Assembly (NCBI GenBank): GCA_023657465.1
Contig: JAGTJX010000003.1
Location: forward strand, 800,830-864,829
Reading direction: 5' to 3'
Source of the DNA: Lysobacteraceae bacterium
GTDB lineage: Bacteria; Bdellovibrionota; UBA1018; JAGTJX01
DNA length: 64,000 nucleotides
Both the position numbers and the translations under genes were made by a program. Shown piece after piece: positions 1-64,000 of the stretch. The notes beneath the pieces are model-generated. The model had not been told where the DNA came from. It worked only from the letters and a program-made list of their open reading frames with translations, and did not search any database. Every line of letters starts with the position of its first letter. Within the stretch, counting starts at the first letter, position 1.

Positions 1-765
1 GTCTTTGAGTTTACCCAAGTAGTTTCCAACGGAGTTCGGAGCACAGGTTGCGTCCATCTCATCCGCGCCACTCATCACTTGGAGTAATCTTGCGGCATCA
101 TCTACGTTCTTCGTCATCGGACCGATCTGATCGAGAGAAGATGCAAACGCGATGAGTCCGTAGCGTGAGATTCTTCCGTAAGTGGGCTTAAGTCCAACAA
201 TGCCGGTGAAACTAGCAGGTAAACGAATCGATCCGCCTGTGTCTGTTCCAAGACTCGCAACACAGAGATCAGCTCCGACTGAAGTCGCAGATCCACCACT
301 TGATCCCCCCGGAACACGGTCAGGATGTGTGGGATGAATCACGGGTCCAAATGCGGAGTTCTCGTTTGAACTTCCCATAGCGAATTCATCCATATTGAGT
401 TTACCCAAACTCACAGCGCCTGCGTTCTCTAAACGAATGACAGCAGTCGCTGTGAAAGGCGGAACATAATTCTCTAACATCTTCGACCCACATGTCGTCA
501 CCACTCCGTCCATCGTGAGCACGTCTTTGATCCCCAGTGGAATTCCAAGTAGAGGTTGCTTCTCGAAACTTCTCTCTCCATCACGAGCGATGATTTCATC
601 CGCTGTTTTGGCTTGCTTTAAAGCTCTCTCTTCACAAAGCGCGAGATAAGCGTTCGTCTTCGAAGCTTTGATCTTCTTAAAATAATCCTTCGTGAGCTCA
701 GTGGAGCTCAGCTTTTTAGCTATAAAATCTTTTTGTAATTTTGCGATGGAGTGGTTTTGGTTCAT
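1..765 (-). CDS. gatA: Asp-tRNA(Asn)/Glu-tRNA(Gln) amidotransferase subunit A (3' end cut by window)
   Basis: Amidase subunit of GatCAB, which converts misacylated Glu-tRNA(Gln) or Asp-tRNA(Asn) to the correct aminoacyl-tRNA using ammonia from glutamine. The 255 visible residues carry the amidase-signature catalytic triad: Lys80 in GIPLGIKD, cis-Ser155 in PGGSSGGS, and Ser179 in DTGGSIR. These positions almost coincide with the Lys79/Ser154/Ser178 triad known from GatA. The ATG at 763-765 overlaps the TGA of gatC, so the two are translationally coupled. The C-terminal half, and presumably gatB, lie beyond base 1. Its presence implies that the organism lacks GlnRS or AsnRS, or both. Confidence 0.96.
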   Translation of the reverse strand, partial: MNQNHSIAKLQKDFIAKKLSSTELTKDYFKKIKASKTNAYLALCEERALKQAKTADEIIARDGERSFEKQPLLGIPLGIKDVLTMDGVVTTCGSKMLENYVPPFTATAVIRLENAGAVSLGKLNMDEFAMGSSNENSAFGPVIHPTHPDRVPGGSSGGSATSVGADLCVASLGTDTGGSIRLPASFTGIVGLKPTYGRISRYGLIAFASSLDQIGPMTKNVDDAARLLQVMSGADEMDATCAPNSVGNYLGKLKD

Positions 766-1061
766 AAGATCGGTGGAACCTTGTATCCTTCGTAAAGTGT
801 TTCAGGAGCGGATTGAAGAACTTTTGGTTTGCCTTCGCTGTCCACGAATGGAGCGTCAGGAACATCATCTCGAAGGAGGAGTTCCATCTCGTAGGGATGA
901 ATCATTGGCTCGACTCCATCTACCTTCGCATCACTAATGGCATCGACGTACTTCATCATCTCTTCGAATTGGTTCGTGAACTTCTTCATTTCCTCATCAG
1001 AGAGATCGAGACGTGCGAGATCTGCTATTTTTTTTACCCAAGCTTGGTCTACTTTTAACAT
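762..1061 (-). CDS. gatC: Asp-tRNA(Asn)/Glu-tRNA(Gln) amidotransferase subunit C
   Basis: Small subunit that wraps around GatA and stabilises its contact with GatB. At 99 residues it has the usual family length. It shows the typical N-terminal helix with IADLARLDLSDEE, and the later acidic/proline stretch MELLLRDDVPD. It is the first gene of gatC-gatA, with its stop overlapping the gatA start (ATGA). The 55-base gap to the upstream lipocalin gene on the same strand could hold a promoter, but I see no clear -35/-10 pair there. Confidence 0.94.
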   Translation of the reverse strand: MLKVDQAWVKKIADLARLDLSDEEMKKFTNQFEEMMKYVDAISDAKVDGVEPMIHPYEMELLLRDDVPDAPFVDSEGKPKVLQSAPETLYEGYKVPPIL

Positions 1062-1116
1062 TGTGATGACGAGTCTAGTGGATTCGGCGCGTTTAGAGGA
1101 TGCGTCAAATATTCAA

Positions 1117-1659
1117 TTAATTTGGATAGTTACAACCGTCTTGGCGAGTGGTGACGATTCGGTCGATATCGACTCCTAGTGACCAGAGTTTCATGAGAAT
1201 TTCTGAATAGAGCTCGGGAGACATTTCGGGAGTGCGAGAGAGAACCCAAATACTACGGCCTCTTGCATCAGAAACAACTGCGAAGTCGTAATCTGATCCC
1301 AGCTCGACGACCCAGTACTGTGACCAAACGAGCCCCCAGAAAAACCCAACCCAGAGCTTGGCTGGGTAATCGTGATTGAAGTTCATCGCAACTCCCCTCA
1401 CCTTACGAACTTCACCATTGGGATTGAAATCATTGCAGGTATTGAGAACTCGGAGAGCACCTGAAGCTGGATTCATCGTGTATCTTGCGCGTGTGCAGAC
1501 GCAGTTTTTCTGAAACGACTGAGGGATCGATGCAACTTCGTACCAGTCACCCGAATATTTTACAGGATCAAATTTCGGAACTGGACGGAGCACTGGTGAT
1601 TCGGACGCAAATGCTGCGAGAGAATAAAGGCTCATGAATAGGGCAACAATGCTCATCAT
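1117..1659 (-). CDS. Exported lipocalin (Blc-like)
   Basis: Lipocalin of the bacterial Blc/apolipoprotein D group, which bind lipids in the periplasm. The mature part opens with the signature [13 protein letters not shown] (the G-x-W motif) and has the C-terminal VLSRTPEMS strand seen in Blc proteins. The frame stays open to 1833, but that extension runs antisense into rfbA, so I chose the ATG at 1657-1659 (180 aa). This gives a hydrophobic leader ending near AAFASES. Unlike E. coli Blc there is no lipobox cysteine, so the protein should be soluble rather than a lipoprotein. The start codon at 1654-1656 is an equal alternative. Confidence 0.85.
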
Positions 1660-1755
1660 TATAAGAAGAGTAGAGCTTACCTTAAACACATTTGCACGAC
1701 CGGTAGCGTTAGGTATTGCATTACAGCTCTCTTTTATGACAAAACTGCAAGAATC

Positions 1756-2655
1756 ATGAAACGTAAAGGAATCATACTCGCAGGTGGATCTGGAACCAGA
1801 CTCTACCCCATCACTCACGCAGCTTGTAAGCAACTTCTCCCAGTCTACGATAAGCCGATGATCTACTATCCTCTCTCAAGCCTCATGCTTGCAGGAATTC
1901 AAGATGTTCTCATCATCTCTACTCCGCGCGATCTTCCTCGTTTCGAAGAATTATTAGGCGATGGAAAAAAATGGGGAATGAACTTCGAGTACATCGTTCA
2001 ACCTAAACCCGAAGGCCTCGCACAGGCGTTCATCTTGGGTGAAAAGTTTATTGGTAAGGATCCAGCAGCTCTAGTTCTCGGTGACAACTTATTCCACGGA
2101 GAAGACTTCAGCGATATGGTTCAGGCAGCGAATCGTCGTGAGAGCGGCGCTACTGTGTTTGCCTATTGGGTGCGCAATCCTGAAATCTACGGTGTGGTCA
2201 AGCTAGACGAAAAAGGCCAAGGCATCAGTATCGAAGAAAAACCAAAAGCCCCTAAGTCCAACTTCGCAGTCACGGGTCTCTACTTTTATGACAACGATGT
2301 CGTCGATATTGCGAAGAATCTGAAACCCTCACCAAGAGGAGAACTAGAGATCACGGATGTGAACCGCGTTTATCTGAATCAGAAGAAACTCAACGTCATG
2401 ACGATGGGTCGTGGAATGGCGTGGCTCGACACCGGATCCTTCGAGAGTCTTCTTCAAGCGTCGAACTTCATTCAAACGATTCAGTCTCGCCAAGGACTCA
2501 CAGTCGCATCTCCTGAGGAGATCGCGTACCGCATGAAGTTCATCACCGCTTCCGAATTAGAGAAACTCGCACAGCCACTGAAGAACAGCGGCTACGGTCA
2601 ATATCTACTCGATGTCCTCCATCAACCTAAGACCTGGAGCAAAAATGGCCTCTAA
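1756..2655 (+). CDS. rfbA: Glucose-1-phosphate thymidylyltransferase
   Basis: First step of dTDP-L-rhamnose synthesis: glucose-1-phosphate plus dTTP gives dTDP-glucose. The nucleotidyltransferase signature [16 protein letters not shown] is at the N-terminus, followed by [17 protein letters not shown] and the metal-binding region VLGDNLFHG. At 299 residues it is close to the roughly 290 of RmlA. It heads a four-gene operon (rfbA-rfbB-rfbD-rfbC). Its 3' end overlaps the start of rfbB by 11 bases. The product feeds rhamnose into lipopolysaccharide or another surface polymer. Confidence 0.97.
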
Positions 2656-3733
2656 TATTTCACTGCCAAAAAATATTCTTCTTACTGGCGGCGCGGGATT
2701 CATTGGATCTAACTTCGTAGAGCTTGCTGTCGAGCGTGGTCACACGATCATCATTCTCGATCAACTCACCTATGCAGGCCATAAAGAGAATTTAGACGGA
2801 ATACGTGGTCCTGGTAAATTCGAACTCGTTCAAGGCGATATCCGTGATCGTGCACTTGTGCAGTCCTTACTTAAGAAACACTCCATTGATTGGCTCATGA
2901 ACTTCGCAGCTGAATCTCATGTCGATCGCTCAATCAGTGGTCCTGCAGTCTTCATTGAGACGAATATTCTAGGCACATACAATCTTCTTGAATGTGCGAT
3001 GGCTCATTACAATTCTCTGAGCGGGACACAAAAAGAAAAATTCCGTTATCTCCAAATCTCCACCGACGAAGTCTATGGAAGCTTAGGACCTACAGGCAAA
3101 TTCAGTGAGACCACTCAGTATCAACCCAACTCTCCTTACTCAGCATCGAAGGCAGCGGGAGATCATCTCGCTCGCGCTTGGCATCACACGTTTCACCTCC
3201 CAACGATCACTACGAACTGCACGAACAACTACGGTCCAAGACAGTTCCCAGAGAAGCTCATTCCACACATGATCCTCTGCGCACTTTCTGATCGAGCGCT
3301 CCCCGTTTATGGTGACGGTGGTAATATCCGTGATTGGATCCATGTGAAGGATCACAACGAAGGAGTGCTCTTGGCACTTGAGAACGGAACCCCGGGCGAG
3401 ACTTACTGCCTGGGTGGAAATTCCGAGCGCAATAATCTCGATGTGGTGAAGTCGATCTGTAAAATCTTAGATGAGCTCAAACCTCGTAAAGATAAAAAAT
3501 CTTACGAAACCAAAATCGCTTTCGTGACCGACCGTCCAGGGCATGACCGTAGATACGCTATTGATGATTCGCGCGCAGAACGTGAACTGGGTTTCAAGCG
3601 CAGGTACACAAGATTCGAAGATGGACTCAAGCAAACGATCGCTTGGTACATCGAAAACTTCAACTGGTGTGAACAAGTGATGAAGAAATCAGGCGGCAAA
3701 GTCGCGTTTGATTGGTCACAACTAAAACAATGA
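2645..3733 (+). CDS. rfbB: dTDP-glucose 4,6-dehydratase
   Basis: Second step of dTDP-rhamnose synthesis, converting dTDP-glucose to the 4-keto-6-deoxy sugar. It is an extended short-chain dehydrogenase with the NAD-binding GGAGFIGSN at residues 15-23, the catalytic STDEVYG (Thr140, Asp141, Glu142) and Tyr165/Lys169 in YSASK. I chose the ATG at 2645 because a GGAG Shine-Dalgarno sits just upstream, inside the end of rfbA. An upstream in-frame start at 2612 would add 11 residues of rfbA-overlapping sequence. At 362 aa the protein is of normal length. Confidence 0.97.
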
Positions 3734-3743
3734 TAGTGAAACA

Positions 3744-4664
3744 ATGAAGATCGACTCCAATGAAACTTTGATTTTCGGTGCCGGAGGTCAAGTAGGCAAC
3801 AGACTTCGTGGGCTCCTTCCTAATGCTGTCGCGCTCGATCGCGACCAAGTCGACTTCACTCAACTTGAAACCATCTCTGAAGTGCTTGAAGAATACAAAC
3901 CCAAGATTGTGATCAATGCAGCGGCTTACACCGCTGTTGACCTAGCAGAGAAGGAACCTGAGATCGCACATCTTGTGAATGCAGAAGCTCCGGGTCGTAT
4001 CTCAGAATGGTGCTGTGCTAACAAGGCCATCTTCGTTCACTACTCTACTGACTATGTGTTCCCAGGCAAGGGCATGGAAGGTTCAGTTGAGAACACCGCT
4101 CCCGGTCCAATCAATGAATACGGAAAATCAAAACTTGAAGGCGAGAAACTCGTCGTAAAACATTTTTACAAACAAGGCTTAGACAAGGGTCGGTTCTTTA
4201 TTTTCAGAACGTCGTGGGTCTATGATTCTCTAGGGAAGAACTTCCTCCTTACGATGCTCAAGCTCGGAGCTGAGAAGGAAACCCTCAATATTGTCTCTGA
4301 CCAAATTGGTGCACCCACTTATGCAAAAGACATCGCAGAGAAGACCATCGCAGCCGTGACAAGGGCTATGGATAAGGATCCGTTTCCATCGGGAGTTTAT
4401 CATTTTTGCCAGGCAGGTGAGACGAGCTGGTTTCTCTTCGCAGAAGAAATCTTCACTCTTGCACGCGATAAAGGGTTCGACATCAAAGTCAAAACCGTGA
4501 ACCCCATCAGAACAGAAGAATACCCTGCTCCTGCTAAACGCCCCATGAACTCCAGAATGGATTGCTCGAAGCTAGAAACTAGACTTGATCTTAAGTTTCG
4601 TAATTGGAAAGTCGCACTGAATGAGTGCATTGAAGATCTCTATACGAGGTACCACACGTCATGA
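3744..4664 (+). CDS. rfbD: dTDP-4-dehydrorhamnose reductase
   Basis: Last step of dTDP-L-rhamnose synthesis, reduction of the 4-keto group with NAD(P)H. It has the dinucleotide-binding GAGGQVGNR near residue 12, the STDYVF strand (Thr102, Asp103) and the catalytic Tyr126/Lys130 in YGKSK. Its length of 306 residues is typical for RmlD. The gene starts 10 bases after rfbB, and its stop overlaps the rfbC start as ATGA. Here the reductase precedes the epimerase gene, although the epimerase acts first. Confidence 0.95.
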   Translation: MKIDSNETLIFGAGGQVGNRLRGLLPNAVALDRDQVDFTQLETISEVLEEYKPKIVINAAAYTAVDLAEKEPEIAHLVNAEAPGRISEWCCANKAIFVHYSTDYVFPGKGMEGSVENTAPGPINEYGKSKLEGEKLVVKHFYKQGLDKGRFFIFRTSWVYDSLGKNFLLTMLKLGAEKETLNIVSDQIGAPTYAKDIAEKTIAAVTRAMDKDPFPSGVYHFCQAGETSWFLFAEEIFTLARDKGFDIKVKTVNPIRTEEYPAPAKRPMNSRMDCSKLETRLDLKFRNWKVALNECIEDLYTRYHTS

Positions 4665-5209
4665 GAATCATTGATACCGAGATCAATGGACTGAAAGTCA
4701 TCGAGCTCAAACGTCACGGAGACGCTCGCGGATTCTTCGTCGAGAGATACAAAGAAGATGTGTTCACCGCAGGCGGCATCCCGAACAAGTTTGTACAAGA
4801 CAACCACTCACGTTCTGCTCCTGGAATCCTCCGCGGACTGCACTATCAAACCAACCCTGCCCAAGGAAAATTAGTCGGAGTCACTTGTGGAGCGATCTTC
4901 GATGTCGCAGTAGATATCCGCAAAAACTCTCCTTCATTCGGCAAGTGGTTTGGCATTGAGCTCTCAGACGAAAACATGAAGCTACTCTGGGTACCTGCGG
5001 GTTTTGCTCATGGATTCTGTGTTGTGGGAAGCGAAGTCGCAGATGTCGTTTACAAGGTCGACGGTCTCTATAATGCAGCAAACGAAGGCGGAATCCTTTG
5101 GAATGACCCTAGTCTCGGAGTGAAGTGGCCGGTGGGGAATCCGAGCTTATCCGCAAGAGATCAGAATCTCTCTACGTTTGCAAACTACGCAAAGAATCCT
5201 ATTTTCTAA
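4661..5209 (+). CDS. rfbC: dTDP-4-dehydrorhamnose 3,5-epimerase
   Basis: Cupin-fold epimerase acting third in the dTDP-rhamnose pathway. The catalytic base His61 lies in ILRGLHYQ and the active-site Tyr131 in VYKVDGLY. The end carries the family signature NDPSLGVKWP. Its 182 residues match RmlC length. It is the last gene of the rhamnose operon. Its stop codon directly abuts that of the convergent uppP, leaving no room for a terminator outside coding sequence. Confidence 0.96.
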   Translation: MRIIDTEINGLKVIELKRHGDARGFFVERYKEDVFTAGGIPNKFVQDNHSRSAPGILRGLHYQTNPAQGKLVGVTCGAIFDVAVDIRKNSPSFGKWFGIELSDENMKLLWVPAGFAHGFCVVGSEVADVVYKVDGLYNAANEGGILWNDPSLGVKWPVGNPSLSARDQNLSTFANYAKNPIF

Positions 5210-6028
5210 TTAGCGACCTAAAGTCATAAGAACAACAACAGCAAGAATCACTCTATAAACTGCGAACACTCCAAACCCCGCACGACCTACAAACTTAAGT
5301 AGACGATCAATAGCTAACCAACCAAACACAAACGAAGTGACGACTCCGATCACTAAGGTGATTGGATCGGCGGGCATTTGTGTGGCCATCGGATCTGAAA
5401 ACGACTTCATCCACTTCATGGATTCATGAATGAGTGCAGCTGCTGTAATCGGAGTCGACGCTAAGAATGAAAACTTCGCCGCTGTCTCACGATTGAGGTC
5501 TAAAGCACGGCCCCCCATCATCGTTGAACCAGAGCGAGACATTCCAGGAATGAGCGCGAGTACTTGAAAACATCCGATAGAGAATGATCGGAGTGGAGTG
5601 ACGTTCAACAAATTAATGCCCACGCTCTGATTCTTGGAAAGGCGATCAGCAAGCCAGAGTGCTACTCCACCTACAACGAGAGCAGAAGCTTGAATCAAAT
5701 TTGTTCTGAGCGAATTTTCGATCACATGTCTGAAAAGCAATCCTGCAACCACTGCAGGAGAAGTCACTAGAACAAGATTCAAAAATGAATTCCCCTGACC
5801 TGCCCATGAATTGCGAAGCACGCTCTGAATGAGCTGCATCCACTCACGTCTAAAATAAACTAGCGTCGCAATCAGAGTGCCGAGATGAAGGAACACATCA
5901 AAGGAGAGCCCAGGATCCTGCGTCCCAAGAAACTTAGGAAGCAGAATCAAATGCGCTGAGCTACTCACTGGCAAATATTCGGTCAATCCTTGAACCGCAC
6001 CGTAGAGAAACGCTTCAAAATATGTCAT
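5210..6028 (-). CDS. uppP: Undecaprenyl-diphosphatase (BacA/UppP family)
   Basis: Integral membrane phosphatase that recycles undecaprenyl pyrophosphate to the monophosphate carrier for peptidoglycan and surface-polysaccharide synthesis. It has the two signature regions, GLTEYLPVSSSAHL near the N-terminus and GMSRSGSTMMGGRALDLNRE in the middle, which supply the acidic, serine and arginine active-site residues. About eight hydrophobic segments are visible and the length (272 aa) is normal. Lying beside the rhamnose operon fits a role in envelope sugar assembly, although it is on the opposite strand. Confidence 0.96.
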   Translation of the reverse strand: MTYFEAFLYGAVQGLTEYLPVSSSAHLILLPKFLGTQDPGLSFDVFLHLGTLIATLVYFRREWMQLIQSVLRNSWAGQGNSFLNLVLVTSPAVVAGLLFRHVIENSLRTNLIQASALVVGGVALWLADRLSKNQSVGINLLNVTPLRSFSIGCFQVLALIPGMSRSGSTMMGGRALDLNRETAAKFSFLASTPITAAALIHESMKWMKSFSDPMATQMPADPITLVIGVVTSFVFGWLAIDRLLKFVGRAGFGVFAVYRVILAVVVLMTLGR

Positions 6029-6043
6029 AGGGAAAAGTGTAAC

Positions 6044-6694
6044 ATGAAGAATTTGAACCAGGAAATCATCAGCTGCAATGAGTGTCCGAGATTACTGTCT
6101 CATTGCAAGACCATAGCGATTGAGAAAAGAAAATCATTCGCTCACGATAACTACTGGGGAAAACCCGTCACAGGGTTCGGCGACCCCCATGCAGAACTCC
6201 TCATCATCGGTCTCGCACCTGCAGCTCATGGAGCAAATCGTACGGGGAGAATGTTTACAGGAGATCGCTCCGGAGAGTGGCTCTATAGAGCCCTCTATGA
6301 ACATGGGTTTGCCAATCAACCACAGTCAGAAAATGTAAAAGATGGTCTGCAGCTCAAGAATGTCTACGTCACTTCTATAGTGAAGTGTGCTCCACCCGAT
6401 AATAAACCCACCACTGAAGAGCGTGATCAGTGCCTCGAGTATTTTAAGAGAGAACTAAAAGAACTTAAACACGTGAAGACCTATCTCGTTTTAGGAAAGT
6501 TTGCTCTCGACGGGCTGTTTGCTGCTCTCGGTCAGAGTCCCAAACCCTCATTTAAACATGGGCATAAAATGATATTATCCGATGGTAAAACACTCATTCT
6601 GTCTTTCCACCCTAGTCAACAAAACACATTCACCGGAAAATTGACGAAGCCCATGTTTGACCGAGTTTTTGAACTGGCGAAAGATTTACTCTAG
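6044..6694 (+). CDS. Family 5 uracil-DNA glycosylase (UDGb-type)
   Basis: Removes uracil and probably other deaminated bases from DNA. The motif A region GLAPAAHGANRTGRMFTGD and the later SFHPSQQN motif are those of family 5 (UDGb), which lacks the usual catalytic Asp/Asn. The N-terminal CNECPRL plus two further cysteines fit the [4Fe-4S] cluster of these enzymes. I start at the ATG at 6044 (216 aa), since the 18 residues before it overlap antisense uppP and look non-coding. A receiver-domain gene follows after 15 bases. Confidence 0.9.
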   Translation: MKNLNQEIISCNECPRLLSHCKTIAIEKRKSFAHDNYWGKPVTGFGDPHAELLIIGLAPAAHGANRTGRMFTGDRSGEWLYRALYEHGFANQPQSENVKDGLQLKNVYVTSIVKCAPPDNKPTTEERDQCLEYFKRELKELKHVKTYLVLGKFALDGLFAALGQSPKPSFKHGHKMILSDGKTLILSFHPSQQNTFTGKLTKPMFDRVFELAKDLL

Positions 6695-6709
6695 TTTAAA
6701 CTTAAAAGA

Positions 6710-7225
6710 ATGAAATCTCCTCTCGCTCTTGAATCCACTATTTTGTTTGTCGATGATGAAACTGACCTACTCGAAATACTCACGTTTCAAATCAAACCTT
6801 TCGTAAATGAAATTGTTACGGCATCCAGCGCAAACGCTGCGCTGAAGCTTTTAGAAAAAAAAGAAGTTGACCTCATCGTCACTGACTTCAAAATCCCAGA
6901 GATGACGGGGGTTGAACTCATCACTGCAATGAGAGGGATCCAGCCGCAAATTCCGATTCTCATGCTCACAGGATTCAAAGAAGAGACTGCTATTCTCAAA
7001 GCACTGAACCAAGATCTTTTCGATATCGTCGAAAAGCCAGTGAGACCAGAAGTACTCATGCTCCGAATTCAGCACGCGCTTTTACAGGGATATTTGCTCG
7101 AAGTTCTCAACATTCATTTTCAAGAGAAAATGTCGGGTGAAGAGAAACTCAAGTATGAAAAAATGGATCTCCACAATCAGAGAAAAGCTCTCTATAGATA
7201 CGCCGGTATGATGCCTCGCGTTTAA
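6710..7225 (+). CDS. Single-domain response regulator (CheY-like receiver)
   Basis: Phosphoacceptor domain without an obvious output domain. All receiver residues are present: the acidic pair Asp15/Asp16 in LFVDDETD, phospho-site Asp59 in IVTDFKIPEMTG, Thr87 in LMLTGF and Lys109 in EKPVRP. After residue 125 there are about 45 mostly helical, charged residues that match no effector I recognise. No histidine kinase is encoded nearby. The partner is therefore unknown. It could act by protein-protein contact. Confidence 0.9.
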   Translation: MKSPLALESTILFVDDETDLLEILTFQIKPFVNEIVTASSANAALKLLEKKEVDLIVTDFKIPEMTGVELITAMRGIQPQIPILMLTGFKEETAILKALNQDLFDIVEKPVRPEVLMLRIQHALLQGYLLEVLNIHFQEKMSGEEKLKYEKMDLHNQRKALYRYAGMMPRV

Positions 7226-7279
7226 CCACTGCCTCCTAGAACCAAATCGAATTAACTAAATCCTGACAGTATTTTTTCC

Positions 7280-7310
7280 TCATTCTTAGCATAATCCAAA
7301 AAAGAATGAG
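7280..7310 (+). repeat. Inverted repeat in the leader of the PLD-like gene
   Basis: A 9-bp arm CTCATTCTT at 7280-7288 is matched by AAGAATGAG at 7302-7310, with a 13-base spacer. The right arm runs directly into the purine-rich AGGG that precedes the ATG at 7323. As RNA, the hairpin would sit next to the ribosome binding site. As DNA it could be an operator. There is no T-run after it, so I do not call it a terminator. Confidence 0.5.
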
Positions 7311-7322
7311 AGGGTTCAAAGC

Positions 7323-8690
7323 ATGACTAAACGACGTAAGTTGGGGACGTTGGCAGGGGCACTGGTGTTTTGGTACATAACTCAGAACACAGTGATGGCT
7401 GGAACTGCATGGTTCGGTGTCTCACCCGATAACAGTCGAGATTTCGTTATCGATGTCATCAACTCCACGCGCAAAGAACTCCTCATTAATATTTACGAGT
7501 TCAAACATCCTGCAATCAGAGATGCTGTCATCAATCTCATCAACAAAAATAAATCAATCACTGTTCAAATCTTAGTCGAAGGACAACCTTACTCTACTCC
7601 TGGACAAACTCACTCTCCGATGAGACCAGAGACAAGAGATGCGCTGAAAGCAATTCAAGCCGCTATGGATAAGTCAGGCAATCCAAAAAGCACCGTATTC
7701 ATTATGTACGCAAAAGATGAAACCAAACGCAGGTTTGTTTACGACCACGCCAAATATATGGTTGTTGATCTAGCTCGTGTTTATGTTTCTTCAGAAAATT
7801 TCTCTCCTTCTACGATGCCAAAAGCTGAGTCCATTGGAAATCGCGGCTGGCATGTGTTCATTGAAGACAAAGCTCTCGTGAAAAACATTATTTCAATGTT
7901 CAAAGAAGACTCGAACCCAAAAGAAGCTGACATTGTAGATCTAAGAACAGAAAATTTTCCGCCAACACCTGGAACAGCAACTCCACCAAAAGCGGATCGG
8001 CCTCGTGATCAAGAGTCATTCCCAAGAGGAAAAGGAACAGCAGTAGCTGACGACGTCATCACTTCGCCTGGATCTGACAAAGGACTCGTCGAACTCATTG
8101 AATCTGCTAATCACTCTGTCGATATTGAATTCGCAAGTCTTCCTAGTTCTTGGAAGGTCGATGGAAAGTTCGTGAACAACCCAGTGTTCCAAGCTCTTCT
8201 CGATGTAGCTAAGAAAAAAGTAAAAGTGCGCCTACTCCTCAATGATGATGAAGCATGGGGCCCCCTTCCAGTCTTAAGACGCCAGAATTTGAGAGCTGCT
8301 TGTTTCGCTCAGAGAATTGCATCGGGATACAAGCTTCCCCTCACTGCTAAGATCGTCGACGTCAATAAAGTCGGCATCACTTATATTCACAATAAGGGAA
8401 TGATCATCGATAACGAGAGAGTGCTTGTTAGCTCAATCAATGGAACCAAAAACTCCATGAAAAATAATCGTGAACTTGGCATTGTGCTCGACAGCCCAGA
8501 CGCAGCCGATTACTACGGCGAAGTGTTTGATTATGACTGGGCTGAATCAGGAAAACTTGATTTCAAGATTTGCGAAGAATTCCGCAAGAAACCAGACGAT
8601 GATGAAGAAGACGGCGGTGGAAACGCTGCATTTCTCACTGTTCCTGGTGATCAATATTTAGCGGCTATTTTTCAACTCAATCCACTTTGA
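7323..8690 (+). CDS. Exported phospholipase D-like protein, two HKD motifs
   Basis: PLD superfamily phosphodiesterase (phospholipase, nuclease or related). Both HKD half-sites are intact: His142-x-Lys144-x4-Asp149 in DHAKYMVVD and His356-x-Lys358-x4-Asp363 in IHNKGMIID. Each is followed by the expected SSENFS and SSINGT serine/asparagine strands. An N-terminal basic and hydrophobic stretch ending near VMAGTA looks like a signal peptide. A proline-rich linker (about residues 212-232) separates the two lobes, and the C-terminus has an acidic DDDEED patch. The substrate cannot be read from sequence. Its 3' end overlaps the convergent glycosyltransferase gene by 33 bases. Confidence 0.88.
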   Translation: MTKRRKLGTLAGALVFWYITQNTVMAGTAWFGVSPDNSRDFVIDVINSTRKELLINIYEFKHPAIRDAVINLINKNKSITVQILVEGQPYSTPGQTHSPMRPETRDALKAIQAAMDKSGNPKSTVFIMYAKDETKRRFVYDHAKYMVVDLARVYVSSENFSPSTMPKAESIGNRGWHVFIEDKALVKNIISMFKEDSNPKEADIVDLRTENFPPTPGTATPPKADRPRDQESFPRGKGTAVADDVITSPGSDKGLVELIESANHSVDIEFASLPSSWKVDGKFVNNPVFQALLDVAKKKVKVRLLLNDDEAWGPLPVLRRQNLRAACFAQRIASGYKLPLTAKIVDVNKVGITYIHNKGMIIDNERVLVSSINGTKNSMKNNRELGIVLDSPDAADYYGEVFDYDWAESGKLDFKICEEFRKKPDDDEEDGGGNAAFLTVPGDQYLAAIFQLNPL

Positions 8691-9872
8691 GAAGTATTGA
8701 GCTGATCTGAACTGTTCACGCCAGAGAATCTTCTGAGTCCAGCGTTGATTGCGAAGTCTGCGTTTGATTTTAGAAACACCTTCGATCGTTTGATAGAAGT
8801 GTAAGAAATTCGTCTCAAAAGAAAACTTAGTTGAAAGGGTTTGCTGTCCTAGTATTACAGACTTTTCTTGTGCGTCTGAGTCCTCATAAAAACTGACAGC
8901 CGTTCTAATAAAATCTTCAGCCTCATTACCCGGTGAAGATCTCTCAGAGACCGCACCACCGAATTCTCCAGTGTTTAATCTCATGCCTTCAGCGCCTATC
9001 GGAGTGGTTACTACTGGAAGTCCTACACGCCAGCTCTCGGCGATCTTACCTTTAATGCCAGCACCGAATCTCAGGGGCGACAAGAGTGCTCGGTACTTAA
9101 TTAAAGTTTCAGAAACATCACGAGCAGGTCCTAAGACTTTCAGCCCTGGCACTGCACCATTCATCTTCATCACACTCTCAGGTGGATAGGCTCCGTAGAT
9201 GTGCAATTCAGCATGAGGTAACTGAGATCGGATCTTAGGCCAAAGATCTCGAACCAGCCATTCAAACGAATCCAAGTTGGGCGCGTGTCTGAAGTTCCCG
9301 ATCCATACGAAGTGATCACGGCCAGTTTGACATGGCTTGTATTCTTCCTTGTACGAAAACCCCATCGTCGAAACATACGAAGGATCCACTTGGAACTCAC
9401 CTACGAGTAATTCATGTTCGAAGTCTGAGAGGAGCCATGTGTGATCCGAGCGATAGATAGAGGCAAGCTCTCGCTCGACATCGTCTTCTAACCACTGTCC
9501 TGGAGTCGCTGCCCTACTCTTGCGCAGGAAGTGTAGATCCTGTGAATCGATGATCCTCAATGCCTGAGGCACACATTCAAACACGCGCGCACCGAATTGC
9601 TCCTCCATGAGAAAGCGATCATAGATCACGACATCAGGATTAAACGTGCGGACGAGTTCATCGAAACGGGAATCATTGGCTGGTATCGCGTGGGTCGGAA
9701 TTCCTCTTGTCTCAAGAGCTGTTTGAAAGGCATTAAATGCAGAAGGCGAGCTGACCTGAACCAGGTAGCCCGCCTTTTGACAAAACTCTAAAATCTGTAA
9801 TGTTCTTACACCGGCTGCGCTTGAGACCGGCTCTGGCCAAACTGTGCTGATCAGCAGCACTCGTTTAGACAT
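8658..9872 (-). CDS. Glycosyltransferase, GT4-like (group 1)
   Basis: GT-B fold glycosyltransferase. The N-terminal Rossmann lobe starts RVLLISTVWPEP, and the C-terminal lobe has FVWIGNFRHAPN, LHIYGAYPPE and the donor-binding region SPLRFGAGIKGKIAESWRVG followed by PVVTTPIGAEGM. These are typical of nucleotide-sugar dependent group 1 transferases. Donor and acceptor are unknown. The start codon shares a base with the TAA of the preceding small basic gene (TAATG), so the two are translated together. It is probably cytoplasmic, acting in surface glycan synthesis. Confidence 0.87.
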   Translation of the reverse strand: MSKRVLLISTVWPEPVSSAAGVRTLQILEFCQKAGYLVQVSSPSAFNAFQTALETRGIPTHAIPANDSRFDELVRTFNPDVVIYDRFLMEEQFGARVFECVPQALRIIDSQDLHFLRKSRAATPGQWLEDDVERELASIYRSDHTWLLSDFEHELLVGEFQVDPSYVSTMGFSYKEEYKPCQTGRDHFVWIGNFRHAPNLDSFEWLVRDLWPKIRSQLPHAELHIYGAYPPESVMKMNGAVPGLKVLGPARDVSETLIKYRALLSPLRFGAGIKGKIAESWRVGLPVVTTPIGAEGMRLNTGEFGGAVSERSSPGNEAEDFIRTAVSFYEDSDAQEKSVILGQQTLSTKFSFETNFLHFYQTIEGVSKIKRRLRNQRWTQKILWREQFRSAQYFSKWIELKNSR

Positions 9873-10081
9873 TATTTTTTCTTGGTTTTCGATTTACGGA
9901 ATGCAGCTTTTTTAGCTGTAGAACGCGTCGATTTTGCACCGAAGTAAGCCGCTTTGAACTCAGGGTTAGTTTTGAGTTTAGCTTTACGCTTGTCACGTCC
10001 CATTTTTTTCAATGTTTTGCGTGAATAAGCAGGTGTCTTTACATCAGTTTTTGCAGGGGTAGCTTTTTCAGTATTTTCCAT
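9872..10081 (-). CDS. Small, very basic protein of unknown function
   Basis: This 69-residue protein is extremely rich in lysine and arginine (24 of 69), with alanine and threonine, and ends in SKTKKK. It resembles histone H1-like tails or ribosome-associated small proteins in composition only, and I recognise no family. It is translationally coupled to the glycosyltransferase by a TAATG overlap. It lies downstream of the peroxiredoxin gene, from which a GC-rich hairpin separates it. A nucleic-acid-binding role is a guess from charge. Confidence 0.72.
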   Translation of the reverse strand: MENTEKATPAKTDVKTPAYSRKTLKKMGRDKRKAKLKTNPEFKAAYFGAKSTRSTAKKAAFRKSKTKKK

Positions 10082-10107
10082 AGGATTCAGGACTTATCTT
10101 AACTCTG

Positions 10108-10137
10108 TGCCCAGGGCAATAAAAATGACCCTGGGCA
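10108..10137 (-). terminator. Strong hairpin between the peroxiredoxin and small basic genes
   Basis: A perfect 9-bp stem, TGCCCAGGG at 10108-10116 and CCCTGGGCA at 10129-10137, with an A/T-rich 12-base loop. It lies 12 bases past the peroxiredoxin stop. It has no downstream T-run on either strand, so it may be a weak or factor-dependent terminator, or an RNA-stabilising hairpin that separates expression of the two genes. Confidence 0.6.
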
Positions 10138-10149
10138 GCCAGAATGATC

Positions 10150-10677
10150 TTACTTTTTAATCGTTGGCTTGCCTGGTTTCCAGTCCACAGGGCAGAGCTC
10201 GCCGGTTTCTAATGCCTGTAAAGAGCGTATAACTTCGTCTACAGAACGACCTATATTATTAGCATTCACGCTAGCGGCTTGAAGAATGCCATTAGGATCG
10301 ATGAGGAATGTGCCTCTGAGTGCGATACCGTCGTTCTCAAGGAGAACGCCATAGTCACGTGAAATACGGTGATTGGTGTCAGCAAGAACTGGGAATTTGA
10401 CTTCTTTGAGGTCTTTTTCGAACCACGCTTTATGCGAGAATACGCTGTCGGTGCTCGCGCCAATGACTTGGCAGTTCAACTCTTTGAATTGAGCCTCTTT
10501 CTCAGCGAATCCACGGATTTCTGTCGGACAAACGAATGTGAAATCAAGAGGATAGAAAAACAGACAAATCCATTTACCTGAAAAATCCTTCGAGCTCACT
10601 TCTTTGAATTGACCGTTTACGTATGCGTTTGCTTTAAATTCTGGGGCAGGTTGGCCTACTTTTACATTAGTGTACAT
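10150..10677 (-). CDS. Typical 2-Cys peroxiredoxin (AhpC/TSA family)
   Basis: Thiol peroxidase that reduces hydrogen peroxide and organic hydroperoxides. The peroxidatic Cys50 lies in DFTFVCPTE and the resolving Cys162 in ELCPVDWKPG, as in AhpC/Prx1-type enzymes. The length of 175 aa is slightly short for AhpC. The ATG at 10675-10677 is preceded by the Shine-Dalgarno AGGAGAAA. A 10-bp inverted repeat lies just upstream, in the space shared with the divergent PAP2 gene. No ahpF is adjacent, so a thioredoxin-type reductant is likely. Confidence 0.95.
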   Translation of the reverse strand: MYTNVKVGQPAPEFKANAYVNGQFKEVSSKDFSGKWICLFFYPLDFTFVCPTEIRGFAEKEAQFKELNCQVIGASTDSVFSHKAWFEKDLKEVKFPVLADTNHRISRDYGVLLENDGIALRGTFLIDPNGILQAASVNANNIGRSVDEVIRSLQALETGELCPVDWKPGKPTIKK

Positions 10678-10693
10678 GTTACAATTTCTCCTA

Positions 10694-10722
10694 TAGTTAT
10701 GGTGTTTGGAATACCATAACTA
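10694..10722. promoter_or_regulatory. Perfect 10-bp inverted repeat between divergent genes (putative operator)
   Basis: TAGTTATGGT at 10694-10703 and ACCATAACTA at 10713-10722 are exact inverted copies separated by 9 bases. The element fills most of the 52-base gap between the peroxiredoxin (minus strand) and PAP2 (plus strand) genes. It sits just upstream of the peroxiredoxin ribosome binding site. This is how a shared regulator would be placed. It does not match the PerR box and only loosely suggests an OxyR site. Confidence 0.55.
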
Positions 10723-10729
10723 GAAATCA

Positions 10730-11458
10730 ATGATGCTAAAATTGCTGAAAATATTTAAAATCACTCCGCATTTGAAACGACGAGATCTCTGGCTCACCGT
10801 CATCCCAGCACTCGTTTGGTTGACTGCGTTTAACGCTAGGCACTTAACTTTAAATACATTTTGTGCAGACACTCCTCACGTCTGCATCAGCTCTAATCTT
10901 TCATGGCCTGATAGTGAAGTAGTGACGTATTGGAGCCCTCTGGCAGACTGGTATTCTAATTGGACTCAATACTCTGCTGGGATCCTAGCAGCGAGTGCTC
11001 CTGCAATCTGGGCTGGTGCTCAAGTGGCGATGCATGTGATCAATCCAGGAGCAGCAATTGCAATGTGGACTACAGACGCACTGCTCATCATTCAAGCCAC
11101 ATTCTGGAATGGCGCAATCAATGAAGTGATTAAAATCGGCGTGAATCGTCCGAGACCTTTCGTCTACCGCAATCCAGCGAGCGAAGGAAAAGTGCATCAC
11201 TCTTACTCTTCGTTCTATTCAGGACACACGAGCTTCGCAGCAGTTGCAACCATCGGACTCATTGCGAGTTTATTCGCTAGAAACGCGCCGATCTGGATGA
11301 CGCTTCTCTTTGGATTCTCTGGTCTCACTCTCACCATCGTCACGGGTGCACTACGAGTCGCTGCTGGAGTTCACTTTTACAGTGACGTCGTCTTTGGATT
11401 ATTTGCAGGAATTCTCATTTCCTACCTCGTGCAAAAACGGCACCGCATCATCACTTGA
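10730..11458 (+). CDS. PAP2-superfamily membrane phosphatase
   Basis: Type 2 phosphatidic acid phosphatase-like enzyme acting on a lipid phosphate or pyrophosphate in the inner membrane. The tripartite signature is present: KIGVNRPRP, then FYSGHTSF, then LRVAAGVHFYSDV, giving the catalytic His pair and Asp. Several transmembrane segments surround them. The possible substrates include phosphatidate, PGP and undecaprenyl-PP, and the sequence does not decide between them. Two adjacent ATGs (10730, 10733) are possible starts, and no good Shine-Dalgarno is visible. Confidence 0.88.
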   Translation: MMLKLLKIFKITPHLKRRDLWLTVIPALVWLTAFNARHLTLNTFCADTPHVCISSNLSWPDSEVVTYWSPLADWYSNWTQYSAGILAASAPAIWAGAQVAMHVINPGAAIAMWTTDALLIIQATFWNGAINEVIKIGVNRPRPFVYRNPASEGKVHHSYSSFYSGHTSFAAVATIGLIASLFARNAPIWMTLLFGFSGLTLTIVTGALRVAAGVHFYSDVVFGLFAGILISYLVQKRHRIIT

Positions 11459-11522
11459 CAAGTTCCCCCATTGGTTGAATAAATTATTTAAAGTTTGAAG
11501 CATTTTTTTTGGGGGTAGAACT

Positions 11523-12551
11523 ATGCATTTCTTGAAGTGGCTTGCACCTGGTTTGTTTATTTTTTCTATACTCAAAGCACATGCCGAAAAAGTTCCTCTT
11601 AACCCTTGGTATCACAAGACACTCGATCTTGAGACAGCATGGAAATACACCCTCGGAAACTCAAATGGCCTCATCGCCCTCATCGATAGTGGAATCGATT
11701 ACAAACAAACTTTTCTAGAAGAAGGAGTTTGGCAAAATCTTAAAGAAAAAATCGGCAATAATCGCGACAACGACAAAAATGGTTTTAAGAATGATGTCAT
11801 CGGATGGAATTTTGATTTGGATAATAACAAACCCATGGATGCATCAGGGCACGGAACTTGGCTTGCAAGTTTCATGATTGCTCGGCCAGGGAAGAACCAT
11901 CCTACTGGAATTTGCCCAGGCTGCGAAATCATGCCGCTTCGAATTTTCGATGAAGACGGATACACAAAAGATGACGACGTACTTGTAGATGCTATTTATT
12001 ATGCGATTGATAATGGCGCAAAGATCATCAACCTCGCAACTGCAAGCGAAGGCGCTGATAGTGAATTGAAGAAAGCACTCATAGAAGCAGGCAAACACGA
12101 TATTTTAGTTCTTGCCGCTGCAAGTAATGATGCTGAAAATTTGGATAATGCTGATACTTATCCTGCACGCTACCAATTCCCTTTCATGGTGACAGTCGCT
12201 GCTACAAGGCAAAACGGAAATTTAACATCAAACTCTAACTGGGGAAAAAAGACGGTTCATTTTGGAGCTCCTGGAATTGATCTCGTAGCCTATTGGAGAT
12301 TTGCTGAAGACGGAGACCAGCCGGGTTGGTTTGTCGATGGCGAGGGCACATCCGATGCAGTAGCAATGGCATCTGCTGTGGCAGGGCTCATTCGTAGCAA
12401 GAATCCAAGATTAAAAGCCACCGAAGTCAAACAGATCATGATTAATACTGTTACTCCATCGGGTTATCTAAAAAATAAAACGATTACAGGTGGAGTTATT
12501 AACGCTGGCGCTGCTCTCAAGTGCGCAGCTGATCTGAAGTGTTTGAAGTAA
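11523..12551 (+). CDS. Exported subtilisin-like serine protease (S8)
   Basis: Secreted endopeptidase. The signal peptide ends near LKAHA. The catalytic residues are Asp55 in ALIDSGID, His110 in SGHGTWLASF, oxyanion Asn202 in AAASND and Ser277 in GEGTSDAV. The serine region reads GTSDAVAMASAVAG, without the usual proline and with about three more residues before the VAG than the common GTSxAxPxVAG. At 342 aa it is barely larger than the bare catalytic domain, and I see no clear propeptide domain. A GGGGG-type ribosome site precedes the ATG. An unknown exported protein follows downstream. Confidence 0.88.
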   Translation: MHFLKWLAPGLFIFSILKAHAEKVPLNPWYHKTLDLETAWKYTLGNSNGLIALIDSGIDYKQTFLEEGVWQNLKEKIGNNRDNDKNGFKNDVIGWNFDLDNNKPMDASGHGTWLASFMIARPGKNHPTGICPGCEIMPLRIFDEDGYTKDDDVLVDAIYYAIDNGAKIINLATASEGADSELKKALIEAGKHDILVLAAASNDAENLDNADTYPARYQFPFMVTVAATRQNGNLTSNSNWGKKTVHFGAPGIDLVAYWRFAEDGDQPGWFVDGEGTSDAVAMASAVAGLIRSKNPRLKATEVKQIMINTVTPSGYLKNKTITGGVINAGAALKCAADLKCLK

Positions 12552-12617
12552 TTCCTTAAAACTTGATGCTCCCCAGTCGTTTTGATAGCTATCCTCCTGC
12601 CTTATTGGAGGGATTTT

Positions 12618-13529
12618 ATGAGATTTTCTGTGGTTTTTTTCAGCCTACTTGGACTTATTTCTAGTTCGCAAGCGCAGGTCTTCCTAAGAACCGAAACAGT
12701 TCAAGATAAAACTTACCGGGTTTACCAAGCCACTGTATTGGTAGACTTGAAAAGCCAATCCCCCAAAGATTTGAAGGTTGCGTACGGAAAACGCGATCAA
12801 GCTTATGCCGAGCTTAAAGACCGAGTGGCTTCTCTTGCAAACTCAACAGTCATTTCAGTCACGCAGCTTGCTACTAATGAAAAAACCAAAAACCGTGAAA
12901 GCAACTTCAGTCAGAGCTTCGAAAACCATGTGAACGTCACAGCATCAGCTGAGATTGAAATCAAACCCACGCGCGAAGATTTCACTCCTGGATATCTAAA
13001 AACAGATGTCGAAGCTTGGGTGTCATCGATTAATCAAAAAATTCAGAGCATTTCTGGGACAACTACGAAGGGAAGAGCATCTACTCAATATCTAATGAAA
13101 GATGCAATGACAGGAGAAACACTTCAGGCCACACAAGGATTACCGAATGAAATGCAGTTACGAAAAGGGCTTAAGTTTATTGTTCGAATTAAGAAAAGCA
13201 TTCTTTTCAATGCTGATCAATCCTCAGTTCTTCTTCATAATAACTTTTATAGTAGTGACCCTTATCTGACTATTAATAGGTCTAGCAAGGATGACCTCAT
13301 GATCCAACCTGGGCTCTATATTGCTAGTTATGAGTATAAAAAAAGGGGAGCTCTTTATAAACTGAAGATCTCTTCTGACAATGACAACCTTGTTTTAAAT
13401 TTAATCTTTGGTAACGAAAGTCCCTATCAAGTAAATGAATTCATAATGAGAACCTATAGTAATTTCCAAGAATGGATCGAAATTAGACCTACGTTCTATT
13501 TCAATCCACGAGTTATTAGAGGCGAGTAG
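12618..13529 (+). CDS. Exported protein of unknown function
   Basis: A 303-residue protein with a clear signal peptide (MRFSVVFFSLLGLISSSQAQ). I chose this ATG because GGAGGG lies 5 bases upstream; an earlier in-frame start at 12582 has no ribosome site. The mature part is polar with a run of predicted beta-strands and no cysteine cluster, repeats or motif that I recognise. It follows the subtilase on the same strand by 66 bases, and its stop lies 2 bases from the stop of the convergent large exported protein gene. Confidence 0.7.
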   Translation: MRFSVVFFSLLGLISSSQAQVFLRTETVQDKTYRVYQATVLVDLKSQSPKDLKVAYGKRDQAYAELKDRVASLANSTVISVTQLATNEKTKNRESNFSQSFENHVNVTASAEIEIKPTREDFTPGYLKTDVEAWVSSINQKIQSISGTTTKGRASTQYLMKDAMTGETLQATQGLPNEMQLRKGLKFIVRIKKSILFNADQSSVLLHNNFYSSDPYLTINRSSKDDLMIQPGLYIASYEYKKRGALYKLKISSDNDNLVLNLIFGNESPYQVNEFIMRTYSNFQEWIEIRPTFYFNPRVIRGE

Positions 13530-13531
13530 AG

Positions 13532-16249
13532 CTAATCTTTCCGCATTTCTTCCACAGTGATTTTTCTACGCTTGAACTTGCCGAATCTACGCTCTGCACG
13601 CCAATCTTTCCTTCGCTCATACTGCTGTTTGTGCCACGAGTGAACAATGAGTGGTTTAAACTCTTCAAAGTTGAGTCCTAGTTGCCTGAAGTGTTTCTTC
13701 ACATCTGCGATGAAGATCTTGGGATCTTTCTCCCAGAGCGTTCTGTGCTCGGGATGATAGAGAGTTTGAAGCTTAATCTGAGAATTAGTATTCCATACGT
13801 AGTTTATCATCGCGCGCACGTATTTGATCTGTAGAGCTGCAAGCACTTCGTTCTCAGGCGCATCGAAGAGTCGGAATTCCACTCTGTCTCCAGCCTTACC
13901 ACCGAAGCTTGGGAACCACTCGGTCTCAGGGTTTTTGATATCAATGCCTTCACGATACTCATCTGGAGCTTCTTCAACCATGAGTCCCACTGCATTGAGC
14001 TGAGTGTAGCTAGGCTTACGAGAGACGAAGGTATTAAAGTATTTTATTGAGTAGAGCATCGCACCCAATGACTTCCAATCGCCTTGGAACTCATTGAGCC
14101 TCCGAATATCATTGAGTCCCAGCTCTACAGGAATTGAAGTTCTCTCTCTTGCAGGATGTTGCCAGAGGAAGGAGACCATCTCGCGATTGGATTCGAAGTA
14201 ACGGAGGAGATTGAGAAACTTCTCAGTTCCAAGTTTATCACCCATTGCGAACAGTGGGGCTAGGTCGATATTGGTATGCCCTCCACCTGCAGATGCCTTA
14301 GGAAGAGCTTCAATAGACCTCATTGCGGCATAAAGCTTCTCGATCTCGTCTGTGTTCTGTGGAGCAAACTTGGGAGTAGGAATCTCGATGTGTCCGCCAC
14401 GAAGGTGGTAAGCCTTGCCGTTACGATAGCTACGTCTAATTCCGTCCCACTCTACCCTCCACTTTCGACCTTGAAGATCTGTAACAATGTACCTGAGACT
14501 AAGACCATGTCCGTGTCCACTATCTTCGAGTTTCTCAATAGAACCACCTCCGAAGTAATTCTTAAGATTCTCAGCTGCTTGCGATATAAACTTATTCGCC
14601 TCTTCTCTCGAATCAAAAATCTTCGGAGATCGGAATGAAAACTCAATACCTAGATCCACTTTATTCACATCGATCATGCCGCCAGTTTTGACGATGATGT
14701 TTGGAATTTTGTCTTTGAGTACGGGTTTTAGGTAACGCTCAAAATCTTGATCGAGCCTTACATGAACTGAAAACTTATAAACTGCAGTTTCTAAATCGGA
14801 AAAAAGATATTTCTGCCCTTCACCTTTATCATAAGGTGATTTCCAAGTCTGATACTCGTTAAGATAATCTCGTGCAATTTCTGATAATGACTTTGCAAAC
14901 TTCTCACGAGCATTATCAAGTAGTTCTTTTTTGGCTCCTAGATTCAATCTGTTTTCCCAAGCGAACAGAGGCGCGATGACTTTATTTCGAATGTGATTGT
15001 GAGAGCGAATGTCTTTTTTGTATTTGAGTGGTTCCCAGATTTCTTCTAGTCTTTGAATCCATGCAACTTCGTGGGGACGTAAGTATTTTTCAACCATTTT
15101 GTGAAGTGGAATATCCATATTGAAATCATATGAATCAAAATTTCTTAGTCCATCATAGTCGCCAGAAGAAATTCTAGAGATGAGTATGTCTTCGACAAAC
15201 TCTCTTTTGATTCCCTTATTACCAGAACGCGTTTCAAGATCGGGCAATTGTTTTCCTACTTGACCTGGAGTAGTCGGGCTACCGGGCAAGTTTCTCGCAC
15301 CTAAGAATCTGTATTTGTTTTTGAAATTCTTCGCATCATTCTTCACTACAGCTTCGTGAAGTTTTTTCAGAGAGTTTCTCGTGTAAACACCTAAAAACGG
15401 ATGAGAGAGAATACTCTCTACCTCTTGATCATCTCGCTTCGCTTGGCGCCAGAATAAGTACCAAGTCGTAGCATCGATCATCTCGATATACTTAGGCGCC
15501 ATCACTGTTCTAGCCATTTGATCTTCTGGCCAAGCATGAACCAAGTGTTGGTGTCCGATCATTCCTTCTAAGTATTGCTCCAGTGTTTCCCGTTCACGAT
15601 TGTAGGCACGAAGATCTGCAGTACCTGTACGAGATCTTACTTCATAAGAACCTTCATCATCACCTACCGTTACGAATGGTGGAAACGGAAGGAGAGCGGA
15701 GTTGATTTCAGTTTGAAGATCATCGAATGTGAGCACACGGTCATAAAAAAGTGCGTCCTTACCGTCCATGCTGATGAGTTCGAAGGGATTAATTTTTGGA
15801 TCTTTTGTGAGAAGTGCAAGTATTTCAGATGGAGAAACTCCTGGATCCCTCGATTCGTACTTAAACGTATCTACATCACGGTACTTCTTATGGAACTCCA
15901 TAAGCCACTTGGATGTGGGTCCTACTTTTTTTTCTTTGAACTCTCGGTCTAGCTGAATGGCGAGTTTCTGTTTGAACTTTTCAGCATTCACATGAGGAAA
16001 CCACTCTTCAATGTCAGAGTACATCAAACCTTCTTTTTCGAATGCCCGTGAAAGTGGCACAGTGTTTCCATCAGCCAGGAAAATGAGCGGTTCTGATCCA
16101 CCGACCATGAGCTGATATTTGTATTCAATGAGTTTGCGTGCGCAGGATTGATTGAAAGGATTGGGTTTTTCTGGTGATTTTGCAAACGCTTGCGTCCCGA
16201 GCACGATGAACATCAAAGCAGGAAGTGTATACGTTAAGTATGCCCTCAT
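13532..16249 (-). CDS. Large exported protein with an amidoligase-like C-terminal half
   Basis: A 905-residue protein starting at the ATG at 16247-16249 with a signal peptide (MRAYLTYTLPALMFIV...AFA). Residues 30-520 are mostly helical and unfamiliar. From about 530 on, four spaced blocks match the pattern of the putative amidoligase family related to glutamate-cysteine ligases: GIEFSFR (534-540), GGHIEIPTP (618-626), GGGHTNID (655-662) and VEFRLFDAP (790-798). Such enzymes join carboxyl and amino groups using ATP, which is odd for an exported protein. The C-terminus is very basic. The family call is inference from motif order, not from a search. Confidence 0.6.
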   Translation of the reverse strand: MRAYLTYTLPALMFIVLGTQAFAKSPEKPNPFNQSCARKLIEYKYQLMVGGSEPLIFLADGNTVPLSRAFEKEGLMYSDIEEWFPHVNAEKFKQKLAIQLDREFKEKKVGPTSKWLMEFHKKYRDVDTFKYESRDPGVSPSEILALLTKDPKINPFELISMDGKDALFYDRVLTFDDLQTEINSALLPFPPFVTVGDDEGSYEVRSRTGTADLRAYNRERETLEQYLEGMIGHQHLVHAWPEDQMARTVMAPKYIEMIDATTWYLFWRQAKRDDQEVESILSHPFLGVYTRNSLKKLHEAVVKNDAKNFKNKYRFLGARNLPGSPTTPGQVGKQLPDLETRSGNKGIKREFVEDILISRISSGDYDGLRNFDSYDFNMDIPLHKMVEKYLRPHEVAWIQRLEEIWEPLKYKKDIRSHNHIRNKVIAPLFAWENRLNLGAKKELLDNAREKFAKSLSEIARDYLNEYQTWKSPYDKGEGQKYLFSDLETAVYKFSVHVRLDQDFERYLKPVLKDKIPNIIVKTGGMIDVNKVDLGIEFSFRSPKIFDSREEANKFISQAAENLKNYFGGGSIEKLEDSGHGHGLSLRYIVTDLQGRKWRVEWDGIRRSYRNGKAYHLRGGHIEIPTPKFAPQNTDEIEKLYAAMRSIEALPKASAGGGHTNIDLAPLFAMGDKLGTEKFLNLLRYFESNREMVSFLWQHPARERTSIPVELGLNDIRRLNEFQGDWKSLGAMLYSIKYFNTFVSRKPSYTQLNAVGLMVEEAPDEYREGIDIKNPETEWFPSFGGKAGDRVEFRLFDAPENEVLAALQIKYVRAMINYVWNTNSQIKLQTLYHPEHRTLWEKDPKIFIADVKKHFRQLGLNFEEFKPLIVHSWHKQQYERRKDWRAERRFGKFKRRKITVEEMRKD

Positions 16250-16299
16250 CTCTCTGCTTTTCGGCAAAGGGTGTCGGATACTTCAGGTTCAAATGACCG

Positions 16300-17505
16300 T
16301 CAATTTGTTTGCGATTTACGAGACCTGTAGAGCGGAACAACAGCAAGTGCGAGTAGAGACATTGCTGCTGCAATTACCCCAGGGAGATAATACCGGTTTT
16401 GAAACAGGGTCAAACCCATAAACGGACCTAATACCCGACCTAGTGACCCCATTGCTTGCGAGAGTCCTAAAGCTTGTCCCTGTTCTGAAGGACCAGCTGA
16501 TTTGGAAGTCAGAGAGCTAATCGTAGGGTTGATGAGTCCTGAGCCAATTGCCCATGGGATGCAAATCAGAAAATAAGCTGAGTACTTAGGCATAAACGGA
16601 AAGCCAATCATCCCAATGAAAAGGAACACGAGACCCGAAGTGAGAAGAGTCACTTCACTGAACCTCGCGACGAGCTTCTTGATGAGGTATCCTTGAATGA
16701 AAACTCCGATCACAGACGCGAACATGAGAACCATTCCTGTGCGGTAGCCCGCCTCACCGGTCTCGTAATGAAACTTTGTTTGAAACAGAAGTGAGAATGT
16801 CTGCTCGAGGTTGGAAAAAGAAAAAATAGCGAGAAAATTAATCAGCATCAATGTCCAGAAATAAGGATGATTCTTCACAAAGTGAATACGATCACGAGAG
16901 AATGGAAAGAGTGAGCGGGTTTTTTTGCCTCTATGTTCAAGCGCCAAAGATTCCGGTAGCCGGTAAATCGCAGCGAACGCATTCAAGCCACAGACGAAAG
17001 CTGCAATGAACCCTGGAGCTGAAAGCGAAATCTTCGCAGCAGCGATTCCCCCAATCGGAGGTCCAAGCATGAAGCCAAGTCCCATAGCAGCACCCAGAAG
17101 TCCCATGCCACGCGCACGATCCTTCTCAGTAGTGATGTCAGCCATGTAAGCGAACGCTGCAGAGATGTTGCCAGCAAACATTCCTGCAAACATCCTGGTA
17201 AATACGATTGCCCAGAATGAATGCGAGAGCGCAAAACCAAGGTAAGCGAGGGTGGAGCCGAAGAGTGAAATAATCAGAATCGGCCTACGACCATAGCGAT
17301 CTGAGAGCGCTCCCCAGATGGGAGAAAAGATGAATGACATGAGTGGGAATGTTGCACCCAAGAGTCCTAGTTCAAGCCCTGTTCCACCGAAATGCCTGCC
17401 GTAAACACCGATGAGTGGAATGATCATTCCAAACCCAACGAGGTCTACGAAAATTGTAGTAAAGATGACTGAGATCGATGCTTTATTTTTCAAAGGTACT
17501 CCCAT
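16300..17505 (-). CDS. MFS drug/metabolite exporter, DHA1 type
   Basis: Twelve-helix proton antiporter of the TetA/DHA1 group. The loop 2-3 motif A reads GALSDRYGRRP (residues about 65-75), and helix 5 carries the antiporter motif C pattern AAMGLGFMLGPPIGGI. The length of 401 aa is standard. It follows the large exported gene's upstream region on the same strand. No neighbouring regulator is present and the substrate is not predictable. Confidence 0.88.
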   Translation of the reverse strand: MGVPLKNKASISVIFTTIFVDLVGFGMIIPLIGVYGRHFGGTGLELGLLGATFPLMSFIFSPIWGALSDRYGRRPILIISLFGSTLAYLGFALSHSFWAIVFTRMFAGMFAGNISAAFAYMADITTEKDRARGMGLLGAAMGLGFMLGPPIGGIAAAKISLSAPGFIAAFVCGLNAFAAIYRLPESLALEHRGKKTRSLFPFSRDRIHFVKNHPYFWTLMLINFLAIFSFSNLEQTFSLLFQTKFHYETGEAGYRTGMVLMFASVIGVFIQGYLIKKLVARFSEVTLLTSGLVFLFIGMIGFPFMPKYSAYFLICIPWAIGSGLINPTISSLTSKSAGPSEQGQALGLSQAMGSLGRVLGPFMGLTLFQNRYYLPGVIAAAMSLLALAVVPLYRSRKSQTN

Positions 17506-17587
17506 ACTTCACGTAGCAATATAGCATCAAAGTTGACTTCCAATACACACCTTCTTGAGGAGTACAGCTCCTGCTTCGCATGCATTT

Positions 17588-17616
17588 CCCTTTTTTTTTA
17601 TTCGAATAAAAAGAGG
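17588..17616. repeat. A/T-rich palindrome between the cox operon and the MFS gene
   Basis: CCC plus a run of nine T, ATTCGAAT, then A-run and GAGGG. The core TTTTTATTCGAATAAAAA (17595-17612) is a perfect palindrome. It sits past the end of coxD and about 85 bases before the MFS start. It could be the cox operon terminator or an operator for the MFS gene. The A/T-rich stem makes neither certain. Confidence 0.45.
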
Positions 17617-17703
17617 GAGCATACATCCTTTTGCATGAGCCTCATCATGAAGGTGTATTTTGGAAATGAATATTAACTCAGTATCGCTACCTGAAGTATG
17701 GGA

Positions 17704-18501
17704 CTACCGATTGTCTTCAGACATTCTCTCAATGACGAAATCAACAGGAACTGATTTTGAGACGACCTCGCCGATTACATCTTTCGAAGTGTCTACGCCG
17801 GCCTTGGTCAGATCAGCTGGAGAATCCTTATCGATACTAGGACCGAATTGAGTGACGTAATGAGCTAGTGCCCAGCGGTCTTCAGCAGGAAGAGTTGCAA
17901 AAGCGGGCATTGAATTAAGACCCTTTGTGAGTGTCCCTACGATTACGCTTGGTTTACGGCCATTTTTCCAGCCATCTGTAGCTGTGAAGTTCCTTGGCTT
18001 AGGATTGAGACCAGCAGAAGCAGGGCCATTGCCTTGTCCCGCAGATCCATGGCAAGTCACACATTGAGCATCAAACAATGCTTTTCCATGAGCAACGATT
18101 TCTGGTGTCGAATTCCATGGTTTCTTAAACTTTGCAGGGCCAGAAGCCGTTTTAAAAAATGCTTCACCTTTTGGAATGGAGTCAGATCGAATCAATACGT
18201 CAGCAAAAGTCAGAATCATAAAGAAAGTAACGAATAGAAAAGAAGTACAGAAGATGACGACGTTTTCTTTGGAATCATATTTGAGACCCATGAAGAACAT
18301 GCAAACGAGAGTGGCTTTGAATGTGGCAACAGCCATTGCAATGATGAAGTTCCATGCACCGAAGTCAAACTGAGCAATCCAAACTGTGATGAATGTGAAG
18401 AAAAGCAGAATGAGCCAAATCTTAATGCCCATACTCTCAGGAAGAATGTGGTGCTTATGCTCTTCGTGAGAACCGCCCGAATGATGATTGTCGTGACTCA
18501 T
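17704..18501 (-). CDS. coxD: Cytochrome c oxidase subunit IV fused to cytochrome c
   Basis: Last gene of the caa3 oxidase operon. The N-terminal part (His-rich start, then three membrane helices at about residues 25-115) matches the small prokaryotic subunit IV. It is followed by a cytochrome c domain with the heme motif CVTCHG near residue 150 and a distal methionine in MPAFATLP. The tail of about 45 residues has no known domain. Since CoxB also carries a cytochrome c domain, the complex should bind two c hemes. Gene symbol given by position and N-terminal similarity. Confidence 0.85.
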   Translation of the reverse strand: MSHDNHHSGGSHEEHKHHILPESMGIKIWLILLFFTFITVWIAQFDFGAWNFIIAMAVATFKATLVCMFFMGLKYDSKENVVIFCTSFLFVTFFMILTFADVLIRSDSIPKGEAFFKTASGPAKFKKPWNSTPEIVAHGKALFDAQCVTCHGSAGQGNGPASAGLNPKPRNFTATDGWKNGRKPSVIVGTLTKGLNSMPAFATLPAEDRWALAHYVTQFGPSIDKDSPADLTKAGVDTSKDVIGEVVSKSVPVDFVIERMSEDNR

Positions 18502-18523
18502 TTTAATCTATTCCTTCCGTCTC

Positions 18524-19159
18524 TCAGCTCGCCAAATACAGTAATGGAAACAAATAAATCCAAACCAAATCCACAAAGTGCCAATAAAGTCCTGTGCACT
18601 CAACAGGTGTAAAATACTTGTCTGTGAACTCACCGCGAAGAGTTCTCATATAAATCCAAGCGAGAACAACGATACCGCCGATGACGTGAATTCCGTGAAG
18701 ACCTGTCAGAACGAAGTAAACAGAGAAAAACTGTGGAGCCTTAGGATGAATCGGCTCATGATATGAAAACAATCCACCTGGGAGCAATCCCTCGTGAATC
18801 TTGTGCATGTACTCGAAGTATTTAATCACTAAGAACACACAAGCGAGCAGAATGGTAACAAGAATCAAGTTTGCAGACTTCTTCTGCTGTCCCTTCTGTG
18901 CTGCAGTCACCCCTAATGCCATGGTGAGAGAACTACAAATCAGAACCACTGTGTTAGTCGCTCCCAACTTCCAGTTCAAATACTTGTGAGCTTCATGCAT
19001 GAGATCTGGGTTCAAAATTCTGTAAATCGCATAGGCAACAAACAGACCTGCGAAGAAGAGAACTTCGTTAACTAGAAAAACCCAGAGACCTTGTTTAGAG
19101 GCTTCGAACTCTGCTGCTGCTGATTCAAAATGATGGGCGTGATGGTTTTTATTTCCCAT
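18524..19159 (-). CDS. coxC: Cytochrome c oxidase subunit III
   Basis: Membrane subunit that stabilises the oxidase and its proton uptake path. Several transmembrane helices are visible in 211 residues, including the conserved WVFLVNEVLFFAGLFVAYA and the C-terminal LHGIHVIGGIVVLAW plus YWHFVDLVWIYLFPLLYL segments found in subunit III. It lies between coxA (11 bases upstream) and coxD (22 bases downstream) in one operon. Confidence 0.94.
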   Translation of the reverse strand: MGNKNHHAHHFESAAAEFEASKQGLWVFLVNEVLFFAGLFVAYAIYRILNPDLMHEAHKYLNWKLGATNTVVLICSSLTMALGVTAAQKGQQKKSANLILVTILLACVFLVIKYFEYMHKIHEGLLPGGLFSYHEPIHPKAPQFFSVYFVLTGLHGIHVIGGIVVLAWIYMRTLRGEFTDKYFTPVECTGLYWHFVDLVWIYLFPLLYLAS

Positions 19160-19170
19160 AATATCCTCTC

Positions 19171-20775
19171 TTAAGCGTCCTTGAATTCATATGGACCATC
19201 CGTGACCTTCGGAATAGTTGTAAAGTTTTCGTGATGTGGAGGTGAAGTAGTCTGCCACTCGAGTGTCATTGCATTCCATGGATTCGAAGACGCTTTCTCA
19301 CCACGATAGATTGCGTAGATCATATAAATCGCAACCCAGAGAAGTCCTGCACCGATCATCCAAGATCCATAGGTCGACATGCGGTTAAGGGCTGTGAATT
19401 CTGGAAGATAATCGTAATACCTACGAGGCATTCCTCTAGAACCCAAAACAAACTGAGGGAAGAATGTAACGTTGAATCCAAGGAATATGACGAGGCATGC
19501 AAGCTTAGCTTGAGTTTCATTATACATACGACCCCAGATTTTAGGCCACCAGTAATGCATTCCACCTAGGAATGCCATGATGGTTCCTCCCACCATGACG
19601 TAATGGAAGTGCGCTACGACGAAGTAAGTGTGAGTGAGATGAACATCAGACGCGAGAGTTGCTAAGAAAATTCCAGTGAGTCCACCGATAGTGAAAACGA
19701 AGAGGAACGCAAACGCATAGAGCATCGGAGTTTTGAAGATAATTCTGCCTTTGTACATCGTCGCAACCCAACCGAACACTTTCACGCCTGTAGGAACTGC
19801 TACGAACATGGTGATGAGTGAGAAGAGGAAGTTTGCGAGATCGGATTGATTGCTTACAAACATGTGATGTCCCCACACAACGAATGAAACGAGTGCAATA
19901 CCGAAGATCGCAAGCGCCATCGCTGTATAACCGAACATAGGCTTTCGTGAGAATACTGGAATGATCTCGTTAATCACACCCATACCCGGAAGAACCATGA
20001 TGTACACAGCTGGATGTGAATAGAACCAGAAGAAGTGTTGAAACAGAACTGGATCACCACCCAATGCAGGATCGAAAATTCCGATACCCATTGCACGCTC
20101 TAAGAACAATAAAAACGTTGTGAGTGCAATCACAGGAGTAGCTAGAACTTGAATGATACTCGTTGCATAGAGCGCCCAACAGAAAAGCGGAAGACGCGAC
20201 CATGTGAGACCTGGAGCGCGCAGTTTATGAATCGTAACAATGAAATTCAATCCTGTGAAGATTGAAGAGAATCCCATGATGAACGCGCCCATGACCACCA
20301 TGCTGGCGTTCGTACCTGTACGAATCGAGTACGGAGTGTAGAATGTCCATCCAGTATCAACACCTTTTAAGAAAAGAGTTGATGTCGCTAGAGCTGCTCC
20401 AGCAAGATACACATAATACGAAGCAAGATTCAGTCTAGGAAATGCTACGTCCTTCGCGCCGACTTGCATCGGGAGGAAGAAGTTTCCAAGAGCTGCAGGA
20501 ATGAGCGGAATGATGACCATGAAGACCATGATCGTGCCGTGGTACGTGAATGCTTTATTGTACTGATCCGCAGTCATGATGGTCTGACCTGGAGCAATCA
20601 ATTCATAACGAACAAGAAGAGCCGCAATTCCACCGAAAAAGAAAAACAACAGTGTTGTCCAAAGGTACATGATCCCGATTCGCTTGTGATCGAGAGTCGC
20701 TAACCAAGACATGATGCCCTTGCCGTGGTTTAAATAGTTTGAACTTTCTCCTGCATGATGCTCGTCGTGTGACAT
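19171..20775 (-). CDS. coxA: Cytochrome c oxidase subunit I (A2-type)
   Basis: Catalytic heme-copper subunit that reduces oxygen to water and pumps protons. The CuB/active-site strand is [14 protein letters not shown], with the His254-Tyr258 crosslink pair. The glutamate of the A1-type HPEVY is replaced by alanine and preceded by Tyr-Ser, the hallmark of A2-type oxidases. Further heme and copper histidines are in YHGTIM, WGHHMF and [12 protein letters not shown]. Twelve or more helices fit the 534-residue length. It is preceded by coxB and followed by coxC and coxD. Confidence 0.97.
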
Positions 20776-20783
20776 AATCTCTC

Positions 20784-21833
20784 CTATTTAATACTCTTAA
20801 AATATGCAATGAGCGCGTTGATTTCTTCAGCACTCACTTGACCCTTGAACGTAGGCATCGAAGGAACGAATCCCTTCACTACTTTTTTGTTCGGCTCATA
20901 AATACTTTCAGTCACGTAGTCTTCGTTGAAGATAACAGTCGATCCATCTGCAAGTTCAACTTTTGAACCCCAGAGACCTTTGTAACTTGGACCAATACGT
21001 GTTGTTCCATCTTCAGTGTGACAAGCGACGCAGCCTTTGGTTTGACTGAGTTTCTTACCCTGTTCAGCTAGTGATCCACCGCTAGAAGGAGCAGCTCCTG
21101 AATCATTCGGAGCGACTCCACCGAACGCGAGTGGAATATGAGCAGGTTCTACATTGATTTTTTTTCCACGCTGGAAATCAGACCAGTCTTTTTCGTTTAG
21201 AGCGTAAAGCGAAGCTAACATTCCTGAGTGAGCTGTTCCGCAATAAGCTGTGCAATAAACTTGGTGTCTGCCTTCTTTGGTCGCTTCGAACCAAATATAT
21301 CCATGCATTCCTGGAACGACGTCACGCTTAATTCTGAAGTTAGGAATGAAGAATCCGTGAAGAACATCGTCTGAAGTCATGATGAGTTTCACAGGCTTTC
21401 CAACTGGAACATAAACTTCGTTCACCAACGTGCGACCATCTTCATACTGGAATTGCCAAAGCCATTGCTTACCTATGACTTTGATTTCCATTGCGTCTGA
21501 AGGTGGAGTGCGGATGTCCTTGTAGAGAATCCATCCCCAAGCGAAGACGATGAGAACTAAAACTGTAGGAATCGCCGTCCAAAAAATTTCGAGTGCGGTA
21601 TTGCCGTGAATGTATTTTGCTTTCCAACCCGCTCTGTCGCGGTACTTGATTGCAAAAACAACCATTCCGATAATAACAATTGCGAAGAAAAATGCGCTGA
21701 GTCCGATGAGGAAATTATAAAGAGAATCGAATCTAGCTGCGTACTCTGTGCCCTGAGGGGGTAGCCCCGTTTGTGCTAAGGCTTCTGTCACGAAGAACAT
21801 CGATGTCCATGCCCCTTTCAATAATGATTTCAT
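20784..21833 (-). CDS. coxB: Cytochrome c oxidase subunit II with C-terminal cytochrome c
   Basis: Receives electrons from cytochrome c and passes them via the CuA centre to subunit I. The order is: leader, two membrane helices, a cupredoxin domain with the full CuA set [12 protein letters not shown], a Ser/Gly/Ala-rich linker, then a cytochrome c domain with CVACH and a distal methionine in VPSMPTF. This makes it a caa3-type subunit. I chose the ATG at 21831-21833 (349 aa), which follows the sco1 stop by 10 bases. Starts at 21860 or 21893 would overlap sco1. Confidence 0.95.
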
Positions 21834-21843
21834 TTGTTTGTAC

Positions 21844-22665
21844 TCACAGTATAACTTCATTACGCCTGCGTTGTCTGCTCCAAAAAACACCAAAAAAGAT
21901 CCCCATCACTAAAACAGTAAGTGCACCCGCAATCTGCATCACTCGAAATGCATAGAGGGAATAACCACCCATTTTTGGATCATAGTGGAAGCAATACATC
22001 AGAACTTTGTCGACGATGGTGCCGACTTTTCCATTTGACGCTTCTAGTAATGCGAATTTGAGATTTTTTTTCTCAAACTGAACACCATACAAATATCTAG
22101 AGACCACTCCCTCAGGAGTGAGAAGCATTAATGCTGCGCTGTGTGCAAATTCTTTTTGTCTTGGATCATAGTGAAAACCGAACCCTACTTGGTCAGCGAG
22201 CTTTTTGATTTGCTCTTCGCGCCCTGTCAAAAACCTCCAGCCTTGAGGATCAATATTGCGGCCGTAAGCTTTGAGAAAACTGGCCTTCTTCTTCGTTGCT
22301 AGATCTGCTAGCTCACGGTGATCCATACTCACACTGAGGATGGTGAACTGGTGACCCGCATTCCACTCAAGCTCCTTGATCACATCAAGCATCCCATTGA
22401 GAAGCAATCCACAGAGATTAGGACAGTTGTAATAAACGATATTCAGGATGACGGGTTTACCAGACTGAAAGAAAGACTTCAGAGGGAGCTCTTTTCCCGA
22501 TTCATCTCTGAGTAAGAGGGTTTCCAAATCTACTTTTGAGCCGAGCTTTTCTGAAATCCCCGCTTCTTTGAGTTGAGGCGGAGTAGCGTTTGGTTTTTCG
22601 ATTTCCATCGCTGAAGAACAAGTGAGTAAGAGTGCAGTTAATGCAGTTGAAACAAGATGGATCAT
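21844..22665 (-). CDS. SCO1/SenC copper chaperone
   Basis: Membrane-bound thioredoxin-fold protein that helps load copper into the CuA site of CoxB. The copper ligands are visible: Cys81 and Cys85 in YYNCPNLCG and His175 in EFAHSAA. There is an N-terminal hydrophobic leader (TALLLTCSS, an imperfect lipobox) and, less usually, a C-terminal transmembrane helix near residues 240-262. It is the first gene of the oxidase operon and shares a 31-base intergenic space with the divergent heme O synthase gene. Confidence 0.92.
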   Translation of the reverse strand: MIHLVSTALTALLLTCSSAMEIEKPNATPPQLKEAGISEKLGSKVDLETLLLRDESGKELPLKSFFQSGKPVILNIVYYNCPNLCGLLLNGMLDVIKELEWNAGHQFTILSVSMDHRELADLATKKKASFLKAYGRNIDPQGWRFLTGREEQIKKLADQVGFGFHYDPRQKEFAHSAALMLLTPEGVVSRYLYGVQFEKKNLKFALLEASNGKVGTIVDKVLMYCFHYDPKMGGYSLYAFRVMQIAGALTVLVMGIFFGVFWSRQRRRNEVIL

Positions 22666-22696
22666 AGTAGGCTTGTTATGCTACTTTGATCCTCAA

Positions 22697-23656
22697 ATGA
22701 CAAGTCTCTCAGCCAAAATCACTCAGTACAAAGCATTCTCAAAATCTGGAATCGTGACACTCGTTCTCATCAGTGTTGTCGGTGGTTATTTTATGAGCAT
22801 GCCGCTGGATCAGTCGTTTCAAATAGGACATTTTGTGCTGACATTGGCTGGAGTTTTGTTTCTTGCCTCAGGATCCTCTGCCCTCAACCAATTCCAAGAG
22901 ATTAGACTGGACGCCAAAATGCCAAGGACTGCTGGTCGCCCACTTCCATCTGGCGGAATGTCTGAGCGTGAAGCATTGATTTTCATTGGGGTGTCCTTAT
23001 TGATAGGGATTTTGTGCTTGGCGAAGATCTCTGTTTTAGTTCTCTTTTTAGGTTTAGGCGCAGTTTTCTCTTATAATGGACTCTACACGATGTGGTGGAA
23101 ACCTCGCATGGCTTACGCTGCAGTTCCAGGAGCAGTTCCTGGTGCACTTCCTATTCTCATGGGTGCAGCTTCGGCCGCAGACGGGATAAACGCCTCCGGC
23201 GTTTATTGGTTTTTCATTCTCTTCTTCTGGCAGATGCCTCACTTTTGGGTGTTAGCGGATCGCTACAGTGCCGATTACCGAGCAGGCGGAATCCCTACTC
23301 TTCCAGTCTCTCGCGGGACAGAAGTCACTCACTTCCAGATTGTGCTCTGGTGCTTGGCTTATATTGGTCTTGCATTGGCAGGCCCTCTTTTCTTAGAGGC
23401 GGAGTGGATTTATTTTATTGGCGCGCTTGTTGTCAGTGTCGCAATTCTTTTTGAGCTTGTAAGGTACTCTAAAGCACGTCTAATCGTTTCATCTGCTGTG
23501 ACTACAATTGGAACTACAGCAGAACCCGATCCTACTGAAAAGAAAGCATGGCTCAGATTCTTCCTCTGGGTCAACTTCAGCTTGATTCTGTTTCTCCTCT
23601 TCGCAGTAATTGACCGCTGGAAGATGGTCTGGTTCCCTAGTCTTTGGGTTGAGTAG
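22697..23656 (+). CDS. ctaB: Protoheme IX farnesyltransferase (heme O synthase)
   Basis: UbiA-family prenyltransferase that adds the farnesyl chain to heme B, the first step toward the heme A of CoxA. The two prenyl-diphosphate binding regions are NQFQEIRLDAKMPRTAGRPL and ADRYSADYRAGGIPTLPVSR. In the first, a Glu replaces the first Asp of the usual N-x3-D-x3-D. About eight membrane helices follow. I start at the ATG at 22697 (319 aa), because the earlier frame overlaps antisense sco1. It is transcribed divergently from the oxidase operon. Confidence 0.94.
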   Translation: MTSLSAKITQYKAFSKSGIVTLVLISVVGGYFMSMPLDQSFQIGHFVLTLAGVLFLASGSSALNQFQEIRLDAKMPRTAGRPLPSGGMSEREALIFIGVSLLIGILCLAKISVLVLFLGLGAVFSYNGLYTMWWKPRMAYAAVPGAVPGALPILMGAASAADGINASGVYWFFILFFWQMPHFWVLADRYSADYRAGGIPTLPVSRGTEVTHFQIVLWCLAYIGLALAGPLFLEAEWIYFIGALVVSVAILFELVRYSKARLIVSSAVTTIGTTAEPDPTEKKAWLRFFLWVNFSLILFLLFAVIDRWKMVWFPSLWVE

Positions 23657-23666
23657 CGTCCTCTAT

Positions 23667-23753
23667 GCGCAAACTTTGCGCCATATTTCCCTTTTTCGGA
23701 ATTATGACACACTTTCGTTCATGAACTAGGGCCATATTTCCTTTTTAGGAAAT
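23667..23753. repeat. Short palindrome and two direct copies of a 22-bp motif downstream of ctaB
   Basis: GCGCAAA-C-TTTGCGC (23667-23681) is a perfect inverted repeat. It runs into the first copy (23680-23701) of a motif GCCATATTTCC(C)TTTTTnGGAA, and the second copy lies at 23731-23753. Each copy is itself an imperfect palindrome (ATTTCC...GGAAAT). The rest of the gap between ctaB and the next gene holds a terminator. Confidence 0.55.
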
Positions 23754-23765
23754 AGAGCGAATGTA

Positions 23766-23811
23766 CAAATAAAAAAGCCAACTCTGTGCGATTAGCATCC
23801 AGAGTCGGCTT
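23766..23811 (-). terminator. Rho-independent terminator of the gene at 23832-24419
   Basis: Read on the minus strand, AAGCCGACTCTG and CAGAGTTGGCTT form an 11- to 12-pair stem with one mismatch around a 13-base loop, followed directly by a run of T (TTTTTT ATTTG). It starts 20 bases after the stop codon of the upstream minus-strand gene. Confidence 0.85.
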
Positions 23812-23831
23812 ATGATTAAACTTTAGATTTA

Positions 23832-24419
23832 TTACTTACGGTAATAGTCTTCAAGGAGCTCTTTGTTTTTCTTCTCATCAATTTCGGGTTTGTAACTCTT
23901 GAGGCGCTCAATATCTTCTTTAGCTGTTTTAACTGTAAACTCCACTTCAGTAATATAATCCTTATCTGCATTTTTCTGATTTGGATAGTAATTTTGCCCA
24001 TGATTTGAGATGTACATTTTCCCTGTGCTCACCAATACACCATCAAATCTGACAAGTGGATTAAAACCAGGATTGTTCTCTGAAAGGTTAACGGAGAAAG
24101 TAGCGTAGGGTTTAGTTTTGAATTCTGCTGCTACAGAGTTAATTGCATCATTAAACTTTGGATTCGCACAGATGCGCTCTTGGAAATCCCTCATTTTTTT
24201 AAGTAGTTCCGTAGGAGCAATTTTCGCAAGCTTATCTTTGCTTCGATCTCCTTTTACATATTTTCCATCAGTGTATTCTTGAACACGCGCTGTATCGCTA
24301 TTGGCGTATTCAGGATGTTTATAAAAATGGATTGTTGCTTTAATATTCGGATTCTTACATGGCCCACTTGCCATTGCACTACTTGCTGCAAACACTGCCA
24401 TCACTAATAATGTTTTCAT
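23832..24419 (-). CDS. Exported protein of unknown function
   Basis: A 195-residue protein with a signal peptide ending near SAMASG. The mature part starts GPCKNPN, has two cysteines (a possible disulfide) and is rich in lysine and asparagine, with a charged helical C-terminus (about residues 165-195). I recognise no family. It sits between the oxidase and alternative complex III genes but has its own terminator. It also has a 13-C tract 28 bases before its ATG, so it is probably an independent unit. Confidence 0.75.
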   Translation of the reverse strand: MKTLLVMAVFAASSAMASGPCKNPNIKATIHFYKHPEYANSDTARVQEYTDGKYVKGDRSKDKLAKIAPTELLKKMRDFQERICANPKFNDAINSVAAEFKTKPYATFSVNLSENNPGFNPLVRFDGVLVSTGKMYISNHGQNYYPNQKNADKDYITEVEFTVKTAKEDIERLKSYKPEIDEKKNKELLEDYYRK

Positions 24420-24447
24420 TTAAACTTTCCTCCAGCTGACAATTCTA

Positions 24448-24460
24448 CCCCCCCCCCCCC
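24448..24460. repeat. Homopolymer of 13 C upstream of an exported-protein gene
   Basis: Thirteen consecutive C (G on the coding strand) lie 28 bases upstream of the ATG of the minus-strand gene at 23832-24419. This is where a promoter spacer or the 5' untranslated region would be. Tracts of this length slip readily during replication. The remaining sequence to actF (24461-24575) shows nothing else I can name. Confidence 0.9.
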
Positions 24461-24575
24461 GATAGAACTCAATGACAGTGATTTGACTGAGACCATACGC
24501 GATGCGATGAGGTTCGCGAAACACGAACTCAGCAAGCGGATGTCTCACTGATATGAGTGACGACTAAAGGATTGA

Positions 24576-25778
24576 CTAAATATGATGATGGAACACAGAG
24601 TTCGCAAGATTCGGATCACCGATAGCCACTACATTATTCTTCGAGAGGAATCGGAATAAGAAGAATCCGAAGACTCCCAAGAATCCAACAGTAGTGCCGA
24701 GCTCAATCCATCCCAGCTGCAAGCCCTTGTTACCGAAAAACTCAGGCTGAACGATCCAGATGAGATCCATATACTGAGCGATGAGCATAAAGATACCTGT
24801 ATAGAAGAGAATTGCCTCTGTACGTTTCGCGGATCTACGCATGAGGAAGAAAAACGGAACTAAGAATTTACCCACGAGTAGGAACACTGACAAGTACAAC
24901 CACGGATGGGTCATGCGCTTGATCATGTAGCCTGTTTCCTCTGGAAGGTTGGCGTACCAAATGAGCATGAACTGAGAGAATCCTATGTAAGCCCAGAACA
25001 CAGTGAATGCGAACATGAATTTACCGACATCGTGAAGGTGATTGTCGTTCACAATGCCTGTGAGCATTCCACGACGTCGGAGAAACACGAGCATGATTCC
25101 TGTTGCAGCGAGACCTGAGTAGAAGATCCCTGCGAATGCGTACACACCGAACATGGTAGAGAACCAATGAGCATCAAGCGACATCAACTGATCAAACGCA
25201 ACCATCGTGAACGAAATCGCAAAGATCATGAGGAAGATCGGAGCCATTACCTTGTTACGAGCTGAGAGAGCTGGATCACGAGATTCATCTTGCTTCAGAG
25301 AATTTCCGACCATCTTGTTTGCAAACACTAGCCATAAGAAGAGAGCGATCGAATCACGGATGATGAAAAATTTCTGATTGAGATATGAGGCTTTGCCTTC
25401 AAGCACGAGATCACCCGCTACGTATTCAGGATGAGTCCAATGATAGATGTCATGAAGTCCATAGAAGAGAACTCCGAAAGTCACGATCGCAAACGGAAGA
25501 TACGCAGTGAGTGCTTCAGACACACGACGGATCGGCGCACTCCACATGGTTTGTGAAATATACTGAACGGAAATAAAGAAGAGCGCTCCCATTGCAATAC
25601 CAAGGAAGAAGAAGTGATTCACAACAAAACTCGCCCAAGCTCTGTCCTTGTCGGCCATCATACCGGCGATGAAGAGACCTAATCCACCCAGAGCCATTGC
25701 TCCTAGAAGTCCTTGGAATCCAGACGAAACTTTTAAGCTACCTGGGTTATTGATCGTGCCTGTGTGTCCGTGTGCCAT
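24576..25778 (-). CDS. actF: Alternative complex III subunit ActF (NrfD-like membrane protein)
   Basis: Second polytopic quinone-interacting subunit of alternative complex III. About ten hydrophobic helices in 400 residues, from AMALGGLGLFIAGMM to a C-terminal FLGVFGFFLFRFL, fit the shortened NrfD-like family. The glycine-rich N-terminus is cytoplasmic or periplasmic and carries no motif. It is the last gene of actA-B-C-D-E-F, 3 bases after actE. Confidence 0.9.
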   Translation of the reverse strand: MAHGHTGTINNPGSLKVSSGFQGLLGAMALGGLGLFIAGMMADKDRAWASFVVNHFFFLGIAMGALFFISVQYISQTMWSAPIRRVSEALTAYLPFAIVTFGVLFYGLHDIYHWTHPEYVAGDLVLEGKASYLNQKFFIIRDSIALFLWLVFANKMVGNSLKQDESRDPALSARNKVMAPIFLMIFAISFTMVAFDQLMSLDAHWFSTMFGVYAFAGIFYSGLAATGIMLVFLRRRGMLTGIVNDNHLHDVGKFMFAFTVFWAYIGFSQFMLIWYANLPEETGYMIKRMTHPWLYLSVFLLVGKFLVPFFFLMRRSAKRTEAILFYTGIFMLIAQYMDLIWIVQPEFFGNKGLQLGWIELGTTVGFLGVFGFFLFRFLSKNNVVAIGDPNLANSVFHHHI

Positions 25779-25781
25779 AAA

Positions 25782-26372
25782 TTAATTTCCTTCGTAAGCT
25801 TTAATATCTTCTGCTGTTGGATTTTTCGCACGGTGAAGCGCTTGGAGGTACATCACTACTTTCCATCGATCCATCGGTTCAATCTGCGTTGCGTAGCTAG
25901 GCATGATGTTTTGGCCTTTTGAGATGATATGAAACACTCGACCTTCTTCACCTTTTGCAAAATACCCTTTAATCTTGTCACTTTGAAGCGAAGGAGGCTG
26001 AGGATACTTAGGAACAACTCCTCCATTACCTTCTCCATAAGAACCATGGCAGGCGATACAATAAATATTGAATACTTCTTGTCCACGTTTCAGGTTTGCA
26101 AAAGTTTTCTTAAGAGGATTCTTGAGAGTTTTTGCAGCTTCGTCTTGTGTCTCAGGAATAGAATAGAGAAGTTTCTCCCTAGGAATGGTTCCCTTCACAG
26201 GATAACGCATTCCGCCCTCTTCTTGGGCTTTTATAGCCTGGCTATAAACCATGTCAGGCATATAAATGAAATTGTTCTCTGAGTGCTTCATTGAAATCCC
26301 TGGATCCAAATAAAATCTGCATCCTGAGATGAAGACTGCTCCGACAATCAAAGTGGCTAGTTTATGATTCAT
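25782..26372 (-). CDS. actE: Alternative complex III subunit ActE (monoheme cytochrome c lipoprotein)
   Basis: Single-heme cytochrome c of alternative complex III, which hands electrons on toward the oxidase. The lipobox VFISGC puts a lipidated Cys at about residue 18. The heme site is CIACHG near residue 105, and a distal methionine lies in NIMPSYATQI. I start at the ATG at 26370-26372 (196 aa), which overlaps the actD stop as ATGA and has AAGAAGGG upstream. A GTG nine bases earlier lies too close to that ribosome site. Confidence 0.91.
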   Translation of the reverse strand: MNHKLATLIVGAVFISGCRFYLDPGISMKHSENNFIYMPDMVYSQAIKAQEEGGMRYPVKGTIPREKLLYSIPETQDEAAKTLKNPLKKTFANLKRGQEVFNIYCIACHGSYGEGNGGVVPKYPQPPSLQSDKIKGYFAKGEEGRVFHIISKGQNIMPSYATQIEPMDRWKVVMYLQALHRAKNPTAEDIKAYEGN

Positions 26373-26941
26373 GAGAACCACCCTTCTTGAATAACAGCTC
26401 GGACATCTTTGGCACCAGCAGTTTTCAATACTTGAATCGCTTCTGATTCAGAGAATAATTTGAAACCAGACTTAGCTTTGACTGGCTCTTCAATCGCAAT
26501 TGCGAATTTGTTGTTAGTGATCGAAGGATCAAAAATTTTCTTTTTGATATTGGGAAAACCACAAGAAATAAGAAGCGCTACGAATGTTGAAATACCTGCC
26601 AATAAAATCGTCAGTTCAAACATGATTGGAACGAATGCAGGCCAAGAATTAAATGGCTTACCACCAATAATGTGTGGCCATTCGTGACTCATCCAATATT
26701 GCATGACGAACGCAATCGAAGTACCAGACATTCCCAGAGCCAATGTGACCCAAGGAATCCATGACTTCTTCAAGCCTTGAACTTCATCTAATCCGTGAAC
26801 TGGGAACGGAGTGTAAGCATCAAACTGTTCAAAGTTTGCAGCTCGAACTGTTTTCATTCCAGTCATGATGTCTTCAGGATTATCGAAAAATCCAACCACA
26901 GCTTTCAAAGGAGCTGTTCTTTCAGAAGAATGAGATGTCAT
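26369..26941 (-). CDS. actD: Alternative complex III subunit ActD (DUF3341)
   Basis: Membrane subunit of alternative complex III with no cofactor. An N-terminal soluble domain ([12 protein letters not shown], then [14 protein letters not shown], characteristic of the family) is followed by two membrane helices at about residues 63-82 and 103-128. A short C-terminal domain with heavy-metal-associated-like secondary structure ends the protein. It is 190 aa long and overlaps both actC and actE by four bases. Confidence 0.92.
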
Positions 26942-28296
26942 GAGTGATGTCCTCCTTCTTTTGGAGATGGCATGACAGACTTAACCTCACCCATTGCAAT
27001 CGCGGGTAAGAACCTGACGAAGAGCAAGAACAGTGTGAAGAAAACTCCTAATGTTCCAACGAAGATACCCCACTCCCAGAATGTCGGAACATACATGTCC
27101 CAGCTTGATGGAAGGAAGTCACGGTGAAGAGAAGTCACGATGATCACGAATCGTTCGAAGTACATTCCGATATTCACGTAAAGTGAAATCACGAACATGA
27201 CACCGATGTTACGTCTCATGGATCTAAACCAAAAAATCTGAGGACTGAGAACGTTACAGCTCACCATAATCCAGTATGACCACCAATAAGGTCCGAACAT
27301 ACGATTCAGAAACGCTCCGCGCTCAAACGGAGACCCTGAATACCAAGCAATGAAGAATTCGCAGGCATAGGCATAGCCCACGATCATTCCTGTACCTAAA
27401 ATGACCTTGTTCATCTTCTCTAAGTGATCGAGCGTGATGTAGTTTTTGAAACCGAACATCTCTCTCATGATGACGAGAAGCGTGACGACCATTGCGAATC
27501 CAGAGAAGATAGCTCCAGCGACGAAGTAAGGCGGGAAGATCGTCGTATGCCAACCCGGTAACTGAGACACTGCGAAGTCGAAGGAAACAACAGAGTGAAC
27601 AGAGAGAACGAGCGGTGTCGATAATCCTGCGAAGAGCATGTATGCGGTCTCATAGTGAAGCCAGTTCTTGTTCGAACCTCTCCAACCTAACGAAAGAATA
27701 GTGTAAATCGTCTTGCGAATCTTGTTGGTTGCACGATCTCTGATCGAAGCCAGATCGGGTACAAGACCCACAAACCAGAAGATCAGCGAGATCGTAAAGT
27801 AAGTAGAAACCGCAAACACGTCCCAAAGGAGAGGTGATCTGAAGTTAACCCAGAGCTGACGTTGATTAGGATAAGGGAGCAACCAAAAAGCTGCGTACCA
27901 AGGACGACCGGTATGAGTCAAAACCACCAAAAGAGCGCAGATAACTGCAAAAATAGTCATCGCTTCAGCAGAACGGTTAATACCCGTTCTCCACTTCTGA
28001 CGAAACAAAAACAGAATCGCAGAAATCAAAGTTCCTGCGTGACCGATACCTACCCAGAACACGAAGTTCGTGATGTCTGTTCCCCATCCACCGGGATGGT
28101 TCAAACCCCAAACTCCGATACCTGTGGTGAATTCCTTAGTCCAACTTGCAAGTCCTACACATAGAAAAACTAAAGCTACACTGAAACAAATCCACCATTT
28201 CTTAGTAGGAAAGCTTTCTAAAGGTCGAGCAACATCTTCATTGATGTCATTGTATGTTTTCCCGCCTGTGACTAATACTTCAGCTGTGGTGGCCAT
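26938..28296 (-). CDS. actC: Alternative complex III subunit ActC (NrfD family)
   Basis: Polytopic membrane subunit of the NrfD/PsrC family that forms the quinol site with ActB. About ten helices are visible in 452 residues. The loops [20 protein letters not shown] and [20 protein letters not shown] match those of ActC. Its start overlaps the end of actB by 17 bases and its stop overlaps the actD start (ATGA), so the operon is tightly coupled. Confidence 0.94.
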
Positions 28297-31200
28297 GTGC
28301 CGGTGCTCCTTCAGATTCTTTGTTTCTGACTTTTGTTAAATAAGCGATCGACGGTTTGTTATTCAGAATTTCAAGAACACGGAATGAACGAGCGTCCTTG
28401 GAAATTTTTGAAACTCTCGAGTTTGCATCGTTGATGTTTCCAAAAACAATTGCATCCGTCGGACAAGTTTGCTGACAAGCAGTCATGAGGTCACCGTCTC
28501 TCACGGTTGTACCTTTGTCTTTCGCATGATCCTTCGCCTTCACGATACGCTGAACACAGAATGAACATTTCTCCATCACACCCCTTGTACGTACAGTGAC
28601 GTCTGGGTTGTAGACCATGTTCATCGTCTCTGAGTAATTCTTCCAATAATCGAAGAAGTTAAAACGGCGTACTTTGTAAGGACAGTTGTTCGCGCAATAA
28701 CGAGTTCCCACGCAACGGTTATAAACCATCTCGTTTAGGCCTTCTTTATCGTGAACAGTAGCGATGACTGGGCAGACTGTTTCGCAAGGTGCGTTTTCAC
28801 AGTGTTGGCACATCATCGGCTCAAACAGAACATCTGGGTTCTCAGGACTTCCTGAATAGTAACGATCGATTCTGATCCAATGCATTTCTCTTGACTCACG
28901 AACGCGGTCACGACCGACGACAGGAGTGTTGTTCTCTGCTTGGCATGCGATCACGCAAGCGCCGCAACCTGTGCAGCTGTTGAGATCCACAGCCATTCCC
29001 CAACGATAAGGACCAGAGTAATCATGCTTAGTCCACATCGAGAGTGAATCGATATTCTCCATCTTCAAATGTGGATTCGTGTGCATCGCTGCACCTGCGT
29101 TTTTCTTAAACTCTGCGAGAGTCACATCATTGATCAGAGGACGACCTTCATGCTGGAAGTGTCTCTGAGTTGCTGCAAGTTCATATCTACGGCCTGTTTT
29201 TCTTGCAGTGACAGAGAAGCCAGAAGCGACCCTCATGCCAGAAGAAAGTTCAGTCGCTCCGAAAACATTCACACCCATTCCGTTACCGACTCTGCCTACG
29301 TGAGTTCTGCCGTATCCAACTGCAACTGCAACCGTATTCACATGAAGTCCAGGTTGAACGAATACTGGGAGTTCAAATTTGAAGCCGCTTGCGAGAGTGA
29401 GCTCTACGACGTCATTGAGCTCGACGCCCAATTTTTTCGCTGCTTCTGGTCCCATTGCAATATAGTTATCCCAAGTCACGGAAGTGATTGGATCTGGTAG
29501 CTCTTGCAACCAAGCATTGTTCGCCATCGTACCATCGCCTAAGCCGACTGATTCATAAAGAGCGAGTCTCATGCCTGAACCACTCACTGAAGGCTTACCC
29601 ACTCTATCGAACGCAGCTGCACGGAATGAGCGTGGTGCTGGCTTTGCTTTGTCCTGAACAACCACTACACCCTTTTGCAGAGTTGCTTCCCAGTAAGCTT
29701 CGAAGTTTTGACCATTACCTTTTGATTTGAAGTAAGTGTTCTTCCAGTTTTCACGGAGAAAATCATAGAAGGAAGTTTTCTTACAAGACCATGCGAGAAG
29801 AGAGTCTTCAAATGAACGAGTATCAAACAGAGGAGCCATCGCAGGCTGCTGTAAACTCACCACATTATTATTAGTCCAAGCATCTCCCCAGTTCTCTAAG
29901 TAGTGATTGGCAGCAAAAACAAAATTTGAGAATCGCGAAGTTTCATCCACTCGATCAGAAACACTGACCACGAATGGAACTTTCTTCAGAGCTGCTGCGA
30001 AAGCCAAGCTATCCGGTAGAGAGTAAACAGGATTTGCTCCATGAATGATGAGTGCTTGTACTTTGCCTGCATTCATTTCGCCAATGAGTTTTGAAATCTC
30101 AGAGTGCTGAGGACCTGCTTTATATCTCCAAAGGTTGCCATCAACAGTTGGACCTTCATTACCCAAAGCACAGTTCAAGAAAGTGATTACAATTTGGAGT
30201 GAGAGAGCGTCTTTGGTCTTAGAGCTAAGGCCGCCACCGACAACGATACTCTTACCTTTTGCATTCAAGAGAGCTTGTGCGGTTTTCTTGATAGAAGCAG
30301 CAGTCACTACACCACCAATTATGCTTGCTACTTTTTCAGCAGTATAATCTGAGAGTTTATTCGTAATTTGTGAGTTACCAGCAAAGCTCGTATGACCTAC
30401 TACTTCATGAGCAATTGCAAGAGCCACTAAGTATTCATCGCCTGGCGCTACAGGATATCTCTCATCAGAGTTTGCACCTGTAATTGACATCATCGATTCG
30501 AACGAAATGAGCTTCGACATGCGCTCGCCTGGCTTACGGCGTTTTGCCCAATTACGAGCATTCTCAGTAGAAGAACCCCAAGTCTCTAGAAAGTCTGCAC
30601 CGAGAGAAACCACAACATCAGCGTCCTCGAAAGAGTATCCAGGTATAGTTGGATGACCTCCTCCAAACGAAAGAGCCTGAGCTTCTGCGACATCTTCTAA
30701 ACTCACAGGCTCATACTCCACCAATTCTCCATCACGGAATGAACCTAAGAATTCTTTCACGAGTTTACGAGTCGTCTCTCCCAAAATAGGAGTAGAGAGT
30801 ACACGCACAGATCCAGCACTCTTCAATGCAGCCATCACTGCAGCGTCAGCGTCTTTGTATTCTACTTTTAATCCGGTGTCCGAGCCTGAGCGATCGAGCT
30901 TCACAGGATGCTTCAAGCGATCTGGATCATAGAGAGAGAGAACAGAAGCTTGAGCACGAACAGAGAGCGCACCCTTGTTCACTGGGTGATCGGGATTACC
31001 TTCGAGTTTAATCGGGCGACCTTCACGGTTCGTAGTCAGAATTCCGTAAGAATTGAATCCATCAGTAAAAGTAGAAGCGTAAGAATACGAAATACCTGGA
31101 GTGATCTCTTCAGGCTTCACGACATAAGGAATGATCTTATTCACAGGACGACGAGCGCATGCAGTCGCAGTGAGTGCCATAGAAGCACCCATGAGAGTTA

Positions 31201-31405
31201 GGAAGTCACGACGAGCGATTCCCGCTTGCCCTGTTTTTTCTAAAGCCTCGAGAGATTCAATAGGCTTCTCAAAAAACTCTTGTCCGCGCTTCTCTTGCGC
31301 AGATTTGTCAGTCCAATATTGAGGAGACAGCTCATCCATCGTCATCCAGTGACGAGGAAGGCCTTCTGTATTTTCTTTAGGAGTTTGATTTTGCATGATC
31401 GTCAT
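28280..31405 (-). CDS. actB: Alternative complex III subunit ActB (molybdopterin-like/iron-sulfur fusion)
   Basis: Large periplasmic subunit, 1041 aa. The Tat-type leader has [12 protein letters not shown] (Arg65-Arg66). The central part (about 100-780) has the molybdopterin oxidoreductase fold but lacks the usual N-terminal iron-sulfur ligand set, as in known ActB. The C-terminal part (about 800-1000) is ferredoxin-like with four cysteine clusters: [35 protein letters not shown] and CSFCVQRI...CQQTC, fitting three [4Fe-4S] and one [3Fe-4S]. Starts at 31405 and 31396 are both possible; GAGGAAGA lies just upstream of the first. Confidence 0.95.
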
Positions 31406-31418
31406 TCTTCCTCTTTAA

Positions 31419-31985
31419 TTAATAGTGGCAAGTTGCACAGCTAATCGGTGCAATATCGTCCGGATGTTTGTTTTCAGGGTCTACAAGTTTTCTGACATAA
31501 TCAGGAGTCGTCTGACCGCGATGACACTCTAAGCACCAACCCATCGTGAGAGGAGAGTACTGATACACTCTATCCATCTCTTGAATTGGGCCGTGGCAAG
31601 TTTCGCACTTCACACCTTTGGTAACGTGACGTTTGTGATTGAAGTGTGCGTGATCAGGAAGTTCATGAATACGTATCCACTCTACTGGTTTTCCAGCATT
31701 GTAATGAGCAGTAAGCTTTTGAATGTACAGAGAATCTGTTTTCACCACTTTGTGACAGTTCATACAAACATTCACAGAAGGAATAGATGCGTGCGGAGAT
31801 TTATCGACTCCGACGTGACAATACTTACAATCAATTTTCATTTGGCCAGCGTGAAGCTTGTGGCTGAATGGAATTGGTTGCTCAGGCGCATAACCTTGAT
31901 TTGAAGCTGTAGGGAAAACATAAAATAATGTTCCCGCACCAACCAATCCTATAAACACTAACAGGCTGATTAAACCCTTAGACAT
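31419..31985 (-). CDS. actA: Alternative complex III subunit ActA (pentaheme cytochrome c)
   Basis: Membrane-anchored multiheme cytochrome, first gene of the actA-F operon. An N-terminal helix (LISLLVFIGLVGAGTLFYVF) anchors it. Five heme motifs are present: CKYCH, CMNCH, CETCH, CLECH and CATCH (the last two residues from the end), with additional His residues for axial ligation. At 188 residues the spacing fits the pentaheme ActA. It is followed by actB after 13 bases. Confidence 0.95.
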   Translation of the reverse strand: MSKGLISLLVFIGLVGAGTLFYVFPTASNQGYAPEQPIPFSHKLHAGQMKIDCKYCHVGVDKSPHASIPSVNVCMNCHKVVKTDSLYIQKLTAHYNAGKPVEWIRIHELPDHAHFNHKRHVTKGVKCETCHGPIQEMDRVYQYSPLTMGWCLECHRGQTTPDYVRKLVDPENKHPDDIAPISCATCHY

Positions 31986-32141
31986 GAATTGACCCTCTAT
32001 GCTGACGTAATTGAGTTAGTTTATAGCCCGTGACAACTTTGGCGCAAGTGTAGAATTCCATTGATTTAAATTTGAAGCATTGCGGTAAAAATCGTTTTTG
32101 AATTTCTACTTGCACTCACTCCACATCACTGAGAATTACAA

Positions 32142-33074
32142 ATGATGAAATTCAGGTTTATTAAAGCTATTTTTTTTGTACTCGCAGCGTCATTAACTGC
32201 ATGTACTCCCAAAATTGATCCTGAAATCTCTAAGGGACAATTTTTCTCGGCTGATGCCAACGCTATCGACCAGGTCACCTTCACGAGGCTCCAAGAGGGT
32301 AAGTCATGGAGCGCATCCTTCAATCGAAAAGAACAAACACCTTGGGAAATAACCTCTGCCCCTGATTCAATCCCTCTATTAGATAGAAGAGCAAACGACA
32401 AATACCTCAACCATCTCGTCGATTCGCTGACCTCTGTCTCTAACTTGAAACAGGCTGACCGTGGAACCGATGAACAACTCGGTTTAGCACCCCCCAAATG
32501 GATCATCGTAGTCGGAACACCCTATAACTCCAATGCCTTACAGCTTAAGCTAGGGGGAATCGATACACAAACAGGTGGCGTGATCTCTTCCATTGATATG
32601 GCTGGAGTGAAAGGTACACATCTCTTAAGAGGTTCGTTTTTCGGACTACTCGATCATCTGAAAAATTTTCAATACCTGAGACTCACCACTCTTATCAATA
32701 AGAAGCCCGGAGATATTTTTAAAATTGAAATTGTTCATGGAAAAACAAAAAGCTCAGCAGAGCGACAAGTGAATGAATGGATCAAAAAAAATAAAAACGA
32801 TGTGAGTTCAAGACTCATTCCTTGGGTAGAACGTTTGATTCATTTGCAAATAAAAAATTTCATTGATGATCCGAATGAGCAGCAGAAACTGAAATCTCTT
32901 TCCAACTCTGCAATTGAAAAAGTAGATATCACTCTCACAAATCTTCAAGATCAGGCTGAAAAATGGCAGTTTTTCAAAATTAATAATGAAGTCTATGCAC
33001 GTAGCGAACAGAGAAACAATCTTTTCTTCCAGATCTATTCAGAGGCCTGGTCAACAGTAAAATTCACTTTTTAA
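32142..33074 (+). CDS. Lipoprotein with DUF4340-like domain
   Basis: A 310-residue protein with a lipobox (ASLTAC, Cys at about 21). The region around residues 40-150, with IDQVTFTRLQEG, TPWEITS, LVDSLTSVS and EQLGLAPPKWIIVVG, resembles DUF4340 proteins. These are often linked to ABC-type or gliding-related gene sets, but no such genes are here. The C-terminal part is lysine-rich and helical. It is divergent from the actA operon with a 156-base gap in which I see no clear promoter. The domain call is from pattern only. Confidence 0.7.
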   Translation: MMKFRFIKAIFFVLAASLTACTPKIDPEISKGQFFSADANAIDQVTFTRLQEGKSWSASFNRKEQTPWEITSAPDSIPLLDRRANDKYLNHLVDSLTSVSNLKQADRGTDEQLGLAPPKWIIVVGTPYNSNALQLKLGGIDTQTGGVISSIDMAGVKGTHLLRGSFFGLLDHLKNFQYLRLTTLINKKPGDIFKIEIVHGKTKSSAERQVNEWIKKNKNDVSSRLIPWVERLIHLQIKNFIDDPNEQQKLKSLSNSAIEKVDITLTNLQDQAEKWQFFKINNEVYARSEQRNNLFFQIYSEAWSTVKFTF

Positions 33075-33116
33075 GAGCAAAAAGCGATTTATTTTCTATT
33101 TTTTAAAAAAAAACTC

Positions 33117-33145
33117 TTGCCGTTAAAAAAAAATACTCCTACAAC
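33117..33145 (+). promoter_or_regulatory. Sigma-70-type promoter for the HU-like gene
   Basis: TTGCCG at 33117-33122 and TACAAC at 33140-33145 are separated by 17 bases that include an A9 run. The match is 4 of 6 at each box. The Shine-Dalgarno AAGGAGA begins about 10 bases later and the ATG is at 33170. The A/T-rich upstream stretch could act as an UP element. Confidence 0.5.
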
Positions 33146-33169
33146 TATGGAACAAGGAGACCATAAAAA

Positions 33170-33523
33170 ATGGCAAAAAAATCGAGAAAATTCTCATTTG
33201 TTAACGAAGTACTAGAAGGTGTTATGAAGACTGCAGAAGTTACCAAACAAGGTAAACTCCGCATTAAAAAGAACGAAGTGAAGAAAGTATTAGAAACTGC
33301 TTTCGAAACTGGCCTCAAAGCTGCTGCAGGCGGCGAGCGCGTAAAATTCCCTGTCATCGGATCTTTGGTCCGCCGCGAAGTTAAAGCTCGCAAAGCAGGA
33401 AAAGGCGTTAACCCTTTCACTGGCGAAGCAATGGAAATCAAAGCACGTCCAGCATCGAAAAAACCACGTTGGTCTTTTCCACGCACTGTGAAAGAAACTT
33501 TCGCTAATAAGAAGTTCTGGTGA
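33170..33523 (+). CDS. HU/IHF-family DNA-binding protein with extended C-terminus
   Basis: Histone-like DNA-bending protein. The beta-arm region reads VKFPVIGSLVRREVKARKAG, then GVNPFTGEAMEIKARPASKK, which is the HU/IHF pattern (F-x-R, NP-x-TG-x-x-x-x-I-x-A). The N-terminal helices are present but divergent. The C-terminus, PRWSFPRTVKETFANKKFW, replaces the usual short HU end. At 117 aa it is longer than HU (about 90). It has its own promoter and terminator and a strong ribosome site, and is probably abundant. A nested hairpin begins at its stop codon. Confidence 0.85.
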   Translation: MAKKSRKFSFVNEVLEGVMKTAEVTKQGKLRIKKNEVKKVLETAFETGLKAAAGGERVKFPVIGSLVRREVKARKAGKGVNPFTGEAMEIKARPASKKPRWSFPRTVKETFANKKFW

Positions 33524-33564
33524 GCTATGCGCTGAGTAGCGAAGCTACTTGGCGAATTGCTCCA
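33521..33564 (+). repeat. 3'-UTR nested hairpin element, copy 1 (after the HU-like gene)
   Basis: The element begins in the TGA. An outer GAGC (33522-33525) pairs with GCTC (33559-33562). An inner 10-bp stem GCTGAGTAGC/GCTACTTGGC (33531-33540 and 33544-33553, two G-T wobbles) has a GAA loop. It has the same layout as the elements after rplT and rpsO. A second hairpin (CCAAgAGGGT, loop GATAA, ACCCTTTGG) follows at 33562-33585. Confidence 0.7.
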
Positions 33565-33600
33565 AGAGGGTGATAAACCCTTTGGATAGCATAAATTTAA

Positions 33601-33636
33601 AAACCGTACTGGGTTCGCTCAGTACGGTTTTTTTTT
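33601..33636 (+). terminator. Rho-independent terminator of the HU-like gene
   Basis: AAACCGTACTG (33601-33611) and CAGTACGGTTT (33620-33630) form a perfect 11-bp stem with an 8-base loop, followed by T9 counting the end of the stem. It is a textbook terminator on the plus strand, 78 bases after the stop codon. Confidence 0.95.
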
Positions 33637-33665
33637 GCCCAAAACCTTGCTAAGACTATAAGCGT

Positions 33666-34661
33666 ATGAAGTTCGTCTATTTTACATCTACAGTCATTAA
33701 AGAGCCTAAACTAGGGATACTGGTTGAAAAAACCATCGTTGACCTCTCTCCCACAATTCAATTCTTAGAATTATCTTCTCAAATCGAACTCTTCTCAAAC
33801 ATTCAATTTGTCATGGAAAACAGTGCAAGCCTCCTTCCCATTATCAAACAAGTTGAGAAGGCCGCGATGGACAAAAAAGTTCCAGAAAAGTTTCTCACCT
33901 TAGAGAGTGATGCAAAATTCCACTCACCTATTCCTAAGCCCGTTTCTGTTCGTGATGGCTACGCCTTTAGACAGCACGTTGAGAGTGCTCGCAAAGGCCG
34001 CGGGCTTCCCATGATTCCTGAGTTTGATCTTTTTCCAATTTTTTATTTTACCAATGCTGCAGCCATCACTGGACCTGGTGATGTAGCTGTTCAGAAAACT
34101 GCGGCAATTGATCTGGACTTCGAGCTTGAAGTTGCAATCGTCATTGGCAAAAAGGGTAAGAACATTCCTGCTGCGAAGGCAGATGAACACATCTTCGGTT
34201 ACATGGTCATGAATGATTGGTCTGCGCGACACCTCCAACGTGAGGAGATGAAGCTGAACTTGGGCCCTGCTAAGGGTAAGGATTTTGCTACCAGCATCGG
34301 TCCTTATTTGGTCACTCGCGACGAGCTTGAGAAGTTTGCTGTCAAAGGACCTAAGGGCGAGCGCCACAACTTACGCATGCAAGCGTGGTTGAATGAGAAA
34401 AAAGTTTCTGATGGCAATGTGAAAGACATGACTTGGACGTTTGGTGAGATCATCGAACGCGCAAGTTACGGTGTCACGCTCTCACCAGGTGAAGTGATCG
34501 GATCTGGCACAGTGGGCACTGGATGCTTCATGGAGCTCAACGCCACTAAGACGACTGACAATCTCTGGATCAAGCCAGGTGATCGCATGATTCTTGAAGT
34601 CGAAGGCTTAGGCAGATTAGAAAATAAAGTAGTCGCTGCATCTGATGACTACGAAACTTAA
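33666..34661 (+). CDS. Fumarylacetoacetate hydrolase family protein
   Basis: Probably fumarylacetoacetase, cleaving fumarylacetoacetate to fumarate and acetoacetate at the end of tyrosine/homogentisate breakdown. The metal ligands are in DFELEVAIVIGK (Glu153, Glu155) and MNDWSARHLQ (Asp184), followed by GPAKGKDFATSIGPYLV. The 331-residue length fits the short FAH type. Its end overlaps the isomerase gene by 17 bases. That pairing with maleylacetoacetate isomerase supports this substrate over other FAH-family substrates. Confidence 0.87.
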   Translation: MKFVYFTSTVIKEPKLGILVEKTIVDLSPTIQFLELSSQIELFSNIQFVMENSASLLPIIKQVEKAAMDKKVPEKFLTLESDAKFHSPIPKPVSVRDGYAFRQHVESARKGRGLPMIPEFDLFPIFYFTNAAAITGPGDVAVQKTAAIDLDFELEVAIVIGKKGKNIPAAKADEHIFGYMVMNDWSARHLQREEMKLNLGPAKGKDFATSIGPYLVTRDELEKFAVKGPKGERHNLRMQAWLNEKKVSDGNVKDMTWTFGEIIERASYGVTLSPGEVIGSGTVGTGCFMELNATKTTDNLWIKPGDRMILEVEGLGRLENKVVAASDDYET

Positions 34662-35286
34662 GCTCTATCATTACTGGAGATCCTCATCTTCCTGGCGCGT
34701 AAGATGGGCACTTACTCTGAAAAATATTCCACATGAATTAGTCGCTGTCAGTCTACTCGATGGTGAGTCTGAGAGCGCAGCTCACCGTGCACGCAATCCT
34801 CTAGGTTACGTTCCTGTACTTGAGATCTCCAAGGGTGAGTATCTCTTCGAATCTCTCGCGATCATTCAGTATCTCGAAGATAAGTATCCGAACCCAAGTC
34901 TCCTCTGGCGCAGCACGGATTCACTCACCCGTGCGAAGATCTGGCAATTGGCTGAGATCATCAATGCCTCCACTCAACCTCTGCAGAATCTCACTCCACA
35001 AGAGATGTATTCCGATGATACTGAAAAACGTAAATCTTGGGCAAAACACTGGAATGAAGTCGGCTTGAACGCTTATGAGGTGATCTGTAAAGAAACTGCA
35101 GGAGAATTTTCTGTCGGCGATGAGCTCACCCTTGCTGATCTCTGCCTCATTCCTCAGGTCTATAACTCCAAGCGCTTCGATGTGGATCTCTCGAAGTATC
35201 CTACGATCTCTAGGATCTATGAACGCGCGATGAGAGAACCATCATGCATAGCCAGTGAACCCAGCCAGTTTGAACCTAAAAAATGA
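34645..35286 (+). CDS. maiA: Maleylacetoacetate isomerase (zeta-class GST)
   Basis: Glutathione-dependent cis-trans isomerase that makes fumarylacetoacetate, the substrate of the preceding gene product. The thioredoxin-like N-domain has the zeta signature YWRSSSSWRVRWAL (usual form SSCS-x-R), then GYVPVLE and the glutathione-binding ESLAIIQYLE. The C-terminal helical domain has DELTLADLCLIPQVYN. It is 213 aa long and overlaps both neighbours. The first cysteine-containing S-x-C of many homologs is replaced by serines. Confidence 0.92.
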   Translation: MTTKLKLYHYWRSSSSWRVRWALTLKNIPHELVAVSLLDGESESAAHRARNPLGYVPVLEISKGEYLFESLAIIQYLEDKYPNPSLLWRSTDSLTRAKIWQLAEIINASTQPLQNLTPQEMYSDDTEKRKSWAKHWNEVGLNAYEVICKETAGEFSVGDELTLADLCLIPQVYNSKRFDVDLSKYPTISRIYERAMREPSCIASEPSQFEPKK

Positions 35287-36212
35287 AACACCTCTTCATC
35301 ACTGATCCCTACGATTCACTTGCTCCTTATAGAGAAGATACTAGTCTCCGATTAATCGAAGCATCACATTCCTCAGGCAACGACTGCTACTTAAGTTCTT
35401 ACTTATCCATTAGTCTTGAATCACAATCTTTAACGGCAGAGGTTTTCGAGTGCCAGTCTAACCCAACGAACAGGATTGTAATTTCAAATCCCAAGCGAAT
35501 GAGCCTCAGCGATTTCGATGAGATCCATTACAGAGTAGACCCGCCAGTTGACATTCGATATCTCGCTCCACTTCAACTCATGCGTACAGCGCTCAGTCCC
35601 TCTGTACAGAAACTCATTTACAATCCCATCGATGAACTCTGCACGCTGAATGAGAAATCAATCGCACTGCTGATTCCTGGTGCTGCGCCCAGAATGTTAG
35701 TCAGTAGTAATTGGGATGAACTCTACAGATTCGGGAAGCAAGAGAAGAAAACTGTCTTAAAACCACTCAATGGATTCCAGTCTCGTGGTGTAGATATCTT
35801 AGGCTGGAAAAATGAGATTGAACAGAAAATGTCTCAACTTTCTGTTCAGAAACTATCAGAAAATTTCACAATCCCTGTCGTTCTTCAAGAGTATTTACCC
35901 GAAATCACAAATGGAGAAATCAGAGTCTGGTACGTACGTGGTCAAACCATTGCAGCAGTGAGACGGCATCCACCCAAAGGTGAATTTAAAATCAATCCGA
36001 ATGTGAAATCGAAGCTGACTAGAGAATCTATTTCAAGCATTCCTGCATCTCAGAACATCGCTGTGCAGAAGTTCCTTGTCGAGCACGGCATTCATTTTGC
36101 TGCAGTCGATTGGATTGGTAACAAGATTTCAGACTTCAACATCACTTCTCCTGGATTACTAGTTGAGATGGAAGAAGTGCTTGGCCAGGATTTAGCGAAG
36201 CTTTGTTTTTAG
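35283..36212 (+). CDS. gshB: Glutathione synthetase-like ATP-grasp ligase
   Basis: Joins gamma-glutamylcysteine and glycine with ATP. Visible parts are an N-terminal substrate domain with FDEIHYRVDPPVD, the ATP-grasp segment TVLKPLNGFQSRGVDIL, VLQEYLPE, GEIRVWYVRGQTIAAVRR, and the metal/substrate end DFNITSPGLLVEMEEVLG. At 309 aa it equals GshB length. It overlaps maiA by four bases (ATGA), so the cofactor-making enzyme is made together with the glutathione-dependent isomerase. No gshA is seen in this window. Confidence 0.88.
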   Translation: MKHLFITDPYDSLAPYREDTSLRLIEASHSSGNDCYLSSYLSISLESQSLTAEVFECQSNPTNRIVISNPKRMSLSDFDEIHYRVDPPVDIRYLAPLQLMRTALSPSVQKLIYNPIDELCTLNEKSIALLIPGAAPRMLVSSNWDELYRFGKQEKKTVLKPLNGFQSRGVDILGWKNEIEQKMSQLSVQKLSENFTIPVVLQEYLPEITNGEIRVWYVRGQTIAAVRRHPPKGEFKINPNVKSKLTRESISSIPASQNIAVQKFLVEHGIHFAAVDWIGNKISDFNITSPGLLVEMEEVLGQDLAKLCF

Positions 36213-36287
36213 CTTAAACTGAATGTCTTTTTCGACACAGCCTCAATTCTCGCTCAACTTTTTGACATATTTTAACGATAAGTTTAT

Positions 36288-36815
36288 ATGAAAAAATTCA
36301 CTCTTATTTTTACAATCAGCTTACTCTCAACTTTATCAATTCAAGCAAATGACAGGTGTCGGGAATATCACCAAGACGGAAACCAATTTATGTGTGTGAT
36401 TGATCCTTGTTGTGATCGAAACAAACTACAAAATGGAAACACTTGGACTAAACAAGGAAACAAATATGTTAAAAACCACCGATGGACCTGCAGTGCGAAT
36501 GCATCCAATGCATGTCAGACATCTAGAAATAAAAACACACAATCTTCCAAAAAATCTAAAATCTCAATCGCAGATCTGATTACCAACAAGTCTGAAGGAC
36601 AAAAAAAACTGGCTCAAATCGAATCCACTTGTAACGATATTACTGACGAACTTGCAGAGCTTTTCTCTCTTAAAGAAGAGATCCACACGGTCTACATCAA
36701 CGCTCAATACGACAAATCTGCATATATTTTTGTAGATAAAAAAAAAGTCGAACCAAGCCTTGAAGACCGTTCAGTCTTTGAAAGACTCTCAACTCTTCAA
36801 TCTCAGATGCCATAA
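36288..36815 (+). CDS. Exported Cys-rich protein, N-terminal part of a probably frameshifted gene
   Basis: The signal peptide ends near LSIQAN. Six or more cysteines lie in the next 70 residues (CREYHQ, CVIDPCCDRN, WTCSANASNAC), followed by a lysine-rich helical part. The frame reads into GAT followed by A9 (36738-36746) and then stops after a further 22 residues with no clear structure. Removing one A would join it to the frame of the next feature, giving about 325 residues of consistent composition. No family recognised. Confidence 0.6.
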   Translation: MKKFTLIFTISLLSTLSIQANDRCREYHQDGNQFMCVIDPCCDRNKLQNGNTWTKQGNKYVKNHRWTCSANASNACQTSRNKNTQSSKKSKISIADLITNKSEGQKKLAQIESTCNDITDELAELFSLKEEIHTVYINAQYDKSAYIFVDKKKVEPSLEDRSVFERLSTLQSQMP

Positions 36816-37266
36816 GAGCTCAGAACAAAGTTTCCCTAAACTACAGAATGCAACTCAGGAGAATAAACAAATCGCAATTCGTTTTTTAGAGACTTGTTTT
36901 AACTCGAAAACACCTGTTTCCGTAGATTCCATCCAAAAAAACATACATGAACAGCGCCCTGCAGTGGCCATGGTTTTTGGATCTACTGATTTGTTTGGAA
37001 ATAACCCAAAAAAGTCGATTAAAGAAATGAAGAATGAGCTCAGCTCACAAACTAGATTCGTCTATTACCCTGAACATGTAAACTCGGGACAGATTCAATC
37101 TCTGGGTGAGTCTATGAATGGGTTGAATGACTTTATAGTAACAAAAAGCACCCTCAAATCAAAAAAAGGTGAATTAGAAGTTGCATGGAAAGCTAAGAAG
37201 TTGGAGTACGATACTTGCTTAAAAACGTATGACGAAGTTTCAAAGAAGGTAAAATCGCTGAACTAA
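36760..37266 (+). CDS. C-terminal part of the same frameshifted gene
   Basis: Open in the +1 frame from 36736 to 37266; the only start is a TTG at 36760 without a ribosome site. The product is a helical, charged protein with two cysteines (LRCHK, LETCFNSK) and a likely coiled C-terminus (about residues 120-168). It reads as the natural continuation of the 36288 frame across the A9 run. On its own it lacks any signal for translation start. Confidence 0.5.
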   Translation: MKTVQSLKDSQLFNLRCHKSSEQSFPKLQNATQENKQIAIRFLETCFNSKTPVSVDSIQKNIHEQRPAVAMVFGSTDLFGNNPKKSIKEMKNELSSQTRFVYYPEHVNSGQIQSLGESMNGLNDFIVTKSTLKSKKGELEVAWKAKKLEYDTCLKTYDEVSKKVKSLN

Positions 37267-37269
37267 TTT

Positions 37270-37878
37270 TTACTGCTTTAGCTCTTCGGGATCCACCATG
37301 AACGCTCTCACGAACACGTAGAATAAATACACTTTCACGATGAATGCACTCACTTGAGGTGTCCCCATCTTATGGCTGAGCTCTAAGAGAGTGACTCCAG
37401 AGCCTACAGCCCAGACTAACATCGTGGCGATCAGCGCCCACCTTCGCAAACGAAATACATTGAAGGAGAGGACACCTAAAATCGCGCCAAAAATAATTTG
37501 ATTCAGTCCCAAACCTGCATTCACTAAAAACTCAGGCTGATAGAAATGTCCTGCAATCCCAACCGATATGTTTAAAACACTGAGAACCACAAGCAGCTGA
37601 ACTGTACGATCCCAGTCCGTTCTTCCGTGTGAAGCAGATCCTCTGAGAAGCTTGTCATTAAATGTGACGTCCACTCCGCCGAATAGCCCACGATCCAAAC
37701 TCACACGCAACTTGCCCCCGCCCGACAATCCGAAGCTTACACCTTCAGTGAGCTTCCCTGCGGGGGTCAATTCACCTAGTTTGTTTCCATTGAGAGAGAA
37801 CAAGAAGACGCGCTTGAGTCCTTCTGACGTAACTACGAATTCATCTTCATCAGTGAGTTTGAATTTTTTTGTCGACAT
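37270..37878 (-). CDS. Membrane protein of unknown function
   Basis: A 202-residue protein. The N-terminal 90 residues are soluble and beta-rich (LFSLNGNKLGEL, GGGKLRVSLDRG), and four hydrophobic helices follow (about 93-110, 120-138, 143-165, 172-192). The C-terminus DPEELKQ is cytoplasmic or periplasmic. I recognise no family. It is the last gene on the pheS-pheT-ihfA-merR strand and starts 29 bases after merR, so it may be co-transcribed with it. Confidence 0.72.
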   Translation of the reverse strand: MSTKKFKLTDEDEFVVTSEGLKRVFLFSLNGNKLGELTPAGKLTEGVSFGLSGGGKLRVSLDRGLFGGVDVTFNDKLLRGSASHGRTDWDRTVQLLVVLSVLNISVGIAGHFYQPEFLVNAGLGLNQIIFGAILGVLSFNVFRLRRWALIATMLVWAVGSGVTLLELSHKMGTPQVSAFIVKVYLFYVFVRAFMVDPEELKQ

Positions 37879-37893
37879 ATTTCTCTAACATTC

Positions 37894-37909
37894 GAGAATT
37901 AAAATTCTC
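37894..37909. repeat. Small palindrome at the merR stop codon
   Basis: GAGAATT (37894-37900), AA, then AATTCTC (37903-37909). It overlaps the merR stop and precedes the ribosome site of the next minus-strand gene. It could be a weak RNA hairpin. There is no T-run, so it is not a terminator. Confidence 0.35.
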
Positions 37910-38324
37910 AAAATTTAAAAACGGTTTTGGATGGTTTCTTCACTAAGCTAGATATTTCTTGAGCGATACGTGAGATCTCAGATGCTGCTTCTTCTGAAAA
38001 CTGAGATGCGCGCTCGACCACTGCTTCAGTTAACTCTTCACGGATGTCTTTCATCTCGCCATTCTTACGAAGTTCTAAGAACTTCTTACGAGCTCCTTCA
38101 ATCGAGTAACGATCCGTATAGAGGAGCTTCTTAATTACAAGAAGGTTCTCCACATCTTGTCTACGATAAACTCGCTGTCCTGCTACAGACTTATCTGGAG
38201 AGAGGAATGAGAATTCTGTTTCCCAATAACGAATCACGTAAGGTTTTACATCGAGAATCTCTGCTACGTCACCGATCTTATAAAAAAGTCGCTCTGGAAA
38301 ATGAGAGAGAGAACTCTTACTCAT
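37908..38324 (-). CDS. MerR-family transcriptional regulator
   Basis: Winged-helix DNA-binding domain: FYKIGDVAEILDVKPYVIRYWETEF, reported here as residues 14-38, then RVYRRQDVENLLVIKKLLYTD. These are the helix-turn-helix and wing of the MerR family. After the dimerisation helix there is no cysteine-based metal site, so the effector is unknown. The gene overlaps ihfA by four bases. This pairing downstream of pheST-ihfA is common in delta-proteobacteria-like genomes (established gene-order knowledge, not checked here). Confidence 0.92.
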   Translation of the reverse strand: MSKSSLSHFPERLFYKIGDVAEILDVKPYVIRYWETEFSFLSPDKSVAGQRVYRRQDVENLLVIKKLLYTDRYSIEGARKKFLELRKNGEMKDIREELTEAVVERASQFSEEAASEISRIAQEISSLVKKPSKTVFKF

Positions 38325-38671
38325 TCTTCATCGTCCTCTTCTTCGCGACGACGGCGAATCGCTTCAGGATCAATGGGAACACCACTGAGAGATGAATTCA
38401 CTTCTGCACGGAGAACTTGTGAGGGTCTGAAAGTGAGAACCTTACGAGCGGAGATCTCAATACTCTGACCTGTCTGAGGATTTCTCCCCATACGAGAACG
38501 TTTTTCACGAACGACAAAGTTACCAAAACCTGAAATTTTAATTTTATTACCTTGAGAGAGGGTGTCTTTCATCGAATCAAAAATCATTTCGACGAGATCA
38601 GCGGCTTCCTTCTTAGAAAATCCGATTTTCTCATGAATTGCATCCACGAGATCCGCTTTAGTCATTGCCAT
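38321..38671 (-). CDS. ihfA: Integration host factor subunit alpha
   Basis: DNA-bending architectural protein. The N-terminal TKADLVDAIHEKIGFSKKEA, the beta-arm region KISGFGNFVVREKRSRMGRN and PQTGQSIEISARKVLTFRPS are close to IhfA/HU. Beyond the usual end (about residue 95) there is an acidic tail, REEEDDEE, not found in E. coli IhfA. It sits between pheT and merR as in many Gram-negative genomes. Starts at 38671 or 38665 are both possible. Confidence 0.93.
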   Translation of the reverse strand: MAMTKADLVDAIHEKIGFSKKEAADLVEMIFDSMKDTLSQGNKIKISGFGNFVVREKRSRMGRNPQTGQSIEISARKVLTFRPSQVLRAEVNSSLSGVPIDPEAIRRRREEEDDEE

Positions 38672-38698
38672 GTCTGTATCCCCCTCTTATCCCTGAAC

Positions 38699-41158
38699 CT
38701 AAGACCTTAACTCTATTCCTAATTCCTTTTTCCAGCCGTCGCGAATCATCTGTGACGCCTTCTCTACTTCGGCTTCGGCTAGACTACGGGTCGGATCAGC
38801 AAAGATCACGCGCACCGCAATACTCATTTTGCCTTCTGCAATCGGCTTACCCTTGTATACATCAAATATTTTAGCCACTTTTGCCAAAGGTTTTCCAGCC
38901 TTAAGTGCAATTCCAGTCAAACGATCTGACTCCAAATCCGCATTGACAACTAGCGCAAAGTCTCTTTCCATCGTAGGAAACTCAGCCCATGGAGCAAACG
39001 TTGCACCTGAGAGAGTCGACCTGGAGAGCTTCTCGACCGCGTTCCAGTCAATCTCAGTGAGCCACACGTCGTCCTTAGCTAACTTCAACTTCACCGCCAA
39101 AGCAGGATGAATGCGACCGAAGAGTCCCACGCAATCCTTGCCTGCCCAGACTTCAGCTGTCTGACCGGGATGGAAAATCTTAGAGTAATGGGTAAGATTT
39201 CGGCCAGAGTCCCATGAACGAAGCCTGATGCCTTTGGTACCGAGAGCTGTAAACCATGACTCAACTACTGATTTCAGATCAGAGAAGTCCACTCGCTCTT
39301 GATGAACCTTCATCGAACTTGCGAACCTGGGTCCTGAGATCACAGCTGCCATCTTCCAAGTCTCAGTGGTTCCTGTATCAGTTTCGCCTACCGCTCGGAT
39401 CTCTGCGCCAGGTTTCTGTGTGAACACAGGACGAATTTCGAAGAGTCTCACTGCAAGAGGATCAGAACCGAATGTTTTGTTCTCATTCTCAATGTGATGC
39501 TTCATGAGTCCAGGAATGAGTGAAGGCACCATGACTTCTTGTTCTTCGCTCAGCGGATTCTGGATCTTAATTCCTGAATCGAGACCGAACTGAGTAAGCC
39601 ATGAACGAGAGTTGAATGCGTAGGTCAGTGTTTCATTCAGACCTTGATTAACGAGAATATCCTTAGCGCGTTCGATGAGTTTCGGTTCAACACCTGAGGG
39701 GACCGAACTCAGTGGTGGTATCGTCGCAGGAATTTGATCAAATCCAATCGTGCGCGCGATTTCTTCAGCCAAATCTTCTTTAATCGATAGATCATTTCTG
39801 TAAGAAGGGGGAACAGCTACCCAAAGTGGTTTATTCGTATCTACTTCAATCTCTAGTGATGTCAGAGTTTTTCTAATCTCTGCATCTGAAGTAGTCACTC
39901 CTAAAAACTCTCTGATGTACTCAGGCGAGAACACGATTTGTTTTTTACTCGTCAATCTCGGATGTCTAGGATGAATCGTTTTTGTAGAGCCAGTGACTTT
40001 TCCGCCAGCTGCTTTGATTATGAGATCTTTGAGTCTTGAGATCGCGTAACCGAGATTAGCACTATCGATTCCTTTTTCGAATCTGGTCGCTGCATCTGTT
40101 TTCTTATCGTGTCCGTGAGCAGACTTTCTGACCGTGACTGCATGAAACTCTGCGCACTCAAGATAGAGCTTGGTTGTAGAGTCAGTCACCTCTGAATTTC
40201 CGCCACCCATCGCTCCTGCGAGAGCTACACTTCTTTCAGCATCAGCAATGACTAAATCTGAGTCCCTCAAAACTACCTCAGTGTTATCTAATAGTGGAAG
40301 TTTTTCCCCACTTCGACCCAACCTAATTGAAAGCTCTGTTCCCTTTAACTTTGAAGCATCATACGCGTGAACAGGCTGACCTGTTTCAAACATGAGGTAG
40401 TTCGTACAATCGACGACGTTATTGATCGAGCGAGAGCCCATGCTCTCCAGCTTCTGCTTCAACCAATCGGGAGAGGGTCCAACCTTCACGCCTTCGATCT
40501 CGCAACCGAAGAATTGTAACGACTGATCGCCTGCATCGAGTTTTGTCGAAATCTTCGCACCTTTGAAATCAAGCTCTGTGACTTGTGGCTTCAACACTTT
40601 CTTGCCTAGAGCAGATGCCACTTCACGAGCCACACCGATCATGCTCAGACAATCCCCCCGATTCGGAGTGATCTTCAGTTCAAGAATTGTATCATTGCGA
40701 CCAAGCACATCAGCAAGTGGCTGACCGAGCTTTGTATCTGGAGGCAGAATCAGAATTCCTTCGGCCTCATCAGCCATCATGAGCTCTTCTTCAGAGCAAA
40801 GCATACCGAAGGAAACTTCTCCACGGATCTTACTCTCTTGAATCTTAAGGCCATTCGGGATCACAGCACCGATCTGCGCGAGGGCGACAATGTCGCCTGC
40901 CTTCATGTTCTGAGCTCCGCAAACAATCTGAAGAGGTTCTCCTGAGCCCGTTGAAACTTTACAAAGACTGAGCTTGTCTGCACCTGGATGTTTATTACGC
41001 TCGAGAATCTTTACTGTGATGACTTTTTCAAAACCCTTAGAGAGCGACCGAGTGGACTCAATCTCAAGACCACGGTCTGTGAGAATGCGTGCAACTTCGG
41101 TTGCGCTTACACCTGAGAGTTCAACATATTCTGAGAGCCAACGCATGGAGATGTTCAT
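38699..41158 (-). CDS. pheT: Phenylalanine-tRNA ligase beta subunit
   Basis: Large subunit of the alpha2-beta2 PheRS. In order: N-terminal region, EMAP/tRNA-binding domain at about residues 40-150 (KHPGADKLSLCKV, VCGAQNMKAGD), B3/B4 editing domain with RFEKGID and NVVDCTNYLMFETGQPVHAY, B5 domain, catalytic-like domain and C-terminal anticodon-binding FDX-ACB domain (about 725-818, FPTMERDFALVV). At 819 aa it is slightly longer than E. coli PheT (795). It overlaps pheS by four bases. Confidence 0.97.
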   Translation of the reverse strand: MNISMRWLSEYVELSGVSATEVARILTDRGLEIESTRSLSKGFEKVITVKILERNKHPGADKLSLCKVSTGSGEPLQIVCGAQNMKAGDIVALAQIGAVIPNGLKIQESKIRGEVSFGMLCSEEELMMADEAEGILILPPDTKLGQPLADVLGRNDTILELKITPNRGDCLSMIGVAREVASALGKKVLKPQVTELDFKGAKISTKLDAGDQSLQFFGCEIEGVKVGPSPDWLKQKLESMGSRSINNVVDCTNYLMFETGQPVHAYDASKLKGTELSIRLGRSGEKLPLLDNTEVVLRDSDLVIADAERSVALAGAMGGGNSEVTDSTTKLYLECAEFHAVTVRKSAHGHDKKTDAATRFEKGIDSANLGYAISRLKDLIIKAAGGKVTGSTKTIHPRHPRLTSKKQIVFSPEYIREFLGVTTSDAEIRKTLTSLEIEVDTNKPLWVAVPPSYRNDLSIKEDLAEEIARTIGFDQIPATIPPLSSVPSGVEPKLIERAKDILVNQGLNETLTYAFNSRSWLTQFGLDSGIKIQNPLSEEQEVMVPSLIPGLMKHHIENENKTFGSDPLAVRLFEIRPVFTQKPGAEIRAVGETDTGTTETWKMAAVISGPRFASSMKVHQERVDFSDLKSVVESWFTALGTKGIRLRSWDSGRNLTHYSKIFHPGQTAEVWAGKDCVGLFGRIHPALAVKLKLAKDDVWLTEIDWNAVEKLSRSTLSGATFAPWAEFPTMERDFALVVNADLESDRLTGIALKAGKPLAKVAKIFDVYKGKPIAEGKMSIAVRVIFADPTRSLAEAEVEKASQMIRDGWKKELGIELRS

Positions 41159-42189
41159 AGGAATTGTTTTAAGAACCTCACATCACCTTGGAACATGAGA
41201 CGCAGATCTGGAATATGGTGAAGGAGCATAGCGATTCGCTCGATTCCTAGACCAAACGCGAATCCGCTCACTTCGTTAGGATTGTAACCAGCAACTTCAA
41301 ATAATCTCGGGTGAACCATTCCTGCTCCCAAGATCTCAAGCCATCCAGTGCCTTTGCAGATCGAGCACTTCTCATCGCGCCCACCGCACTTGAAACAACT
41401 CACATCGACTTCGCATCCGGGTTCAACAAACGGAAAGTAGCTTGGACGTAAACGAATCTTCACATCACTTCCAAACAACTCCTGTGCGAAAAACTGTAGC
41501 GTGCCCTTAAGATCTGAGAAACGAACTCCCTTATCGACCCAAAGACCTTCGATCTGGTGGAACATCGGAGAATGGGTCGCATCGTTATCCGCTCTATAGA
41601 CCGCACCTGGGCACAAAATTCTGATTGGAGCTTTCTGCTCTCGCATTGCACGCATCTGCACAGGTGAAGTCTGAGTGCGGAGTACCACTCCAGGTCCTAC
41701 GAAGAACGTGTCTTGCATGTCGCGCGCTGGATGATCCTTAGGAATATTGACTGCTTCGAAGTTCATGAAGTCTGTTTCGATCTCTGGACCTGTGGTGAGA
41801 TCAAAACCAATCTTCCCTAGAATGTGTGTGATCTTACGAACGGTCTGAGTGACAGGATGAAGTGAACCGAGATGTAGACTACGTGCAGGGAGCGTGATGT
41901 CGATTTTTTCTTTTGCGATTTTTGCATTGATCTCTGCACTGCCTAAAGTTTCTTTGGCTCGCGAAAGCGCTTCTTCGACTTTGGCCTTCACTTGATTGGA
42001 GACTGCGCCAATCTTAGGTCTCTCAGCAGCGTCGACTGAACCTAATCCACGCAACACTTCGCTGAGTGATCCCTTTTTTCCAAGTACGGAGACTCTGATC
42101 TGCTCTAGAGCATCTGAAGATTTGGCCGCTGCAATCTGCGCAAGTACTTCACCTTCGAGAGAATTTAATTTTCCAATGAGATCAGACAT
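41155..42189 (-). CDS. pheS: Phenylalanine-tRNA ligase alpha subunit
   Basis: Class II catalytic subunit of PheRS. An N-terminal coiled-coil arm (residues 1-90) that contacts tRNA is followed by the catalytic core: motif 2 region FHQIEGLWVD, RPSYFPFVEPGCEVDVSC and motif 3 GFAFGLGIERIAML near the end. The normal zinc-like CFKCGGRDEKCSICKGTGW insertion is present. It is 344 aa long. It leads pheS-pheT-ihfA-merR. I looked upstream for a leader peptide or T-box and saw none, only an 8-bp inverted repeat. Confidence 0.97.
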   Translation of the reverse strand: MSDLIGKLNSLEGEVLAQIAAAKSSDALEQIRVSVLGKKGSLSEVLRGLGSVDAAERPKIGAVSNQVKAKVEEALSRAKETLGSAEINAKIAKEKIDITLPARSLHLGSLHPVTQTVRKITHILGKIGFDLTTGPEIETDFMNFEAVNIPKDHPARDMQDTFFVGPGVVLRTQTSPVQMRAMREQKAPIRILCPGAVYRADNDATHSPMFHQIEGLWVDKGVRFSDLKGTLQFFAQELFGSDVKIRLRPSYFPFVEPGCEVDVSCFKCGGRDEKCSICKGTGWLEILGAGMVHPRLFEVAGYNPNEVSGFAFGLGIERIAMLLHHIPDLRLMFQGDVRFLKQFL

Positions 42190-42245
42190 TTAAGTCGCAA
42201 GAATACCTGAAGGCATGTCTCTTAGCAATTGCGAGAATGACTCAT

Positions 42246-42269
42246 CATATCTTTGTTAGCCAAGATATG
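42246..42269. repeat. 8-bp inverted repeat upstream of pheS
   Basis: CATATCTT (42246-42253) and AAGATATG (42262-42269) are exact inverted copies around an 8-base spacer. It lies between the stop of the minus-strand gene at 42292 and the pheS start. It may be an operator or a terminator lacking a T-run. Confidence 0.4.
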
Positions 42270-42291
42270 GCGCGTCAAACATTATTAGAGC

Positions 42292-42717
42292 TTATTTTTT
42301 GTTTGTGGATGAGACGTAGTCACAACTCAAGGTCAGACTAAGTTTTTTCCCGTGTGGGAAAAAGGTGATTGTAGCTTGATCTGCCTCATCCAAAAAGTTG
42401 CGGAACGAGAACCCGAGTTTTCTCGAAACAATGCGGTAGTTCACATCTTCTACATATGCCTTAGCTCTGCCACTTATTAAAACCCTAGGCATCACTTCTT
42501 TTAATTTAAAGGATTTGATCACTGTGACTTCAGTTTCAAAGATGGTGTCGTAGTTGCCAGAGTTTGACTGCTGCGAAAGCTCTTCAATGGTAACGGTGTA
42601 CACTTCATCTTTCAAACTATTACGATTACTTTTACTGTCGTTGGTCTTGCAGAGAAACGTACCAGCCTGAGCACCTGACGCCACCAAAAAAGCCATCACT
42701 ACGATTACAGATTTCAT
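42292..42717 (-). CDS. Exported protein of unknown function
   Basis: A 141-residue protein with a signal peptide (MKSVIVVMAFLVASGAQA). The mature part begins GTFLCKT and has a second cysteine near the end (LTLSCDYV), which would suit a disulfide in a small beta-rich domain. A purine-rich AAGGGGA ribosome site precedes the ATG. I recognise no family. The composition is like that of other short exported proteins in this window (for example those at 23832 and 56350). Confidence 0.72.
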   Translation of the reverse strand: MKSVIVVMAFLVASGAQAGTFLCKTNDSKSNRNSLKDEVYTVTIEELSQQSNSGNYDTIFETEVTVIKSFKLKEVMPRVLISGRAKAYVEDVNYRIVSRKLGFSFRNFLDEADQATITFFPHGKKLSLTLSCDYVSSTNKK

Positions 42718-42783
42718 TTATAAATTCCCCTTCGTTTTTAAATCTAGCAGGAGAAATAACACGATATTATAATTAAATATATG

Positions 42784-43446
42784 CTATTTATTATTTTTTG
42801 GTCGGGTGGGATTAAAATGAATACTCATACCAGACGCTGTCATACTGGCGACGTTAACCATCTGAGCCGCCACATCCGAAGCTTCGACGGGTTTGTACTG
42901 ATAAAATGGACCTATCATCAAGGGCGCAAAAACTTTAAATACTGGTCCGATCACTTTCTCGAGAGGTCTATCCTCTCCCCGATCACCCAATAAAAAAGAA
43001 GGCCTGAAGAAGTGAGTCTCTGCAAACCCTACTTTTGAAATCTCTTTCTCGGCAATTCCCTTGGTTCTTAGATAGAAGTTGGGTGAGCGATCTGAAGCAC
43101 CGACAGAAGTAATCATGAGCCACTTCTTCACTCCACCCTTAAATGCAAGCTTTGCGATCTCTAGAGGGTATTCATAGTCCACTCGAGTGAATGCTTCTTG
43201 TGACCCAGCTTTAGCGATCGTTGTACCCAGACAATAAAAGAGATCGTCTCCCTTGAATGAGTTTTCAAACTCAGAGAGCCTCTCAAAATCAATCAACTTC
43301 TCAACGAGTTTAGGATGAGTGATTCCTGTAGATCTACGACCAAGTGCGATGACTCGCTCATAGAAAGAAGACTCAAGCAACTGCCTGAGACAATGCGATC
43401 CTACTAATCCAGTGGATCCTAGAACTAGGGCAGTTTTGTTAGCCAT
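42784..43446 (-). CDS. NAD(P)-binding oxidoreductase-like protein (atypical SDR)
   Basis: Rossmann-fold protein related to HTATIP2/NAD(H)-binding atypical short-chain dehydrogenases. It has the nucleotide-binding ALVLGSTGLVGSHCLRQLL, YCLGTTIAKAGS and KKWLMITSVGASDRSPNFYL. The Tyr/Lys pair of the active family is represented by FYLRTKG. At 220 aa it is of normal length. The reaction is unknown. It lies between an unknown exported protein gene and a serine hydrolase gene on the same strand. Confidence 0.85.
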   Translation of the reverse strand: MANKTALVLGSTGLVGSHCLRQLLESSFYERVIALGRRSTGITHPKLVEKLIDFERLSEFENSFKGDDLFYCLGTTIAKAGSQEAFTRVDYEYPLEIAKLAFKGGVKKWLMITSVGASDRSPNFYLRTKGIAEKEISKVGFAETHFFRPSFLLGDRGEDRPLEKVIGPVFKVFAPLMIGPFYQYKPVEASDVAAQMVNVASMTASGMSIHFNPTRPKNNK

Positions 43447-43456
43447 GAGTGCATGA

Positions 43457-44872
43457 TCATCGAGTTTGCACGAGAGTGCAACCTAACTCAGGACTAATAA
43501 ACTTAGCTTTGGATGCGCGGCCGAAAACCCCAGAACCCAAAGTCGCTTTTACATCACCATTTTTGGACACTTTAAGTCGAGGTAATAGAGGTAGAGATAC
43601 TTTTAGATCAGATTTGCAATCTGATTCACTCCTACCAATGACATTGATGCACGAGCAGTATTCTTTTGCTGCCATAGCCCTGATGAGATGAGGCACCTTA
43701 AAATAGTCACCTAAATGACCTTTTTCTTTTTTCTCTTTTGAAGCACTCACTGGGATCGATGGATGCGTTTCATATCTGGTGGGATTCGAGTCTCTCGGTA
43801 CCGTATAAGTTAATTGATGATCTCGAATGAGTGTTTTTACAGCCGCAAAAAACTCATATCGATCAAGCGAAGTTCCCTTATCCATCCCTAGTCTCACGAT
43901 GACCAGTTTCTCTGACGGACTTGCAATCACCCACTGACCTTGATGTCCAATCATGATGAGTGAGTCCTCAGGAAGGTCGGCATACTGCGGAAAGTTGAAT
44001 CCTCTACCAACAATTGGCCGATTTGTTGTGATCTGCGATGAATAAGCACGTTGAGATGAAGTTCCTGGGAGCGCAAGCTTATCTACCCCTGGAGCTAATG
44101 CCTGCATGAGTTTAAAATATTCAGAGGGAATCACTTCCTGATTTCCGACTTTTCCTTGATTCATCAAAAGTTGACCAAATTTAAGAAAATCTTGCGCACT
44201 CAGATAAACATAAGAAGAACCAACAAACGTACCTTTTGCATCTTGCTCAAACGTTGCTTGAGAGATTCCCAATGGTTGAAAAATTTTCTTAAATGGTAAT
44301 TCATCATAAGCAGACTTCGTTCCTGAAACTCGCTTTAAAATTTCCATCAGAATGTTGGTGTCACCAATTGAATAATAAAAATGCTCTCCTGCTACCGCTC
44401 CTTTGCGATTAGGCAGTCCTGCTGAGTAGATTCCAAAACCAAATTTTGGACCTTTCATGTAAAGCATTTTTGTCGCGTCAGAGTCCACAGGCACACCTGA
44501 GTATTCTTCCTTGAAGGCTATACCCGAAGACATATTCAGCAAGTTTCTAATGGTAGCTTTTGATTGAGTTTCGGGAATGAACTTAGAAATGGGATCGTCT
44601 AATCCCAACTTACCTTCTTCAATCGCCTGCCCTATCAGAATCCCAGCGAATGTTTTAGCCATTGACCATGAGAGATGCTTCTTGTTGGAATCATACCCAC
44701 GAGCATAGTGCTCGAACAAAATCTGCCCATCTTTGTAGATGAGAACTGCGTCTGTGTTAACCCCTGAATACTTAGATTGAATGAGACTTTGAGATAGAGA
44801 AATCAAATCCGAATCTTGTGCTTGCACCTGTGTCCCCATGAATCCTAAAACAACAAAAACTACAAAATTCAA
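43457..44872 (-). CDS. Exported serine hydrolase of the beta-lactamase/transpeptidase-like family
   Basis: Class C-type penicillin-binding fold hydrolase, probably an esterase or peptidase rather than a resistance enzyme. The signal peptide ends at TQVQAQ. The nucleophile is Ser70 in LSWSMAKTF (Ser-x-x-Lys73). The second motif reads YYSIGDTN (Tyr167), with isoleucine where YxN has asparagine. The third is probably GHQGQ. After about residue 370 there is a C-terminal region of about 100 residues with four cysteines (EYCSCINVIG, SDCKSD, LGCTL) not usual for the family. Confidence 0.87.
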   Translation of the reverse strand: MNFVVFVVLGFMGTQVQAQDSDLISLSQSLIQSKYSGVNTDAVLIYKDGQILFEHYARGYDSNKKHLSWSMAKTFAGILIGQAIEEGKLGLDDPISKFIPETQSKATIRNLLNMSSGIAFKEEYSGVPVDSDATKMLYMKGPKFGFGIYSAGLPNRKGAVAGEHFYYSIGDTNILMEILKRVSGTKSAYDELPFKKIFQPLGISQATFEQDAKGTFVGSSYVYLSAQDFLKFGQLLMNQGKVGNQEVIPSEYFKLMQALAPGVDKLALPGTSSQRAYSSQITTNRPIVGRGFNFPQYADLPEDSLIMIGHQGQWVIASPSEKLVIVRLGMDKGTSLDRYEFFAAVKTLIRDHQLTYTVPRDSNPTRYETHPSIPVSASKEKKEKGHLGDYFKVPHLIRAMAAKEYCSCINVIGRSESDCKSDLKVSLPLLPRLKVSKNGDVKATLGSGVFGRASKAKFISPELGCTLVQTR

Positions 44873-44953
44873 AATCTCTCTCCTCTAAGAAGCTTAAATA
44901 TTTATTAAAAGCTACGAGCGTATTAGTTCTGTATTTATTAAATGTTAAGTGTA

Positions 44954-44990
44954 GAAAAAAAGCCCTGATAGAGAGTGACTACCAGGGCTT
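44954..44990 (-). terminator. Rho-independent terminator of infC-rpmI-rplT
   Basis: Read on the minus strand, AAGCCCTG and CAGGGCTT form an 8-bp stem with a 15-base loop, followed by seven T. It lies about 53 bases past the rplT stop, just after the 3'-UTR hairpin element. Confidence 0.9.
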
Positions 44991-45001
44991 AAACTTAAGT
45001 G

Positions 45002-45045
45002 CTGGAGCTTCGCACGAAACAGCTATGCTGTTTCCCGCTCGCTCA
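45002..45045 (-). repeat. 3'-UTR nested hairpin element, copy 2 (after rplT)
   Basis: In the sense (minus) direction it starts in the rplT TGA. The inner stem GAAACAGC/GCTGTTTC (45027-45034 and 45016-45023) has an ATA loop. The outer GAGC (45037-45040) pairs with GCTC (45005-45008, in GAAGCTCC). It differs from the rpsO copy by paired changes in the stem (C-G in place of T-A), which is a sign of selection on structure. Confidence 0.72.
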
Positions 45046-45405
45046 ATTCGCTGGAGCTAAGTTACGAACTTTATCAACGATCTGTGTGAATGCGTTTGCA
45101 TCTACAAGAGCGATCTCAGCAAGCATCTTACGATTCAAACCAATTTTTGCTTTGGTCATTGCAGAGATGAAACGGCTGTAGCTGATGTTGTTCGCTTGGC
45201 AAGCTGCTGCCATACGAGCAATCCAAAGTTGGCGGAAATCACCTTTTTTAGCTCTACGATGTACATACGAATACACGTGAGCGCGATCGACAGCTTCTGC
45301 AGCTCTACGGATCTTGTTCTTCAGACCAAAGCGATAACCTTTGGCTAATTCTAAAACTTTATTATGACGACGACGGCGTTTAAATCCACGTTTTGCGCGA
45401 GGCAT
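45043..45405 (-). CDS. rplT: 50S ribosomal protein L20
   Basis: Early-assembly protein of the large subunit that binds 23S rRNA. The protein opens MPRAKRGFKRRRRHNKVLEL and contains GDFRQLWIARMAAACQANN, both typical of L20. At 120 aa it is of normal length. It is the last gene of infC-rpmI-rplT. In E. coli L20 represses its own operon through a leader RNA; I could not identify an equivalent here. Confidence 0.98.
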   Translation of the reverse strand: MPRAKRGFKRRRRHNKVLELAKGYRFGLKNKIRRAAEAVDRAHVYSYVHRRAKKGDFRQLWIARMAAACQANNISYSRFISAMTKAKIGLNRKMLAEIALVDANAFTQIVDKVRNLAPAN

Positions 45406-45443
45406 TTTCTATACTCCTTCTTGAATCGCTCTTTCGCGATTCT

Positions 45444-45644
45444 TTACTTAGTACCGTAAGGTAGGCACTCATACACGTGTTGAGCATCACCATCAATTAA
45501 ATATCCACCACCACGCTTAGCTAGATTGTAAGAAGATGTCTTACTACCCATTAAGTGGCGAGTACCAGCGCGCTTGAACTTAACTTTGCCAGTTGCGCTG
45601 ATGCGAAATCTCTTTGCCGATGCTTTTCTAGACTTTATTTTCAT
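45444..45644 (-). CDS. rpmI: 50S ribosomal protein L35
   Basis: Small basic ribosomal protein of 66 aa. It has the L35 pattern KSRKASAKRFRISATGKVKF near the N-terminus and TRHLMGSKTSS in the middle. It sits between infC (35 bases upstream) and rplT (38 bases downstream), the standard arrangement. Confidence 0.97.
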   Translation of the reverse strand: MKIKSRKASAKRFRISATGKVKFKRAGTRHLMGSKTSSYNLAKRGGGYLIDGDAQHVYECLPYGTK

Positions 45645-45679
45645 AGATCGGCCACACTACCCTCACGAGCCCAGACTCG

Positions 45680-46279
45680 TCAAGTCTTCTTGGGAGCCGG
45701 AGCGAGGATCATCATGAGTTTTTTTCCCTCGAGTTTAGCGGGGGTTTCAGTGATGGCAATATCCTTTAAAGCTTCAGATACCTTCTTTAGGATATCAAAC
45801 CCATGCTGCGTATGGGCAATTTCACGGCCTCTGAACATAATTACGAGCTTGGCTTTGTCGCCTTCTTCAATAAAACTGCGAATAGCCTTGAGCTTATAAT
45901 CCAGGTCATGCTCCTCAATTGAGGGTCTAAACTGCATTTCTTTGACCTTGATTACGACCTGTTTTTTCTTGGCCTGATTTTCTTTCTTTTTCTTCTCGTA
46001 TTTAAACTTACCGTAGTCGCAAATTTTGCAGACGGGAGGGTTCGAATTCGGTGAAACCTCCAAGAGGTCCAAGTTGCGTTCTCGAGCCATTCTTAACGCA
46101 TCTATCGTTGCAACGACGCCTACTTGGCCCCCGTTTTCGTCGATGAGTCTGACTTGGGGTACGCGAATACGCTCATTAATTCTGTGTTCGTCTTTTGAAA
46201 AATTTGGGTTGGGAAATCTGCCTGTGGATCTCGGCGGGAAGCCGCCTGAGTTAGGTGGGTTGGAAGGTGTGAATGCCAT
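45680..46279 (-). CDS. infC: Translation initiation factor IF-3
   Basis: Binds the 30S subunit, prevents joining of 50S and checks start codons. N-domain: INERIRVPQVRLIDENGGQV; linker; C-domain: MQFRPSIEEHDLDYKLKAI, then KLVIMFRGREIAHTQHG. It has an unusual Pro/Asn-rich N-terminal extension (about 25 residues, MAFTPSNPPNSGGFPP). The start is uncertain: the strong AAAGGAGG lies 19 bases before the ATG at 46279. No ATT, GTG or TTG stands in frame at better spacing, and the ATG at 46315 lies before the ribosome site. Either would be a non-standard leader. Confidence 0.94.
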   Translation of the reverse strand: MAFTPSNPPNSGGFPPRSTGRFPNPNFSKDEHRINERIRVPQVRLIDENGGQVGVVATIDALRMARERNLDLLEVSPNSNPPVCKICDYGKFKYEKKKKENQAKKKQVVIKVKEMQFRPSIEEHDLDYKLKAIRSFIEEGDKAKLVIMFRGREIAHTQHGFDILKKVSEALKDIAITETPAKLEGKKLMMILAPAPKKT

Positions 46280-46320
46280 CGGTTTAAGTTTTAAATAACC
46301 TCCTTTAAGGTTCATTCAGG

Positions 46321-46347
46321 ATTACAGAACCCGCGTGAGTGTGTCAA
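46321..46347 (-). promoter_or_regulatory. Possible promoter of infC-rpmI-rplT
   Basis: On the minus strand a perfect TTGACA (46342-46347) is followed 15 bases later by TGTAAT (46321-46326, 5 of 6 matches to TATAAT). The spacing is shorter than the usual 16-18. It lies in the 42-base space between the first possible infC ATG and the divergent EI24 gene. Confidence 0.45.
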
Positions 46348-46357
46348 GATTCTAAGA

Positions 46358-47077
46358 ATGATCCCTAACCTTATGAGTGGCCTTACCCTGCCCTATCGGT
46401 CGGTAAAACTGATATTTACCCGCCTTGATCTAGTCCTTCTCTCCCTCTTGCCTGCCTTGGTTACCCTGTTTCTCTATAGCTGGATCTATAACAATCAAAT
46501 CCCCATCCTCATTCAAGCGATCCAAAACGCGTTTTTAGGAAAGTTAACTGCTTTTGGCTCCTGGGGTGATTGGGTTACCACAGTGAGTGTTTTCCTCATC
46601 AAAATCTTCACCATTGTGATTGGGTTTCTGACCTTCAGTTTCATGGCTAATTTAATCTCCATCCCACTCAATGATCTCCTCGCTCAGAGGGTAGAAACCG
46701 CTCTCGGAATGACAGATGTCCCTCCCTACAAATGGACTCACGCCTTACGAGTGATTTGGATTGATGCTTTTAGGACTGTGTTCTCAGGAATGTTAGGCAT
46801 GCTTCTACTTTTTCTCTCTTGGGTGCCTGTGATCAACTTGGTGAGTTTCGTAGGAGTAGCGCTACTCTATAGCTTTCAATATTTGACCTATCCACAAACG
46901 CGAAGACTGGAACCACTGAAAGTTTCATTATTGTTTCTAGTGAGAAATTTTTCTTCATGTATGGGAATGGGAGTGAGTTTTTCGCTTCTCTCTTTCATCC
47001 CGATGAGTTCTGCAATACTCTTGCCCATTGCAGTCGTTTCAGGGACAATCTTATTTCATGAGCACCGCAAATTATAA
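46358..47077 (+). CDS. EI24-domain (CysZ-like) membrane protein
   Basis: Integral membrane protein of 239 aa with about six hydrophobic segments. The pattern MSGLTLPYRSVKLIF at the N-terminus, FLTFSFMANLISIPLNDLLA and YLTYPQTRRLEP near the end fit the EI24 family, which includes the sulfate permease CysZ. No cysteine-synthesis gene is nearby, so the substrate is open. Its end overlaps the PilZ gene by 20 bases. It is divergent from infC. Confidence 0.82.
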   Translation: MIPNLMSGLTLPYRSVKLIFTRLDLVLLSLLPALVTLFLYSWIYNNQIPILIQAIQNAFLGKLTAFGSWGDWVTTVSVFLIKIFTIVIGFLTFSFMANLISIPLNDLLAQRVETALGMTDVPPYKWTHALRVIWIDAFRTVFSGMLGMLLLFLSWVPVINLVSFVGVALLYSFQYLTYPQTRRLEPLKVSLLFLVRNFSSCMGMGVSFSLLSFIPMSSAILLPIAVVSGTILFHEHRKL

Positions 47078-47786
47078 GCCCATCGATAATCCCGCTGAAC
47101 TCAAGCGGATCTATCGAGAGATCTCTCGCACTAAACCATCTGCTCATTTTCAATTCACAAAAATTCCAGATTTTCACCCTTGTAGAGTGACCTACTGGTC
47201 TGAAGAAGAAGGATTTTTCTTGGTTCAATATGTAGGCAAGGAAGCATCAGAAAAAATCTCCGCCATGAGTTCACTTGCCCAATTCAAGGGCGATCAAGCG
47301 TTTTTCAATAGCTTCCTTTTGACCTCACAGATTCTCTTCAAAGCTCAGTTCGTCGAAACTGATCTTAAGCAGGGGATGAAATTCAGCTTTCCAGAAAAGT
47401 TCTACAAAATCCAAAGGCGCAAACACACTCGAGTCCCTTTGACAGAATTCGTACCCGCTCAAGCAGTCCTCACGCTCATCAACCCTACCGATATGCAGTC
47501 TTTAAAAATCACACGACGAGTGATAGATCTCTCCATGGGTGGATGTGCTGTCAGACTAGAGAAAGATGATGCAGCTTTGGTGAAGAAGTACAACAAACTC
47601 CAAATGGTCAACATTCAACTCGGTGGTCTCTCGCTCACTAATCCAGGTGTGATCAGAAACGTCACCGGTACCAAAATTGGAATCGAAATGGATCTCAAGA
47701 ACCAGATCCAACAAAAAAAATTTGCAGCATTCCTCTTACAACAGCTGCGCACGATTTTAGACGATCCTACGATCACTGACATCTAA
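47058..47786 (+). CDS. PilZ-domain protein (putative c-di-GMP receptor)
   Basis: The second half (about residues 110-230) is a PilZ domain: IQRRKHTRVPL supplies the RxxxR-type c-di-GMP loop and VIDLSMGGCAVRL the D/N-x-S-x-x-G strand. The N-terminal 105 residues form a YcgR-like flanking domain. The start at 47058 lies inside the upstream EI24 gene. Together with the GGDEF protein encoded at 49937, it indicates c-di-GMP signalling here, though the two are not in one operon. Confidence 0.85.
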   Translation: MSTANYKPIDNPAELKRIYREISRTKPSAHFQFTKIPDFHPCRVTYWSEEEGFFLVQYVGKEASEKISAMSSLAQFKGDQAFFNSFLLTSQILFKAQFVETDLKQGMKFSFPEKFYKIQRRKHTRVPLTEFVPAQAVLTLINPTDMQSLKITRRVIDLSMGGCAVRLEKDDAALVKKYNKLQMVNIQLGGLSLTNPGVIRNVTGTKIGIEMDLKNQIQQKKFAAFLLQQLRTILDDPTITDI

Positions 47787-47884
47787 ATTTCTAGGCAAAT
47801 TTTGCTCATTTAGAGATCCTCCCACCCTGCCGAAACTCAGTTAAGAGAAGAAAACATAACTGTTTTCCCACGGAGGGTGATCTC

Positions 47885-48625
47885 ATGAGAACGACGCAAT
47901 TATTTGTAATCTTGGGTGCTGTAGTCGGTTTAACGGCTCTATCGAGTTGTCGATTTGGAAATAACGTTGTGGATAGTAATACTTTAAGCGGAGCCGCTCC
48001 CAATGATGAGTTCTCTAAGTTCGAGATCAGTTACCCCAATACTCCAGATCAATTCCAATTTTGTTTTTTCAAATCCGGAATAGACAGTAGCGGGAAACCC
48101 ACTGCGATTCCGTTCTGTACAGCAGGAGATACGACATTTACTCCTCACTACGTTACTCAGCTTCTCACTAATCCCCTTGCGATCAGCAGGTTCCTTGACA
48201 GCAATAGTAAACTTTATTGGGGTCTCTTCAATCCAAACGAGGTGCCACTCTCGAAGGCATTCCGTATCGACTTCGACCAGACTACTGGCAATTTTAGTTA
48301 CTATACAGAATCTGATGCTTATCAATTGTGGCCATCCGTAGATGCAATCTGTGGGTACCAACAAATTTACTTCATCGACGGTCAAGCTAACCCAACCTTG
48401 AAAACATTAGGAGTCACATTCCAAGAATACGATGTTTATGATGCTTCCTGCACGACTGTTCTTCAGAAAATTGCTGATTGCCTCGCAGGTGTCGCTCACT
48501 CCTGCACAGCAGAAGAACTCAAGCAGTGGCAAACTTATTTTGGTCCTTGGCTGGATCACGCGGGCTTAAAGACGAATGACATTCCGCTTCTAGTCGGTAG
48601 TGGCTTCAAAGTTTTGTTTAGATAA
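47885..48625 (+). CDS. Lipoprotein of unknown function
   Basis: A 246-residue protein with a clear lipobox (LTALSSC, Cys at about 22) and an excellent GGAGGGTGA ribosome site. The mature part has several more cysteines in its C-terminal half (DAICGYQQ, DASCTTVLQKIADCLAGVAHSC), so disulfides are likely. Aromatic and asparagine-rich segments suggest an extracellular fold. I recognise no family. It precedes rdgB on the same strand by 28 bases. Confidence 0.78.
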   Translation: MRTTQLFVILGAVVGLTALSSCRFGNNVVDSNTLSGAAPNDEFSKFEISYPNTPDQFQFCFFKSGIDSSGKPTAIPFCTAGDTTFTPHYVTQLLTNPLAISRFLDSNSKLYWGLFNPNEVPLSKAFRIDFDQTTGNFSYYTESDAYQLWPSVDAICGYQQIYFIDGQANPTLKTLGVTFQEYDVYDASCTTVLQKIADCLAGVAHSCTAEELKQWQTYFGPWLDHAGLKTNDIPLLVGSGFKVLFR

Positions 48626-48653
48626 AACTGTTTTGTGCTAATATTCTCTTCAT

Positions 48654-49292
48654 ATGAGAAGCGTAGACAAAATAGTGTTTGCATCCACTAATCGAAATAA
48701 ATGGAATGAGTACAACGATTTATTAAAGCCACTCACCCAGCTCAAGCTCGTGATGGCTGATGAGATGATTCGTAACGCCGACAAAATCGGCCTTGTCGAA
48801 ACACATAACAGTTATCTCGATAATGCCATCGCAAAAGCTCGCCTCGTCAACCAAGGCTGCCATCATCCCTCTCTCGGAGATGATTCAGGATTAGAAGTAG
48901 ACGCACTTTCCAATCGTCCCGGAGTGCGCTCACGTAGATACGCCATTCCGAAGTCTGGTCAATCACAAGATCAAGCCAATATTGAGAAGATATTGAATGA
49001 ACTCAAAGGCCGTCCCTTCGAAGCTCGTAAAGCAAGATTTATTACCTCTCTCGCGCTCGTCATCGACGGAATACTCATTCATGCTAACGGCGTGCTTGAA
49101 GGTCGTATCGCCGAAGCACCTATGGGTGAAGGTGGATTCGGATATGATTCAGTTTTTGTTCCTGAAGGGAAAACTGTGACTCTCGCTCAGATCTCGATGA
49201 GAAATAAAAACGAGCTCTCACACCGCTCTCGCGCTATTCACGCACTCCTAAAAGAAATCAATGCTAAGGGTATTATTTTAGCGAAGCCCTAA
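48654..49292 (+). CDS. rdgB: XTP/dITP pyrophosphatase (RdgB/HAM1)
   Basis: House-cleaning nucleotidase that removes non-canonical purine triphosphates (ITP, XTP). It has the N-terminal FASTNRNKWNEY, the catalytic SLGDDSGLEVDAL and the C-terminal GFGYDSVFVPEG followed by NELSHRSRAI. At 212 aa it is of normal length. It follows the lipoprotein gene and ends 9 bases before the convergent DUF218 gene. Confidence 0.95.
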   Translation: MRSVDKIVFASTNRNKWNEYNDLLKPLTQLKLVMADEMIRNADKIGLVETHNSYLDNAIAKARLVNQGCHHPSLGDDSGLEVDALSNRPGVRSRRYAIPKSGQSQDQANIEKILNELKGRPFEARKARFITSLALVIDGILIHANGVLEGRIAEAPMGEGGFGYDSVFVPEGKTVTLAQISMRNKNELSHRSRAIHALLKEINAKGIILAKP

Positions 49293-49301
49293 GAGCAAGC
49301 C

Positions 49302-49931
49302 TTAAGACCGAACAAATGTTCGAAAGATGAGCCACTTAAAAAATTCACTCAGTGTGATTTGAATTCCGATCGCATCTTTGTACCACTTACCATCGCGATA
49401 AGGCTCAGGCTGAACCGAATACGTATCAATATCGACCGTGTTTCCTAAGATGGTCTGGAAAATATAGAGTGATCTCCTCATATGATAATTCGATGTGATG
49501 AGTACGATATGATCCCATTTCAATATATTGAGTGAGTTCTGAAGCCAAAGAGCATTCTCTTCTGTAGTCGTACTTTGAGTCTCAAGAATCACATCCTTCT
49601 CACGGATAACCCTTAAGACTTCAGGTCTCACTTGTGCTACGAATACACTCCAATTTGATCTTTGCCCCATTCCTGAAACATATAGCATTGGAGCACGAGA
49701 TGGGTTTTCCTTATAAAATTTGAGCCAGAGGTCTGCTGCTTCAGAGATTCTTCCTTTAGCACCAGCAAGTACGACGATGCCGTCTACGTTTTTTGGCAAG
49801 TCGTCCAATTCGACAGAATCGTAATATTCATAGATGAGCCCTGCAGATGTAAACGCAATCAAGAATATCCCCAGCATCACTCCGATTGCGCCAGCAGTGA
49901 TGAGACTGAAGTTTTTTATGGGTGAGTTCAT
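49302..49931 (-). CDS. DUF218 (YdcF/SanA/ElyC-like) membrane-anchored protein
   Basis: One N-terminal membrane helix (about residues 12-32), then a Rossmann-like DUF218 domain: DGIVVLAGAKGRISEAADLW, ILETQSTTTEENALW and IVLITSNYHMRRSLYIF, the core motifs of the YdcF/SanA group. In E. coli, relatives act in envelope integrity. The start is either the ATG at 49931 (AAGGCGGG upstream, 209 aa) or a TTG at 49940 that overlaps the TGA of the preceding GGDEF gene as TTGA. Confidence 0.86.
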   Translation of the reverse strand: MNSPIKNFSLITAGAIGVMLGIFLIAFTSAGLIYEYYDSVELDDLPKNVDGIVVLAGAKGRISEAADLWLKFYKENPSRAPMLYVSGMGQRSNWSVFVAQVRPEVLRVIREKDVILETQSTTTEENALWLQNSLNILKWDHIVLITSNYHMRRSLYIFQTILGNTVDIDTYSVQPEPYRDGKWYKDAIGIQITLSEFFKWLIFRTFVRS

Positions 49932-49936
49932 TGGAC

Positions 49937-51352
49937 TCAACCCGCCTTGGGTTTAAAAGGTGGTGGAAGTTTTTTTACAGGAATCGGAGGAGGAAGCTTC
50001 TTCTTCACTTCAGGCTCAGGAGTTGGACGTTCGGTCGCCTCTAGTGTTGGAGTCTCAACTGCTTCTAAAGCAGGCACCTCTACTGAAGTAGCGGCAGCCT
50101 CCGGAGCGTGGGCTGGTTCTGCACCTGGGACGACTTGCCCTTTTACAGTTTGATGTGGAGTTACACGGTTTCTGCCGTTTTTCTTAGAAAAATAAAGCGC
50201 CTGGTCTGCTGCGTGAAGAACCTCTTCGTAAGTCGCTCCATCATGCGGGAAACTAGAAACCCCAATACTCACCGATATGCAGCCTAGTGGTTGTTTATCA
50301 GAATGAGGGAGCGTAAGTGAGGAGAGAGTCGTGCGAATCCTCTCCGCAAGAAAGAGGACACTATTCCAATTCACTTCAGGACAAAGGACTACGAATTCCT
50401 CTCCACCGTATCTTGCAGGAAGATCAGTATTTCGCGCACATTGAGCCATTACTTTTCCAACTTCTCTTAAGATATCATCGCCAGCGGGGTGACCGTTTCT
50501 ATCATTATAGTGTTTGAAGTTATCGACGTCGCAGAAAACAATCGCGTACTCTTTCCCGTATCGCTTACAACGATCGTGTTCTTCGATGAGCTTCTCTTTG
50601 AATCTTCTGAAATTAGGAAGTTTTGTCATCTCATCAGTGACTGACATTTCTTTCAATCGTTTCTGAGCTTCTCTGAGTTCTGTCACATCACGAGCAATGA
50701 TTTGAAGTACTTCTTGTTCGTTTTTGAGTTTCAGTTTGCATGCTGCGAAGTTGAGAGTCTTCAATGCTCCGTCTGAAATCTTCCAATTTGCATCGAATTC
50801 AAACAGATAATAGCTACGTTTTGCTTTTCTCAGTTTTTTGATGAAATCTTCTTTATGATCATCAACTACAAACTCAGAAAGCCCTTTGCCTTTGAACACT
50901 TCTGGAGTCATTCCGAGCTCTCGCTCTGCTGCAGGATTAGAGGCTAGAAGGTTCATAGATTCAGCATCTATGATGAATGCAAATTCAAGCATTCGGTCGA
51001 ATAGATCTGCGTAACTTGCGAGTTTGAGAATTTCATCTTGGAGTGCTGGGCTTGAAGAATGATCTTCTTCTTTCTCGATCGTCATTTCAGGAGCATCAAT
51101 TTGAGCTTCTACTACTGCAAGCTCTGGCATTTCTTCAGGTGTAGACTCAACCAATTCCGGTGTTGTCTCTATGAGCTCAGGTGACGTCTCTAATAATGAG
51201 GGTTCTTGAAGTTCACTCGTAGAGACACTACTGAGTGTAGGCTCTGGTCGAATTGATTTTTGATTGGCGAGTAACAGCGATCTCAGCCGTAGGCACAGAA
51301 TATTCTCCACCCGTCCCCACCTGAGAGTCTGATAATTCTTCCTTGAGTTCAA
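49937..51352 (-). CDS. PAS-GGDEF diguanylate cyclase (N-terminus probably frameshifted)
   Basis: Makes c-di-GMP. A PAS domain (about residues 110-235, FAFIIDAESMNLLASNPAA) is followed by a GGDEF domain with the intact active site RYGGEEFVV and an upstream RNTD inhibitory site. A Pro/Glu/Ala-rich tail ends PPPIPVKKLPPPFKPKAG. The acidic Ser/Pro/Glu stretch before the PAS suits a disordered linker. The stated frame opens only with a TTG at 51352 and has an odd basic N-terminus. A better start is an ATG at 51387-51389 in another frame, joined by loss of one base near the T5 at 51257-51261. Confidence 0.9.
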   Translation of the reverse strand: MNSRKNYQTLRWGRVENILCLRLRSLLLANQKSIRPEPTLSSVSTSELQEPSLLETSPELIETTPELVESTPEEMPELAVVEAQIDAPEMTIEKEEDHSSSPALQDEILKLASYADLFDRMLEFAFIIDAESMNLLASNPAAERELGMTPEVFKGKGLSEFVVDDHKEDFIKKLRKAKRSYYLFEFDANWKISDGALKTLNFAACKLKLKNEQEVLQIIARDVTELREAQKRLKEMSVTDEMTKLPNFRRFKEKLIEEHDRCKRYGKEYAIVFCDVDNFKHYNDRNGHPAGDDILREVGKVMAQCARNTDLPARYGGEEFVVLCPEVNWNSVLFLAERIRTTLSSLTLPHSDKQPLGCISVSIGVSSFPHDGATYEEVLHAADQALYFSKKNGRNRVTPHQTVKGQVVPGAEPAHAPEAAATSVEVPALEAVETPTLEATERPTPEPEVKKKLPPPIPVKKLPPPFKPKAG

Positions 51353-51430
51353 GAACGGGCTCGAGTCCGAGCTCAGATTTGTTCTTCATGCACTAATCTA
51401 TAGTTTAAACGGGGTATGGGATCGCAACAA

Positions 51431-51447
51431 TCGGCAGTTTATGCCGA
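51431..51447 (-). terminator. Small hairpin between ridA and the GGDEF gene
   Basis: TCGGCA (51431-51436) and TGCCGA (51442-51447) form a 6-bp stem with a 5-base loop, 5 bases past the ridA stop. The following minus-strand sequence (TTGTTGC) is only weakly T-rich. It may be a weak terminator. Confidence 0.4.
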
Positions 51448-51451
51448 CCTA

Positions 51452-51838
51452 TTAGGCAGAGGCAATGCACTCTATTTCAACTAATACGTCCTTAGGCAAT
51501 CTTGACACTTCAACGGTAGATCGCGCAGGTGGGTTTTGAGTGAAATACTCACCATAAATTGCGTTCACCTTCGGGAAGTCATGCATCGACTTAAGAAAAA
51601 TTGTGGTTTTCACTACGTTTGAAAACTTCATTTGAGCTTGAGTCAGTACTGCTTCGATGTTCTTCATCACTTGTTTGGTCTGACCATCGATATCGTTTGC
51701 AACTACTGTATTTGACACAGGTTCAATTGCAACCTGGCCAGAACAGAACAACAAATCGCCAACTTTCACTGCTTGAGAATAAGGACCGATAGGTTTTGGA
51801 GCATTAACAGTTTCAATGATTTCCTTTTTAAGTGACAT
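51452..51838 (-). CDS. ridA: RidA family enamine/imine deaminase
   Basis: Trimeric protein that hydrolyses reactive 2-aminoacrylate and related enamines from PLP enzymes. The family pattern is intact: PIGPYSQAVKVGDLLFCSGQ, then FSNVVKTTIFLKSMHDF, with the binding arginine in NPPARSTVEVSRLPKD and the end VLVEIECIA. It is 128 aa long. It starts 9 bases after the maeB stop on the same strand, so it is probably co-transcribed with maeB. Confidence 0.95.
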   Translation of the reverse strand: MSLKKEIIETVNAPKPIGPYSQAVKVGDLLFCSGQVAIEPVSNTVVANDIDGQTKQVMKNIEAVLTQAQMKFSNVVKTTIFLKSMHDFPKVNAIYGEYFTQNPPARSTVEVSRLPKDVLVEIECIASA

Positions 51839-51847
51839 AAATCGTTT

Positions 51848-54142
51848 TTACTTTCTCTGTTCGCGACTCAGTTGCGCTTCCATTGCTGTGAGCGCAGCCA
51901 TATTTACAATGTCATTCACATCTAACCCAGGCGAGAGAACATGTACAGGTTTGTTCATACCTGAGAGAATCGGACCAATGGTTTCCGCACCGCCAATTTT
52001 TGCCATGAGCTTATACGCAATGTTTCCTGACTGAAGATCTGGGAAAATCAAAACGTTCGCATTACCAGGTACTTTATTAAACGGATATTGTTCCTTGGAG
52101 ATATCAGGAATGAGAGCTGTATCCGCTTGCATCTCACCATCTACGATCAGAGAGGGATCCATTTTCCTTACGATCGCTAGAGCCTCTCTCACTCTTAAAG
52201 CCTCAGGATGATCATTGGAACCGAAATTAGAAAACGAAAGCATTGCCACTCGTGGCTCACCCGACATGAGCCTACGAACGGCTTGAGCCGTCTGCACAGT
52301 GATGTTGGCCAATTCTTTTGCATCTGGGCTAATATTCACAGTCGTATCAGCAAACCAAAATATTCTTTTCTGTGAGATCACCATGTAGATCCCTATGAGC
52401 TTGTGATCTTTCTTGGCACCAATAGTCTGAATTGCTGGTCGAATCGTCTCAGGATAACTCTGAGTGAGTCCGCTAAGAAGTCCATCTGCATCACCGACTT
52501 CAACCATCATAGAGCCATAATAGTTGGGCTGTTTCATGAGAGTCTGAGCGGTAGGGAGAGTCATCCCTTTCCGTGAGCGCTTTTCGAAAAACTTCTCAGA
52601 ATACTCATTCATTTTAGCGCTTGAAGACGGACGAATGATCTCTACACCTTTCAGCGCTTCTTCAAGTCCATTTTCTTTTATGAGTTTTCTAACCTTCTCG
52701 TCATTACCCAGAAGAATCGGCATTGCGATTTTCTCTTCGATCATTTGTCTTGCAGCACTTAAGATTTTTGCGTTCTCACCTTCAGGTAGAACAATTCTCA
52801 CTGGGTTTTTCTCGAAACCATCACGTACACGATTTTTAATCGCACGCATGACTGTATAAGTAGAGCCCAATAACATCTCTAGTCTTTCGCGGTAATGTTT
52901 CAGATCAATTTTGGTACGAGCAACACCTGTATCCATTGCAGCTTTTGCAACTGCAGGTGCAACATAGAGGAGCACGCGAGTATCGAATGGTTTTGGAATC
53001 AAATATTTTTTTCCGAATTTGAAGACTTGCCCGCCGTAAGCTTTTGAAACCTGATCTGGAACTTCTTCTTTTGCTAGTTGAGCGAGTGCTTTGACTGCAG
53101 CCATTTTCATTTCTTCATTAATTGCAGTCGACATGGTGTCGAGAGCCCCACGGAAAATCGCTGGAAACCCCAGTACGTTATTCACTTGATTGGGATAATC
53201 TGATCTTCCTGTAGCCATAATGGAGTCACTTCTCACCTTGAATACTTCTTCTGGAGTGATTTCAGGATCAGGATTGGCCATTGCAAAAATAATTGGATTC
53301 TTAGCCATTGTTTTAACAATAGCTCCGGTGACTGTATCTTTACCTGATACGCCTACGAATGCATCGGCACCGTTCATCGCTTCAGCTAGTGTGCGGATTT
53401 TCGTGTCGACAGCAAAACGCTCCTTGTAAGGATTCATTCCTTCTTTGCGACCTTTGTAGATGACTCCTTTGGAGTCAGTCATGATGAGGTTTTCTTTTTT
53501 TACTCCGAGAGAAACATAGAGATTCGCGCAGGCAATTGCAGCAGCACCACCGCCACAGAAGACCACTTTGACTTTACTGATGTCTTTACCCACTACTTCG
53601 AGAGCATTAAGAAAAGCGGCGCCGCTGATAACGGCGGTTCCATGTTGATCGTCGTGGAATACTGGAATTTTAAGTCGTTTACGGAGCTCTTCTTCAATGT
53701 AGAAACATTCAGGTGCCTTGATGTCTTCAAGATTGATTCCTCCGAAAGTGGGCTCGAGCATTTCACATGCTCGGATCACATCATCCGGATCTTTTGCGTT
53801 CAACTCGATATCAAACACATCGATGTCCGCAAATTTTTTGAAGAGAACTCCTTTTCCTTCCATCACAGGCTTCGCAGCGGATGGACCAATATCACCTAAA
53901 CCCAGTACTGCTGTTCCGTTTGTGACCACAGCGACTAAATTCCCTTTAGCAGTATACTCGTAAACGAGTTCTTCCTTCTCAGCGATCATTCTACAGGGCT
54001 CTGCAACTCCAGGAGTGTATGCAAGTGAGAGATCATGCTGAGTGGAGACTGACTTTGATGGAACAACTTCGATTTTTCCTTTGCGACCCTTGGAGTGATA
54101 CTCCAGAGCCTCAGTACTTTTATAGATTGGGTTCTTCGACAT
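51848..54142 (-). CDS. maeB: Malic enzyme with C-terminal phosphotransacetylase-like domain
   Basis: Oxidatively decarboxylates malate to pyruvate. The N-terminal malic enzyme part (about residues 1-410) has [31 protein letters not shown], and the dinucleotide-binding [18 protein letters not shown]. The C-terminal part (about 430-760) resembles phosphate acetyltransferase ([40 protein letters not shown]), as in MaeB, where it regulates rather than catalyses. At 764 aa it matches MaeB length (759 in E. coli). NADP preference is assumed from the family. Confidence 0.95.
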
Positions 54143-54202
54143 GATTATTTCTATTTTCGCACTAGGCTCCCACTTACGCCTATGGCAAAATAATATTTAA
54201 GC

Positions 54203-55417
54203 ATGAAGTTTTTATTCAGAATCAAATTTTTGACGGTTTTGTTTTTTTGGATTGCGCCTCTTGCGCATGCGGATTTCTATTTTCACCCTTGGATGAATCA
54301 TTCCCAGAACCCAGGACCCGTTAAACTGAATCTCCAAGGACTTTATCTCTCTACTTCTTCAAACTTTTCAGCAACAGGCTCTGTAGACACTCCAACTACA
54401 TTAGGAAGCTACTCACAATTCCGCACTGCGATCTCTGGCGCTAAAAATATCGGCTCAGGACTGACTGCTTACGCCAGAGGCACTTGGTCTGTACTTCAGG
54501 TTTCTACTATCGGATCTGGCACTACTTTTTCTGGAAGCACCTTCGGACTTGCTGATCAGTCCATAGGACTTGCTTACAAACTCATCAAGTTTGAAAAAGG
54601 CGGAGGAATTGATCTTCAAGCTCAGTTTGATTTTCCTGGCTATAACAATTCACAATTACTTACACGCAACCAACCTTTCTTAGGCGATGGCTCGACCGAT
54701 ATCTCTGTTGGTGGATTCGCTCAGATCCCCGTTCAAAAAGTTGAGCGCTCTTCATGGGCTGTTCACTTGGGAGCGGGTTACACAAATCGTACTGATGGAT
54801 TCTCAGCTGCTATTCCTTATTCGGTGTTCATTCAGAACAACCGACTCGATCCAGGTCTGATCGCCCAAGCCGGTGTCTATGGGATCCAATCACTCGGAAC
54901 AGATACTGCAGGAACAAAAAGTTTAGCAGGAACAGGTGGAAGCATGATGAGTAATGCTGTGAATCCATCCGTAATGAATGGAAGCATCACCCTAGGATAC
55001 CAAGTGAACACAAACCTACTCATCAATGGTCAATACACACTAGGACTCATGGGTAAGAACGCACCTAAGATTAATATCATCGGAGCTGGCATCACTTATA
55101 CTTTCGGCACTCCTAAGGACGCGCAGCAAGTACTCGATCATGAAACACCGAAGATCTCTACTGACGCGATCGTCATGAAATCCAATGACAGGCTCAACGT
55201 CCTGAAGATCAATCAAGGATCAGATGATGGAATCAAACCTGGAATGATCTATGATATTTACGCTATTGATCTCAATGGCAAAGTGACTGAAGTGATCGCA
55301 GTTGCGAGAGTCACCAACGTTAAATCTTCAGAAGCAGCTCTTGAAGTTACCAATTACATACGCGAAGTCATTATCGATGAAGGCTTCATTGCGAGACGTC
55401 GCATAGGAGGCGGATGA
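54203..55417 (+). CDS. Outer-membrane beta-barrel-like protein
   Basis: The signal peptide ends at APLAHA. Residues 30-310 are a run of alternating amphipathic strands rich in Gly, Ser and aromatics (LQGLYLSTSSNFSATG, SIGLAYKLIKF, GSITLGYQVNTNLLINGQ), ending ITYTFGTPK, which fits an outer-membrane barrel. The last 90 residues form a separate beta domain (INQGSDDGIKPGMIYDIYAI) resembling the C-terminal domain of FlgT-like proteins. The gene overlaps the next gene by four bases. The function is unknown. Confidence 0.72.
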   Translation: MKFLFRIKFLTVLFFWIAPLAHADFYFHPWMNHSQNPGPVKLNLQGLYLSTSSNFSATGSVDTPTTLGSYSQFRTAISGAKNIGSGLTAYARGTWSVLQVSTIGSGTTFSGSTFGLADQSIGLAYKLIKFEKGGGIDLQAQFDFPGYNNSQLLTRNQPFLGDGSTDISVGGFAQIPVQKVERSSWAVHLGAGYTNRTDGFSAAIPYSVFIQNNRLDPGLIAQAGVYGIQSLGTDTAGTKSLAGTGGSMMSNAVNPSVMNGSITLGYQVNTNLLINGQYTLGLMGKNAPKINIIGAGITYTFGTPKDAQQVLDHETPKISTDAIVMKSNDRLNVLKINQGSDDGIKPGMIYDIYAIDLNGKVTEVIAVARVTNVKSSEAALEVTNYIREVIIDEGFIARRRIGGG

Positions 55418-56133
55418 TGAAGAAAATAATATTCCTAGCACTTACTACTATTCTTGCTTCACCTTTGGCTCATGCGACCAAGTGGTCTAATCAATTCGTT
55501 GAATTCGAACTTCCCGCCAAGTGGCAGTGCTCGCTCGAAGGTGCAGAGTTCGTCTGTCAGAGTATGGATGAGTTTAAGAAGAAGGACGCAATCATCATCC
55601 TAGCGGCTAAGCATCGTGGTCCTCAGGATTCACTCGACCAGTACACTGCTTATCTTAAGAAACAAAAAGACTTCAAAACTAAAGACGGGAAGACTCTCAA
55701 GTCCGATGTGAAGTATGCACGTAACTTAGACTTAAACGGCCACACCTGGGCTGACAGCTTGCACCTTGAATCTGAAGTGGCTGGATTCTTCACTCGCTAC
55801 CTTGCAACCATCAAAGAAGACATTGGCGTTCTTGTTACCTACTCCGTGAATAAAGCGAAGTATCCAAACTACCAGGCAGAGTTCGATAACATGGTGAAGA
55901 CTTTGCGTGTGTTTAGGAAGCCAGGCGGACTCAACAGTGGCGCAAGCAGCAACCTATTCGCTCAAGCCAAAATCCCAGGCAGTATTTCAGAGACAGCTGT
56001 GTTTGGAAACGGACCCGACGGAGAAGCTGAGAAAAAAGAAGCTCCTAAAGAGGAAGACAATAATCTTCTCTTCTTAGTAGGCGGCGCAATCCTGATTTAT
56101 GTATTCATCAAACGCAGGAAGAAAAACGTTTAG
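55414..56133 (+). CDS. Exported protein with C-terminal membrane anchor
   Basis: A 239-residue protein with a signal peptide ending PLAHAT, a globular domain (about 22-170) with two cysteines (WQCSLEGAEFVCQS), a low-complexity linker, an acidic KKEAPKEEDNN stretch and a final membrane helix followed by KRRKKN. The layout (periplasmic domain, acidic spacer, helix, basic tail) resembles a sorting or anchor signal. It is coupled to the barrel gene by an overlapping start, so the two probably act together. No family recognised. Confidence 0.72.
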   Translation: MMKKIIFLALTTILASPLAHATKWSNQFVEFELPAKWQCSLEGAEFVCQSMDEFKKKDAIIILAAKHRGPQDSLDQYTAYLKKQKDFKTKDGKTLKSDVKYARNLDLNGHTWADSLHLESEVAGFFTRYLATIKEDIGVLVTYSVNKAKYPNYQAEFDNMVKTLRVFRKPGGLNSGASSNLFAQAKIPGSISETAVFGNGPDGEAEKKEAPKEEDNNLLFLVGGAILIYVFIKRRKKNV

Positions 56134-56321
56134 TTCTTTCCACCTTTTTCAGGAAGACGATTCACGAACCTATCAAACTGACAACTGAACTCCCAAGTCC
56201 TTGCGTAGCCATTCTTTCTGGTTCCCTCGATGAGCTTTACGTTTCCCTTAACCCATCGGTCTTCGCTGATTTCTTTATGAACAAGAAAATATGGAAAATT
56301 CTTATTCTCTGAAGACGTCAC
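56130..56321 (-). CDS. C-terminal fragment of a frameshifted small exported gene
   Basis: Open frame from about 56380 down to 56130; the only start is a GTG at 56319-56321 without a ribosome site. Upstream in the same frame the codons give NWTRIINIKKYIDYDRYIVT, which reads as natural protein and continues the frame of the feature at 56350-56613. One extra base near the T4 at 56374-56377 would explain the split. The product has one cysteine (FSCQF) and no family I know. Confidence 0.45.
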   Translation of the reverse strand: MTSSENKNFPYFLVHKEISEDRWVKGNVKLIEGTRKNGYARTWEFSCQFDRFVNRLPEKGGKN

Positions 56322-56349
56322 GATGTAGCGATCGTAGTCGATATACTTC

Positions 56350-56613
56350 TTAATGTTTATAATTCTTGTCCAATTTTGCTTCTAAAGGTTTATTTGTTGG
56401 ATCTTTATCTGAATCTTTTTGTTGAGTTTGGAGTCTATCTCCATCGAAGATCATTGTCATGTAATCTTGACCATTACATTCAAGGCCAGTATCCAAGCAC
56501 TCACACTGATAGCGTTCAGCCACATCGAATGCTTGCGATGAAGTTGAAAAAACTAAAAAAATCAAAACAAAAAATAATTTCTGGATAATCCCCTCTTTCA
56601 AAGTGAGCAGCAA
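56350..56613 (-). CDS. N-terminal fragment of the same small exported gene
   Basis: Signal peptide (KLFFVLIFLVFSTSSQA), then a short Cys-containing domain (RYQCECLDTGLECNGQDY) that stops at DKNYKH. There is no ATG: the possible starts are TTG codons at 56613 and 56601, and the good GAGGGG ribosome site lies downstream of both. Loss of the start plus the frameshift at its 3' end suggests a decaying gene. The intact ancestor would have been about 160 residues. Confidence 0.5.
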   Translation of the reverse strand: MLLTLKEGIIQKLFFVLIFLVFSTSSQAFDVAERYQCECLDTGLECNGQDYMTMIFDGDRLQTQQKDSDKDPTNKPLEAKLDKNYKH

Positions 56614-56741
56614 GTAGCATTTAATATCTTAAATAATGTCTTTTCTGACAAAAAGGCTGGCGCATCGCACATGAGGCACAATGTCACGCGTTAACAATCA
56701 TGCTTCACAACTCACTGCAAAAGCCGTAAAACACTAGGATA

Positions 56742-57833
56742 GTGCCGCCCAAAAATAAGAAGCCTCTGACCCCAGAGATCATCATCGAGAAAGAGCCTGA
56801 AGACGTCGTCGATTCGCAAAGCAACGAAGATGACGAGATCATTGAGTTAGGCACTTCTCCCGCTCTACCAGAGAAACTCGAGATCACCGAAAAAGAAATC
56901 GCCACAGTCGGTGCCAATGACCCAATCAAGCAATATCTCAAAGAAGTTCAACGTTATCCTCTCCTCTCTGCAGAAGAAGAATTCACATACGCAAACAAAC
57001 TTATCAAGACAGGCGATCTCAGTGCCGCAAAGACGCTCGTCTCAGCGAACTTAAGACTTGTTGTAAAAATCGCTTTTGAATATCGCTCCTTCTACTCGAA
57101 TCTTCTCGACCTGATTCAAGAGGGAAACGTAGGCCTCATGAAGGCTGTTTCAAAGTTTGATCCGACGAAGGGAGCACGACTCGGCTACTACTCAAGTTGG
57201 TGGATTAGGTCTTATATCCTTAAATACATCATCGATAATTTCAGGCTCGTTAAGCTGGGCACAACCTCTGCTCAGAAGAAATTATTCTATCACTTGGTCC
57301 GTGAAAAAGAGCGAATGGAAGCCCAAGGGATGTTCGCAGCACCTAAGCTACTCGCAGAAAAACTTGATGTGAGAGAGAAAGACGTCATCGAAATGCAGCA
57401 ACGCCTCCTTACTGGTGGTGCCGAAGTACCTCTGGATAGCCCCATGGGAGACGACTCCAAACGCACATTTATGGACGCTATGGCCTCACAAGATGAGTCT
57501 ATAGAGGACAATATGGTAAGAACTCAGATGACTGACATCCTCCATGAGCAGCTTCCAGCGTTTGAGAAGGCCCTTTCCGATAAGGAGAAAAAAGTCCTCC
57601 ACGAGCGTTTACTTGCAGAAGAGCCTAAAACTCTCCAAGAAGTAGCCGACCAATATGGTCTAACAAGAGAGCGGGCACGCCAGATTGAGGCAAAGGTTAT
57701 AGAGAAACTAAGAAACTTCCTCAAACCCACTTTACACCCCGAAGCCCACCGTGTTAACTCCAGCTCAAACGAAAAGAAGAAAATAAGAAAGAAAACAGTA
57801 GGAAAAAACAATGGCAGGCAAAACAGCAATTAA
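56742..57833 (+). CDS. rpoH: RpoH-like alternative sigma factor (sigma-32 type)
   Basis: Sigma-70 family factor. Region 2 reads [36 protein letters not shown] and [15 protein letters not shown]. The following [19 protein letters not shown] matches the RpoH-type region C rather than RpoD. Region 4 has [21 protein letters not shown]. There is no region 1.1. It has an acidic N-terminal extension of about 55 residues and a basic tail, so at 363 aa it is longer than E. coli RpoH (284). Start is a GTG. Its 3' end overlaps rpsO by 23 bases. Confidence 0.87.
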
Positions 57834-58089
57834 AGAAAACAAAGCAAAGATCATCAAGAAGTACGCTCAAGGCGCATCTGATACCGGCTCAACAGAAGTT
57901 CAAGTGGCTCTCATCACTGATCGTATTAACGAACTCAACAACCACTTTAAAACACACAAAAAAGATTTCCACTCAAACCGTGGACTCATCAAGCTCGTAG
58001 GCCAACGCCGCAGACTTGTAAAATATCTCAAAGCAACTGATGAGAAACGTTACGTAAAACTCATTCAGTCTTTAGATTTAAGAAAATAG
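57811..58089 (+). CDS. rpsO: 30S ribosomal protein S15
   Basis: Binds 16S rRNA in the central domain. The protein has [20 protein letters not shown], then [20 protein letters not shown] and [18 protein letters not shown], the S15 signature. It is 92 aa long. Its start lies inside the end of the sigma factor gene. It is followed by pnp after a 92-base spacer holding hairpins, the same rpsO-pnp order as in E. coli. Confidence 0.97.
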
Positions 58090-58131
58090 AGTGAGCGGGA
58101 AATAGCAAAGCTATTTCGTGCGAAGCTCCAG
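58089..58131 (+). repeat. 3'-UTR nested hairpin element, copy 3 (after rpsO)
   Basis: The outer GAGC (58093-58096) pairs with GCTC (58125-58128). The inner GAAATAGC/GCTATTTC (58099-58106 and 58110-58117) has an AAA loop. The sequence CGTGCGAAGCTCCAG is shared exactly with the rplT copy. A further hairpin, GGTCCGA...TCGACC (58131-58155), follows before the pnp ribosome site. In E. coli an RNase III-cleaved hairpin lies in the same position. Confidence 0.72.
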
Positions 58132-58181
58132 GTCCGACGGCTACAGCTTCGACCAAAATTTACCAATAAGGAAAAAATAAT

Positions 58182-60371
58182 ATGATGAACGTTAAAAGTG
58201 TATCTTGTGAACTCGGTGGAAAAACCCTCACAATCGAAACAGGCAAAATGGCTAAACAAGCTCAAGGATCTGTATTCGTGTCCTACGGCGACACACGAGT
58301 ACTCGTTACTGCGTGTGTATCCAGTTCACCAAAACCAGGACAAAGTTTCTTCCCACTCACAGTGGAATACGTAGAAAAATTCTATGCAGCAGGAAAAATT
58401 CCAGGATCTTTCATGAAACGCGAAGGCCGCCCTTCAACTGAACAGACTCTTGTTTGTCGTTTGATCGATCGTCCCATCCGCCCACTCTTTCCAGAAGGTT
58501 TTTTAAATGATGTTCAAGTGGTAGCGACAGTGATGTCCTATGACCACACAGCAGATCCAGAAGTAGCTGCATCCATTGGTGCTTCAGCAGCTCTACATAT
58601 CTCTGAAATCCCTTTCAAAGGACCAACTGCAGCAGTACGCGTAGGCCGCGTAGGTGGCGAGTTCGTCATCAATCCAACTTGGTCACAACTTGAATCCGAG
58701 AGCGACATGGATATTTTTGTCTGTGGAACCAAGAACGCTGTCATGATGGTTGAAGGCGGAGCAAGAGAAGTTCAAGAAGATCAAGTGTTGGCAGCTGTCG
58801 TACACGGCCATAATGAAATCAAAAAAGTAACAGCGATCATCGAAGAACTCCGTAAACTCACCGGCTCAAAAGCGAAGATGGAAGTTGCCGCAGCAACTTT
58901 ACCAACTGATGTCACTGCAACCGTTGCAAAACTCGCAACAGACAAACTCAACAAAGCAATGAGAACCAAAGACAAAGCAGCTCGCTACGAGTTAGTAGAC
59001 GAAGCAAAAGCAGCTGTTCTCTCTACAATGGTCAGCGATGACATGAAGAAGACAAAAGCAGACGAAGCAAAAGCCCTCGAAGCCAATGCAGGTGCAGCGT
59101 TTGATCTCCTTCAGTACAACCTCATGCGCGAAATGATTCTCACCGAGAAATCACGTATCGATGGACGTAACACGACAACTGTTCGCCCAATCGTTGTCGA
59201 AGCAGGCATTCTCCCACGTGCACACGGTTCAGCACTTTTCACTCGCGGTGAAACACAAGTGATGAGCGCGATTGCAATCGGAACGAATGACGATGAGCAA
59301 ATCGTAGATTCTATCCAAGCGAACACCATGAGAAAATTCATGCTCCATTATAACTTCCCTCCATTCAGCGTAGGCGAGTGCGGAAGAATGGGCGGTACAG
59401 GACGTCGTGAAATTGGTCACGGAGCTCTCGCAGAACGCGCGATCTCTGCAATGATGCCAAAATCAGACAAGTTCCCCTACACAGTACGTATTGTTTGCGA
59501 GACTTTAGAGTCTAACGGTTCCTCTTCAATGGGTTCTGTTTGCTCTGCATCTATGGCTCTCATGGACGCAGGCGTTCCATTCCCAAAACCAGTTGCAGGT
59601 ATCGCAATGGGTCTCATCAAAGAAGGCTCACGCGTATCTGTTCTCACTGACATCTTAGGTGATGAAGATCACTTGGGTGATATGGATTTCAAAGTGGCTG
59701 GAACAAAAGACGGCATCACTGCAATCCAAATGGACATCAAAATCGAAGGCGTAGACGAAGCGATCATGAAAACCGCTCTCACCCAAGCTAAAGAAGGTAG
59801 ACTTCATATCTTAGGAGAAATGGCGAATGCGATCTCTGCTCCACGCGCAACCATAAGTGAACACGCTCCAACGATCACCACGATCATGATCCCAACCGAT
59901 CGCATTCGTGATGTCATTGGTTCAGGCGGAAAAGTCATCAAAGACATCATCGCTCGTACAGGAACAAAAATCGAAATCACCGACGATGGCAAAATCAACA
60001 TTGCTTCTGCTGACAAAGAAAAAACAAAAATGGCGATTGAAATCATCAAAGGCATCACTGCTGAAGTAGAACTCAACAAAGTTTACTCAGGCACTGTGAA
60101 GAAGATCGTCGATTTCGGAGCGTTCGTTTCTGTTCTTCCTAATCAAGAAGGACTCCTCCACGTTTCAGAAATCGCTTATGAGCGCGTTAACAACGTTGCT
60201 GATTACCTCAAAGAAGGCGATCAACTCGACGTGAAAGTAATCGAGATCGACAAGACAGGTCGTATCCGCCTCTCGCGCAAAGTTCTCTTGGATCCACCTG
60301 CAGGCGGAATCCCACCACGTACTAACCATGGCGGTGGACGCACTGGCGGCGGTCAAAGACCTAGAGCTTAA
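58182..60371 (+). CDS. pnp: Polyribonucleotide nucleotidyltransferase
   Basis: 3'-5' phosphorolytic RNase of the degradosome. Two RNase PH-like domains are visible: GDTRVLVTACVSS near residue 35 and the active second copy with ARAHGSALFTRGETQ-type sequence (PRAHGSALFTRGETQVM) near 348. The catalytic end region carries DILGDEDHLGDMDFKVAGT. A KH domain (DVIGSGGKVIKDIIARTG) and an S1 domain (YSGTVKKIVDFGAFVSVL) follow. The C-terminus ends in a Gly/Arg-rich tail (GGGRTGGGQRPRA). It is 729 aa long. Starts at 58182 or 58185. Confidence 0.98.
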   Translation: MMNVKSVSCELGGKTLTIETGKMAKQAQGSVFVSYGDTRVLVTACVSSSPKPGQSFFPLTVEYVEKFYAAGKIPGSFMKREGRPSTEQTLVCRLIDRPIRPLFPEGFLNDVQVVATVMSYDHTADPEVAASIGASAALHISEIPFKGPTAAVRVGRVGGEFVINPTWSQLESESDMDIFVCGTKNAVMMVEGGAREVQEDQVLAAVVHGHNEIKKVTAIIEELRKLTGSKAKMEVAAATLPTDVTATVAKLATDKLNKAMRTKDKAARYELVDEAKAAVLSTMVSDDMKKTKADEAKALEANAGAAFDLLQYNLMREMILTEKSRIDGRNTTTVRPIVVEAGILPRAHGSALFTRGETQVMSAIAIGTNDDEQIVDSIQANTMRKFMLHYNFPPFSVGECGRMGGTGRREIGHGALAERAISAMMPKSDKFPYTVRIVCETLESNGSSSMGSVCSASMALMDAGVPFPKPVAGIAMGLIKEGSRVSVLTDILGDEDHLGDMDFKVAGTKDGITAIQMDIKIEGVDEAIMKTALTQAKEGRLHILGEMANAISAPRATISEHAPTITTIMIPTDRIRDVIGSGGKVIKDIIARTGTKIEITDDGKINIASADKEKTKMAIEIIKGITAEVELNKVYSGTVKKIVDFGAFVSVLPNQEGLLHVSEIAYERVNNVADYLKEGDQLDVKVIEIDKTGRIRLSRKVLLDPPAGGIPPRTNHGGGRTGGGQRPRA

Positions 60372-60380
60372 CACCAAAGC

Positions 60381-61940
60381 TTAGTGCGTTTCTCCCATGC
60401 TCGAACTTGCATCGACTCGCTTAAAGAAAAAGACGAGAACAACGCAAATGAGTAATATAAATGCCATAAGGTAAAAAATATCTCCAAAGGCTTGAATTGC
60501 AGATTCACGCTTTGCGATTTTAATGAGGAGATCTGTGCCCTGGACTCTAGCGCCTGTAAATTCTTGTCCTTGAGAAGCTAGATAATATTGCAGTCCTTTT
60601 AACCGCTCTAAAGTTTGAAAATCACCTACACCGATGTGTTCCAGGTTCTGCTGGTAATGAATGGCTTGTCGATTCAATAACAAGGTACCTGTAAGAGCGA
60701 TACCGATTGAACCCCCTAAGTTCCTCAGCACATTAAAAATAGATGAAGCAGTTCCTGCTTGAGTAGGGCTTACAACCGCCATACCAATTGCAGAAAGCGG
60801 AATGAGAAATAGTGGCTGGCCAATCGCACGAATGATGAGAGATACAGTGAATTCTTGACCAGCAAAACTCGAATCGAGTCCACTATTCAAATAATTACTA
60901 AAACAAAAAAGTGCTAGCCCAATAGAAGCGAGTAATCTCAGGTCAACAAACCTCATTAATAGAGGAACTAGAGGCATAATAAAGAGCTGAGGAATTCCTA
61001 GCCACATGATCACTTGGCCAATTGTTGCTGCTCCATAGTTTTGAATTTGTCCGAGATAGAGAGAAAGTGCGTAGATTCCACCATACAACGCTGAAGCAGA
61101 AATCATTGTGATGAGACACGCTAAAGCAAAATCTTTCTGCCCCAGTAGAGTGAGACTGAGAAGTGGATTTTTTTTGGTAAGCTGCACACTCACAAAAGTA
61201 GGGAGACATACAAGAGTAGCTAGTGCTGCTACTTTGATCGCATTACTCTGGAACCAATCATGCCTAGCACCGTCTTCTAACATGTAAGTCATCGAAGCCA
61301 GTCCTACGGTCATCAAGAATGCACCAAGGAAATCCATGTTTTTTAACTTTGAGAAATCAGCTGAATTTTTAGGTAACCCATATGCCATCGCTGCAAGCAT
61401 CGCGATTCCTGGTATCACATTCATAAAAAAATTCCACCGCCATCCAAAATTATCAGTCAGGAAACCACCGAGAGATGGACCTAGAGTGGGAGCAAGAGTT
61501 GCAGTCATTCCAAAAATTGCTAAGCCAATTGATTTTCGTTCTGGAGGCATAAATACCAACATACATTGGAATGACATGGGAATGAGTGTTCCGCCGGTGA
61601 GTCCTTGGAGTACTCTAAAAAAAATCATGCTCTCAATATTCCAAGAGAATCCACACAATGTGGATGCGACTAAGAATAACGATCCATTAATGAGCATATA
61701 GTTTCTCAGTCCAAAAACAGTTGAGAGATATGCCGTGAGAGGAATAACAACGACTTCGGCCATGAGATACGCTGTGGATATCCATCCACCTTCAGAAAAG
61801 TCGACACTGAGAGCTCCTTGGATTTCTTTGAGCGATGCATTCGTGATTTGAATATCCAAAATAGCTAGAAAAGCACCTAAAGAAGCACCGATGATAGCGA
61901 ACCAATCGCGTCTCGACATTTCCCAATGAGCTTGACTCAT
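60381..61940 (-). CDS. emrB: EmrB/QacA-type (DHA2) MFS multidrug transporter
   Basis: Inner-membrane proton antiporter with 14 helices (519 aa). The opening FLAILDIQITNASLKEIQ is the DHA2 motif D1 (usual form LDxTIVNVALP), and the antiporter motif C region ATLAPTLGPSLGGFL is present. It is coupled to the HlyD-type gene by a four-base overlap, with TolC upstream, making a tripartite EmrB-EmrA-TolC pump. The substrate is unknown. Gene symbol by family and context. Confidence 0.9.
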   Translation of the reverse strand: MSQAHWEMSRRDWFAIIGASLGAFLAILDIQITNASLKEIQGALSVDFSEGGWISTAYLMAEVVVIPLTAYLSTVFGLRNYMLINGSLFLVASTLCGFSWNIESMIFFRVLQGLTGGTLIPMSFQCMLVFMPPERKSIGLAIFGMTATLAPTLGPSLGGFLTDNFGWRWNFFMNVIPGIAMLAAMAYGLPKNSADFSKLKNMDFLGAFLMTVGLASMTYMLEDGARHDWFQSNAIKVAALATLVCLPTFVSVQLTKKNPLLSLTLLGQKDFALACLITMISASALYGGIYALSLYLGQIQNYGAATIGQVIMWLGIPQLFIMPLVPLLMRFVDLRLLASIGLALFCFSNYLNSGLDSSFAGQEFTVSLIIRAIGQPLFLIPLSAIGMAVVSPTQAGTASSIFNVLRNLGGSIGIALTGTLLLNRQAIHYQQNLEHIGVGDFQTLERLKGLQYYLASQGQEFTGARVQGTDLLIKIAKRESAIQAFGDIFYLMAFILLICVVLVFFFKRVDASSSMGETH

Positions 61941-62833
61941 TTGAAATAAACCGTTGCATGTGCCGAAGTTCCAGCTCTGAGAACAAGAGGTGGACCACTT
62001 TTAATTGCAATTTTTACTGGAATCCTTTGTACGACTTTTGTGAAATTACCTGTTGCGTTCTCAGGCGGTAGTAAGCTTAAAATAGAGCCACTCGAAGGGT
62101 AAATCTCCACCACTTCTCCTTCCCATTCTCCTTCACTATAAGCATCAAACTTTAACTTTACTTTCTGCCCTGGTTTAATTTTTTGAATTTGAGTTTCTTT
62201 AAAATTAGCTCTTACCCAATTATTCTCATAACTTCCAACGAGCATAAAAAGGTTTTGTCCAGGCTGAATGAATTGACCTACGTGCACACTTTTCTTTGCA
62301 ATAATTCCATCTGTTTGGGCAATGATTTCAGTAAAAGATAGCTTGAGCTTTGAGCCATCACGATCTGCTTGCATCGCTATAAAATTAGTCTCAATCATTT
62401 CATAATCTGATTTTGAGATCGCCTGTGACTTGAATAAGCGCTCTGCGCGCTCAAAATCTTTTGTCGCTTTTTTTAAACGAGCCTCTTTATATTCAAGTTC
62501 AATATTGACGTCAGAATGATCAAGCTCCAGTAATTTCATTCCTTTTTTTACAAGTTGGTTTTCTTCTACAAAAACAGCTTTAACAAACCCCATTATTCTA
62601 CTGTTGACGGGCAATAACTCTGTCTCAACATAAGCGTTATCTGTGCTCACTTCTGAAATAGCTAACCAATACCAACGCACTCCCAAGACCAACGCTACTG
62701 CTATTCCCAAGATTGAAATCAAATATAACTTTTTATTATTTTTTGATTCTGGACGAATGAGACTCTGAACATGAGTTTGCACTGGCTTTTCTTCTACTTC
62801 TTCTTTGCGTTTGAAACGGATTACATTACTCAT
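61937..62833 (-). CDS. emrA: HlyD/EmrA-type membrane fusion protein
   Basis: Periplasmic adaptor linking the inner-membrane pump to the TolC channel. A cytoplasmic N-terminus is followed by one membrane helix (LYLISILGIAVALVLGVRWY, about residues 36-55), the first lipoyl half (LPVNSRIMGFVKAVFVEENQ), a short alpha-hairpin (about 110-160), the second half (TDGIIAKKSVHVGQFIQPGQ) and a beta-barrel. It is 298 aa long. It lies between the tolC-like and emrB-like genes with overlapping ends. Confidence 0.92.
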   Translation of the reverse strand: MSNVIRFKRKEEVEEKPVQTHVQSLIRPESKNNKKLYLISILGIAVALVLGVRWYWLAISEVSTDNAYVETELLPVNSRIMGFVKAVFVEENQLVKKGMKLLELDHSDVNIELEYKEARLKKATKDFERAERLFKSQAISKSDYEMIETNFIAMQADRDGSKLKLSFTEIIAQTDGIIAKKSVHVGQFIQPGQNLFMLVGSYENNWVRANFKETQIQKIKPGQKVKLKFDAYSEGEWEGEVVEIYPSSGSILSLLPPENATGNFTKVVQRIPVKIAIKSGPPLVLRAGTSAHATVYFK

Positions 62834-64000
62834 GACTTAGCTTAATACCTCGTTTAAAGTATTCATCAAAATTTCCAAGGTTTTTGAAAAGTCCTACTTT
62901 AGCTAGTTCATAACCATATATAGCGTCTATATTTGAATCATGAGTCTCAGCCACACCGACGAGAGTATTCGTCACTTCGATTCCGCTTCCTGATCCTGAT
63001 TGGTATTTTTTTTGAATAAGTCGCAGCTCTTCATTTAATATTTTAACTTTTCTATTAGTTACATCTACAGCTGCTCTGGTTGTCCTGACTTGATCTAACG
63101 AGAGTTTAATTTGAGATTTGGCTTCTAATCTCAACTGACTTTCTTGTAATTCTGTCTTGAGTGCTTTTGCAGCTTCTTCTTGTTCTTTACCATCCAAACG
63201 TCCACCGGTATAAATCGGCATTGAAATCGCAATGCCACCCAAACCATTTGAGCTTGTTGCAGCTAGACCAAAAGGTGTCGTGCCCGCATTGAACACTCCC
63301 CAGCTTCCGTATATTAATACCTTCGGCCAACGATCGTGCTTGGCTGCAGTCACCATGAGTTGAGTAGCTTTGACACCCTGTTTGAGTGCCTTTAAATCTG
63401 CTCGGTGATCAAGAGGATCTGAAATAGATCGAACCATTTCATCCCCATCCAACAGAATAGGCTCCAAATTTTCTAAATCATCATTCAGTTGTTCTTGACC
63501 TAAGGTCGTAGCTAATTCTTGTTTTGCTTTGGCGAGAGCCATCTCAGCATCAATTCCTTTGAGCTCTTCAGCTGCCACTAAAGCTTCTGCTCTCATCAAA
63601 TCGAGCTTAACTCCTAGCCCTGCATTCACTTTTGCAGAGGCTATCTTTAACACTTCGTTCGCTCTTTTTTTACTTACTGAGAGCATGTCAGTCTTTAGCT
63701 TCATTTTTTGAACGTTCAAATATTGCACCAGCATCAGGCTAATGAGATCGTTTTGGTAACTCTCACTCTGCGCATGGGTGTAAAGCTGATTACTTTCGGC
63801 TGCATCTATTCTCTCTGAAATTGCTTGATCAAACAAAAGATATCCGCCCTCAATTCCAGATGTTCCAACAGCGATTAAGTTCCCATCATTTGCTATGGTG
63901 AGTCCATATTGTAGGGGATTTACTTTACCTAAAAACTCTTTTGCTGAAAAATGGAGCTGGAGTCGTTTGTATGATTTGGCTTCTGACGATTTTGCATCGG
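62826..64000 (-). CDS. TolC-family outer-membrane efflux protein (5' end cut by window)
   Basis: Outer-membrane channel of the tripartite pump. The frame is open to the window edge, so at least 390 residues are visible and the true start lies beyond 64000; the TTG at 63836 is internal. The repeated coiled-coil pattern (ARANEVLKIASAKVNAGLG, LRAEALVAAEELKGIDAEMALAKAKQ-type helices and the later IQKKYQSGSGSGIEVTNTLV) is typical of the two outer-membrane efflux repeats. It overlaps the HlyD gene by 8 bases. Confidence 0.92.
   Translation of the reverse strand, partial: DAKSSEAKSYKRLQLHFSAKEFLGKVNPLQYGLTIANDGNLIAVGTSGIEGGYLLFDQAISERIDAAESNQLYTHAQSESYQNDLISLMLVQYLNVQKMKLKTDMLSVSKKRANEVLKIASAKVNAGLGVKLDLMRAEALVAAEELKGIDAEMALAKAKQELATTLGQEQLNDDLENLEPILLDGDEMVRSISDPLDHRADLKALKQGVKATQLMVTAAKHDRWPKVLIYGSWGVFNAGTTPFGLAATSSNGLGGIAISMPIYTGGRLDGKEQEEAAKALKTELQESQLRLEAKSQIKLSLDQVRTTRAAVDVTNRKVKILNEELRLIQKKYQSGSGSGIEVTNTLVGVAETHDSNIDAIYGYELAKVGLFKNLGNFDEYFKRGIKLSHE

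Follow-up and report, generated by a model that had tools for sequence, protein, structure and literature searches.

A predicted exported amidoligase-like protein, probably built of two domains of one fold, in Bdellovibrio-like bacteria

The window, the whole 64,000-nucleotide stretch of DNA analysed here, carries a minus-strand reading frame that runs from an ATG for 905 aa with no internal stops (13532-16249). The gene is present as a single copy in the 2.83 Mb genome. The main features of the locus are listed here.

11523..12551, plus strand: exported S8 subtilase (PF00082, 2e-36)
13532..16249, minus strand: coding sequence of 905 aa, a predicted exported, probably tandem amidoligase-like protein (open frame and relatives)
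13610..14692, minus strand: Amidoligase_2-like domain, residues 520-880 (PF12224, hhalign and fold search with the full model)
14930..16066, minus strand: N-terminal domain, residues 62-440, a probable second amidoligase/GS-fold domain (alignment A3, AF2 model and viral fold search)
16181..16249, minus strand: predicted Sec signal peptide, residues 1-23 (sequence and hydropathy heuristic)

Upstream of the amidoligase gene, at a distance of 50 bp, comes a gene on its strand that by eye encodes an MFS-type transporter (16300-17505); the S8 gene, on the opposite strand, is separated from the amidoligase gene by 981 bp. A convergent gene (12582-13529, plus strand) encodes an exported 315-aa protein with no Pfam match and ends 2 bp from the amidoligase stop codon. 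A promoter and terminator scan of the locus returned signal at chance level and was set aside.

The protein begins with MRAYLTYTLPALMFIVLGTQAFA-K, by heuristic a Sec signal peptide, as a sequence-only reading of this DNA had proposed. The protein contains a single Cys in 905 residues, where the open reading frames of the window would lead one to expect about eight; few Cys are common in exported proteins. A hydropathy heuristic finds a hydrophobic stretch near the N-terminus in forty-three of forty-five family rows; of the two rows without one, L044 is an internal fragment and the ORF of L073 lies at the edge of a contig. The start of one further row in this export survey (L076) is uncertain. 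By the same heuristic, no further transmembrane stretches stand out among the forty-five rows. About ten members, mainly from Halobacteriovorax, have a lipobox-like motif. These heuristic predictions of a Sec signal peptide or a lipobox support placing the protein outside the cytoplasm, and the type II secretion gene gspD is present in the window's genome.

Searched as a single sequence, the whole protein has no match in Pfam, NCBIfam, PHROGs, or the PDB and has the appearance of an orphan; a family alignment and a split into domains were needed before matches appeared. A search of related genomes found relatives that align almost end to end at 45 per cent identity; in others, which are much longer proteins, the match covers the C-terminal half, at 31-38 per cent identity. 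A contig scan with the single protein as query found nothing, and the same scan of 84,980 species with a ten-member alignment (A1) identified forty-three loci. Their named titles are Bdellovibrio, Bacteriovorax, Halobacteriovorax, Bacteriovoracaceae, Oligoflexia, and Silvanigrellales, and the remaining loci come from unresolved 'Deltaproteobacteria/Proteobacteria/bacterium' MAGs. Within these searches, heuristics support a family confined to Bdellovibrio-like bacteria, though the contig scan relies on short peptide patterns and the family may also occur outside the matched groups. Of 369 genomes in the phylum, 62 have a match, which in most covers the whole domain. The family is therefore missing from most genomes, and predation does not in general require it. 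Members come in a short form (about 890-1030 aa) and a long form (1250-2130 aa), the latter extended at the C-terminus by a region with a weak match to HEAT_2 (HEAT-like repeats).

The C-terminal half carries six conserved motifs, given here with their conservation across forty-two aligned relatives.

14636..14650, minus strand: motif C1, G534-I-E536-F-S538, with ExS/T replacing ExE (G534 and E536 42/42; Ser or Thr at 538 42/42)
14507..14515, minus strand: motif HGH, residues 579-581 (invariant 42/42)
14426..14461, minus strand: motif WRVEWDGIRRSY, residues 597-608 (W597, E600, W601, D602, G603, R606, and Y608 invariant 42/42)
14372..14398, minus strand: motif C2, GGHIEIPTP, residues 618-626 (G619, E622, and P626 invariant 42/42)
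14264..14287, minus strand: motif C3, GGGHTNID, residues 655-662 (G655, G656, H658, and D662 invariant 42/42; N660 41/42)
13865..13879, minus strand: motif C4, EFRLF, residues 791-795 (E791, R793, and F795 invariant where rows reach)

The sequence-only reading had picked out GIEFSFR, GGHIEIPTP, GGGHTNID, and VEFRLFDAP in this order as signs of an amidoligase or glutamate-cysteine ligase. The order holds with the positions checked, and the motifs go beyond chance: their residues are invariant in all forty-two relatives, and PF12224 (Amidoligase_2) matches 33 of 38 C-terminal halves (alignment A2) at E<=1, with a best value of 2.1e-9. The window's own C-terminal half scores 9.4e-4 (19.6 bits), just below the curated cut-off of 22, which several family members elsewhere in the phylum exceed. 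Profile comparison by hhalign of the C-terminal half against the phylum's Amidoligase_2 proteins gives E = 2.5e-5, compared to 0.16 for a reversed control. What the family shares with Amidoligase_2 is, in order, a GxE strand, an E[IV]xTP strand, an H/N strand, and ExR, so that the downstream elements (xExxTP, H/N strand, ExR) are all present, as E622, H658, N660, E791, and R793. The first strand differs, reading GIEFS rather than GxExE. The serine at the second Glu had been noted for the window protein; across the family this position is Ser in 29/42 and Thr in 13/42 and never Glu, making the substitution a family feature. The predicted export, the additional HGH and EWDG invariants, and the fused second domain also set the family apart from PF12224. 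Judged by its sequence, the C-terminal half is a relative of Amidoligase_2.

A model of the full-length protein (mean pLDDT 70) agrees with this relationship. Glutamine synthetase (GS), YbdK, and GmaS (PDB 5dm3, 1r8g, 9qur) lead its PDB fold search, with arginine kinase and Dop lower in the list and S-adenosylmethionine decarboxylase as a competing, shorter match. E-values are 0.02-0.3, with about 0.02 for the leading matches, prob is up to 0.99, and TM-scores are low (0.2-0.4); these are whole-model matches, with the aligned half not specified. Taken with the PF12224 match, the list supports a predicted place for the C-terminal half in the GS/GCS-fold superfamily. The leading matches are cytoplasmic metabolic enzymes with no detectable sequence similarity to this protein. 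Dop and PafA, which act in pupylation on protein side chains with a GS-like fold, are likewise cytoplasmic and lack sequence similarity to it.

The 500 or so residues after the signal peptide had been described as unfamiliar. Most of this stretch (residues 62-440) is probably another domain with the fold of the C-terminal half, and its E-x-E is intact. Four motifs are conserved in this half.

16028..16039, minus strand: motif N1, E71-K72-E73-G74, intact E-x-E (EKE invariant 42/42)
15641..15652, minus strand: motif N2, G200-S-Y-E203 (G and E invariant in A3)
15551..15556, minus strand: motif N3, G232-H233 (invariant in A3)
15221..15235, minus strand: motif N4, E339-T-R341-S-G343 (E, R, and G invariant 42/42)

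Alignment A3 contains thirty-seven N-terminal halves, which outside the window protein's own clade are only 14-19 per cent identical to it. Thirteen columns are nonetheless invariant (E71, K72, E73, G200, E203, G232, H233, R314, E339, R341, G343, R359, and W431), mostly E, K, H, R, and G. In an AF2 model of this half (pLDDT 84, pTM 0.82) the motifs coincide with predicted strands and run E-x-E, E, H, E-x-R, an order that the C-terminal half shares. In a search of viral predicted structures (BFVD), the top four places go to a Cronobacter phage protein that has no name and to three named phage amidoligases, with E-values between 1.5e-3 and 1.4e-2, prob 0.75-0.89, and low TM-scores. The PDB fold search with this half produced nothing significant, with glutamine synthetases at ranks 3, 6, and 8, and its profile matched the C-terminal half or Amidoligase_2 no better than reversed controls did. 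Two PDB profile matches, the ADP-ribosyltransferase Vis and bL25, were at chance level and were rejected. Given the lack of profile support, a claim of duplication rests on the fold search and motif order. On that basis, we consider it probable that the fold of the C-terminal half occurs a second time in the first ~440 residues. An unrelated alpha/beta domain, leaving the C-terminal half as the only amidoligase, would fit the lack of sequence-profile support, the absence of a significant PDB fold match, and the low TM-scores, and it is compatible with any functional reading. We think it unlikely, given the phage amidoligases at the top of the viral fold search and the four invariant motifs, which lie on predicted strands and follow one another as in the C-terminal half.

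The amidoligase gene has a recurring neighbourhood with exported proteases. An S8 subtilase follows it directly in six other loci (L040-L044, L046), on the same strand and overlapping or within 100 bp, and the S8 protein of the window is the best S8 match in its genome to that of L046. An exported papain-like protein occurs in eleven Halobacteriovorax-type loci and also in L045, there immediately downstream of the amidoligase gene; it has AGSC and GFWHA motifs and weak matches to Peptidase_C1/C70 and falcipain/cathepsin. Its exported homologues (alignment A6; e.g. L061 6732-7898, minus strand) fall below Pfam cut-offs. The same eleven loci have an exported protein without a known family 10-33 bp upstream of the amidoligase gene. 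This protein (L061 8044-9024, plus strand) and its ten homologues (alignment A5) have three invariant Cys. BPL_N adjoins the amidoligase gene in L021 and L023, and Gln_deamidase_2 in L019. These loci share descent, and the counts are not independent.

As a within-phylum control, we searched the 369 genomes with PF12224. One group of matches (L122-L132) scores strongly, has about 300-355 aa, and lacks a signal peptide. A second group has a signal peptide and, in most cases, an intact GxExE (L110, L111, L113-L116, L135, L136, L140, L141). These exported proteins share a signal peptide, an Amidoligase_2 domain, and the phylum with the present family; they differ in keeping GxExE, in having the domain right after the signal peptide, and in lacking a tandem N-terminal half. 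In L110 and L114, three ATP-grasp models match at one stretch, below their cut-offs, giving a probable C-terminal R2K ATP-grasp that the present family does not have; two such models match L142 weakly, also below cut-offs. L110 (1-720, minus strand), L114 (2878-3630, plus strand), and L142 (181-1599, plus strand) are possible exported double ATP-ligases (Amidoligase_2 and R2K). Amidoligase export is recurrent in the phylum, and the metal-binding Glu is not necessarily lost with it. These exported cousins, which keep GxExE and in some cases add a probable ATP-grasp, are our chief reason to think that ATP chemistry may persist in the exported fold.

Amidoligases are regarded as cytoplasmic ATP enzymes. 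They need ATP, and so the protein may work in prey and not in its producer. Our best explanation, which we hold tentatively, is a Sec-dependent exported enzyme that forms amide bonds with two amidoligase/GS-fold domains and acts where ATP exists, most plausibly in prey. As in the wider superfamily, Mg-ATP would be bound by the E-x-E, E, and E-x-R residues, a carboxylate would be activated as an acyl phosphate, and attack by an amine would give an amide bond; candidate substrates are a peptide, a protein, or the cell wall. The E-K-E of the N-terminal half would make a full metal site and the E-x-S/T of the C-terminal half an altered one. The route could be type II secretion or the predator surface, the site of action would be outside the predator's cytoplasm with prey as the obvious ATP source, and a co-delivered protease partner might trim or supply substrates.

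The sequence-only reading had offered a fold repurposed for binding where ATP is absent, a different reaction, or action inside another cell, and of these options we infer that the last is to be favoured. Repurposing for binding is less likely, because the active-site-type residues are fully conserved in both halves and the phylum's exported amidoligases keep GxExE, some with a probable ATP-grasp. One form of it would have the protein bind a ligand (peptide, muropeptide, or nucleotide) in the predator's periplasm or on its surface, or serve as a protease scaffold, without ATP turnover. The signal peptide and the Halobacteriovorax lipobox do put the protein outside the cytoplasm, and long members carry a HEAT-like region, but the invariant residues are charged and of active-site type in both halves, even across N-terminal halves about 16 per cent identical, and we judge this form improbable. 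Nor do we find it likely that the protein is a GS-fold hydrolase or deamidase resembling Dop, cleaving an amide or isopeptide bond with a nucleotide as bound cofactor or with none. ATP supply would then be no obstacle, and Ser/Thr in place of the second Glu, seen in the C-terminal half of all members, would mark the change. Dop is among the full-model fold matches (it is at chance level in the N-terminal PDB search), and the neighbours are hydrolases (proteases, glutaminase). However, the N-terminal half retains E-K-E, and the exported cousins with GxExE and, in some, a probable ATP-grasp would be ligases.

Our literature search found no paper tying amidoligases to Bdellovibrio beyond citing Iyer et al. 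2009, and a study from 2024 that compares predatory Bdellovibrionota (PMC11656739) does not use the word 'ligase' in its main text. A phylum rich in predators that exports several amidoligase families raises the questions of where the ATP comes from and which target is modified. One rather doubtful but possible answer extends the amide-forming enzyme to a previously undescribed effector class: Bdellovibrionota would deliver ATP-dependent amide ligases, including a two-site tandem, into prey, where, with prey ATP and a partner protease, they would cross-link or otherwise modify the prey's proteins or peptides. Use of prey ATP and prey protein would, if true, define a predator effector of a new kind; otherwise this would be a GS-fold protein that works without ATP, which is equally odd.

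Other members and relatives show further architectures. One long member (L021) has a 430-residue N-terminal extension (8983-10272, minus strand) of no recognisable family with a weak YscK match; an IucA/IucC-like motif in it was rejected, having no Pfam or PDB support. Two cytoplasmic-looking proteins (L144, L145) combine a helicase-like N-terminus (GAGKT/GSGKT) with an Amidoligase_2 domain that has GxExE near residue 450.

Follow-up and report, generated by a model that had tools for sequence, protein, structure and literature searches.

A run of 13 consecutive G residues, read on the coding (minus) strand 5' of a gene for a predicted exported protein, lies between two hexamers that resemble the -35 and -10 elements of a promoter. 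Probably, at odds that we would put near two in three, this run makes the promoter spacer variable in length, and serves a transcriptional phase variation of the type known from porA and tp0126 or from the Bordetella fim genes. Switches of this kind have, of course, been described before. What would be new is the occurrence of one in Bdellovibrionota, and its apparent repetition as a cassette.

The G13 run in its predicted promoter

The window, by which is meant the whole stretch of DNA that was analysed, is 64,000 nt long. On its plus strand the run is a C13 that spans 24448-24460; the coding strand reads G13. The 28 bases of 24420-24447 separate it from the ATG (24419-24417) of the gene at 23832..24419 on the minus strand, exactly as the first-pass annotation had it. 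Dinucleotide shuffles of the window give an expectation of 0.26 (sd 0.60) for C8, all 6 matches to C8 stem from this one run, and the longest other run of G or C in the window has a length of 6.

The run is also the longest of G or C in the genome (2,832,305 bases, 4 contigs). Here, 49 overlapping matches reduce to 30 distinct runs of at least 7, of which 21 have length 7, four have length 8, three have length 9, one has length 10, and one has length 13. A geometric fit from which the 13-run was left out expects 0.026 runs of at least 13 and 0.86 runs of at least 10. Thus, the 13-run is longer than chance would deliver, and the 10-run is not unusual by its length.

The annotation had placed the tract in a promoter spacer or in a leader. 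It is the first of these that fits, and what had been missed are the two hexamers, TTGAGT and TAGAAT, that flank it. Read on the coding strand, the order is CAGTCAAATCACTGTCATTGA-GT-TCTATC-G13-TAGAAT-TGTCAGCT-GGAGG-AAAGTTTAA-ATG. The -35 consensus is TTGACA, which the -35-like TTGAGT (24467..24472, minus strand) matches at 4 of 6 positions. The -10-like TAGAAT (24442..24447, minus strand) abuts the run, and the pair of hexamers agrees with the consensus at 9 of 12 positions. A conserved box of 21 nt, CAGTCAAATCACTGTCATTGA (24469..24489, minus strand), which is found twice in the genome, overlaps the first four bases of TTGAGT, and a five-base match to a Shine-Dalgarno sequence, GGAGG (24429..24433, minus strand), lies 9 nt 5' of the ATG. 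Judged from the sequence alone, the layout is that of a sigma-70-like promoter, with the run placed between the -35-like and the -10-like hexamers.

The spacer between TTGAGT and TAGAAT has 19 nt (6 + 13), of which the run supplies 13; both the run length of 13 and the 19-nt spacer are known from one assembly of one genome. A standard promoter scan of the region gave 3 matches, against 2.8 in shuffles, and therefore hexamers by themselves are no evidence here. TTGAGT/TAGAAT is absent from that scan because only spacers of 16-18 nt are taken. The spacing is 19, rather than 17, at the G13 site as assembled, 18 at a second copy in the same genome, and 17-19 across seven sites in the phylum, these two included. 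The predicted promoter-spacer anatomy of the G13 site is well supported.

Were the run to vary, the switch would work as follows. Slipped-strand mispairing during replication would add or remove single Gs. As these are gained or lost, the distance from the -35 to the -10 would shift around an optimum of about 17 nt. With a 19-nt spacer, as read, transcription would be low or absent, and it would rise as the run became shorter. Cells with and without the exported protein would then coexist in the population. The benefit might be an envelope that differs from cell to cell in the face of phages, grazers or prey, which is a guess.

Several known promoters are built in this way. In the passages that PMC7864442 devotes to them, tp0126, an OmpW homologue of Treponema pallidum, carries a poly-G between its -35 and -10, with the best transcription at 17-nt spacing, and a poly-G between the -10 and the -35 of porA in Neisseria meningitidis alters their spacing. 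A poly-C does the same between the -10 and the -35 of gonococcal fetA, by the portion of PMC5320596 that treats that gene. The G13 site shares with tp0126 a poly-G in the same position, and with porA and fetA a homopolymer in the -35/-10 spacer. It differs from tp0126, for which length variation and expression were measured, in that the present case is one of sequence only, of a longer run (13), and of a protein whose family is unassigned. It differs from porA and fetA in that those genes, in a host-adapted genus, encode known outer-membrane proteins, whereas here an exported protein belongs to an environmental lineage.

The exported protein and its surroundings

The gene at 23832..24419 encodes 195 amino acids. 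Its N-terminus, MKTLLVMAVFAASSAMASG, is one that we take, from general criteria, to be signal-peptide-like, and it passes a crude export test (described below) as well. The claim that the protein is exported thus holds, as a predicted export that implies no place in the cell. The larger proposal, that a surface protein undergoes phase variation, fares differently in its two parts. Phase variation gains from the position of the run in a promoter spacer and from the recurrence of the layout in the genome and the phylum; of the surface protein, what stands is that it is exported.

No Pfam or NCBIfam family matches the protein at its cut-off. Searches of 39 other genomes of the order, of genome_contigs (where the own or very near genomes are perhaps not included), of plasmids and of viral contigs gave no relative, nor did the protein have a match in any of 80 loci taken from relatives. 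The 39 genomes of the order and genome_contigs likewise offered no congeneric orthologue for a comparison of tract lengths. Matches in the PDB with E values of 0.24 and 0.42 (ribosomal eL28) were taken as noise, and a single-sequence fold with a mean pLDDT of 43 was not relied on.

The gene was also said to have its own terminator. This agrees with folding, which places an intrinsic-terminator-like hairpin, with a stem of 15 pairs and a U run, at 23775..23811 on the minus strand, 3' of the stop codon. Its energy is -21.3 kcal/mol (z -4.27), and 0 of 200 shuffles are as stable. No Rfam family reaches its gathering score in 23400-25000. Together, the box, the -35-like TTGAGT, the 6 nt that follow it, G13, TAGAAT, the Shine-Dalgarno sequence, the ATG, the signal-peptide-like start and the terminator constitute in the sequence a self-contained cassette of predicted elements.

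This cassette is contained in an interval of 919 nt (23657-24575). The interval lies between an actF-like gene (24576-25778), which is on the minus strand, as is the cassette, and has no Pfam match, and a convergent, ctaB-like gene (22622-23656) that Pfam places in the UbiA family. Names such as actF, sco, ctaB, ctaC and ctaD are our readings of the translations; the UbiA family is the only one of these that was confirmed.

In at least 10 of the 35 loci listed, out of the 80 from relatives, an actF match precedes a ctaB match that converges with it. Between the ends of the two matches lie 26-42 nt in four listed loci (L066, L068, L070, L073), and 165-3974 nt in six others (L067, L071, L072, L074, L076, L084). 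Because its size varies among relatives in this way, the actF-ctaB interval seems to accept variable cargo. It is possible that it is a cargo site, as in L067, L072, L076, L084 and positions 23657-24575 of the window. ORFs with signal-peptide-like starts are carried in the intervals of L067 and L084. The 35 listed loci hold no G or C run of 9 or more.

A second putative G-run promoter in the same genome

The second-longest run in the genome is a G10, which lies on another contig (C3:194168-194177, locus L010). Here, the order is box, TTGATT, 8 nt, G10, TAGAAT, GGAG and ATG, and the spacer is 18 nt. The 21-nt box occurs with 3 mismatches or fewer at only two places in the genome, which are the G13 and the G10 promoters, and the two agree at 20 of 20 specified bases; the pattern was, of course, written from those same two sites. 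When the runs are masked, the two promoters align with a score of 31, a value that 0 of 2000 resampled pairs reach (maximum 19). The similarity extends from the box through the -10 and the ATG into the start of the signal peptide. The exported proteins downstream of the two runs are not homologous (BLASTP E 31).

These results bear on the view that the G13 run grew by chance or neutrally within a functional promoter or leader, and that its length is without effect. Such a view can point to a length of 13 that comes from a single assembly, and to runs of 9-10, which are expected by chance (0.86 of at least 10). It must, however, accommodate the finding that the same layout goes with the longest and the second-longest run in the genome, when the chance that two marked runs among 30 are precisely the two longest is 0.0023, and that it stands in other families of the phylum as well. 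Neutral expansion is, we believe, quite unlikely.

In the second copy, the frame opened by the ATG after the ribosome site soon meets a stop and differs from that of the exported ORF (L010 1553-2035). On its reading frames, the gene as assembled is broken or mis-sequenced. The stretch L010 1501-2035 (G000:C3:194168 onwards) may be a broken gene, a second switch or an assembly error.

Homopolymers are error-prone, and the start codon of the second copy, which does not share the frame of the exported ORF, may be an instance of such an error. One might, by extension, suspect that the length of the G13 run, or the whole of it, is an artefact of assembly or sequencing. This is very improbable when 0.026 runs of at least 13 are expected, when the flanking promoters are alike far beyond shuffles, and when the layout is present in independently assembled genomes.

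Recurrence of the layout in the phylum

The phylum was taken to be Bdellovibrionota from the CtaD-like protein, whose eleven best named relatives (69-74% identity) are assigned to Oligoflexia, Bacteriovoracaceae, Bdellovibrionales, Bdellovibrio, Bacteriovorax and, in one case, "Proteobacteria." A search anchored on the -35, with the pattern TTGAN{6,16}G8-TANAAT, covered 55 genomes of the order and found 3 matches in 2 of them; 58 genomes of the class gave the same 3. In the phylum it found 6 matches in 4 of 368 genomes, against 2 for the reversed pattern, an excess that by itself would count as weak. With no -35 required, G9-TANAAT gave 13 matches in 10 of the 368 genomes against 1 reversed, and with C in place of G there were 4 against 1. 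A gap of 1-5 nt between the run and the -10 gave 31 entries in 21 of the 368 genomes, and 13 raw matches when reversed. Once overlaps and re-listed touching sites were dropped, the gapped search had delivered 19 distinct new sites over five offsets. Gapped sites thus number 19, with 13 raw reversed matches, and touching sites stand at 13 against 1, so that a position directly next to the -10 is the one that the run of G favours. One gapped site with an export-type start (L158) was dropped, as another promoter-like site is nearer to its gene. The layout recurs in other families of the phylum, and in genomes that were independently assembled.

The 13 touching sites from the G9-TANAAT search were chosen regardless of their -35. 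In 7 of the 13, TTG begins a hexamer at a spacer of 17-19, against a background expectation of 5.5% taken from positions 35-199 upstream in those loci (P 1.9e-6); the other 6 have no TTG at such a spacer. The seven are not independent, since three come from one genome (G351) and two from the genome studied here. Counted per genome, the result is 4 of 10 (P 0.0015) and, with the own genome left out, 3 of 9 (P 0.011), these three being G351, G039 and G009. The run and the rest of the spacer amount to 13+6 in L057, 10+8 in L064, 9+9 in L055, 10+9 in L063, 11+8 in L065, 10+9 in L058, and 11+6 in L059. Thus, across the seven sites the G and non-G parts vary, and their sum stays within 17-19.

Bordetella offers a different way of building such a switch. 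The part of PMC1891110 that deals with fim2, fim3 and fimX of Bordetella describes promoters with an upstream box common to several of them, the conserved "fim box," and a C-stretch as the homopolymer before the -10. A possible likeness to these promoters is the 21-nt box, upstream of the run and common to two promoters of the present genome; a homopolymer before the -10 is another. The differences from what that part describes are a G run where Bordetella has a C-stretch, and a TTG at -35 spacing.

On this model, the box would bind an activator, TTGAGT would merely resemble a -35, and the G run would set the distance from the activator to the -10. The outcome would still be phase variation, made by another protein contact. 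The box is indeed the best-conserved part of both promoters in the genome, reaching 17 nt upstream of TTGAGT, and the -35 match is weak. The activator system of the Bordetella fim promoters is known. For the present box, however, no activator is known, and TTG at 17-19 recurs in G351, G039 and G009, where the box was not found to be common. An activator-spacing switch is unlikely, though not negligibly so, and the preferred reading remains a run that varies the distance between -35 and -10.

To examine the genes that follow, a crude export test was used that takes a Shine-Dalgarno match, an ORF of at least 60 aa, and a hydrophobic N-terminus with K/R, all within 150 bp. It was applied to 15 touching sites, the 13 above and two (L050 and L051) from the TTGA-anchored search. 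It finds an export-type start behind 7 of the 15, and behind 1 of 15 (L054) when the sites are read the other way (Fisher P 0.018). By eye, L060, which fails the Shine-Dalgarno rule, and L064, which has a frame problem, are also export-type. No qualifying start lies within 150 bp of L050, L053, L054, L056, L062 or L065. The run of L056 directly precedes a 92-aa ORF, presumably a ribosomal one, and that of L062 is inside a 472-aa ORF; these two sites fall within ordinary genes or at their beginning, and are counted against the switch reading. For the gapped sites the corresponding figures are 3 of 19, with 0 of 19 when read the other way, and TTG at spacer 17-19 is found in 2 of 19.

One genome, G351, has three G-run sites within 3.2 kb (C131:3296, 4745 and 6468) and two more on other contigs. 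The three (G351:C131:3296-6482) are L052, L063 and L065, and the first of them has a 3-nt gap. The proteins after L063 and L055 in this genome match at 41% over residues 1-51, with a looser alignment of low identity beyond.

A broader reading would have it that Bdellovibrionota hold an undescribed set of phase-variable promoters. Copies of one cassette (box, G run, -10, ribosome site and signal-peptide start) would stand before unrelated exported proteins within a genome, and the bacteria would thereby mix their exported or surface proteins at random. It draws on the two loci of the own genome and on the two proteins of G351 that are alike mainly near the N-terminus, and we regard it as tentative and rather doubtful. 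Possibly, it would also cover large surface lipoproteins, such as one of 1602 aa in G191.

In G191, on a contig of 3.0 Mb (L182 680-5606, G191:C1:1033683 onwards), a G10 lies within CTGACA-N17-TATAAT. The gene that follows has its ATG 96 nt downstream and encodes a repeat protein of 1602 aa with a lipoprotein-like N-terminus, which failed the crude test because its ATG is without a good ribosome site. Pfam finds Reelin-subrepeat just above its cut-off, with no single stretch that passes, and BNR below the cut-off. The gene in G009 is an ORF of 647 aa, for which Lcl_C scores below its cut-off.

Phase variation by homopolymers is known mostly from host-adapted bacteria. No account of such switch promoters in Bdellovibrio or Bdellovibrionota was found among the papers listed, by title and opening of the abstract, in a literature that lay mostly outside subscription journals. 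The main text of a comparative genomics study of the obligate predators of the phylum (PMC11656739) is without the words "phase" and "homopolymer," and that of a survey of homopolymeric tracts (PMC2831843) is without "Bdellovibrio." If the switch reading is true, switching of the promoter type would occur across several families of a phylum that is largely environmental and counts bacterial predators among its members. This would suggest that to switch exported proteins at random is also of use in a life among phages, grazers and prey. A G run that touches TANAAT, with TTG at a spacer of 17-19, would be a search signature for candidate surface genes.

Other G runs met in the survey are of different kinds. 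In L167, L056, L004 and L046, runs of 8-9 G lie just 5' of a start codon, where they may act as Shine-Dalgarno sequences. In L174 (G362:C30:71331), about 30 Cs, an A and 7 Cs are followed by 11 Gs, which looks like an assembly artefact.
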